Shown here: positions 1 to 35,770 of the stretch, in pieces | Numbering within the stretch: position 1 is the stretch's first letter | Layout: each line of letters starts with the position of its first letter | Assembly (NCBI GenBank): GCA_913048595.1 | Contig: CAJWVJ010000006.1 | Span: 1 to 35,770, forward strand | Direction: 5' to 3' | Source of the DNA: an uncultured Alphaproteobacteria bacterium | Lineage (GTDB): Bacteria > Pseudomonadota > Alphaproteobacteria > Puniceispirillales > Puniceispirillaceae | DNA length: 35,770 nt | Position numbers and translations under genes: made by a program | The notes under the pieces: model-generated | Told to the model about the DNA's origin: nothing | The model's input: the letters and a program-made list of their open reading frames with translations, nothing else | Databases searched by the model: none

Positions 1-1
1 A

Positions 2-463
2 GCGGGCATGGAGCCCGGCAATGTCGCTCACATCGTCGCGATAGTCCGCCTCCGCCTGTGCGGTCACTCGGTACGTGCGGCCCAGCAGGTTGAAATCGTT
101 GACGAAGGCGGAGCCCAGATAGACCTGCATCGCTTCGAAGATGCGTTCGGGCGGCACGCCCAGCAGCTTGCGCGCGATCAGGCGCACCACGACGAAGATC
201 AGGACCAGTTGACCGGCATGCATGTGCACCGTGCGCAGCAGGTCGCGCAGCGGGTCGCCCTTGGGGATGTCGTCGCGGTATTCGATGGTGGCCAGCGCCA
301 CCACCGGCCCCAGCATGTCACCGATCTGATAGCGCCGCCGCACCCTTTCGATCAGGCCGCTATCGACGTCATTCGGCAGCCAGAGCATGAGCGCGGCAAG
401 TCCGATCACGAAGGCAGCGGCACCGATGACACGGTGCCTTGAGATTGTTCGCAACTCTGACAT
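2..463 (-). CDS. TctB-like N-terminus running in frame into unrelated sequence; 3' end beyond the window
   Basis: The frame is open from an ATG at 463 to the window edge (154 residues), but it reads like three families joined. Residues 1-56 (nt 296-463) resemble the small TTT membrane subunit TctB: one hydrophobic helix, then YQIGDMLGPVVA. This fits its place directly downstream of tctC. Residues about 57-100 (nt 164-295) look like part of a cytochrome b561 (VHMHAGQLVLIFVVVRLIAR). Residues about 101-154 (nt 2-163) match the porter domain of RND efflux pumps (GVPPERIF, YLGSAFVNDFNLLGRTYRVT). No Shine-Dalgarno is obvious before the ATG. I infer that only the first ~56 residues belong to the native tctB and that the rest is an assembly or amplification chimera, or a recombined remnant. 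The family calls are by pattern only. Confidence 0.5.
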   Translation of the reverse strand, partial: MSELRTISRHRVIGAAAFVIGLAALMLWLPNDVDSGLIERVRRRYQIGDMLGPVVALATIEYRDDIPKGDPLRDLLRTVHMHAGQLVLIFVVVRLIARKLLGVPPERIFEAMQVYLGSAFVNDFNLLGRTYRVTAQAEADYRDDVSDIAGLHAR

Positions 464-473
464 CAAACAATAA

Positions 474-508
474 GGGCCAGCGCACGCTCAGCGCTGGCCC
501 GGTTTTTT
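474..508. terminator. Strong stem-loop between tctC and tctB
   Basis: A perfect 10-bp stem (GGGCCAGCGC at 474-483, GCGCTGGCCC at 491-500) with a 7-nt loop is flanked by GGTTTTTT on the plus-strand side and by T-rich TTATTGTTT on the minus-strand 3' side. It could act in either direction. The flanking genes are on the minus strand, so it most likely works as a partial terminator or mRNA-stabilising hairpin after tctC, allowing more receptor than membrane subunit to be made. Confidence 0.7.
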
Positions 509-515
509 GGTTAGG

Positions 516-1466
516 CTAGTTGACAGCCATCATCAGGGATTCGGACGACGCCGCATCCCTTGCGAGAAGGCCGCCAAGCTCGGCGCCGGAAATGGTCGCC
601 GGACCGCCAAAGGCCTTCGTGATGAAGCCGCCAGCCTTGGTCGACGGATCGTTGACGATCTCGGCGATGGCCGAGCTCAGCGCCTTGCGGGCCTCGTTCG
701 GCATGCCGCCGGGGCCGACAAAGACGAAATAGCCGTCAAGGGTGAAATCGACCCCATAGGCGTCCAGGCCCTTTGCATCCGGCGACATGTTCAGCGGCGT
801 CGACAGCGTCGAGGCAAGGTTGACAAGATCACCTGCCGCCACGCCCTTGGCCTGAATGCCCGCCATGAAGCCGATATCCATGTCGCCGGCATTGACGCCG
901 TTCATGACAACCTTTCCGCCCTTGACCTCGATGATGTTGAACTCCACGCCATTCGCCTCGCCAAGAAGATAGGCGATGTCGGCAATCTTCAGCGACATGG
1001 CGCCGAACCGGATGGTCTCGCCCGCCGCGGCGGCCTTGATGACGTCACCGAAATCCGCCCAGCCCTTGGATGTCTTTGCGACGATTCCCATCTGGAAGCC
1101 GGCGGTGGTGGTCAGGGGGGTGATGTCGGCCTGGGTGTAGCCGGCCTTCGGATTGGCGATCATGTTGCAGCCGTAGGTTTCGGTGACGGCGAGGCCGATC
1201 ACCGTGCCGTCATTCGGCATATCCTTGATCTTCGCCGACAACTTGGCGCCGCCGCCGCCGGTGGCCTGTTCTGGAATGATGGTCCAGCCATGGTGCTTTT
1301 CCAGCTCCTCTGCAATCATGCGCGCCTGAGTGTCAGCGCCGCCGCCCGCAACAAAGCCAATCAGCATGGTGATGGGGCCGGCCGGTTTCCAGTCGGCAGC
1401 AGCGCCGGTGACAGCCATCAGAAGGAGTGCGCTAGCGGTTGCCAGTGAACGAAGCACGAATTTCAT
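516..1466 (-). CDS. tctC: TTT-family periplasmic solute receptor (TctC/Bug type)
   Basis: This is the periplasmic substrate-binding protein of a tripartite tricarboxylate transporter, a secondary importer of carboxylates or related anions. The ATG at 1466 is chosen because GGAGGA lies just upstream and the protein then begins with a Sec signal peptide (MKFVLRSLATASALLLMAV, cleavage near GAAA-DW). The mature part shows the Bug-family opening PITMLIGFVAGGGADTQARM and a later GGGGAKLSAKI segment typical of the ligand pocket. Length is 316 aa, normal for the family (about 320). It is followed by a stem-loop and then tctB; the large subunit tctA is not visible. It diverges from a MarR regulator over a shared operator. 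The ligand is unknown; the adjacent sulfatase makes a sulfated organic acid or its product conceivable (inference). Confidence 0.9.
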   Translation of the reverse strand: MKFVLRSLATASALLLMAVTGAAADWKPAGPITMLIGFVAGGGADTQARMIAEELEKHHGWTIIPEQATGGGGAKLSAKIKDMPNDGTVIGLAVTETYGCNMIANPKAGYTQADITPLTTTAGFQMGIVAKTSKGWADFGDVIKAAAAGETIRFGAMSLKIADIAYLLGEANGVEFNIIEVKGGKVVMNGVNAGDMDIGFMAGIQAKGVAAGDLVNLASTLSTPLNMSPDAKGLDAYGVDFTLDGYFVFVGPGGMPNEARKALSSAIAEIVNDPSTKAGGFITKAFGGPATISGAELGGLLARDAASSESLMMAVN

Positions 1467-1515
1467 GGGTTCCTCCACAAACGAATATTTTCCATAATAA
1501 ACTAAGTAATTACCT

Positions 1516-1540
1516 TGACCTGTCAACGACTAACAGGTCA
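1516..1540. promoter_or_regulatory. Palindromic operator with overlapping divergent promoters (tctC / marR)
   Basis: TGACCTGT and ACAGGTCA form a perfect 8-bp inverted repeat separated by 9 nt. TTGACC (1515-1520) is a plausible -35 for the marR side, with TCATAT 17 nt on. On the minus strand TTGACA (1526-1521) is a plausible -35 for tctC, with TAGTTT 16 nt on. The palindrome therefore covers both -35 elements. Size and spacing suit a MarR dimer, so autoregulation and control of tctC by the adjacent regulator is the natural inference. Confidence 0.6.
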
Positions 1541-1571
1541 TATTTTACTACCTTCACGGAATGGATGCGCG

Positions 1572-2093
1572 ATGACCGACAATCAACACGAGATCAATGT
1601 GGAAGATGGGTCGCCCGACGGGGCGCAATCTGGCACGGATTCATTGCAGGCCACCGATTTCTCGACCTTCCTGACTTTTCGCCTGTCACGGCTTCAGGCA
1701 AACCTAAATGCGCAGGCGGCAGACCTGCTGCGACGTCATGGGGGCGTGCCGCTGGCACACTGGCGTGTGCTGCTGATTCTGTTTGAGAATATGGCGACAA
1801 CGCAGAAGGAAATTGTCGATGTGGCGGAGTTTGACAAGGGGCAGGTCAGCCGCATTGTCGAGCGTCTGATCGACGGAGGCTATCTTGTCAGCGAGAGCTA
1901 TAATGCCGACAGGCGGGTGCGAAAACTCTTTCTGACCGAGGCTGCCCACCAGATGATCAACCGGCTCATTCCGGTGATGCGACGCCGGCATCAGCATCTG
2001 CGATCTCCTTTTTCGGAGGAAGATTTCGCGACCCTGTTTGATTTTCTTGACCGGCTTGATTCCGTTTCAACCAAGATAGAAGACGAGACCTGA
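1572..2093 (+). CDS. MarR-family transcriptional regulator
   Basis: A 173-aa winged-helix regulator. The core (about residues 40-150) has the MarR pattern: a helical dimerisation stretch (LLRRHGGVPLAHWRVLLIL), a helix-turn-helix (TTQKEIVDVAEFDKGQVSRI, then VERLIDGGYLV) and the wing with the characteristic RRVRKLFLTEA segment. The MTDNQHE start at 1572 is preferred. An upstream in-frame ATG at 1515 would lie inside the promoter/operator and add a non-conserved leader. It sits 15 bp before the sulfatase on the same strand, so the two are probably co-transcribed, and it diverges from tctC. It most likely senses the compound imported by the TTT system or released by the sulfatase (inference). Confidence 0.88.
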   Translation: MTDNQHEINVEDGSPDGAQSGTDSLQATDFSTFLTFRLSRLQANLNAQAADLLRRHGGVPLAHWRVLLILFENMATTQKEIVDVAEFDKGQVSRIVERLIDGGYLVSESYNADRRVRKLFLTEAAHQMINRLIPVMRRRHQHLRSPFSEEDFATLFDFLDRLDSVSTKIEDET

Positions 2094-2108
2094 CCCACAG
2101 GCGTTGCC

Positions 2109-3536
2109 GTGCGTAACCTTCTTGTCATTCTGTCTGACGAACACCGGTTTGATGCCATGGGCTGCGCCGGTCATGATTTTGTGCAAACCCCGCACCTTGA
2201 TTCGCTGGCAAGCCGCAGCCTACGCTTCACCAACGCCTACACGCCGTCGCCGATCTGCGTTCCGGCGCGTGCCGCTTTCGCCACCGGCCGCTATGTCCAC
2301 CAGACTGGCCATTGGGATAATGCCTGCCCCTATACCGGCACCCCGCGGGGATGGGGGCACCAGCTTCAGGATGCGGGTATTCCCGTCGAGTCCATCGGCA
2401 AGCTTCACTATCGCGACCCGCAGGATGACAGCGGTTTCGACAGGCTTCACATCCCGATGATGGTACAGGACGGCATCGGCATGATCTGGGCCTCGATCCG
2501 GCATGAGGATGAGCGGCTTTTCGGGCGTGGCCGCATGCTTGGCACAGAAATCGGCGCCGGCGAAAGCGCCTATACCCGCTATGACGCGGCGGTCACCGCC
2601 CGCACGGTGGACTGGCTTCGCGACGCGGCCGACCGGCCGGCAGGATGGTGCCTCTATGTCGGGCTTGTCGCGCCGCATTTCCCGCTTGTCTGTCCGCAAC
2701 CCTTTTATGACATCTACGACCGGATGGATTTGCCGGAACCCAAGCTTCATCCGTCCACCGGCTATCGGATGCATCCCTGGGTGGAAAGGCAGAACGCCAT
2801 GATGGAATCGGAATCGCGCTTTGCTGACGCCGATGAGCGCCGCCGCGCGTTCGTCGCCTATTACGGGCTGATCAGCTGGCTCGACCATAATGTCGGACAG
2901 ATCATGGCGGCGCTTGGCGAGGCCGGTCTTGCCGACGACACCACGGTGGTCTACAGCAGCGACCATGGCGACAATGTCGGCGCGCGTGGTCTGTGGGGCA
3001 AATCCAACATGTATCAGGAATCAGTGGCGGTTCCGATGCTTCTGTGCGACCCGAATCTGGCACCCGGAACCTGCGACACGCCGGTTTCGCTTGTCGATCT
3101 GGCGGCCACCATTCCGGCGCATTTCGGGATTCCGGCGGTTCCCGAGATGGTGGGGGACCCGCTTGTCGCGATCGCCGCCGCAGATGACGACCCGGACCGG
3201 GTTGTGTTCAGCGAATATCACGCCGTCGGTGCGGTGAACGGCGCCTTCATGCTGCGCAAGTGGCGGTACAAGCTGATCCATTATATCGGGTTCGAGGACG
3301 AGCTGTTCGACCTTGAGGCCGATCCCGAAGAGCTGGTCAATCTGGCGTCCGACCCGGCCCATGCCGGGGCGCTCGCCGCCCTGCATCAGGCGCTACGGGA
3401 GATTTGTGATCCGCAGGAGGTGAATGACCGCGCCCATGCCGAGCAGCGTGCCATGGTCGATGCGCTTGGCGGGCTTGATGCGGTGCGCGACCTTGGACCG
3501 AAAGGAGCCACCCCGCCTCCGAAGACCGGCGCCTGA
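2109..3536 (+). CDS. Type I sulfatase (formylglycine-dependent alkaline phosphatase superfamily)
   Basis: A hydrolase of sulfate (or phosphonate) esters, 475 aa, with a GTG start 15 bp after the MarR gene. Residues 49-56 read ICVPARAA, giving the C-x-P-x-R sulfatase signature with Cys50 as the residue expected to be converted to formylglycine and Arg54 stabilising it. The N-terminal LVILSDEH supplies the first metal aspartate, and VYSSDHGDNVG the second Asp/His metal pair, followed by GKSNMYQESVAVPMLL as in AslA/choline-sulfatase-type enzymes. No signal peptide is seen, so it is probably cytoplasmic and acts on an imported substrate. No formylglycine-generating enzyme is encoded in the window. 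Phosphonate monoester hydrolase is an alternative in the same superfamily. Confidence 0.88.
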   Translation: MRNLLVILSDEHRFDAMGCAGHDFVQTPHLDSLASRSLRFTNAYTPSPICVPARAAFATGRYVHQTGHWDNACPYTGTPRGWGHQLQDAGIPVESIGKLHYRDPQDDSGFDRLHIPMMVQDGIGMIWASIRHEDERLFGRGRMLGTEIGAGESAYTRYDAAVTARTVDWLRDAADRPAGWCLYVGLVAPHFPLVCPQPFYDIYDRMDLPEPKLHPSTGYRMHPWVERQNAMMESESRFADADERRRAFVAYYGLISWLDHNVGQIMAALGEAGLADDTTVVYSSDHGDNVGARGLWGKSNMYQESVAVPMLLCDPNLAPGTCDTPVSLVDLAATIPAHFGIPAVPEMVGDPLVAIAAADDDPDRVVFSEYHAVGAVNGAFMLRKWRYKLIHYIGFEDELFDLEADPEELVNLASDPAHAGALAALHQALREICDPQEVNDRAHAEQRAMVDALGGLDAVRDLGPKGATPPPKTGA

Positions 3537-3553
3537 CCGTCACCTGATTAGGA

Positions 3554-4810
3554 TCAGCCCCGCCGCTGCCTGGTGCGGCGCGCGGCCCCGTCCTCTTCTG
3601 CCTTTCGCGCCTCTTCGCTAAGTGCCGCGTCAAGCGCCTCGGCGCGCATGTTGAACAGGCGCGGCGCGAGGCTGCCGGCCCTCTCCATACCGCGGGACCT
3701 TGCCAGGCCGCTGAGCTTCTTCTTCACGTGATGCGGCTGCATCCGGCTGAGGTCGTCCGCCGACAGATCATGTTCGGCCACCAGCCGTCCCGAGGCCAGC
3801 GCCGCCTTCGCCAGTTCGTCGCCGGTGGCGGTGCGGATAATCACCGCATTGCTTCCCGGATCTGTCTTCGCGCCCTCGCGTGTCGGCGCGCCGCCATCCC
3901 AGTTGTCGGCGGCGGCGATGTCGGCCGCCTCACCGATGCCGTCGGCGCAGACCTTGCAGCGGAAGGGAAGCACCCACTGGCTGTCATCCTCGCCCCAGAC
4001 ATCCAGATAGTGATGCTCGGTGGCGCTGCCGTCGGCATGTTCGATGCGGGTCGGTCCCGGACAGCCATGCCCGCGATAGCGCACGCCGGTGACGTCGTCA
4101 GGATCATGACCCATGCGCGCGGCGAACTGGCGAAAGCCGGCATCCGGCATATAGCCGCCACAGACCGGTGCCAGCCAGTAGTGGACAAGCCTGTTCACCC
4201 GCGGATCGCGATGCGCCAGGCGACGCAGGGCGTTGAGGTCGCAGGGCTTGGCGATCAGCGCGAAGGGCACGCCGCCATCGAGAAGCGCTCCGATATCGGC
4301 CAGCGCGGCTGTCGGGCCATAGCGTGATCCGGCTGCGGCCACCACCTCCTGCGGGGTGCGGCTGATTGTGGCCTCGCCAAAATGGGGTGGGTCGGCGGCG
4401 GCCCGGACATGCGCCACCATGCCGACCTCGCCGCTTTCCAGAATCTGGCAGGCCAGTGCTGTCAGCGCACCGCCGGTGGCGGCGACATGGCGCTGATGCG
4501 GATCACCGGCATGCGCCCGGAACAGGCGCATATGCGGGCCCCAGACAAGGTCGTTGTGCGCCGCCGCATCGGCAAGCGCGTGCGGCAAGCCTTCAAGGTT
4601 GAACCCCGGGCAGATGTCATAGACAAGATCCATCACCGCGTCATCGAGCGCCGGGCCGGCAAACGGGCGCGGCTCTCCGGTCTCGTCCCGTGCGAAGGAC
4701 AGCGCGTCGGGACCGGCAACGGCGCTGCACAGCCCGCAGCCGAGGCACAGCCCGTCCGCAACGATCTTTTCAAGACGATCAAGCGCTGTCATCAATTGGC
4801 CTGCTTCCAT
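3554..4810 (-). CDS. FrhB-type iron-sulfur flavoprotein (coenzyme F420 hydrogenase/dehydrogenase beta-subunit family)
   Basis: About 418 aa. Near the N-terminus Cys22, Cys25 and Cys28 form CLGCGLC, the first [4Fe-4S] motif of the FrhB/FdhB family. Further on are AKPCDLNAL, a GYMPDAGFRQF stretch and the C-terminal RCKVCADGIGEAADIAAADN, which is the family's second cysteine motif (C-x2-C-x-D-x5-ADI). Members are FAD/Fe-S electron-transfer subunits or reductases; in non-F420 proteobacteria the partner is usually unknown. It converges on the sulfatase with a 17-bp gap and may serve the same substrate, but this is only positional. ATG 4810 has GGA 7 nt upstream; an in-frame TTG at 4822 and an ATG at 4792 are alternatives. 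The last ~40 residues are charged and low complexity. Confidence 0.78.
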   Translation of the reverse strand: MEAGQLMTALDRLEKIVADGLCLGCGLCSAVAGPDALSFARDETGEPRPFAGPALDDAVMDLVYDICPGFNLEGLPHALADAAAHNDLVWGPHMRLFRAHAGDPHQRHVAATGGALTALACQILESGEVGMVAHVRAAADPPHFGEATISRTPQEVVAAAGSRYGPTAALADIGALLDGGVPFALIAKPCDLNALRRLAHRDPRVNRLVHYWLAPVCGGYMPDAGFRQFAARMGHDPDDVTGVRYRGHGCPGPTRIEHADGSATEHHYLDVWGEDDSQWVLPFRCKVCADGIGEAADIAAADNWDGGAPTREGAKTDPGSNAVIIRTATGDELAKAALASGRLVAEHDLSADDLSRMQPHHVKKKLSGLARSRGMERAGSLAPRLFNMRAEALDAALSEEARKAEEDGAARRTRQRRG

Positions 4811-4832
4811 GATCTGTTCCAAGGATCTGTTC
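4811..4832. repeat. 9-bp direct repeat at the start of the FrhB-like gene
   Basis: GATCTGTTC occurs at 4811-4819 and 4824-4832 (GAACAGATC on the coding strand), spaced 4 nt apart, immediately before the chosen ATG. The copies overlap the ribosome-binding region. They may be a chance duplication or a tandem half-site for a regulator. The rest of the 156-bp divergent gap (to 4966) shows no convincing promoter; TTGAGG then TGGTAA with a 16-nt spacer near 4856 is weak. Confidence 0.35.
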
Positions 4833-4966
4833 GGGAGGTCCGGCGTTGAGGATTTTCCTTGCGCCCATGGTAATCCGCTTTAAGACCGGCATCAAAGGCT
4901 CCTATATGTTGCCTTGCCGGCCGGGTCGTGGTTCAACGGACCTGTCGCCAGAAACAGGGGTTTGTC

Positions 4967-5851
4967 ATGGCCGTTTCCATCGATTGTGTTGTGGCAAGCC
5001 GGTCCCGGCTCGGCGAGGGCGCGGTCTGGGATGTTGATGATGCGCGCCTCTGGTGGGTCGATATCCGCGCCGGGCTGGTGCATTGCCATGATCCGGCCGG
5101 CGGCACGAATGACAGCTTCGAGGTCGGTGAACAGGTCAGCAGCCTGGCGCGCCGTGATGCCGGCGGGCTGGTGATCGCAACCGAAAGCGGGCTTTACCTG
5201 TTCGATCCAGCCGAGGGCACCAGGACCTGCCTTGCGACACCGGAGGCGCATCTCGAGGGCAACCGGTTCAATGACGGCACGACCGACCCGCAAGGCCGCT
5301 TCTGGGCCGGCACCATGCGCGATGACGGCGGCCAGCCGGAACGCCGGGGGTGGTTCTACCGGCTGGATGCCGACCATCAGGTCAGCCGGCATTTCGACCC
5401 TGTCTTCACCTCCAACGGGCTTGCCTTCTCACCGGATGGCAGGGTGATGTATTATGCCGACACCAACCGCGATGTTCAGACCGTCTGGGCCTGCGACTAT
5501 GATCCGGACAGTGGCACGCCGTCGAACAGCCGCGTCTTCTTTCACTGTGGCGAGATCGCCGGCCGCCCCGACGGGGCCACGGTCGATGCCGACGGGTGTT
5601 ACTGGTTTGCCGGGGTCGGTGGCTGGCAGGTGGTGCGGGTCACCCCGCAGGGCAGGCTGGACCGCGTCATCGAGATGCCGGTGGAAAAGCCGAGCAAGGT
5701 GATGTTCGGCGGGGCCGGTCTGGATGTGCTGTTCGTCACCTCGATTGGCGATGGCGTCGGGGACCGGTCAGGCCAGCCCGAGGCTGGCAGCCTGTTCGCC
5801 ATCACCGGCACCGGCACCACGGGACTGCCGCAGGCCCGCTTCGTCGGGTGA
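4967..5851 (+). CDS. SMP-30/gluconolactonase/regucalcin-family lactonase
   Basis: A metal-dependent sugar lactonase of six-bladed propeller type, 294 aa. ATG 4967 is selected because AGGGG lies 7 nt upstream and the protein then starts at the family core. Motifs: RLGEGAVWD (the Glu metal ligand near residue 16), EGNRFNDGTTDPQGRFWAGTM, FTSNGLAFSPDG (Asn ligand) and GRPDGATVDADGCYWFA (Asp ligand). Such enzymes open aldonolactones in oxidative sugar pathways. The Entner-Doudoroff genes at the other end of the window make a gluconolactonase-like role plausible, but there is no direct operon link. It diverges from the FrhB-like gene and precedes ppk2 by 78 bp. Confidence 0.88.
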   Translation: MAVSIDCVVASRSRLGEGAVWDVDDARLWWVDIRAGLVHCHDPAGGTNDSFEVGEQVSSLARRDAGGLVIATESGLYLFDPAEGTRTCLATPEAHLEGNRFNDGTTDPQGRFWAGTMRDDGGQPERRGWFYRLDADHQVSRHFDPVFTSNGLAFSPDGRVMYYADTNRDVQTVWACDYDPDSGTPSNSRVFFHCGEIAGRPDGATVDADGCYWFAGVGGWQVVRVTPQGRLDRVIEMPVEKPSKVMFGGAGLDVLFVTSIGDGVGDRSGQPEAGSLFAITGTGTTGLPQARFVG

Positions 5852-5929
5852 TTTCTGCCCCCAATCTGTGATATGTTTATTGCGTTTGAGTGGCCGCGTC
5901 GGGCGGCCGTGTGACCGGGATATGGAGCG

Positions 5930-6847
5930 ATGGGCGAAGACAGGAACGAGAAGCTGCAGAAACTTCTGGAGTCGGAGTTCGAGGAAACCCTCAATGACAT
6001 GATCGAGGCGGAGTTCAACGAGCCGATCCTGTCCGAGGAGATGCGCAAGCTCTACCGGAAGCAGCATCCCGACAGCCTCGACGGACGAATCTATTTTTCG
6101 AACCTGCTCCGCCTGCAGTCCGAGCTCATCAAGCTTCAGGACTGGGTGGTGGACACCAATGCCAAGATCCTGATCATCTGCGAGGGCCGGGACAGCGCCG
6201 GCAAGGGTGGGGTTATCAAACGCATCACGCAGCGGCTCGACCCGCGCGTCGCCCGGGTCGTGGCGCTTCAGAAGCCGTCCGAGCGGGAAATGTCGCAATG
6301 GTATTTCCAGCGTTATGTGCCGCATCTGCCGGCGGGGGGCGAGATGGTGCTGTTCGACAGGTCCTGGTATAACCGCGCCGGCGTCGAACGCGTGATGGGC
6401 TTTGCCTCCGGAGACGAGGTCGAACAGTTCTTCCAGGACGTGACCGAATTCGAGCGGATGCTGGTGCGGTCCGGAATCATTCTTCTGAAATACTGGTTCT
6501 CCATCACCGACGAGGAACAGCAGCTGCGGTTCAACATGCGGATTCACGACCCGATGAAACAGTGGAAGCTGTCGCCGATGGACCTGGAAAGCCGCATCCG
6601 GTGGGAGCAATATACCAAGGCCAAGGAAGATATGTTCGAGCGCACCTCGATCGATGAAGCGCCCTGGTACATCGTCGAGGGCAACGACAAGAAGCGCGAG
6701 AGGCTGAACTGCATGGAGCACATCCTCTCGAAAATCCCCTACCGGGACATCCCGCACGAGAAGGTGACCCTGCCCGAGCGTGTGTTCAACCCGGACTATG
6801 AACGGCGAACGCTTCCCGACGATCTCTATGTGCCGAAAATCTATTAG
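5930..6847 (+). CDS. ppk2: Polyphosphate kinase 2
   Basis: This enzyme transfers phosphate between inorganic polyphosphate and nucleotides. The 305-aa single domain fits the short PPK2 class. The Walker A loop is GRDSAGKGG (residues 86-94), the Walker B/lid region is VLFDRSWYNRAGVERVMGF (residues 140-158), and the conserved LKYWFSITDEEQ and IHDPMKQWKLSPMD segments follow. ATG 5930 has GGAG at 5924-5927. The leader contains a small hairpin (GGCCGC 5892-5897, GCGGCC 5903-5908). The next plus-strand gene is a Nudix hydrolase with an XRE regulator between, which hints at a phosphate/nucleotide housekeeping group. Whether it favours ADP, GDP or AMP cannot be read from the sequence with certainty. 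Confidence 0.94.
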   Translation: MGEDRNEKLQKLLESEFEETLNDMIEAEFNEPILSEEMRKLYRKQHPDSLDGRIYFSNLLRLQSELIKLQDWVVDTNAKILIICEGRDSAGKGGVIKRITQRLDPRVARVVALQKPSEREMSQWYFQRYVPHLPAGGEMVLFDRSWYNRAGVERVMGFASGDEVEQFFQDVTEFERMLVRSGIILLKYWFSITDEEQQLRFNMRIHDPMKQWKLSPMDLESRIRWEQYTKAKEDMFERTSIDEAPWYIVEGNDKKRERLNCMEHILSKIPYRDIPHEKVTLPERVFNPDYERRTLPDDLYVPKIY

Positions 6848-6890
6848 GCCCGATCCGCACGCCGGGCCGGTCTTGCGAGACGGCGCCGGG

Positions 6891-7175
6891 TCACCCGTCG
6901 CCTTTTGACTTTCCGGCCTCGACCTTCGGCATCCTTTTCAGAGGCGGGCTGTCGACAGCCCGGCCTTCCGGTTCGGTGAAGTCGACATCTTCGACACCAC
7001 AGGAAATCGCAAAGCAGGCAAGCTCCACCGTCTTCGGAATGTCGACCCGCTTGCCGCGACGTTCGCCCTTCTCATAATACTGCACGGTGCGGAGCGTCAG
7101 GCCGAGCTTCTTTGCGGCCATTGTCTGGCTCAGGCTGAGGGTTTTTCGCCATCTCTTGAATTCTTTGGGTTTCAT
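6891..7175 (-). CDS. Small XRE-family DNA-binding regulator
   Basis: A 94-aa protein with a helix-turn-helix at residues about 8-40 (KTLSLSQTMAAKKLGLTLRT, then VQYYEKGERRGK), the Cro/C1 fold. The ATG at 7175 has AGG 6 nt upstream; an in-frame ATG further upstream would extend it into the operator. It diverges from the Nudix gene with only 65 bp between starts and converges on ppk2 (43-bp gap containing a short hairpin without a T-run). It has no extra sensor domain, only a short charged tail, and is most likely an autorepressor that also controls the Nudix gene (inference from arrangement). Confidence 0.8.
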   Translation of the reverse strand: MKPKEFKRWRKTLSLSQTMAAKKLGLTLRTVQYYEKGERRGKRVDIPKTVELACFAISCGVEDVDFTEPEGRAVDSPPLKRMPKVEAGKSKGDG

Positions 7176-7204
7176 GGGTAACCTGACGCAAATATTGCGC
7201 AAAT
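7156..7204. promoter_or_regulatory. Candidate nudix promoter and XRE operator
   Basis: TTGAAT (7156-7161) and TAACCT (7179-7184) with a 17-nt spacer make a reasonable promoter reading toward the Nudix gene. Just past it lies CGCAA-ATA-TTGCG (7187-7199), a 13-bp inverted repeat. CGCAAAT is also directly repeated at 7187-7193 and 7198-7204, one helical turn apart. This layout suits repression by the divergently encoded XRE protein at the transcription start. GCATATGC further on is a separate 8-bp palindrome. Confidence 0.42.
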
Positions 7205-7240
7205 TTAACGCACATTTTGCATATGCTGCAAGGGGTCGGT

Positions 7241-7690
7241 ATGAAGGTCGGTGCCATCGCCTATCGAAAGACGTCCAAGGGCATAGAGATTTGCCTTGTG
7301 AGCAGCCGTCGCCATCGCGGCAAACTGACGTTCCCGAAGGGCGCGTCGAAAACCGGCGAGAAGCCGGTGGCGGCGGCGAAGCGCGAGCTGTTTGAGGAAG
7401 CCGGCCTTCGCGGCAAGATCAAGCAGAAATCGCGGCCGATCTATTACCAGCCACGCACCAGCGGCCAGGAACCTATTCTGTATTTTCTGGTGAAGGTCAC
7501 AGAGATCGCAGACAAGTGGCCCGAATCGAAAGTCAGGAAGCGGGTCTTCTCATCGCTTCGCGACATGCGCCGGTTGCCGCTCGGCGAAGCGCCGAGGCAG
7601 CTGCTGCAAAAACTCAGGCGTGTGCCGCGCCTTGCCAAGACCAGGCGCGATTCCATCAGTGATGTCACGGTGAAAACCAGGGCGGCCTGA
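7241..7690 (+). CDS. Nudix hydrolase (diadenosine/diphosphoinositol polyphosphate hydrolase-like)
   Basis: A 149-aa Nudix protein. The full Nudix box G-x5-E-x7-REUxEExGU is present at residues 34-56 (GASKTGEKPVAAAK, then RELFEEAGL). The preceding GKLTFPKG and the following YYQP...YFLVKV strands resemble the MutT/DIPP group that cleaves nucleoside or inositol pyrophosphates and sometimes polyphosphate. ATG 7241 has AAGGGG 6 nt upstream; an ATG at 7223 is also in frame but without a good site. The C-terminus is basic. Its closeness to ppk2 suggests a role in polyphosphate or dinucleotide turnover (inference). It converges with the HAD gene; the 46-bp gap holds a 6-bp hairpin with no T-tract. 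Confidence 0.88.
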   Translation: MKVGAIAYRKTSKGIEICLVSSRRHRGKLTFPKGASKTGEKPVAAAKRELFEEAGLRGKIKQKSRPIYYQPRTSGQEPILYFLVKVTEIADKWPESKVRKRVFSSLRDMRRLPLGEAPRQLLQKLRRVPRLAKTRRDSISDVTVKTRAA

Positions 7691-7736
7691 TCGCACATCT
7701 GATCGTCCATCTGGCCGCCTGTCTGGCTGGCGCGGC

Positions 7737-8426
7737 CTAGCCGGTCGCCGCCAGCCTGTGGCTGTCCGGATTGCGCATGGCCGCCAGATCAGTCCTGAGC
7801 GCTGCCGCCGGGTCACGTGTCTGCAGCGGCGCGTCACCGGCGATGGCATAGGCCCCTGTATAGAGATGGCACCGGACGCCCGCCGCGGTGGCGGCTGCCT
7901 GGCTGGCAGGAGTGTCTTCAATGGCAACGGCCTCCTGCGGCGTGATCCCCAGACGCGTGAGCGCAAGCTCGTAAACCTCACCATCCGGTTTTTCCCGAAC
8001 CACATCTTCCTTGCTGGTGATTACGGCAAAATCCGACATGTCGAGATGGCCTGCAAGCGCGGCGCGGATCATGGCGACGGTGCGTGGGGTGGTGGTGGTG
8101 ACAAAGCCGATCCGAAGGCCGGCGGCACGGGCGATGGCAAGGGTGGCGGCTATGCCGGGCCGTGGGGCCACGCCATTGGCCAGAAGCGCGGCAAAGCCAT
8201 CCTGCTTGGTCTGGTGAATCCGTCTGATCTCCTTGTCGGACAGCGCGTCGCCGCCAAGAGTGCGAAGCCGGTTCTGCCCGCCTGGTGTGGCCAGATGCTG
8301 GCAATAGGTCGCGATGTTCCAGTGCCAGTCCACGCCATGGGTGGTAAAGGCTGAATTATAGGCCTGCCGCTGAAGCTCCGATGTTTCCGCCAGTACGCCG
8401 ATGGATCCGAAAAGTAACGCCTTCAT
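7737..8426 (-). CDS. CbbY-like HAD-superfamily protein lacking the nucleophile aspartates
   Basis: A 229-aa protein with the layout of CbbY/beta-phosphoglucomutase phosphatases. The ATG at 8426 has AGGAGG 6 nt upstream. Motif II is GFVTTTTP, motif III contains the lysine in REKPDGEVYELAL, and motif IV is AVAIEDTPAS with the acidic pair intact. Motif I, normally F-D-x-D-G, reads LLFGSIGVLAET: Gly7 and Ile9 replace both aspartates (codons GGA and ATC). The rest of the protein is uninterrupted and well biased in codon use, so it looks maintained rather than decayed. I infer a non-catalytic, perhaps binding or regulatory, HAD protein. It lies 86 bp downstream of the GAF1/small-protein pair on the same strand. 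Confidence 0.82.
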   Translation of the reverse strand: MKALLFGSIGVLAETSELQRQAYNSAFTTHGVDWHWNIATYCQHLATPGGQNRLRTLGGDALSDKEIRRIHQTKQDGFAALLANGVAPRPGIAATLAIARAAGLRIGFVTTTTPRTVAMIRAALAGHLDMSDFAVITSKEDVVREKPDGEVYELALTRLGITPQEAVAIEDTPASQAAATAAGVRCHLYTGAYAIAGDAPLQTRDPAAALRTDLAAMRNPDSHRLAATG

Positions 8427-8512
8427 GGCCGCCTCCTGTGATTGGGACATGAGTTGGATATGAGATTTCGCGCCGGCCGTGGCCAGAGGCCAGCCGACAA
8501 AACAGTTTTCTG

Positions 8513-8842
8513 TCAGGAAGAGGCCTCGATGGATACCGAGGTCGACATGGCCTCGCGCTCGAAGGCAAGGACACATACGCCCGAGAAACGGCTCTGCTTG
8601 AAGATGAAGGCCTGATTGATGTCCTCGAGAAGGCCGGGAAGCTCCTGCTCGAAGCGGGTCATCGCGGCGACTTCCTCGAAGCGGACATTCACGGCAAGCT
8701 CGCCCTCCTTCCCGATGGTGACATGCAGCCCGTGAAAATCAAAGACGCTGATCCGGCCCTTGAGAAGATCGCACAGGCTCTGCGCGGCGATCTTGGCTTC
8801 GGATACCGAGGCGAACTTCAGCTGCAGCTGGGTCGAGAACAT
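8513..8842 (-). CDS. Small partner protein 1 of the GAF pair (unknown family)
   Basis: A 109-aa protein, not recognised. It is clearly paralogous to the protein at 12025-12345: both start MF, share the pattern F-x2-V-x-EAK-x-AA near residue 10-20, an SxGKxGxL-type strand (VTIGKEGELAV here), and end with F-x-G-V...F-x-x-E-A. The apparent order of secondary structure is strand, helix, three strands, long helix, strand. No signal peptide, membrane helix or metal motif is seen. The start is 5 nt after the GAF1 stop, with GGAG inside the end of the GAF gene, so the two are translated together. A complex between the two products is the obvious inference. Confidence 0.75.
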   Translation of the reverse strand: MFSTQLQLKFASVSEAKIAAQSLCDLLKGRISVFDFHGLHVTIGKEGELAVNVRFEEVAAMTRFEQELPGLLEDINQAFIFKQSRFSGVCVLAFEREAMSTSVSIEASS

Positions 8843-8847
8843 GGTCG

Positions 8848-9738
8848 CTACTCCAGCTTTCCGAGAAGATCGTCAAGACCGCCGCCCTGCGGTGCCAGGC
8901 TCTGGTCGCTGCCGCGGTAGGTCTCGGGCGCAAGGCCGAGCGCGCTGCGAAGGTCGGTGCCGTCGCGTGTCAGCTGCCAGCCGCCTTCAATGGCGGTGAT
9001 GATGCCGTCGCGTTCCATCATGTCGATGACGTCGGGAAGCGCCGTGCCGCGCGCGCAGAAATCAAGAAAGCCGATCAGCTCGTCAAGGGTGCCATCCGGG
9101 GCAAACTGCCTGAACTTGGCAAGCATCGTGGCGACACGCGATGCGGTCAGGTTGCTCTGGTCCACCATCATCTGGATCTGCGCGGCGGCCGTCGTGGCAA
9201 GCTTGCGCATCAGCCTGACCTGGCTGTTGGTCAGCGACAGCGGTTCGGGATGGGTGCCGCACAGGGTGCCGAGGACGACACCGTCGGCTGTGTTCAGCGG
9301 AAACCCGGCATAGCCGCGGCAGTTCAGCGGCGGCTTGGTCAGCGGTGTGCTGGCAAAGCGCGGGTCGGCGTTGGCATCCGGCACCAGCACCGGTTCCGGT
9401 GACAGAAGCGCGTACTGGCAGAAGGTCATGTCCTGTGGGACGCCAAGAAGCGGGTCAAAATTCTGGCCGGCACCGCTGATGGTGTATTGGCACGCACCGT
9501 CGAGAAGGTTCAGCATGGCGTTGTCGCACCGCATGATCAGCTTCGCCACTTCGGTGAAAATCTCGAACTGCGCGCTGACATTGCGGCCGATCAGCCCGGT
9601 TTCATTGACCCTTGTGGCGCGAAGCGCCTCATTGTCAGGCGCCGGTGCCGGCGTCACCTTCGCCGATGTGGCGATGGCAAGGCCAAGCTTCATGACATTT
9701 CCAAGCCCCTGCGCCTTTATGGCTCTTCGCAACGACAT
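8848..9738 (-). CDS. GAF-domain sensor protein 1 with C-terminal winged-helix-like segment
   Basis: About 296 aa. Residues about 45-205 form a GAF domain: an F-x-I-F-x-E-V-A-K-L-I helix, CQYTISGAG, FCQYALL, a CRGYAGFPL loop and VLGTLCG. A helical linker (LTASRVATMLAKF) leads to a segment with winged-helix character (LPDVIDMMERDGII, GGWQLTRDG) and a short acidic-leucine tail (GLDDLLGKLE). There is no kinase, GGDEF or phosphatase domain. It is paralogous along its whole length to the protein at 12348-13175. ATG 9738 follows GAGG; an ATG at 9693 matches the paralogue's N-terminus and also has GGA upstream, so the start is uncertain. It follows the membrane protein gene by 96 bp. Confidence 0.8.
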   Translation of the reverse strand: MSLRRAIKAQGLGNVMKLGLAIATSAKVTPAPAPDNEALRATRVNETGLIGRNVSAQFEIFTEVAKLIMRCDNAMLNLLDGACQYTISGAGQNFDPLLGVPQDMTFCQYALLSPEPVLVPDANADPRFASTPLTKPPLNCRGYAGFPLNTADGVVLGTLCGTHPEPLSLTNSQVRLMRKLATTAAAQIQMMVDQSNLTASRVATMLAKFRQFAPDGTLDELIGFLDFCARGTALPDVIDMMERDGIITAIEGGWQLTRDGTDLRSALGLAPETYRGSDQSLAPQGGGLDDLLGKLE

Positions 9739-9834
9739 CAACGAACCTCACGTAACTGCCTTGCCAGTGTCAGCCCGGCCGCCCCGCAAGTCCAGTGGCA
9801 TCTCGTCACTGCGCTGACGGCGGCGGCCGCGCGC

Positions 9835-10257
9835 CTAGCCGGAAAATGCGACAGCCGCGCCACCGATGGCCAGAACCAGCCCAAGCCGGCCAGCCTGGAC
9901 AAGCCGCTTCATCAGCGCGGTGTTCGGCGGCCGCTTGGCCTTGATGGCCTGATGAACATGAAGATTGGCATAGGCTGAAATGCCGAGAACAATGGCGGCC
10001 CCCAGCAGCTTGACATGAAACGCGCCGTTGATCGCCATGCCGCCATAGATTAGGTAGGACAGGCCGATTCCGGTGACCCACAGCGCGACAATCGACCCCA
10101 GGCCGATATAGCCGAGAAGCGCGAAGGCCTTGCCGATATAAGGCGGCGGGGCCTCGCCGGCGCGGAGATAGGCGGCCTGGATCACACCGCTGCCGACGGT
10201 CACGCCCCCGGCGAACAGGATCGAGAAGAAATGCAGGATTTTCAGAACGACTTCCAT
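9835..10257 (-). CDS. Four-helix membrane protein, CopD/HemJ-like
   Basis: A 140-aa integral membrane protein with four predicted helices (about residues 5-30, 42-68, 80-98 and 118-138). The opening ILHFFSILFAGG has the conserved His-in-helix pattern seen in CopD-like and HemJ-like proteins, and the third helix is KLLGAAIVLGISAY followed by a basic loop. A role in metal or haem-related membrane chemistry is possible but not demonstrable. The ATG at 10257 is preceded by GAGGGGAG. It is the first gene of the minus-strand run that continues with GAF1, its small partner and the HAD protein, so it may be the membrane component of that group. Confidence 0.7.
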   Translation of the reverse strand: MEVVLKILHFFSILFAGGVTVGSGVIQAAYLRAGEAPPPYIGKAFALLGYIGLGSIVALWVTGIGLSYLIYGGMAINGAFHVKLLGAAIVLGISAYANLHVHQAIKAKRPPNTALMKRLVQAGRLGLVLAIGGAAVAFSG

Positions 10258-10458
10258 GGTTTCGGACTCCCCTCTTAAAGGCCGGTTAACCGCGCCGACA
10301 CCTTCAAAGGCTACACTAATTTCTAATGAAGATTGATTCGAATTAGAGTCTTAATTCCTTTAATCTCAGCGCTCCTGACGTGCGTTTTGTTGTGGACTGG
10401 AATACAAATTTCCTTGTTTTGGTTCGTGCCCCATCTGCTTCCCCTTCATCCGCTATCC
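10258..10458. promoter_or_regulatory. Divergent intergenic region with an AT-rich island and two palindromes
   Basis: No gene is seen here. CGGTTAACCG (10283-10292) is a perfect 10-bp palindrome 26 bp upstream of the membrane-protein start. A markedly AT-rich stretch (about 10312-10370) contains an inverted repeat TCTAAT/ATTAGA (10322-10327 and 10342-10347). These are reasonable places for a promoter and operator serving the minus-strand GAF1 group, but no clear -35/-10 pair stands out in either direction. Confidence 0.4.
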
Positions 10459-11234
10459 TTGACCAGCCCGCCGGTATGCCTGTCGCGGCTGGCGGCTTGA
10501 CTGTGCCTTGTTGTCATGCTCGGCCTGTCCGCCGGCGTCGCGCATGCCAAGCCCGACGCATCGCTTCCCTCGCGCGCGGACCGGACGCTTGTGCCTGCCA
10601 GTCGGACCATTGTAACGATTTCCTGCAATCGACCGACACGGAAAGCTCGCCGAATGTCGACGACCCCACCAGCATCGGGTCGATCCCCACCGGCATAAAG
10701 CTCGGCACCGAGGATTTCTTCATCCTTACCGAGGCCGAACGTGACGCGCTGTTCGATCCGGGCGTGACCGCAAACGGCACATTTCGCGTGATCTATTCCG
10801 GCGCCGAGGCAGGCACCGGCAGCCCGGCAGGAAGCTGGGACATCGACCAGACGGTCAATGTCGACTATAAGAGCCGCGCCATCACCGTCAATGGCACGGT
10901 CAGCGCCAACAGCATCGGCTATTTCGACGGGGGCAGCGACAGCTTCACCTATCAGAACAGCATGGCCTATACCGACACCGAGCTTGGCACCTATTCGGTG
11001 TTCGGCAAGACGTCCAGCACAAACGCCAATGCCACCTATGAGCTGAAGAACACCAACGGCGACACGGTTCATGTCGACATTCATGACCAGGTCGGTTTCA
11101 TGAAGGACGCAAACAGCGTGAACGCCGCGCTGATCAATACGAATATCACCCCGTCGGCGGGAAATCCGTTCGGTTACAAGGATGACACCAACCAGCTGAT
11201 CCAGCAGCGCTGGCGTCTTCTCGAGCCGAAATAG
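10459..11234 (+). pseudogene. Putative secreted protein with a damaged or mis-read 5' end
   Basis: From about 10590 to the stop at 11234 one frame has convincing codon bias and encodes ~215 residues rich in N, T, S, D and G (CACQSDHCNDF, IPTGIKLGTEDFF, SWDIDQTVNVDYKSRAITVN), typical of an exported beta-rich protein; the family is not recognised. No good start exists in that frame. In the +1 frame just upstream there is a signal-peptide-like stretch (LCLVVMLGLSAGVAHA-K at 10501-10548). It is preceded in the same frame by SRLAA and a TGA at 10498-10500, and it continues in good codon use to about 10590 before losing coding character. So a native gene probably lost its frame once near 10590 and gained a stop in the signal peptide, or contains sequencing errors. 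A GTG at 10380 keeps the main frame open but gives an Arg-rich, non-coding-looking N-terminus. Confidence 0.5.
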
Positions 11235-11255
11235 GGCGCGCCGGGACAGCAGGCC

Positions 11256-11510
11256 TCAGATCAGGTCGCCTTCGGACACGCCGATCTTGGCCATGGCCTG
11301 TTCATTCAGCGCCTGCAGCGCCCGCAACACCTCGAGATGCGAGCTGGCAAGCCCGTCATGTTCAAAGGTTTCGATCACCACACCGCTATTGTTGTTGGCG
11401 CGCATCAGAAAGCGGCTATAGCCGCCATCCTGGCTTGTCTTCGCCACCGCCTCGATCAGCGGCCAGATGGAAGGCGCCAGCAGGGTAAAGGTGATCGTCC
11501 GGCAATACAT
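11256..11510 (-). CDS. Small protein of unknown function, coupled to the GYD-like gene
   Basis: 84 aa, not recognised. It starts MYCRTITFTLLAPSIWPLIE and has an apparent strand-helix-strand-strand-helix layout (RFLMRANNN, GVVIETFEHDG, then a helix HLEVLRALQALNEQAMAKI). This is compatible with half of a dimeric alpha/beta-barrel, but that is a guess. Its ATG overlaps the stop of the preceding gene (TGATG), so it is translationally coupled to it. It ends 21 bp from the convergent secreted-protein gene. Confidence 0.68.
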   Translation of the reverse strand: MYCRTITFTLLAPSIWPLIEAVAKTSQDGGYSRFLMRANNNSGVVIETFEHDGLASSHLEVLRALQALNEQAMAKIGVSEGDLI

Positions 11511-11860
11511 CAGTCGATACCCGCGACCTGCATCGACGAGACATAGGCCCCCATGCGTTCATGGCCATATTCGAACACCTCTTTATAGGTGGCCGAATCA
11601 TAGGCCCGCGCCCAGGTGATATTGGAAAAGTTGCCGGTCGAATAGACGATGTTGACCATGGCCTCGATGGCGTTGTCATCCGCGGCGCTGGCTACGGAAA
11701 TGAAATTGAAATCCATGCCGTTGGTGAAAACGAATTCATGAACGGTGATGTTGAAGGCGTCAAAGAAGGGCTGAAGAAGTTCAAGCCTGTTCTGCGGCTT
11801 GTTCAGCATCGCGGCGGCGAAATCGGCACTTGTCTTCCCGTAGATCAGATATTTGTTCAT
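11510..11860 (-). CDS. GYD-domain-like small protein
   Basis: 116 aa. The pattern MNKYLIYGKTS, then a helix, then a strand pair around VHEFVFTNGMDFNFISV, then a helix with alanine-rich start and WARAYDS resembles the GYD family (small dimeric alpha/beta-barrel proteins of unknown function), although the name-giving GYD triplet is replaced by NGMD. ATG 11860 has GGAG 6 nt upstream. It is coupled to the 84-aa gene downstream and lies 164 bp after small partner 2, possibly in the same transcript. Confidence 0.62.
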   Translation of the reverse strand: MNKYLIYGKTSADFAAAMLNKPQNRLELLQPFFDAFNITVHEFVFTNGMDFNFISVASAADDNAIEAMVNIVYSTGNFSNITWARAYDSATYKEVFEYGHERMGAYVSSMQVAGID

Positions 11861-11921
11861 GGCTCACTCCGTTTTGCAGTGCTGAAGAACAGCGGCCGGA
11901 CAAATGACGCGGTCAGGCATG

Positions 11922-11959
11922 GCGCGGCGGCATGACGAAAGTCGCCATTCCCGCCGCGC
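11922..11959. other. GC-rich stem-loop between small partner 2 and the GYD-like gene
   Basis: GCGCGGCGG (11922-11930) pairs perfectly with CCGCCGCGC (11951-11959); the 20-nt loop can form an inner GAC-GAAA-GTC hairpin. No T-tract follows on either strand, so it is more likely an intercistronic structure than a terminator. The rest of the 164-bp gap (11861-12024) shows no gene. Confidence 0.4.
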
Positions 11960-12024
11960 TACCTCTGCCGCGCTTCGTTTCGGGTAGTGGACAGCAGTGC
12001 CATGCGCGCCCCGGCGCAGCGTCT

Positions 12025-12345
12025 CTAGTTCGCCGACACCTCGGCCTTGATGGCCTCGGCCTCGTAATTGAAGATGTAGACGCCGGCGAAAGTGTCCTCT
12101 TTGTAGACCATGGTCTCCTTGAGGTCCCGGAACACTTCGGCCGCCTTGGTCTCGAAGATCTTCAGATCATCGCTTGTCTCGAACTTCGTCTGGATTGACA
12201 GGCTGCCGCATTTGCCGATGGAAATGTTCAGCGAGCGCATGTTGTTGCTGACAATCAGCTTGCCGAAGGCATCGGAGATGAAGGAGGCCGCCACCTTGGC
12301 TTCTGCCACTCCGTTGAACTTGAAATTGAAAATTTTCGCAAACAT
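12025..12345 (-). CDS. Small partner protein 2 of the GAF pair (unknown family)
   Basis: A 106-aa paralogue of the protein at 8513-8842. Shared features are MF at the start, FNGVAEAKVAA near residues 10-20, LNISIGKCGSLSI in the middle strands, and FAGVYIFNYEAEA near the end. It is more Lys/Asn-rich than copy 1. No signal or membrane segment is present. Its ATG is 2 nt after the GAF2 stop, and the ribosome-binding sequence lies within the end of the GAF2 gene. Conservation of the pairing and order in both copies argues that the small protein and the GAF protein act together. Confidence 0.75.
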   Translation of the reverse strand: MFAKIFNFKFNGVAEAKVAASFISDAFGKLIVSNNMRSLNISIGKCGSLSIQTKFETSDDLKIFETKAAEVFRDLKETMVYKEDTFAGVYIFNYEAEAIKAEVSAN

Positions 12346-12347
12346 GG

Positions 12348-13175
12348 TCAGTCAATCTCCGCAAACAACTCCTCGAGCAACGCGTCCGCCTCGCTGCCAT
12401 CCATCTTGATCCGCTTCATCGCCTTCTGCTGAAGGTTCATGTCGAACTGCAGCTTGCGGCCGGCCTCGGTCAGTTGCACCAGGCCCCCGTCATCCGCTTC
12501 GGCAAGACCAACCTTGATGATGCCGGCGGCATCATCGGCCGTCACATTCAGCTCCGAGCAGAGCGACACATAGATCTTGAAGTCATCAAGACCGAACCCG
12601 GCATCGACCTTCTGGAAATGCGACAGCGCCTCGAGCATGCGCTGCGATGTCAGCTCCTTCTGCTTGATCTGCAGGTCCAGCATATGCGCGATGCTGCTGG
12701 TGATCTTCTTGACCTGCGAAATCTGCTCGTCATTCAGCCCCTTCGGCCCGCTGAAATTCATCATGCATAGCGTGCCAAGCGCGAAATTCTCGCTGTTGAT
12801 CACCGGGAAGCCGGCATAGCCGGGCCCCTTTTCCATGCCTGCCAAATTCGGGTGGTCCTGCCAGGTGGGGTCTTTCAGCATGTCTTCCATCAGAAGCGGT
12901 TCGCTATCCAGCAGCACATAGGAACAGACATTCAGCTCGCCGCGCTCGGTCTTTGAGCCCGGCGTGAAATCCTCACGGCCCGCGCCGGCGATGGAACATT
13001 GCATCTCGCCGTCATAAAGGCTGAAGGTGGCTGTCTCGAATCCTGTGATGTCTTTGGCCAGATCGCAGTAAATCTGGAACAGATCGGGGTTTGGCGCGTC
13101 AATCAGCCCGGTCTTCACAACCGTCTGTGCGCGCAGTTCCTCGTTTGCGGGACGAGGCGCCAAGCCCATATTCAT
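12348..13175 (-). CDS. GAF-domain sensor protein 2 with C-terminal winged-helix-like segment
   Basis: 275 aa, full-length paralogue of the protein at 8848-9738. The N-terminal NEELRAQTVVKTGLI matches NEALRATRVNETGLI of copy 1. The GAF domain spans residues about 27-172 (CSIAGAGREDF, NVCSYVLLDSEPLL, GYAGFPVINSENFALGTLC). The linker is LTSQRMLEALSHF, and residues about 195-245 look winged-helix-like (DDAAGIIKVGLAEADDGGLV, QLTEAGRKL). It ends with an acidic-leucine tail (ADALLEELFAEID). Paired Cys residues occur in the GAF domain (Cys84 and Cys137 align with Cys residues of copy 1), so redox or ligand sensing is possible. GGAGGT lies 5 nt before ATG 13175. Confidence 0.82.
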   Translation of the reverse strand: MNMGLAPRPANEELRAQTVVKTGLIDAPNPDLFQIYCDLAKDITGFETATFSLYDGEMQCSIAGAGREDFTPGSKTERGELNVCSYVLLDSEPLLMEDMLKDPTWQDHPNLAGMEKGPGYAGFPVINSENFALGTLCMMNFSGPKGLNDEQISQVKKITSSIAHMLDLQIKQKELTSQRMLEALSHFQKVDAGFGLDDFKIYVSLCSELNVTADDAAGIIKVGLAEADDGGLVQLTEAGRKLQFDMNLQQKAMKRIKMDGSEADALLEELFAEID

Positions 13176-13240
13176 GATGTACCTCCATAAATTGGAACCG
13201 TCGCGACAAGGCACGACCACTATGTCTTTTGAGGTATTCG

Positions 13241-13266
13241 ATGCCGGCGACAAGCCGCGCCGGCAT
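13241..13266. promoter_or_regulatory. Perfect 9-bp inverted repeat upstream of GAF2
   Basis: ATGCCGGCG (13241-13249) and CGCCGGCAT (13258-13266) are separated by 8 nt, centred about 78 bp upstream of the GAF2 ATG. It could be an operator for a dimeric regulator or a leader hairpin; no T-run follows on the minus strand. The GAF2 protein's winged-helix-like part makes autoregulation worth testing. Confidence 0.45.
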
Positions 13267-13302
13267 AAGTTTAGTGTGTGGTGCAAGCTTCCCCGATGTC
13301 AA

Positions 13303-13332
13303 TTGTGTTTCGAATCTTTGGCGATTTGGTAT
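13303..13332 (+). promoter_or_regulatory. Candidate promoter for the kinase/transporter/methyltransferase cassette
   Basis: TTGTGT (13303-13308) and TGGTAT (13327-13332) are separated by 18 nt and lie about 70 bp before the GTG of the phosphotransferase gene. The surrounding 13290-13330 stretch is AT-richer than its neighbours. This is a plausible sigma70-type promoter but a modest match. Confidence 0.33.
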
Positions 13333-13400
13333 CTTGACGGCCCGGCCGGTTGCGTTGGGCCGGTCTCGGGCATGTTTCCTGACAGGATGGAGGACCGAAA

Positions 13401-14393
13401 GTGACAGCGGCAGATGCCACGCAAACCGATGCGCTTGCCAGGCTGGCGGCGGCGGCGCTTCATCTGTGGGATGTGCCGGAAGGTGCCGACGCGCGGCTGA
13501 TCAACCTGTCGGAGAACGCCACCTATCTTGTTGAGGCGGCGGGCGGTTACCGGTCGGTGCTGCGGATTCACCGCACCGGATATCACGGCCACAGGGCCAT
13601 CGAATGTGAACTTGCCTGGATGGCGGCGCTTCATGAACAGGGCGGTGTGGCCACGCCGCGGCCCCTTGCCGGGCGGGACGGAGCGCTGATCCAGACGTTC
13701 GGGACAGCCGAGCTGCCGCCACGTCATATGGTGATGTTCGAATGGCTTGCCGGCGCAGAGCCTGATCCGGATCAAAATCTTGTTGAACCCTTCCGCCAGC
13801 TTGGCGGGCTTGCCGCGCGCACCCATCTCCATGTCATCGGATGGAAGAGGCCGGACGGGTTCCAGAGGCTTGTCTGGGATGACGAGGCCGTGTTCGGCGC
13901 GGCCCCCAACTGGGGTGACTGGCGCGACGGGCCCGGGGTTGATGCCGCCGTGCGGGCTGTTCTTGAGCCAGCCGAAGCGCTGCTGCGCCGCCGGCTTGCC
14001 GCCTATGGCCGGGGCAAGGGGCGATATGGGCTGATCCATGCCGATATGCGGCTTGCCAATTTGCTGATCGAGGACGGCCACACGCGGCTGATCGATTTCG
14101 ATGATTGTGGCTTTGGCTGGTTCATGTACGACTTTGCCGCCGGAATCAGCTTCATGGAGGAGCATCCCCAGGTGCCGGCACTTCGCGCGGCCTGGCTGGA
14201 TGGATACCGAGTTGTCCGCCCCCTTGATCCCGAGGACGAGGATGAGATGGACAGTTTCGTCATGCTTCGCCGCATGGCCCTGCTGGCCTGGATCGGGTCA
14301 CATTCCGCCACCGACCTGGCGCGCACGCAGGCCCCGCATTTCGCGGCTGGAACGGTGCGGCTGGCGACGCGCTATCTGGCGCGGTTTTCCTGA
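13401..14393 (+). CDS. APH-family phosphotransferase (RdoA/SrkA or homoserine-kinase-like)
   Basis: 330 aa, GTG start with GGAGG 8 nt upstream. The kinase-like fold is shown by an N-lobe (LINLSENATYLVEA, YRSVLRIHRTGYHG), the catalytic loop LIHADMRLANLLIED (Asp and Asn of the Brenner motif) and the metal-binding LIDFDDCGFGWFMYDFA. Such enzymes phosphorylate small molecules or proteins; in catabolic operons they often act on amino acids, amines or sugars. Its stop overlaps the ATG of the DMT transporter (TGATG), so the two are coupled and head a plus-strand cassette with the MttB-like and ureohydrolase genes. The substrate is unknown. Confidence 0.85.
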   Translation: MTAADATQTDALARLAAAALHLWDVPEGADARLINLSENATYLVEAAGGYRSVLRIHRTGYHGHRAIECELAWMAALHEQGGVATPRPLAGRDGALIQTFGTAELPPRHMVMFEWLAGAEPDPDQNLVEPFRQLGGLAARTHLHVIGWKRPDGFQRLVWDDEAVFGAAPNWGDWRDGPGVDAAVRAVLEPAEALLRRRLAAYGRGKGRYGLIHADMRLANLLIEDGHTRLIDFDDCGFGWFMYDFAAGISFMEEHPQVPALRAAWLDGYRVVRPLDPEDEDEMDSFVMLRRMALLAWIGSHSATDLARTQAPHFAAGTVRLATRYLARFS

Positions 14394-15292
14394 TGGGGGC
14401 CGCCGGTCTGTCCCCAGACGAGGTGCGCGGGCACCTTGCCATGCTTGGCTTTTCGGCGCTTGTCGCCGGGTCCTTCAGCCTTGGGGCCATCGTCGCCAAC
14501 GACATCGCCCCGCTGGCCATCACCACGGCACGCTTCATCTTCGCCACCATCCTTATGGGCATGGTGGCGGCGCTGCAACGTGACCTGAAGCCTGAATATC
14601 TACGCCAACCCTGGCGCTACTTTGTTCTTGGCTGGCTGTTCACAGTCTATTTCGTGCTGATGTTCGAAGGGCTGAAGACAGCCAACCCGGTCTCGGCGGC
14701 GGCGGTGTTCACCCTGATGCCGCTGATGGCGGCCGGTTTCGGATGGCTTCTTCTTCGCCAGATCACGACACGGCGCATGGCGCTGGCACTCGGCATCGCC
14801 GCCTGCGGTGCGCTCTGGGTGATCTTCCGCGGTGATGTCGCGGCCATGCTGGCCTTTGATATCGGGCGCGGTGAGATGATCTATTTCTTCGGCTGCATCG
14901 CCCATGCCCTCTACACGCCGATGGTGCGCAAGCTCAATCGCGGCGAGGGGGCGGCGGTGTTCACCTTCGGCATGCTCGTCGCCGGATCGGTCATTCTGCT
15001 GGTGATCGGGTTCGAGCATATCCGCGCCACCGACTGGACCGCGCTTCCCATGATGGTGTGGATCACCATCGGCTATCTGACCCTGTTCTCGACCGCCTCG
15101 TCCTTCTTTCTTCTGCAATATGCGACGCTGCGCCTGCCAAGCGCCAAGGTCATGGCCTATTCCTATCTGACACCTGCCTGGGTGATGCTGTGGGAGATCG
15201 GGTTCGGCAGCGCGCTGCCGCCAGCGCCGGTGCTGTTCGGCATCGGGGCGACAGTGATCGCGCTGCTGATGCTTCTTCGCAACGAGACCTGA
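14393..15292 (+). CDS. DMT-superfamily (EamA) transporter
   Basis: A 299-aa inner-membrane protein with ten hydrophobic segments in two EamA repeats. Features are FSLGAIVANDIAPLAITTARF in the first repeat, NPVSAAAVFTLMPLMAAGFG, and STASSFFLLQYATLRLPSAK with SYLTPAWVMLWE in the second. Members export or import small metabolites and amino acids. It overlaps the kinase gene by 1 nt and is followed after 75 bp by the MttB-like gene. It probably moves the substrate or a by-product of that pathway, but the direction of transport cannot be read from the sequence. Confidence 0.88.
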   Translation: MGAAGLSPDEVRGHLAMLGFSALVAGSFSLGAIVANDIAPLAITTARFIFATILMGMVAALQRDLKPEYLRQPWRYFVLGWLFTVYFVLMFEGLKTANPVSAAAVFTLMPLMAAGFGWLLLRQITTRRMALALGIAACGALWVIFRGDVAAMLAFDIGRGEMIYFFGCIAHALYTPMVRKLNRGEGAAVFTFGMLVAGSVILLVIGFEHIRATDWTALPMMVWITIGYLTLFSTASSFFLLQYATLRLPSAKVMAYSYLTPAWVMLWEIGFGSALPPAPVLFGIGATVIALLMLLRNET

Positions 15293-15367
15293 GCTCACAA
15301 AGCTCTTGTCGCCCGCGCCACAAGCCGCAATGCTTGTGCATCCCCGGATCTGTCAGGATTTGCCAGC

Positions 15368-16930
15368 ATGGTCGACAAACAACCGACACCCCGCCAGCGC
15401 CGAGGCCGCCGCGCCGCGCCTGCTACCGGCAAAGGCCCGGCGCTGCTTCCCGTCGGGGGGCGGCTGACGCTGCTGTCGGATGACGAGCTGGCGCGGATTC
15501 ACGCCGCCGCGCTGACGCTTCTTGCCGAGACCGGACTTGCCGAGGCACCTGACGAGGCCGCCGCGCTGGTGACCGATGCCGGCGGCAGCCTGTCGCCCGA
15601 TGGCAGGCTGCTGTTCCCCCCGGGGCTGGTGGAACATGTGCTCGGCCTTCTGCCGCGTAAGATCACCTTGTCAGGCCGGCGGCCCGGCACCGAACTGACG
15701 CTTGGCGGCCAGCAGGTTCATCTCGGCACAGGCGGCGCCTCGCCGCAGATTCTCGATCTGGACACGGGACGCTATCGCGACTCGGCCCTTGCCGACATCT
15801 TCGATGCGGCGCGAATCGTCGAGGCGATGGACCATATCCATTTTTTCAGCCGCCCGATGGTGGCGCGCGACATCGAGGATACGGCGGCGATGGAGCTGAA
15901 CACCGCCTGGGCCTGCCTTTCCGGCACCTCAAAACATGTGATGGTCAGCGCCTCCTCGCCGGAATCGGTTGATGCCATCGCCACACTGGCGCATGAAATC
16001 GCCGGCTCGGAAGCCGCCTTCAGGGCCGTGCCCTTCCTGTCACTCAACATCAATCATGTGGCCCCGCCGATGCGCTTCGATCCGGATTCGGCGCGGGTGC
16101 TGATCCATGCGGCGCGGCGCGGTATTCCGGTGATGGTCAACACATTTGGCCAGCTCGGCGCCTCGAGCCCGGTGACCATCGCCGGATGTGTGGCGCAGAC
16201 AACGGCCGAGACGCTTGCCGGCATGGTGCTGGCCTGGCTGGCGGCACCGGATGTGCGCGCCATTTTCGGCCCGCGCCCGATGGTGACGGATCTTCGCACC
16301 GGCGCGATGGCCGGCGGTGGCGGCGAGCAGGCCAAGCTGACAGCGGCGGCGATCCAGATGGCCCGGCATTACGGCCTTCCCAGCTCGACCATCGCCGGTG
16401 CCACCGATTCAAAATGGCCCGACGCGCAGGCCGGCCATGAAAAATGCCTGGCAGTGACGATGGCGCTTCAGGCCGGGGCGCATTTCGTCACCCAGGCCGC
16501 CGGCACCCAGGCCAGCCTCATGGCCACCGCGCTGGAATCCTATGTCATCGACAATGACATGCTTGGCAGCATCCTCAGCGCCCACACAGCCATCGAGGTG
16601 TCGGAGGAGACGCTGAATCCGGCGGCCATCCATGGCGCGGCCACCGGGGCCGGGCATTTCCTTGGCGAGGCTGAGACGCTGGCGCGGATGAACAGCGATT
16701 TTCTCTACCCGCAGATCGGCGACAGGCGCAGCATCGGTGAATGGCAGGATGACGGCGCCGCCGACAGCTGGCAGCGGGCGCATGCGCGGGTGCGCGATAT
16801 CCTGGCCGCGCCACCACCCGCCATCATCGATGCGGCGCTGGCGGCCGATCTTGAAACCCGCTTTGGCCTTCGCCGGTTTGCTGGCGGCGGCCCGCACCAA
16901 TCCGCGACACAGGAGAGCTCGCATGGCTGA
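15368..16930 (+). CDS. MttB-family (trimethylamine methyltransferase-like) corrinoid-type methyltransferase, non-pyrrolysine
   Basis: A 520-aa protein matching the MttB superfamily over its whole length. Recognisable parts are LSDDELARIHAAALTLLAET, the ILDLDTGRYRDSALADI segment, MELNTAWACLSGTSKHVM, and the glycine-rich AGATDSKWPDAQAGHEK and QAAGTQASLMATALESYV stretches. No in-frame amber codon interrupts it, so it is a non-pyrrolysine member like the glycine betaine demethylase MtgB; these demethylate quaternary or methylated amines. No cognate corrinoid protein is seen in the window. The first ~25 residues are basic and low complexity. It overlaps the ureohydrolase gene by 8 nt, which strongly suggests a shared pathway. 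Confidence 0.87.
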   Translation: MVDKQPTPRQRRGRRAAPATGKGPALLPVGGRLTLLSDDELARIHAAALTLLAETGLAEAPDEAAALVTDAGGSLSPDGRLLFPPGLVEHVLGLLPRKITLSGRRPGTELTLGGQQVHLGTGGASPQILDLDTGRYRDSALADIFDAARIVEAMDHIHFFSRPMVARDIEDTAAMELNTAWACLSGTSKHVMVSASSPESVDAIATLAHEIAGSEAAFRAVPFLSLNINHVAPPMRFDPDSARVLIHAARRGIPVMVNTFGQLGASSPVTIAGCVAQTTAETLAGMVLAWLAAPDVRAIFGPRPMVTDLRTGAMAGGGGEQAKLTAAAIQMARHYGLPSSTIAGATDSKWPDAQAGHEKCLAVTMALQAGAHFVTQAAGTQASLMATALESYVIDNDMLGSILSAHTAIEVSEETLNPAAIHGAATGAGHFLGEAETLARMNSDFLYPQIGDRRSIGEWQDDGAADSWQRAHARVRDILAAPPPAIIDAALAADLETRFGLRRFAGGGPHQSATQESSHG

Positions 16931-17900
16931 CGACCAGTTTTTCATCCCCGTATCGGCCATGGAGATGCCGCGGTTCGCCGGCGTGCCGAGCTTCATGCGC
17001 CTGCCGCATCTGGAGATGGATTCGCCCCGGATCGACGAGGTCGAGATGGGGCTTGTCGGCGTTCCCTGGGATGCCGGCACCACCAACAGGCCGGGCCCGC
17101 GCCATGGCCCGCGCCAGCTTCGTGACCTGTCGACCATGATCCGGGCGATGAATCCGGTCACCGGCGTAAACCCGTTCACCCTGGTGAACTGCGCCGATCT
17201 TGGCGATGTCGGGCCGAACCCCATCGATCTGGAAGAAAGCATGACGCGGATCGCCGAATTCTACGCCGGGCTGCGCCGCCGCGGGATCGCGCCAATGACG
17301 GCCGGTGGCGATCATCTTGTCTCGCTTCCGGTGCTGCGCGGTCTGGCCGGCGACGGACCGCTGGGGATGATTCATTTCGATGCCCATACCGACCTGTTCG
17401 ACAGTTATTTCGGCGGTTTCCGCTACACCCATGGCACCCCCTTCCGGCGTGCCATCGAGGAAGGCTTGCTTGATCCGAGGCGGGTGGTGCAGATCGGTAT
17501 TCGTGGCACCGCCTACAACACCGAGGATATCGACTGGGGGATTTCGCAAGGGGTGCGGATCATTCGCATCGAAGAGCTGTTCGAGCGCGGTATTCCGGCG
17601 GTGATGGAGGAGGCCCGCGCCATCGTCGGCGCGAAGCCGGCCTATTGTTCCTTCGATATCGATTTCATCGATCCCAGCTACGCCCCCGGCACCGGCACGC
17701 CGGAAATCGGCGGGGTCAATTCCTTCGAGGCGCAGCGGGTAGTCCGGGAACTGTCGGGCGTGGACCTTGTCGGGGCGGACCTTGTCGAGGTCTCGCCGCC
17801 CTTTGATGCGGCAGGCGGCACCGCCTGGCTCGGCGTGTCGATCATGTTCGAGATCATGTGTGTTCTCGCCGAGGCGATTGCGGCGCGCCGAAACGGTTAG
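16923..17900 (+). CDS. Arginase/agmatinase-family ureohydrolase
   Basis: A 325-aa binuclear manganese enzyme that hydrolyses a guanidino group to urea plus an amine. The metal ligands are present: His131 in GGDHLVSLP, Asp153, His155 and Asp157 in HFDAHTDLFD, and Asp245 and Asp247 in SFDIDFIDPSYAPGTGTPE. The latter motif with GGVNSFEAQ is of agmatinase or guanidinobutyrase type rather than classical arginase. ATG 16923 lies inside the end of the MttB-like gene, with AGGAGA 8 nt upstream. The true substrate may be agmatine, guanidinobutyrate, guanidinopropionate or another guanidino compound. It converges on the isomerase-like gene with a 10-bp gap and no terminator. Confidence 0.9.
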   Translation: MADDQFFIPVSAMEMPRFAGVPSFMRLPHLEMDSPRIDEVEMGLVGVPWDAGTTNRPGPRHGPRQLRDLSTMIRAMNPVTGVNPFTLVNCADLGDVGPNPIDLEESMTRIAEFYAGLRRRGIAPMTAGGDHLVSLPVLRGLAGDGPLGMIHFDAHTDLFDSYFGGFRYTHGTPFRRAIEEGLLDPRRVVQIGIRGTAYNTEDIDWGISQGVRIIRIEELFERGIPAVMEEARAIVGAKPAYCSFDIDFIDPSYAPGTGTPEIGGVNSFEAQRVVRELSGVDLVGADLVEVSPPFDAAGGTAWLGVSIMFEIMCVLAEAIAARRNG

Positions 17901-17910
17901 GCGGGGACGG

Positions 17911-18756
17911 TCAGGCCGTCTCCATCTCGTCCCACATCTCCATCACCCAGCGGCGGATGGTCAGCGCCTCGTCCCAGCGGCTCGACATTTCGCGCCCGTC
18001 CGGGCCGGTCATCGCATATTCCGGCGGGCCAAGTTCACACAGGAAGATACAGTCGCCGGTCACGTTGCGCTCACGCCAGCTCTGCAACCCGTCGCGCCAC
18101 CATCCCCGGAACAGCTCGACCCATTTTGCGTGCTGTGGGAAATCCAGCTGAAGCTGGATCTGCTGGCGGCTGGCCACGCGCCCCTGGAAACTGTCGGACC
18201 GGTTGATGATCCGCCGGATCAGCTCCTGGTCGCGGTGGTCCAGCGGAAGCTTGAATTCCCGGTCGACGACAAAATGCGAAAGATCGGCGCAAAGCCGCAT
18301 TTCCGGCACGGCGTCGATCAGGCAGAGCGTGGCGTAAAGATCGTTGGTGATGCAGTTGCGATGGGTCTCGAACTGGATCGGCATGCCAACCTCGTCCGCC
18401 ATGTCGATCCATTTGCGGATCACCGGGATCATGCCCTCAACGCTGAGCGGCATGACCTGGCCGATGACATCGACGAAGGGCGCGCCGAAATCCTTAGCCA
18501 TGATCAGCGTTTCGCGAAGCGATTCGATGGTTTTGGGGAAGGCGACGATCAGCGGCTTCAGGCCGGTGCGCTCGATATGCGGGCGGACCTCGCGGGCCTG
18601 TGCCACATCGCCGGCCCCAAGGTCTATGGCCATGCCATCATAGCCGGCGCCAGCCACCTTCTCGCAGATCGCGTCATAGGAGAGAATCTCGCCGCTGGCA
18701 TCATGCGGCATCATTGCCCAGAGCGAGGTATAGGTCCGAAGCCGGCGGCCGGCCAT
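17911..18756 (-). CDS. Xylose isomerase-like TIM-barrel protein (sugar phosphate isomerase/epimerase family)
   Basis: 281 aa. The pattern YDGMAIDLG, LKPLIVAFPK, FGAPFVDVIGQV, ADEVGMPIQFETHRNCITND, LCADLSHFVVDREF and IFLCELGPPEYAM is that of the AP-endonuclease-2/xylose-isomerase TIM barrel, with Glu, His and Asp metal-ligand candidates on the strand ends. These proteins isomerise, epimerise or dehydrate sugars and related hydroxy compounds. It is the last gene of the minus-strand operon, starting 5 nt after the desaturase stop. The start ATG at 18756 has a rather distant GAGG. The substrate is unknown. Confidence 0.8.
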   Translation of the reverse strand: MAGRRLRTYTSLWAMMPHDASGEILSYDAICEKVAGAGYDGMAIDLGAGDVAQAREVRPHIERTGLKPLIVAFPKTIESLRETLIMAKDFGAPFVDVIGQVMPLSVEGMIPVIRKWIDMADEVGMPIQFETHRNCITNDLYATLCLIDAVPEMRLCADLSHFVVDREFKLPLDHRDQELIRRIINRSDSFQGRVASRQQIQLQLDFPQHAKWVELFRGWWRDGLQSWRERNVTGDCIFLCELGPPEYAMTGPDGREMSSRWDEALTIRRWVMEMWDEMETA

Positions 18757-18761
18757 CCCCG

Positions 18762-19742
18762 TCAGGCCTCGAGCCTGACCTGGCGGCCGCCCTTGGCCGG
18801 CACGATCCAGACATCATCCATCGGCCACTGGCTTTCATCCTTCTGCATCAGCCGCTTCATCACCTCGACCTGGAACTCGATCCAGCCCATGCGATGAACC
18901 GGGCCGGCGGCATCCTCGATCTTGTCGTTCAGCCTGCGAAGCTGCCAGAAAGGCACCGACGGATAGCTGTGATGCGCGGTGTGGTACGGCATCTGCCAGC
19001 ACAGCCAGCGCATCAGCGCGTTGGTGCGGGTCGAGCGGGTGTTGTTCAGAATGTCGCTTTCATGCGTCAGGCCAAGATGCTCGATGGTGTTCTGCATCTG
19101 GTGGACGGGCTTCGTCAGCACCATCGGCAGCAGCCAGAAGGTGACAGCGGCCCAGCTCTGGAAATAGACCGAGGCGGCGGCGATCACCGCGTAGCCGGCG
19201 ATATGAAGCCGCGACTCACGGATGATCTTGGCTTCCAGCGCTTTGCTGATATAGGGCTCGATGATGATGCCACGGGCCCGGCGGACCAGGCCGTCGACGC
19301 GGTTGTACCAATAGGTGAAGCCCCAGAAATAAAGCAGATAGCTCTTCAGCGTGTAGGGCGCGCGGGTCAGTTCGCCGTCGCGTTCCCAGTTTGCCGTCCA
19401 GCGGTGATGGGCCTGATGCATCGCCATGTCATAATCGCGCGGGAACATCATCAGAAACCCGACTGTGCGCCCGAACAGCTCGTTCAGAAAGCGGGTCCTG
19501 AACACGGTCCAGTGCGACAACTCATGCTGTGCGGCATAAAGAAAATTGACGGTAACCCCGAGGCAGAAGCCGGTGGCGATCACCCACCATGTGTCCATTG
19601 CCAGATAATGCAGATAGCCAAGCACGAGAATGGCGCCGGCATGGCTACCAAGCTGCAGCGCGCCGGCAAGGTCCGACTTGGCATTGAACGCCTTCAGTTC
19701 CGCTCCGGTCAGAAGCTTTCTTGTGGAGAAGCTCTCTTCCAT
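18762..19742 (-). CDS. Membrane diiron fatty acid desaturase/hydroxylase family protein
   Basis: About 326 aa with the three histidine boxes of the family: HELSH (residues 73-77), HQAHH (109-113) and a third HTAHH in MPYHTAHHSYPS. Hydrophobic pairs flank them (AGAILVLGYLHYLA, TWWVIATGFCLGVTVNFL, WAAVTFWLLPMVL). ATG 19742 has GAGG 8 nt upstream; the ATG at 19748 is too close to it. Family members desaturate or hydroxylate acyl chains, carotenoids or small amines. Being placed between an ABC importer and a TIM-barrel isomerase suggests a catabolic oxygenation rather than lipid remodelling (inference). A 111-bp gap separates it from the ATPase gene, so it may also have its own promoter; none is clear. 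Confidence 0.85.
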   Translation of the reverse strand: MEESFSTRKLLTGAELKAFNAKSDLAGALQLGSHAGAILVLGYLHYLAMDTWWVIATGFCLGVTVNFLYAAQHELSHWTVFRTRFLNELFGRTVGFLMMFPRDYDMAMHQAHHRWTANWERDGELTRAPYTLKSYLLYFWGFTYWYNRVDGLVRRARGIIIEPYISKALEAKIIRESRLHIAGYAVIAAASVYFQSWAAVTFWLLPMVLTKPVHQMQNTIEHLGLTHESDILNNTRSTRTNALMRWLCWQMPYHTAHHSYPSVPFWQLRRLNDKIEDAAGPVHRMGWIEFQVEVMKRLMQKDESQWPMDDVWIVPAKGGRQVRLEA

Positions 19743-19853
19743 GATCATCACCTCACGCAGGTAGTCGGGCTGCCGGTTCACACGGCAGTATCAGACAGTA
19801 CCCTAGATTTCACAATGACAGGCCGCGATGTGGCCAGACGTCACAGCAACAGG

Positions 19854-21509
19854 CTACATCTTGCTGACGGCGGCGTCGCCCAGATTCTCGACACCGCGCT
19901 GTGCCAGCAGCTCGTCCAGCCAGTCCGGGTTCATTTCCGGCACCGAGCTGAGAAGAAGATCAGTATAGTCATGGTGCGGCGGGGTGAACATCTCGTCCTT
20001 CGGCCCGGACTCGACGATCAGGCCATCCTTCATCACAACCACTTCATCGGCGATGGCGCGCACCGTCGACAGATCGTGGGTGATCAGCATGTAGGACAGC
20101 TTCATCTCTTCCTGAAGCCGGGTCAGAAGCTTCAGGATGCCTTCCGCCACAAGCTGGTCGAGGGCCGAGGTCACCTCGTCGCAAATGATGAATTTCGGCT
20201 CCGCCGCCAGCGCCCGCGCGATGCCGATGCGCTGTTTCTGGCCGCCCGACAGCTCCGACGGCAGACGGTTGATGTATTCCTTCGGGTCCATCTCGATCAG
20301 CTCGAGAAGCTCCTCGACGCGGCGACGTTTTTCGGCACCTTTCAGGCCAAGATAGAATTCCACCGGCCTGCCGATGATCTCGCCGATCCGCTTGCGCGGG
20401 TTCAGCGCGGTATCCGCCATCTGGTAGATCATCTGCACCTGGCGAAGCTGGTTGACGCTGCGTTTGCGGTAATCCGCGGGGAGCACCTTGTTCGCGAAGG
20501 CGATCTCGCCCGTCTTCGGCGGCAAAAGCCCGGTGATGCAGCGTGCCGTTGTCGATTTGCCGGAGCCGGATTCGCCGACAACGGCGACGGTCCTGCCTTC
20601 ATGAATGTCGAAGCTGACATCACGCACAACCGGATCACCATTGCCATAGGCGGCGGTGACGTTGCGAAGGCTGATCACCGGAACGGCGTCCTTGGAGGCC
20701 ATCGGCTTCTGCGGCCGCTGGAAGCTGCGCACGGCCCACAGGGACCTGGTGTAATCCTCGCGCGGGGCGTCAAGCATGGTGCGGGTGTCGGCCTCCTCGA
20801 CCTCGTCGCCGCGAAGCAGCACCTTCACCCGGTCCGCCATCTGCGCCACCACGGCAAGGTCATGCGTGATGTAGATGGCGGCTGTCTGGAACTGCTCGAC
20901 AATTTCGCGGATGGCGACAAGAACCTCGATCTGCGTCGTCACATCAAGTGCCGTCGTCGGCTCGTCGAAGATGATCAGGTCGGGGCGGCAGGACATGGCC
21001 ATCGCCGTCATCGCCCGCTGAAGCTGTCCGCCGGATACCTGGTGCGGATAGCGGAAGCCGATTTCCTGCGGATTGGGAAGCCGCAGCCGCTGATAGAGGT
21101 CCATGGCATCCGCCTCGGCCTCGCCGCGATTGGAAACACCGTGAAACATCGGCGCTTCGGCATGCTGGTTAATGATCTTGTGCGCCGGGTTGAAGCTTGC
21201 CGCCGCCGACTGCGCCACATAGGCGATGCGCTTGCCAAGAAGCTGGCGCCTGGTTTCGGCCGTGGCCGCGACAAGGTCGATCCCGTCAAACCGGATGTTG
21301 CCGCCGACGATTTCACAGCCGTCGCGGGTGAACCCCATCGCCGCCAGCCCCAGCGTGGATTTGCCGGCGCCCGATTCACCGATCAGCCCCATCACCTCGC
21401 CGCGGTTCAGCTCGAGGCTCACATCATTGATGATGCGGGTGCGGGTCTCGTCTGCGATCCCGTCGATTGCCAGATTGCTGATCTTGACCAGCGGTTCGCT
21501 CGCGGACAT
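19854..21509 (-). CDS. Fused double ATP-binding protein of a peptide/nickel-type ABC importer
   Basis: A 551-aa protein with two complete ABC domains, equivalent to DppD and DppF joined. Domain 1 has Walker A GESGAGKST, signature VSGGQLQRA and Walker B LIIFDEP. Domain 2 has GESGSGKST, LSGGQKQRI and FIICDEV; both have an H-loop (YITHDL and LITHDL). ATG 21509 has GGAG 8 nt upstream, and the gene begins 5 nt after the permease stop. The second Walker B carries V after the Glu instead of the usual P, a tolerated change. It energises the two permeases encoded upstream. Confidence 0.93.
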   Translation of the reverse strand: MSASEPLVKISNLAIDGIADETRTRIINDVSLELNRGEVMGLIGESGAGKSTLGLAAMGFTRDGCEIVGGNIRFDGIDLVAATAETRRQLLGKRIAYVAQSAAASFNPAHKIINQHAEAPMFHGVSNRGEAEADAMDLYQRLRLPNPQEIGFRYPHQVSGGQLQRAMTAMAMSCRPDLIIFDEPTTALDVTTQIEVLVAIREIVEQFQTAAIYITHDLAVVAQMADRVKVLLRGDEVEEADTRTMLDAPREDYTRSLWAVRSFQRPQKPMASKDAVPVISLRNVTAAYGNGDPVVRDVSFDIHEGRTVAVVGESGSGKSTTARCITGLLPPKTGEIAFANKVLPADYRKRSVNQLRQVQMIYQMADTALNPRKRIGEIIGRPVEFYLGLKGAEKRRRVEELLELIEMDPKEYINRLPSELSGGQKQRIGIARALAAEPKFIICDEVTSALDQLVAEGILKLLTRLQEEMKLSYMLITHDLSTVRAIADEVVVMKDGLIVESGPKDEMFTPPHHDYTDLLLSSVPEMNPDWLDELLAQRGVENLGDAAVSKM

Positions 21510-21514
21510 GGCGT

Positions 21515-22699
21515 CTACTCCTTCAGGCCGGATGCACGGTGCAGCATCCAGTCAACAACGAAATTCACCGCCACCGTCAGCAGCGCGATCGCCCCGGCCG
21601 CCATCAGCGGCAGCGAGGCCGTCAGCGGTCCGACAACCGGGAAGGGCGCATAGGCGATGAATTGCGACAGGTCACGGACCATGGTTCCCCAGTCGGCAAG
21701 TGGCGGCTGGATGCCGATGCCAAGGAAGGACAGCGATGCGATGGTCAGGAAGACGAAACAGAAGCGAAGGCCGAATTCCGCCAGCAGCGGCGCAAAGGCG
21801 TTCGGGGCGATCTCGCTGAAGATCAGATAGGACAGCTTTTCCCCGCGAAGCTTGGCCGCCTCGAAGAAATCCATCACCACGATGTTCATGCCGACGGCGC
21901 GTGACAGGCGGAAAACCCGTGTCGAATCAAGCACCGCGATGATCAGGATCATGAACAACGTCACCATTCCCTTTTCCGAGCCGAACCAGGCTGTTGCGAT
22001 GGTCATCAGAAGAAGCGCGAAGATCAGCTGCGGGATCGACATCAGCATATCGACGATGCGCGACAGCACCTGGTCGAGAACGCCGCCGATGGTGGCGGCC
22101 AGAAAGCCGAGGCTGATGCCGATGAAAAAGGCCAGAAGCGTGGTCACAAAGGCGATGCCGACCGTGTTCTGCGCGCCATAGATGAGGCGTGAGAGAATAT
22201 CGCGGCCGATCTGGTCTGTGCCAAGAAGGTGATCCGGACTGCCGCCCATGCCCGGATCGCCGCCGGGAAGCAGGTTGGCGTCCTTGAAAATCTCGGCCTG
22301 GCCGTAGGGCGCGATGACATCGGCGAAGATCGCGACAAAGGCATAGGCGATGATCAGCAGGATGCCGAGCGCCGCTGTCACCGGCATCGAGCGGAACAGC
22401 TTCCTTGTCGCGCTTGTGCCGACATGCCGGCCAAGCTGCTGGAACAGATAGCCGGCGATGCCGAACCCGACCACGCCATGGACGGCCCATTTGAAGAAGG
22501 TGGCCCCGGGGCCGAAATACAGCGCCAGCGCCTGGTAGAGGGTAACCACAAGAAGGCTGTAGCCGAACGCGCCGGTGGCCGACAGGTCGCGAAGACGCGC
22601 CACGCCCCTCGCGGCGCCGATCTGGCGCCCGCCAAAGAACAGCGCCAGCGCGCCGGCAACCACAAGGGCGGACCAATATGTAACGGACAGGCTTGGCAT
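21515..22699 (-). CDS. ABC importer permease, DppC type, with an extra N-terminal membrane region
   Basis: About 394 aa. The C-terminal ~290 residues are a normal DppC-like permease: LLGTDQIGRDILSRLIYG, six helices, and the EAA loop EAAKLRGEKLSYLIFSEIAPN. Before this lie ~105 residues with three hydrophobic segments (SALVVAGALALFFGG, FGYSLLVVTLYQALALYFG, WAVHGVVGFGIAGYLF), longer than the usual short N-terminus. Start ATG 22699 is supported only by a weak AGAG; GTG 22702 is adjacent. It lies 67 bp after the DppB-type gene and 5 bp before the ATPase gene. Confidence 0.9.
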   Translation of the reverse strand: MPSLSVTYWSALVVAGALALFFGGRQIGAARGVARLRDLSATGAFGYSLLVVTLYQALALYFGPGATFFKWAVHGVVGFGIAGYLFQQLGRHVGTSATRKLFRSMPVTAALGILLIIAYAFVAIFADVIAPYGQAEIFKDANLLPGGDPGMGGSPDHLLGTDQIGRDILSRLIYGAQNTVGIAFVTTLLAFFIGISLGFLAATIGGVLDQVLSRIVDMLMSIPQLIFALLLMTIATAWFGSEKGMVTLFMILIIAVLDSTRVFRLSRAVGMNIVVMDFFEAAKLRGEKLSYLIFSEIAPNAFAPLLAEFGLRFCFVFLTIASLSFLGIGIQPPLADWGTMVRDLSQFIAYAPFPVVGPLTASLPLMAAGAIALLTVAVNFVVDWMLHRASGLKE

Positions 22700-22766
22700 C
22701 ACGGTTTCTCTAATTTCGACTCTCTGGCTCGGTCACACGCATCCTGGCCCGCTTACCGGGGCATGG

Positions 22767-23765
22767 TTATTTCGGCAGCCGAAGCCGCGGGTTGGACAGG
22801 ATCGACATCACGTCGGCAAGAAGGTTCAGCGATATATAGGCCGCCGCGAAGACAAGGCAGCAGGCCTGCACAACCGGAATGTCGCGGATCTTGACCGAAT
22901 CAACAAAAAGCTGGCCAACCCCCGGATAGACGAACACCACCTCGACCACGACCACGCCGGTGATCAGATAGGCCAGGTTCAGCGCGATCACATTGATGAT
23001 CGGCGCCAGCGCGTTCGGCAGCGCATGGAACAGGATGATGCGGAAGGGCGACAGCCCCTTGAGCCGTGCCATCTCGATATAGGGCGAGGCCAGAAGATTG
23101 ATGATCGCGGCGCGGGTCATGCGCATCATGTGCGCGGTGACGACAAGCGTCAGGGTCAGCGCCGGCAGCATCGTCTTCTGCAGTTTCTGGGCGAAATCCA
23201 TGCCGTCATGAATGTTGGACAGCGACGGGAACACCGGATTGAGCACCGCCAGCACGAGGATCAGCACATAGGCGACGAAGAATTCCGGGCTGGAGATCGA
23301 GGTCAGGGTGCTGACATTGGCGATCCGGTCGAAGATTGAATAGCGGTACAGCGCCGCCAGGACGCCGATCAGCAGTGACAGCGGCACGGCGATGCAGGCG
23401 GTGACGGCCGCCAGGAACAGGGTGTTGGCGAAACGCGGCGCAATCTGGTCGGCGACAGTGCCGAAATTCGCCGTCGACGAGGTGCCGGCATAGGACGAGA
23501 AATTGGCCTTCGCGAAGCTGGTGCCGAAATCGAATTGCAGCGCCCCGACAAGCCAGTCGAAATAACGGGTATGAATTGGCTTGCTCAGGCCAAGGTCGCG
23601 GCGGATGGCTTCCACCGCCTCGGGTGTCGCCGACTGGCCGAGAAGGGCCTGGGCAAAATCACCCGGCAGCATGTTGACCGCCAGAAAGATGATGATCGAC
23701 ACCATGAACATGGTGAGCACGCCAAGGCCGAGACGCTTGCTGATGATCAAAGCTACGTTATTCAT
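22767..23765 (-). CDS. ABC importer permease, DppB type
   Basis: A 332-aa permease with six hydrophobic segments. It opens with the family's ISKRLGLGVLTMFMVSIIIF, then NMLPGDFAQALLG, and carries the EAA loop EMARLKGLSPFRIILFHALP followed by PGVGQLFVDSVKIRDIPVVQ as in DppB/OppB. It is the second gene of the importer operon, 112 bp downstream of the receptor gene and behind a strong hairpin. It pairs with the DppC-like subunit to form the membrane channel. Confidence 0.93.
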   Translation of the reverse strand: MNNVALIISKRLGLGVLTMFMVSIIIFLAVNMLPGDFAQALLGQSATPEAVEAIRRDLGLSKPIHTRYFDWLVGALQFDFGTSFAKANFSSYAGTSSTANFGTVADQIAPRFANTLFLAAVTACIAVPLSLLIGVLAALYRYSIFDRIANVSTLTSISSPEFFVAYVLILVLAVLNPVFPSLSNIHDGMDFAQKLQKTMLPALTLTLVVTAHMMRMTRAAIINLLASPYIEMARLKGLSPFRIILFHALPNALAPIINVIALNLAYLITGVVVVEVVFVYPGVGQLFVDSVKIRDIPVVQACCLVFAAAYISLNLLADVMSILSNPRLRLPK

Positions 23766-23837
23766 CCTCGTCCCACCCGCGGTGAATGGTGAACGCCGGT
23801 CCCTGAACGAAATGTCGTGGAATAAGATTCAAGGAAA

Positions 23838-23865
23838 CCTGGCGGGACCCGAAGGCCCCGCCAGG
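23838..23865 (-). terminator. Intercistronic hairpin after the ABC receptor gene
   Basis: On the minus strand a 12-bp stem built on CCTGGCGGG/CCCGCCAGG (one G-T pair) is closed by a TTCG tetraloop and followed by TTTCCTTGAATCTT. It lies 12 bp after the receptor stop and 72 bp before the permease start. It most likely stabilises the receptor mRNA or terminates most transcripts, so that the receptor is made in excess over the permeases. Confidence 0.75.
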
Positions 23866-23877
23866 TCTGGTTCGGGA

Positions 23878-25425
23878 TCAGGCAGACCACCAGCGCTTGC
23901 AGCTGCGCAGGTTGTCCAGCATCCACAGGTTGCCGGTCTGACCGCTATGCTCCACGCGGTTGGATTTCGCATCGACATAGTTCTGGTACATCGGAACGAC
24001 CGTACCGCCTTCGTCACGGCAGATTTCCTGCATCTCGCGGTAGATCTCGCCACGAAGACCGGTGTCGAGCTCGGCGCGGCCCTGCAGAAGCAGGCTCTGG
24101 AAGCGCTCGTTCTCCCATCCGGTGTCGTTCCACGGAACACCCGACTCATAGGCGGTCGAGAACATCCAGTCCTCGGTCGCGCGGCCGGACCAGTAACAGG
24201 CACACCACGGCTTCTTCAGCCATACATTCGACCAGTAGCCGTCAGCCGGCTCCTGAACGATGTTGATGTTGATGCCGGCGGCGGACCCGGAATTCTGGTA
24301 CAGCTGGCCAGCATCGACCGCACCCGCGAAGGCACCGTCGGACACGCTGAGATCGACGTTGAGCGAGGACAGCCCGGCTTCCTTCAGGTAGAACTTCGCC
24401 TTGTCCGGGTCATATTCGGTCTGCTCTAGATCGGAGGCGTAATACTGGTTCGCCGGGCCGATCGGGTGGTCATTGCCGACTGCGCCATGACCAAGCAGGA
24501 TCTTGTCGACCATCTCCTGGCGGTTCACGGCGTATTTCAGCGCGCGGCGCACGTTCGGGTCATCGAAGGGCGCATTGCCGACCAGCATCGGGAAGGTGTT
24601 GTGCATGTTGCCCGTCACCTCGAGGATATCGATGTTGATATAGGCGTCCAGCAGCTTCACCGACTTGAAATCAACGCGGTTGATGGCGTCGACCTGGCTT
24701 GTCATCAGCGCGTTCACACGTGCCGAGGCGTCACCGATATAGATCTGCTCGACTTCCGCGAAATAGCCGCGGTTGTCGGCATCCCAGTGATCCTCGAACT
24801 TGGTGACCATGGCCCGGACGCCCGGCTCGAAGGCGACGACCTTGTAGGGACCGGTGCCGATGCCGTTGGCAATCGCCTCGGCGATCTGGCCGGCCGGGAA
24901 GATGCAGATGTGGTAGTCGGAGACGAGATACGGGAAGTCGGCGCTGCCGCTCTTCAGCATGAACTGCACCTGATGGTCGGACAGCTTCTTCATCTCTTCG
25001 ACCGACGACACGATCGGCTTGGCGGCGGACTTTGCGCCTTCCTCGACATGCATGTTCATCGAGGCTATGACGTCGTCCGCGCCAAAGGACTTGCCGTTAT
25101 GGAACTTCACGCCCTTGCGCAGGTTGAAGGTCCAGATCTTGGCGTCAGGCGAGGCTTCCCAGCTCTCGGCAAGTTCGCCGACCAGCTCGCCGGCGGACGA
25201 TACTTCGGTGAGGGTCTCGAAGACGCACCCTGCGCCCATATTGATCATGAAGCTGTCGGAGTGTGTGCGGCTGTCCCATGTGTCGGACGTGTTGCCGCCA
25301 GACATTCCGATGGTGTAGGTGCCACCATGCTTGGGTGCTGCGATGGCAGGCATACCGGCGACCGAAAGAGCGCCGGCAGCAGCAGCTGTCTTCAACGCGG
25401 TCCGGCGCGAAATATTCAATGTCAT
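23878..25425 (-). CDS. Periplasmic receptor of the ABC importer (SBP family 5, DppA/OppA-like), Tat-exported
   Basis: A 515-aa solute-binding protein. The N-terminus SRRTALKTAAAAGALSVAG is a twin-arginine signal, cleaved near AIAA-PKHGG. The family hallmarks are GTYTIGMSGG, LVGELAESWEASPDAKIWTF, NLRKGVKFHNGKSFGADDV, GTGPYKVVAFEPG and DPNVRRALKYAVNRQEM. GAGGAGGG lies just before ATG 25425. Export through Tat, implying folding before transport, occurs in several family-5 proteins of alphaproteobacteria. The ligand may be a peptide, glycoside, opine or amine derivative; the desaturase and isomerase genes downstream point to a non-peptide ligand (inference). Confidence 0.93.
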   Translation of the reverse strand: MTLNISRRTALKTAAAAGALSVAGMPAIAAPKHGGTYTIGMSGGNTSDTWDSRTHSDSFMINMGAGCVFETLTEVSSAGELVGELAESWEASPDAKIWTFNLRKGVKFHNGKSFGADDVIASMNMHVEEGAKSAAKPIVSSVEEMKKLSDHQVQFMLKSGSADFPYLVSDYHICIFPAGQIAEAIANGIGTGPYKVVAFEPGVRAMVTKFEDHWDADNRGYFAEVEQIYIGDASARVNALMTSQVDAINRVDFKSVKLLDAYINIDILEVTGNMHNTFPMLVGNAPFDDPNVRRALKYAVNRQEMVDKILLGHGAVGNDHPIGPANQYYASDLEQTEYDPDKAKFYLKEAGLSSLNVDLSVSDGAFAGAVDAGQLYQNSGSAAGININIVQEPADGYWSNVWLKKPWCACYWSGRATEDWMFSTAYESGVPWNDTGWENERFQSLLLQGRAELDTGLRGEIYREMQEICRDEGGTVVPMYQNYVDAKSNRVEHSGQTGNLWMLDNLRSCKRWWSA

Positions 25426-25473
25426 TGTTCCCTCCTCTTAGCCCTCATCCATTGTCAAGATGGGCTGGAATAT

Positions 25474-25488
25474 GTGTTGTACCAACAC
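25474..25488. promoter_or_regulatory. GntR/LacI-like palindrome upstream of the ABC operon
   Basis: GTGTTG-TAC-CAACAC is a perfect 6-bp inverted repeat with a 3-nt centre, 49-63 bp upstream of the receptor ATG. Its TTGTACCAA core resembles operators of GntR-type regulators. A second short palindrome, CAATATTG, lies at about 25502-25509. No regulator is encoded next to it. The rest of the 288-bp divergent gap to 25713 shows no gene. Confidence 0.45.
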
Positions 25489-25713
25489 CAAAAGCCTAGG
25501 CAATATTGGCAGTTAATTGCAAGCCATAATGCCGGACCTGCCCGCTTCACATGGCGATGGCGATCCAATCACGCCCTGTTGGGGCAGCCTGCCTGACGTT
25601 ATCATGGCCACTTGTCATGCGACTTCCATTTCCGGCCTTTTCAATCCGGCAAAACAGGGTCAGGATTTGCGGCTGGAGACAGTTGATTCGGCCGGCCGGC
25701 AGAAAGGCACGCG

Positions 25714-26910
25714 ATGACGGAGGATATCGGCACGGCGGAGCGCGACGCGATGCTGGCGCCACAGGACTGGAATTTTCCGGTGCCGATCGCCTATGGACCC
25801 GGCCGCATGGCCGAGATCGGCGCGCGGTGCGTGCGGCTTGGCATCCGCGCCCCGCTTGTCGTAACCGACCATGGCAGCCGCGATCTGCCCTTCATCGCCG
25901 CGCTGACGGCAAGGCTTGCGGATGCCGGGCTGGCGGCAGGCCTGTTTTCCGGTATTTCGCCGAATCCGCGCGACACCGACATCGCCGGAGGCAAGGCCGC
26001 CTTTCTTGAGGGTGGGCACGACGCGGTGATCGCCATTGGCGGTGGCAGCGCCATGGATGGCGGCAAGGCCATCTGCCTGACGGCCCGCAATGACATCGAC
26101 CTCTGGGATTTCGAATGGGAGGCGACGCCGGCGGAGATCGGTCCGGACCAGCCCTTTCCGACGCTGATCACCATTCCGACAACCGCCGGCACGGGCGCCG
26201 AGACAGAAAGCACGGCGATGATCACCCATACCGGCAAGGGCATGAAATTCTGCATCTGCCATCCGGAGCTTCCCGTGTCACTGGTCATTCTCGATCCTGA
26301 ACTGACGCTGGAGCTGCCGCCGCATCTGACCGCCTGGACCGGGGCCGACGCCATGACACATGCCATCGAGGCCTATTTGGTGCCGGGCTTTCACCCGTTA
26401 TGCGATGCGATGGCGCTGGAAGGGCTGGCGCTGATCGCGCGCTGGCTGCCGGTGGCGGTCCATGAACCCGGCAACCTGGCCGCGCGGGGCGGCATGCTTG
26501 TCGGCTCCTGCCTTGCCGGAATCGCCTTTCTCAAGGGGCTTGGGCTTGTTCACGCCATTTCGCATATGGTCGGGGCGGAATATGACACGCAGCACGGGCT
26601 GACAAACGCCATCCTGCTGCCGGTCGTCCTGCGCCATAACCTTCGCGGGCTGGAGCTGAAGGTGACGCGCATGGCGCAGGCCATGGCGCTGGGCGATGAC
26701 CGGCCTGACCGGTTTATCGCCGCAGTGGAACGGCTTCTTGACGATATCGACATTCCGGCCTCGCTGGCCGAGATTGACGTGCCATTTGACTGCGCCGCGC
26801 GAATTGCCGACAAAGCCCTTCTCGACAGCGCCGCCGCGACCAATCCGAAAGCGGCAGACGCGGCCGAGATACAGCGCATGGTCGAGACGGCCATCAAGAA
26901 GGCCCGATAA
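25714..26910 (+). CDS. Iron-containing alcohol dehydrogenase
   Basis: A 398-aa group III alcohol dehydrogenase, NAD(P)-dependent. The nucleotide-binding GGGSAMDGGKA (residues 109-119) and TIPTTAGTGAE (153-163) are present. The iron ligands are Asp212 and His216 in DAMTHAIEAY and His280 and His294 in HAISHMVGAEYDTQHG, with the spacing of FucO. ATG 25714 has AAAGG 6 nt upstream. It is followed after 84 bp by an aldehyde dehydrogenase, so the pair likely oxidises an alcohol through its aldehyde to an acid. The actual alcohol is unknown. It diverges from the ABC importer operon. Confidence 0.92.
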   Translation: MTEDIGTAERDAMLAPQDWNFPVPIAYGPGRMAEIGARCVRLGIRAPLVVTDHGSRDLPFIAALTARLADAGLAAGLFSGISPNPRDTDIAGGKAAFLEGGHDAVIAIGGGSAMDGGKAICLTARNDIDLWDFEWEATPAEIGPDQPFPTLITIPTTAGTGAETESTAMITHTGKGMKFCICHPELPVSLVILDPELTLELPPHLTAWTGADAMTHAIEAYLVPGFHPLCDAMALEGLALIARWLPVAVHEPGNLAARGGMLVGSCLAGIAFLKGLGLVHAISHMVGAEYDTQHGLTNAILLPVVLRHNLRGLELKVTRMAQAMALGDDRPDRFIAAVERLLDDIDIPASLAEIDVPFDCAARIADKALLDSAAATNPKAADAAEIQRMVETAIKKAR

Positions 26911-26994
26911 CGCTGGTGCGGACGACTCTGGGATGCCAGACCGGCGAGCGGGCAAGCGGTGCCGCACCGCCGACATGAAGGAAGGACCAGCACA

Positions 26995-28422
26995 GTGGAC
27001 AGGCTGACAGAATTCTACATCAACGGCGAGTGGGTCTCGCCGCTTTCGCCGGACACCATGCCGGTGATGAACCCGGCCAATGGTGATCGCCTTGGCACAG
27101 TGGCACTAGGCAATGCCGAGGATGTCGACCGGGCCGTGGCCGCTGCCACGGCTGCCTTCGAGAGCTTCTCGCAGACAAGCAAGGCCGAGCGGCTTGACCT
27201 TCTTCGCCGCATCCGCGCTGTCACCGAAACGAGGCTGGAGGACCTGGCGCAGGCGATGCGCACCGAGATGGGGGCGCCGATCACCTTTTCCCGCGACATG
27301 CAGGCTGACGCCGCTATCGGCCACCTGGACGGGTTTATCGAGGCGCTCGAGGCGCTGGAGGAACGCGAGGCGCTGAAGAATGGCGACATCATCGTGCGCG
27401 AGCCGATCGGCGTCTGCGGTCTGATCACGCCGTGGAACTGGCCGGTCAACCAGGTCGTGCTGAAGGTGCTTCCCGCCATCGCCACCGGCTGCTGCTGCGT
27501 TCTGAAGCCAAGCGAGCACACCCCTATCTCGGCTGTCGTCTATGCCGAAATCCTGCATCAGGCCGGGGTGCCGGCAGGCGTGTTCAACATGGTGCATGGC
27601 GAAGGTCCGGTCGTTGGCGCGGCGCTGTCACGCCATCCCGATATCCAGATGATGTCCTTCACCGGATCGACCCGCGCCGGCAAGGCGGTGACACAGGATT
27701 CCGCCGAGACCATCAAGCGCGTGACGCTCGAGCTTGGCGGCAAGTCTCCGAACCTGGTGTTTGCCGATTGCGAACTCGAGGAACGCGTCACAGCATCGGT
27801 CGGTGAATGTATGCTGAACACCGGCCAGTCCTGTGACGCGCCGACCCGCCTTCTTGTCGAGCGAAGCTGCTATGACAAGGTGCTCGAGATCGCCCGCCGC
27901 GCCGCCGAGGACACCGCCGTCGGCGATCCGGCCGAGGAAGGTGGCCATCTCGGCCCGCTGTTCGACAAGATCCAGTATGACCGGGTGCAGGTGATGATCC
28001 AGGTTGGCATGGAGGAAGGCGCGCGGCTTCTTGCCGGTGGCCCCGGCAAGCCCGAGGGGTTCGAGGATGGCTGGTATGTCAGGCCGACGATCTTCGCCGA
28101 TGTCGAAAACCATATGCGGGTGGCGCGCGAGGAAATCTTCGGGCCGGTGCTGGCGATCACCCCGTTCGACAGCGAGGACGAGGCTGTCGCCATCGCCAAT
28201 GACACGCCCTACGGGCTTGCCGCCTATGTCCAGACCGGCGATTCAGACCGGGCCGCGCGGCTGGCGGCGCGGCTTCGGGCCGGGGCCGTGCATTTTAACG
28301 GGGCGGCTGTCGGCTATGGCAGCCCGTTCGGCGGCTACAAGCAGTCAGGCAATGGCCGCGAGGGTGGCATGATGGGTCTTGAGGATTATCTCGAGACGAA
28401 GACGCTTCACGGCATATTCTAG
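26995..28422 (+). CDS. NAD(P)-dependent aldehyde dehydrogenase
   Basis: 475 aa, GTG start at 26995 with AGGA 8 nt upstream. Family motifs: EPIGVCGLITPWNWPVNQVV, the nucleotide-binding FTGSTRAGK, the general-base Glu in LELGGKSPNLVF, the catalytic Cys in NTGQSCDAPTRL, and EEIFGPVLAITPFDSEDEA. The C-terminal part has PFGGYKQSGNGREGG. This is the broad betaine/lactaldehyde-type ALDH group rather than the CoA-acylating type. It presumably completes oxidation of the product of the upstream alcohol dehydrogenase. Its stop overlaps the convergent gene on the other strand by 4 nt. Confidence 0.92.
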   Translation: MDRLTEFYINGEWVSPLSPDTMPVMNPANGDRLGTVALGNAEDVDRAVAAATAAFESFSQTSKAERLDLLRRIRAVTETRLEDLAQAMRTEMGAPITFSRDMQADAAIGHLDGFIEALEALEEREALKNGDIIVREPIGVCGLITPWNWPVNQVVLKVLPAIATGCCCVLKPSEHTPISAVVYAEILHQAGVPAGVFNMVHGEGPVVGAALSRHPDIQMMSFTGSTRAGKAVTQDSAETIKRVTLELGGKSPNLVFADCELEERVTASVGECMLNTGQSCDAPTRLLVERSCYDKVLEIARRAAEDTAVGDPAEEGGHLGPLFDKIQYDRVQVMIQVGMEEGARLLAGGPGKPEGFEDGWYVRPTIFADVENHMRVAREEIFGPVLAITPFDSEDEAVAIANDTPYGLAAYVQTGDSDRAARLAARLRAGAVHFNGAAVGYGSPFGGYKQSGNGREGGMMGLEDYLETKTLHGIF

Positions 28423-29057
28423 CCTGCCGCCGGGGTCCAGCTGGCAAGGATGGCGTCGCGGCGCATCAGGGCCTTGGTGTCGCGGCGCACGCCGATCCAG
28501 CGAAGATGGATGGAGTTGCGGACAATCTCCTCGTCGAGGGATTTGAGCTCATCGGCGATCGGTGCCCATTCATAGACGGCGTCGGCGCTCCGCTGAAAGG
28601 CGGCCGGCCCGTCGGCGATGTCGCCCCAGTTGGCGAAGGCGGCGCGGCGCACGCCGTCAGCCATCATTTCCAGAAAGACGGAGGGCGCAACGTCATCCTG
28701 CTTGTAATTTGTCAGGATTGCCTCGATGATTCCGGTCGCGAACCGCTGGGTATCCGGCCTGTCCAGGTCGCCGGCCACATGGAACTGGGCGGCGGCGAAC
28801 AGGGCCATGTCGGCGACGGCCGCGCCGAAAATATGCCATCTGGCGATTTTCAGCGAGGTCAGGAACATCTCGTTCTCGAACATCTTCGGGAACTGTGTGC
28901 CGGCGCGGGCCTTCACATAGGTGTAGAGCGTGACCTGCGAAACATAGGCAGCGTTTTTTTCAGCATAGTCAATGAGCTGGCCATAGGTTTCAAGATCGGG
29001 ATGGCGCAGCAGGCCAAGTGTCCGAAGAACGGGTTTGAAGGCGTCAACGAGTTTCAT
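28419..29057 (-). CDS. Conserved-looking protein of unknown function
   Basis: 212 aa, not recognised. It appears mostly alpha-helical, with aromatic-rich segments (YAEKNAAYVSQVTLYTYVKA, IARWHIFGAAVADMALFAAA) and a charged C-terminal half (IADELKSLDEEIVRNSIHLR). No signal peptide, transmembrane pattern of full length or catalytic motif is seen. No Shine-Dalgarno precedes ATG 29057, so translation may be weak or leaderless-like. It is divergent from the DUF4212/symporter operon and overlaps the ALDH stop by 4 nt, which leaves no room for a terminator between them. Confidence 0.7.
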   Translation of the reverse strand: MKLVDAFKPVLRTLGLLRHPDLETYGQLIDYAEKNAAYVSQVTLYTYVKARAGTQFPKMFENEMFLTSLKIARWHIFGAAVADMALFAAAQFHVAGDLDRPDTQRFATGIIEAILTNYKQDDVAPSVFLEMMADGVRRAAFANWGDIADGPAAFQRSADAVYEWAPIADELKSLDEEIVRNSIHLRWIGVRRDTKALMRRDAILASWTPAAG

Positions 29058-29230
29058 TGTTGCGGAAAAGGTCGTGAATTGTTGCCCAAAATATAAAAGT
29101 GATTGTCATTCCTTCCATCCTGAGTACCATCACCCGTTAATGAAGTCGCGACAAAACAAAAACAAGGTGGCGATTTTAGGGGAGGTTCCGGGGCATCAAT
29201 TCCTCAACATGTCTCGGGGCTAAGGTGCGT

Positions 29231-29246
29231 CCCGCCGCAAGGCGGG
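29231..29246 (+). other. GNRA-capped leader hairpin before the symporter operon
   Basis: CCCGCC-GCAA-GGCGGG forms a compact 6-bp stem with a GNRA tetraloop, 10 nt before the AGGAGGAA ribosome-binding site of the DUF4212 gene. It may stabilise the mRNA or gate ribosome access. The 211-bp divergent gap (29058-29268) is AT-richer around 29080-29160; no clear promoter could be assigned. Confidence 0.45.
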
Positions 29247-29268
29247 TGCTTCAACAGGAGGAATTTCC

Positions 29269-29526
29269 ATGTCAAACGAAGCAGCTGGTGCGTCCAGCCA
29301 CTGGGAGAAGTCCAAGAGCTTGCTGTATATCACGCTTGCAATCTGGGCTGTCTTCGCATTCGTCGTGCACTGGTTTGGTGATGCCCTTAATGGCGAGGCG
29401 GGTTCGTTCCCGCTTGGTTACTACATGGCTGGCCAGGGCTCGCAAATCGCCTTCGTCATTCTTGTCTTCTGGTTCGTTTCGCGCCAGAACCGACTTGATG
29501 ACGAGCATGGTGTTTCTGAGGAATAG
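29269..29526 (+). CDS. DUF4212 small subunit of a sodium/solute symporter
   Basis: 85 aa with two membrane helices (LLYITLAIWAVFAFVVHWFG and IAFVILVFWFVSRQ) linked by GSFPLGYYMAGQGSQ, the DUF4212 signature. AGGAGGAA lies 7 nt before the ATG. These proteins are found immediately upstream of an SSS-family large subunit, as here (11 nt between stop and start), and are thought to act as its small subunit. Abundant, well-translated codons and the strong ribosome-binding site suggest high expression. Confidence 0.9.
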   Translation: MSNEAAGASSHWEKSKSLLYITLAIWAVFAFVVHWFGDALNGEAGSFPLGYYMAGQGSQIAFVILVFWFVSRQNRLDDEHGVSEE

Positions 29527-29537
29527 GAGAGATCACC

Positions 29538-31367
29538 ATGATGAAACTTGAAGGCGGATTTATCCAGAATCTCGGACGGGTCTACGGAATCTATACACTT
29601 GGTTTCCTTGGCTTTGTCGTTCTCATGGCCATCCTTGAACAGGCCGGTGTCAGCGCTGATGCGATTGGCTGGATGTTCGTTGGCTTCACCATTCTTATCT
29701 ACGCCCTGATCGGTGTTCTCTCGCGGACCATGCAGTCAAGCGAGTATTACGTCGCCGGCAGGCAGGTGCCCGCCGTGTTCAACGGGATGGCGACCGCGGC
29801 CGACTGGATGTCGGGCGCGTCCTTCATCGCGATGGCCGGCGGTATCTACCTTGGCGGTTATCCCTACATGGCGTTCCTTGTCGGCTGGACCGGCGGTTAC
29901 GTGCTGGTGGCAAGCCTGATTGCGCCCTATCTGCGCAAGTTCGGCTGCTACACGGTGCCTGATTTCATCGGAACGCGCTATGGCGGCAACCTGGCACGTC
30001 TGTGTGCCGTGATCATCCTCGTGGTCGCGTCCTTCACCTATGTGACGGCGCAGATCACCGGTACCGGCATCGTCGCCTCGCGCGCCCTCGCCATTCCGTT
30101 CGAGGTTGGCGTCTGGATCGGTCTTGCCGGCATCCTGTTCTGCTCGATGCTTGGCGGCATGAAGGCCGTGACCTGGACCCAGGTGGCACAGTATATCGTG
30201 CTGATTATCGCCTACCTGCTGCCGGTGTTCTGGATGTCGAATGCTCTGGATTACGGTCTTGTTCCGCAATTCGCGCAGTTCGACGCGGTTCTCCGCGTAC
30301 AGGAGCTGGAAGCCCTTCACCAGGTCGGCACATTGAAGCCGACAGCCGCGGCAGCTGCCGAGGCAGGTGGCCTGAAGGCGCTTTCGGTCGGGATCAACGA
30401 TGCCAGCGACACGCTGATGGCGCAGTGGAAGTTCTTCACTCTCGTCGTCTGTATGATGCTGGGTACCGCGTCTCTGCCGCACGTGCTGATGCGCTACTTC
30501 ACCACGCCGTCGGTCAAGGCAGCCCGTCAGTCGGTCGGCTGGTCGCTGGTGTTCATCTTCCTGCTGTACTTCACCGCGCCTGCTTTGGCGACCTTCACCA
30601 AGCTGTCGATCCTCGACCCGAACCTCGCCACCGGCATCATCGGCAAGTCCGTTGCTGATGCCAATGCGCTGGAATGGGTGCAGAAATGGTCGAATGTCGG
30701 CTTCGTGAAGATCATCGACGGCAATGGTGATGGCATCCTGCAGATCAACGAGTTCTTCATGAAGGGCGACATTGTGGTTCTGGCTACGCCGGAAATCGCG
30801 GGTCTTCCTTATGTGATCTCTGGCCTTGTGGCCGCTGGTGGCCTGGCGGCTGCCATGTCGACCGCTGACGGTCTGCTTCTCGCCATCGCGAACGCGCTGT
30901 CGCATGACCTGTACTACAAGATCATCGACCCGAAGGCCGATTCCAGGACACGTCTCGTCGTGGCGCGGGTTCTGCTTCTGGTTGTCGGTGCGGCGGCCGC
31001 TTATGTGGCCTCGGCCAAACTGACCGGGATCCTCGGTGCCGTGGCGTGGGCGTTCTGCTTCGCCAATTCCGGCCTGTTCTTCCCGCTGGTTCTTGGTGTC
31101 TGGTGGAAGCGGGCAAACCGGGCCGGAGCGATTGCCGGCATGGTCGGCGGCTTTGCTGCCGGTGCCTGGTACCTGTACATGGTGCAGTTCGGCGGCATGA
31201 CGCCCTGGCTTGGTCTTGACGGTCTTCGCTTCGGCATGATCGGCATGCCTGTCAGCCTGGTGCTGATGGTTGTCGTCTCGCTGATGACCGAAGAGCCGGA
31301 TGAAGAGACCCAGAGGATGGTCGATGCCATCCGTGTCCCGCGTGGTGAGACTGTCACCAACGCCTAG
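29538..31367 (+). CDS. Sodium:solute symporter (SSS family, acetate/ActP-like, VC_2705 type) with an EF-hand loop
   Basis: A 609-aa inner-membrane sodium-coupled transporter with about 13 helices. SSS hallmarks: YYVAGRQVPAVFNGMATAAD, WMSGASFIAMAGGIYLGG, the GGMKAVTWTQVAQY segment and SGLVAAGGLAAAMSTADGLL with the sodium-site Ser/Thr pattern. Residues 394-405 read DGNGDGILQINE, a canonical 12-residue EF-hand calcium loop (D1, N3, D5, G6, E12), in an extramembrane loop before ATPEIAGLPYVI. ATG 29538 has GGAGAG upstream; ATG 29541 is adjacent. Carboxylate uptake (acetate, pyruvate or similar) is the usual function. A stem-loop region with a T-rich tail follows. Confidence 0.92.
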   Translation: MMKLEGGFIQNLGRVYGIYTLGFLGFVVLMAILEQAGVSADAIGWMFVGFTILIYALIGVLSRTMQSSEYYVAGRQVPAVFNGMATAADWMSGASFIAMAGGIYLGGYPYMAFLVGWTGGYVLVASLIAPYLRKFGCYTVPDFIGTRYGGNLARLCAVIILVVASFTYVTAQITGTGIVASRALAIPFEVGVWIGLAGILFCSMLGGMKAVTWTQVAQYIVLIIAYLLPVFWMSNALDYGLVPQFAQFDAVLRVQELEALHQVGTLKPTAAAAAEAGGLKALSVGINDASDTLMAQWKFFTLVVCMMLGTASLPHVLMRYFTTPSVKAARQSVGWSLVFIFLLYFTAPALATFTKLSILDPNLATGIIGKSVADANALEWVQKWSNVGFVKIIDGNGDGILQINEFFMKGDIVVLATPEIAGLPYVISGLVAAGGLAAAMSTADGLLLAIANALSHDLYYKIIDPKADSRTRLVVARVLLLVVGAAAAYVASAKLTGILGAVAWAFCFANSGLFFPLVLGVWWKRANRAGAIAGMVGGFAAGAWYLYMVQFGGMTPWLGLDGLRFGMIGMPVSLVLMVVVSLMTEEPDEETQRMVDAIRVPRGETVTNA

Positions 31368-31376
31368 GTCACGGAT

Positions 31377-31455
31377 CATGCGCCCCGGTCTGTGACGGGC
31401 GGCGCATGACAGACAAATGTGCGGAGCAGGGAGCCTTTCCTGCTCCGTTTCCTTT
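31377..31455 (+). terminator. Double stem-loop terminator after the symporter
   Basis: The first hairpin pairs CATGCGCC (31377-31384) with GGCGCATG (31401-31408). The second pairs GGAGCAGG (31423-31430) with CCTGCTCC (31439-31446), extendable by two more pairs, and is followed by GTTTCCTTT. The second has the form of an intrinsic terminator for the DUF4212/SSS transcript. Confidence 0.72.
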
Positions 31456-31490
31456 ACGCAGAATGAGCCGGCGTTTCTGATGGAAAGAGA

Positions 31491-31850
31491 GTGACGACAA
31501 TGGAGCAGATTCCGATAGCCATCCTGATCCTGGACTATGTTCTGGGTCTGGCCATGTGGACCCTGATCGGGCGGTTCGGCATGGGCCTGTTCGTGGCCGA
31601 GAATTCGGACTTCTTTTTCATGAAGGCCTTTGTCCGCATGACCGATCCGATGATCAGATTCATGCGCCGGGCCACCCCCTCGTTCCTGATCGAGAAGATG
31701 CGGCCGCTCTATGTCGCCTGGTTCATCTACATGATCCGCTTCTATGTCATGCCGCTGATCCTGGGCTACAGCGTCATGGGCATGCTGTCCTTCCCGCTGG
31801 AATCCGAAATCGCGGTCGCCATCTACAACATCGGCAGCATCTTCAATTAA
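31491..31850 (+). CDS. YggT-like small membrane protein
   Basis: 119 aa (GTG 31491) or 116 aa (ATG 31500); GGAA lies just before the GTG. Two or three hydrophobic helices (IAILILDYVLGLAMWTLIG, YVAWFIYMIRFYVMPLILGY, AVAIYNIGSIF) flank the cytoplasmic-looking segment RMTDPMIRFMRRATPSFL, which resembles the TDP-x-I/L-R-x-x-R-R-x-x-P motif of YggT proteins. It is 10 bp upstream of glucokinase on the same strand and behind the symporter terminator, so it probably shares a transcript with glk. Its function is unknown. Confidence 0.72.
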   Translation: MTTMEQIPIAILILDYVLGLAMWTLIGRFGMGLFVAENSDFFFMKAFVRMTDPMIRFMRRATPSFLIEKMRPLYVAWFIYMIRFYVMPLILGYSVMGMLSFPLESEIAVAIYNIGSIFN

Positions 31851-31860
31851 GGGTCAAGGC

Positions 31861-32808
31861 ATGGCGCTCGTTGCAATCGATGTCGGCGGCACCAATGTCC
31901 GGTTTGCCCGGGCGCAGGAAGGCGGCCTGTCCGACATCCGCAGCATGCTCTGCGCCGATTTCCCGTCGCTTGCCGCCGCGCTTGCCGCCTATCTGGACCA
32001 GGCCGGGCTGACAGCCACCGCCGCCAGCATCGCTGTTGCCGGTCCGGTGCAGGCACCGGATGTCGATGTCACCAACAATCACTGGCATTTCAGCAAGGCC
32101 GGGCTTCTCGCCGAGGCCGGACTTGACCAGCTTCTGGTGGTCAATGACTTCACCGCCCAGGCCCTTGCCCAGGCCGACCCGTCGGCGCATGGCAATCTGC
32201 CGATCCTTGACGGGGCCGGCATTGCCACAGCGCCGCTTCTGGTGATCGGGCCCGGCACCGGGCTCGGGGTGTCGGCGCTGGTGCCGGCAGGTGACGGCCA
32301 TATTCCCATCGAGGGCGAGGGCGGCCATGTCGGCATGTCGCCGCAGAGCGCCGACGAGATGGCCTTGTTCGCGGCGCTTCGCCACGAGGTGGGGCATGTC
32401 TCGGCCGAGCATTTTGTCAGCGGCCCCGGCCTGGAAACCGTCTACCGGCTGCAGACTGACGCAGTGATGGCCGCGCCGCAGATCGGTGCTGCGGCGCTGG
32501 CCGCCGACGGGCCGGAACGCGACGCCGCGCTGGCGATGCTGGGGATACTTGGTTCGGTGATCTCCGATGCGGTGCTGACGATAGGGTGCTGGCGCGGCGT
32601 GGTGATCGCCGGCGGCATTGTCGCGCAGCTTCGCCCGCTTCTCGAAGACAGCCCATTCGCCAGCCGTTTCCGGCATGACGGGGTGATGGGACGGCTCCTT
32701 GCCGATGTGCCGGTCTGGCTGTGTGTTGATCCCCATGCCGGGCTTCGCGGCGCGGCAGCGGCCTTTTCCACCCCTTCGCTTCAGCCGCGGATCATCACCG
32801 CCGGCTGA
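31861..32808 (+). CDS. glk: Glucokinase
   Basis: 315 aa, phosphorylates glucose with ATP to feed the Entner-Doudoroff pathway. Family features: the ATP-binding IDVGGTNVRFA at the N-terminus, SIAVAGPVQ, NNHWHFS, the catalytic base Asp in VVNDFTAQALA, IGPGTGLGVSAL and IEGEGGHVGMSP, matching the bacterial Glk (group A) pattern. The ribosome-binding site is weak (AAGG). Its 3' end overlaps that of the convergent MFS gene by 14 bp. Together with edd-eda and the MFS transporter on the other strand it forms a sugar-use module. Confidence 0.93.
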   Translation: MALVAIDVGGTNVRFARAQEGGLSDIRSMLCADFPSLAAALAAYLDQAGLTATAASIAVAGPVQAPDVDVTNNHWHFSKAGLLAEAGLDQLLVVNDFTAQALAQADPSAHGNLPILDGAGIATAPLLVIGPGTGLGVSALVPAGDGHIPIEGEGGHVGMSPQSADEMALFAALRHEVGHVSAEHFVSGPGLETVYRLQTDAVMAAPQIGAAALAADGPERDAALAMLGILGSVISDAVLTIGCWRGVVIAGGIVAQLRPLLEDSPFASRFRHDGVMGRLLADVPVWLCVDPHAGLRGAAAAFSTPSLQPRIITAG

Positions 32809-34000
32809 CGCTGCCGGCACTGGCGACAAAGCGCGGCATGGCAAAGCTTGCCAGTCCCAGCAGCAGCGCCATTGAGGCGATGGCCAGGATGGTGGTGTCG
32901 AGCCCGAGGAAATGCGCCAGCACGCCAAACAACGCCGGACCGCTGATCAGTCCGAAATAGGCGAACCCGACAATCACCGAGATTTCGCGAAGCGGCTGGT
33001 CGCCGGCGGCGCGGCCGGCCTCGGACACGATGATCGGAAAGGCGTTGCCAAGCGCCAGCCCGATAAAGACATAGGCGCAGACCATGAGAAGGGCCGCGCC
33101 CTGTGTCACCGCGGCCAGAAGCAGGATACCGGCAATCACCAGCGGCACCGCCAGAAGCAGGTTCGGCGCCACAAAGGACGCCAGCCTGTCCCCGGCGAAG
33201 CGCGAGATGGTCATCGCCACGCTGAAGAACAGCACGGCGCGGCCGGCCTCGTCGACAGGAAGCGCCAGCACCCGGTGCAGATGCAGCGCCGACCAGTCGA
33301 TGACGCCGCCCTCGACAAGCGAGGCAAGGGTGATCACCCCGCCAAGAAACAGGATCACGGCAAGCGACAGCCTGATGGGCCGTCCGGATGGCGGACCGTC
33401 GTCAGGTGTGGACGGGTCGGCTGCGATCCAGGACCGGTTTGCCGCGATGATGCCGCTATAGACAAGGGCGCAGAGGAGAATCCCGGCTTTCGGGTCATGG
33501 CCGGCAGACAGAAGCCAGGTGACAAGACCGGCCCCGATCAGCATGCCGAGAGAGAACAGCGCGTGGAAGGATGACATGCTGCGCCTGTTGGCCTGCTGTT
33601 CCCATTGCGACGACTGGCCGTTGAGCCCGGTGTCGAGAAAGCCGGCGGCAAAGCCGGTGACCATGCCGGCGATGAAGAAGACGGGCATTGATCCGGTCAG
33701 AAGACAGACAGCGAAGCCGAAGGCATAAACCGGCCCGGAACAGCGGATCAGCCGGCCGGCATCCTGCAGCGCCGGCACACGTGTTACCAGAAAAATGGCC
33801 GCGCACAGGCTGAGCCCGATGGTCAGAAGAAATCCGGAAATCATCAGCTCGCTGAGGCCAAGATTGGCGCTGCGAAGCGGGACCATCACTCCCCACATGC
33901 CCATGAACAGGCCAAGGCCGAGAAAGCCGATGGAAATCGACTGCCGCGAGGCAATCAGGGACGGGCCAAGGCCGGGCTTGCTCAAGGGGGGCGTGCTCAC
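32795..34000 (-). CDS. MFS transporter, probable sugar permease of the Entner-Doudoroff operon
   Basis: 401 aa with about 12 hydrophobic segments (for example IGFLGLGLFMGMWGVMVPL, FFIAGMVTGFAAGFLDTGLN, LVIAGILLLAAVTQGAALL and TILAIASMALLLGLASFAM). The GTG at 34000 overlaps the eda stop by 4 nt (GTGA), which indicates translational coupling. An FHALFSLGMLIGAG segment after the central part resembles FucP-like/YbjJ-type MFS proteins. A role in importing glucose or a related sugar follows from its operon position. It could equally export a pathway intermediate. Confidence 0.85.
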   Translation of the reverse strand: MSTPPLSKPGLGPSLIASRQSISIGFLGLGLFMGMWGVMVPLRSANLGLSELMISGFLLTIGLSLCAAIFLVTRVPALQDAGRLIRCSGPVYAFGFAVCLLTGSMPVFFIAGMVTGFAAGFLDTGLNGQSSQWEQQANRRSMSSFHALFSLGMLIGAGLVTWLLSAGHDPKAGILLCALVYSGIIAANRSWIAADPSTPDDGPPSGRPIRLSLAVILFLGGVITLASLVEGGVIDWSALHLHRVLALPVDEAGRAVLFFSVAMTISRFAGDRLASFVAPNLLLAVPLVIAGILLLAAVTQGAALLMVCAYVFIGLALGNAFPIIVSEAGRAAGDQPLREISVIVGFAYFGLISGPALFGVLAHFLGLDTTILAIASMALLLGLASFAMPRFVASAGSVSRR

Positions 34001-34634
34001 CCGCGGTCCTGCAGCGCCGCCGCGGCGGTGGCGCGCGAGGCGATGCCGTCGAAGTCGCCGTCGGCAATGGCCGCCTGCGGGGCGATCCAGCTGCCGCCGA
34101 CACAGGGCACATTGGACAGGGACAGCCAGTCCGGCGCGGTGTCCTGGGTGATGCCGCCGGTCGGACAGACCGACAGGCCGGGAAGCGGGCTGATCAGCGC
34201 CTTGATGAAGCTGGCTCCACCGGCGGCATTGGCCGGGAAGAACTTCACAGCCTCGAACCCGTCCGCCTGAAGCGCCATCATTTCCGACACGGTCGACGCG
34301 CCGGGAAGAAGCGGCAACCCGGCGGCGTTGCAACCGGAAATGACATCATCGGTGGTGCCGGGGGACACGGCGAAGGCGGCGCCGGCATCGCGGGCATGGT
34401 GCGCCAGCTCTGCCCGGTTCACCGTGCCGGCCCCAATGGTTATGTCCGGGCAGTTCGCGGCGACGGCGCGGATGGCGTCAAGCGCCGCCGGGGTCCGCAG
34501 CGTGATCTCAATGGTGCGGATGCCGCCGGAAAGCAACGCCTCGGCAAGCGGCACGGCCTGCGTGCTGTCATCAATCACGATCACGGGCATGACAGGACCA
34601 AGCGCCAGAATGTCGGGAATGTTCATCATGGGGG

Positions 34635-34638
<4 letters not shown>
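33997..34638 (-). CDS. eda: 2-keto-3-deoxy-6-phosphogluconate aldolase
   Basis: 213 aa. This class I aldolase splits KDPG into pyruvate and glyceraldehyde 3-phosphate. The catalytic Glu is in GIRTIEITLRTPAAL, the Schiff-base Lys in EAVKFFPANAAGG, the phosphate-binding region in PTGGIT, and GAGTVNRAE and SPGTTDDVI are typical of Eda. ATG 34638 overlaps the edd stop (ATGA), and its own stop overlaps the MFS start, so edd, eda and the MFS gene form one coupled operon. Confidence 0.95.

Positions 34639-35770
<1,132 letters not shown>

Follow-up and report, generated by a model that had tools for sequence, protein, structure and literature searches.

A gene for a GAF-domain protein and a small gene directly downstream of it form an almost inseparable pair among a restricted group of alphaproteobacteria: the two adjoin each other, are present or absent together, have been duplicated together and are both held under purifying selection. 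That the pair is a functional unit, as the initial annotation of this DNA had proposed, is strongly supported by near-obligate adjacency, identical phyletic patterns, broadly congruent trees and varied gene contexts. Two such pairs lie in the window (the whole stretch analysed here, 35,770 nucleotides from an uncultured member of the Puniceispirillaceae; Table 1), and we put at about one half the probability that the pair encodes a sensor-partner complex, i.e., a two-gene cytosolic signalling unit in which a GAF sensor acts with a dedicated partner.

The four reading frames bear out the arrangement originally described, namely, two paralogous GAF genes each followed by a paralogous small gene, across gaps of 5 nt in the first pair and 2 nt in the second. 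Sequence identity is 31% both between GAF-1 and GAF-2 (over 253 aa, E 1e-33) and between small-1 and small-2 (over 104 aa, E 3e-19); the GAF-1 frame has an alternative TTG start 3 bases upstream. These are the only copies in their genome, which thus has exactly two pairs (assembly 1.87 Mb, 69% complete). Purifying selection between relatives is strong for both genes, with dN/dS of 0.025–0.08 for the small genes and 0.05–0.15 for the GAF genes.

Table 1. Features of the window associated with the two GAF/small gene pairs (window positions; residue numbers where so stated)
Feature	Position	Strand	Description
small-1	8513..8842	-	109 aa; paralogue of small-2
GAF-1	8848..9738	-	296 aa; paralogue of GAF-2 with N-terminal extension; C-terminal tail DDLLGKL
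Second two-gene cassette	11256-11860	-	Between the two GAF pairs; 116-aa GYD-like protein, then 84-aa protein
small-2	12025..12345	-	106 aa; predicted beta-alpha-beta-beta-alpha-beta (dimeric alpha+beta barrel / ferredoxin-like) fold
GAF-2	12348..13175	-	275 aa; GAF domain at about residues 30-170, long helix 149-190
GAF-2, C-terminal half			Winged-helix-like region at about residues 191-245, basic linker, acidic C-terminal helix 260-274
GAF-2 5' leader	13180..13236	-	TACCTC (13236-13231) complementary to Shine-Dalgarno GAGGTA (13185-13180); suggestive
Possible hairpin in GAF-2 leader	13217-13212 / 13205-13200	-	Enclosed by the TACCTC/GAGGTA pairing
TTGACA, -35-like hexamer	13297..13302	-	Upstream of GAF-2, in block GAA..ACAATTGACATC conserved in orthologous upstream regions

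We surveyed 61 related genomes, using small-2 as the query for the small family and a GAF profile at a threshold of E 1e-10, and the same 35 genomes carried both families; most of these relatives are known from incomplete assemblies of single cells or metagenomes, so that absence from any one genome is uncertain. A small gene adjoins 58 of the 59 full-length GAF genes. Viewed from the other side, the initial annotation had suggested checking whether small-gene homologues stand mostly without a GAF neighbour, and the opposite was found: a same-strand GAF gene lies immediately upstream of 72 of the 74 distinct small genes. Of the two exceptions, one is cut off where its contig ends (L074) and the other is a decayed copy that has lost its N-terminal part (L075/L167). 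An in-frame stop codon breaks the small gene of one further genome (G029). Gaps between the two genes are mostly -4 to +14 nt with peaks at -1, +2 and +4 nt, a clustering typical of translational coupling. The sole partner-less GAF gene (L166:2667-3488) is a second GAF-winged-helix gene in a complete genome (G016) that also has a coupled pair; it is followed directly by an opposite-strand gene and retains its C-terminal tail. The existence of such a gene suggests either an independent function of its own or a partner borrowed from the other locus. Because this paralogue stands alone, a GAF protein of the family may sometimes do without a partner of its own.

The module is clade-restricted rather than general, since it yielded few matches in broader samples. 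The small family was detected in five of 385 genomes drawn across the class, and those five also contain all the full-length GAF matches, none weaker than E 6e-58; the E-values then jump to 6e-36, and matches from there on cover the GAF domain alone or little more. In one of the five, from a distant family (G164), the pair is strongly diverged and still coupled. A phylum-wide sample of 398 genomes returned the window's own genome as its only match. Named relatives among the matches are mostly alphaproteobacteria of the SAR116 cluster, and the window's own genus includes genomes with both pairs, with one pair or with none.

The two families have evolved largely in step. Their pairwise distance matrices correlate with a Pearson coefficient of 0.87, a value reached in none of 1000 permutations (maximum 0.15), and of 0.69 when only divergent pairs are taken, part of which correlation is shared species history. 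Maximum-likelihood trees of the 36 distinct pairs have 18 of 33 splits in common and agree in their main clades; the four well-supported conflicts involve the G164 pair, which sits on a long branch, and relationships within a single shallow clade. The window's two pair types are old: the identity of small-2 is 51–63% with its equivalents in several further genera, against 31% with small-1. They adjoin each other in another genome (G002), as they do in the window, and in another marine alphaproteobacterial assembly two strongly diverged pairs stand back to back and are divergently transcribed (L107:3863-6321); duplication has acted on whole pairs, not on single genes. Co-transcribed genes whose products never touch would likewise show correlated trees and adjacency, and some 36 distinct pairs for about 380 columns are too few for a co-evolutionary contact analysis.

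Neighbouring genes vary by clade (acyl-CoA synthetase-like, alpha/beta hydrolase, aldehyde-dehydrogenase-like and others, some named by eye), and, given these many different contexts, the pair moves as a unit; there is no fixed third gene across clades. In one SAR116 clade, a cluster of 17 loci (including L131:6416-7192) has a gene with a cyclic-nucleotide-binding domain downstream of the pair, the domain being probably two in tandem as judged by eye, with no obvious output domain in the protein. Polyphosphate kinase-like and Ppx/GppA phosphatase-like genes, also named by eye, lie directly upstream of the pair at about nine loci similar to L155:1527-5122 and at that locus itself, all of one clade; the window contains a PPK2 gene (5930-6847), and a link between the two is possibly coincidence. 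Also in the window, a 284-aa open reading frame that runs in the opposite direction to the GAF genes (10380-11234, +) has no Pfam match and may or may not be a gene. The second cassette, whose 116-aa protein resembles Pfam GYD below the cut-off (E 2e-4), was considered as a possible part of the module and rejected: its two genes occur side by side in the same 16 of the 61 relatives, in many cases on contigs that lack a GAF pair, and one of these genomes (G035) has no such pair at all.

GAF-1 matches PF01590 at 54.8 bits (cut-off 22.4) and GAF-2 matches PF13185 at 36.4 bits (cut-off 28.6); all 23 aligned members of the family match the GAF_2 profile. No other Pfam domain was found in GAF-1 or GAF-2. 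The initial annotation had described the large proteins as lacking an enzymatic output domain and ending in a winged-helix-like part and an acidic tail; there is no GGDEF match, and GAF is the only Pfam domain. The winged helix is weakly supported, by profiles of Sso10a (E 0.0013) and HTH_45 (best E 7.6e-4, in two of 20 members). Unlike those winged-helix proteins, the region is on average acidic rather than basic and is fused to a GAF domain: its net charge averages -2.9, and that of the recognition-helix region -1.4, values unusual for DNA binding. The closest known GAF domains are of the type of Dcsbis (PA2771, PDB 4zmu; Z 20.4, rmsd 2.5 over 165 residues, ~30% identity), with which our proteins share the N-terminal segment and the positions of both conserved cysteines; our proteins differ from it in carrying the winged-helix-like region and acidic tail instead of GGDEF, and in having a separate partner gene. 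In Dcsbis, the GAF domain encloses a large pocket that is believed to accommodate an unknown ligand (PMC4937426). Our GAF family has two invariant cysteines, 84 and 137, but since Dcsbis has both, they are not special to the family. The last helix is of low confidence in the structural model, which might fit a segment that becomes ordered upon binding; conservation of the C-terminal tail is not above that of the GAF domain.

Sequence and profile searches of the small family against Pfam, NCBIfam and PDB gave nothing significant, in line with the initial annotation, which recognised no family for it and had asked about a match to some well-known unrelated one. At the level of structure, the fold is a common one. 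The AlphaFold (AF2) model is strand-helix-strand-strand-helix-strand with a mean pLDDT of 85.8 and an uncertain C-terminus, and its closest folds are structural-genomics 'dimeric ferredoxin-like' proteins of uncultured marine organisms and ABM-type proteins: Foldseek gave E 2.6e-5 for 2op5, and VIA gave Z 11.4 (rmsd 2.5 over 92 residues) for 2od4 and Z 10–11 for many ABM chains. We therefore assign the small protein, as predicted by this model, to the ordinary dimeric alpha+beta-barrel (ferredoxin-like) fold. Its likeness to ABM-like proteins (PDB 2od4, 2op5, 3e8o, PA0709, LsrG) lies in that predicted fold, while it differs from them in having neither a sequence-level match nor conserved catalytic-type residues: positions conserved at ≥80% hold K, E, S and hydrophobic or small residues, and none holds H, W, N, R, Y, C or D. 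The lack of such conserved residues favours a structural or binding role, though an enzyme is possible. The adaptor role originally suggested is plausible; nothing observed speaks for the recognition of two signals, which the initial annotation had also inferred. PII and PII-like proteins are likewise small, ferredoxin-like and given to signalling, and SbtB is among the structural matches, but with a TM-score below those of the ABM-type matches; we rejected a PII identity because the beta2-beta3 turn of four residues leaves no room for a T-loop. BLUF was also rejected, being absent among the listed fold matches; the residues that we presume to be required there for flavin binding are not conserved.

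In the sensor-partner complex that we favour, we infer ligand sensing, a physical complex, and the direction and nature of an output. The GAF domain would bind a small ligand, or read redox state via its two invariant cysteines; the protein would dimerise through its long helix; and the winged-helix region and C-terminal helix would bind a dedicated homodimeric alpha+beta-barrel partner, which would pass the change in the GAF domain onward. The window's two pairs are old paralogues, and each GAF protein would have its own matched partner. The main rival, which we consider possible though rather unlikely, is a one-component regulator encoded beside its target enzyme: the GAF-winged-helix protein would bind DNA and sense the substrate or product of an ABM-type small enzyme (cofactor-free oxygenase or isomerase-like). 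The ABM-family enzymes among the closest folds and the weak winged-helix matches would fit such an arrangement, as would the conserved block around the -35-like hexamer upstream of GAF-2, in which TTGAC is invariant in 10 sequences (a sigma-70/terminator scan gave no notable excess and did not pick up this TTGACA near 13302). Points against an enzyme with its DNA-binding regulator are the lack of any conserved catalytic-type residue, the negative charge of the winged helix and recognition-helix region, and downstream metabolic genes that change between clades.

The leader of GAF-2 raises a different idea, that the RRM-like ferredoxin fold, the winged helix or both bind a leader that pairs with the Shine-Dalgarno sequence, and so autoregulate translation. 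In most of the window's clade, a TACCTC or ACCTC with complementarity to the ribosome-binding site does lie at -55 to -69, with differing inner hairpins, and translational control of GAF-2 is possible. As an account of the pair we consider it improbable, since the feature is confined to one paralogue and one clade; with few sequences and folding energy that is not significant, none of the leaders taken by itself outdoes its shuffled versions in folding, the window's minimum-free-energy fold lacks the anti-SD helix, and complementarity counted over all pairs comes to 11, against a shuffle mean of 4.4 and a shuffle maximum of 11. There was no Rfam match. A toxin-antitoxin or other selfish pair would explain tight coupling, several copies per genome and patchy presence, but is very unlikely given tree-like inheritance over the order, the GAF sensor domain and strong purifying selection; small-2 had no match in plasmids and no relative in viral contigs, and GAF-2 had a single phage match (22%, over the GAF part). 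That the genes are mere operon neighbours, together by chance or inertia, is hardly credible, being contradicted by a survey in which the coupling persists in several families whose flanking genes are entirely different.

Each fold is known. As far as the searched libraries and papers show, neither the small family itself nor its inseparable association with a GAF gene appears to have been described before. A full-text search, of incomplete literature coverage, returned no paper with both SAR116 and a GAF domain, and we found no literature on GAF proteins with alpha+beta-barrel adaptors. A fuller version of the sensor-partner reading remains tentative, namely, that a non-enzymatic GAF-winged-helix sensor works exclusively via a dedicated, non-enzymatic alpha+beta-barrel partner, as a previously undescribed bacterial signalling system with several matched paralogous pairs per cell.

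Now that a sensor family and an unnamed small family have proved effectively inseparable, two 'hypothetical' genes become a single unit open to testing. Natural contrasts for the role of the partner exist within the window's genus, whose genomes have both pairs, one pair or none, and in the partner-less sensor of a complete relative. SAR116 bacteria have been described as globally ubiquitous in the sea (PMC3368413). If the reading is true, one of the ocean's abundant bacterial groups would have a dedicated sensor-partner system, with several pairs per cell.
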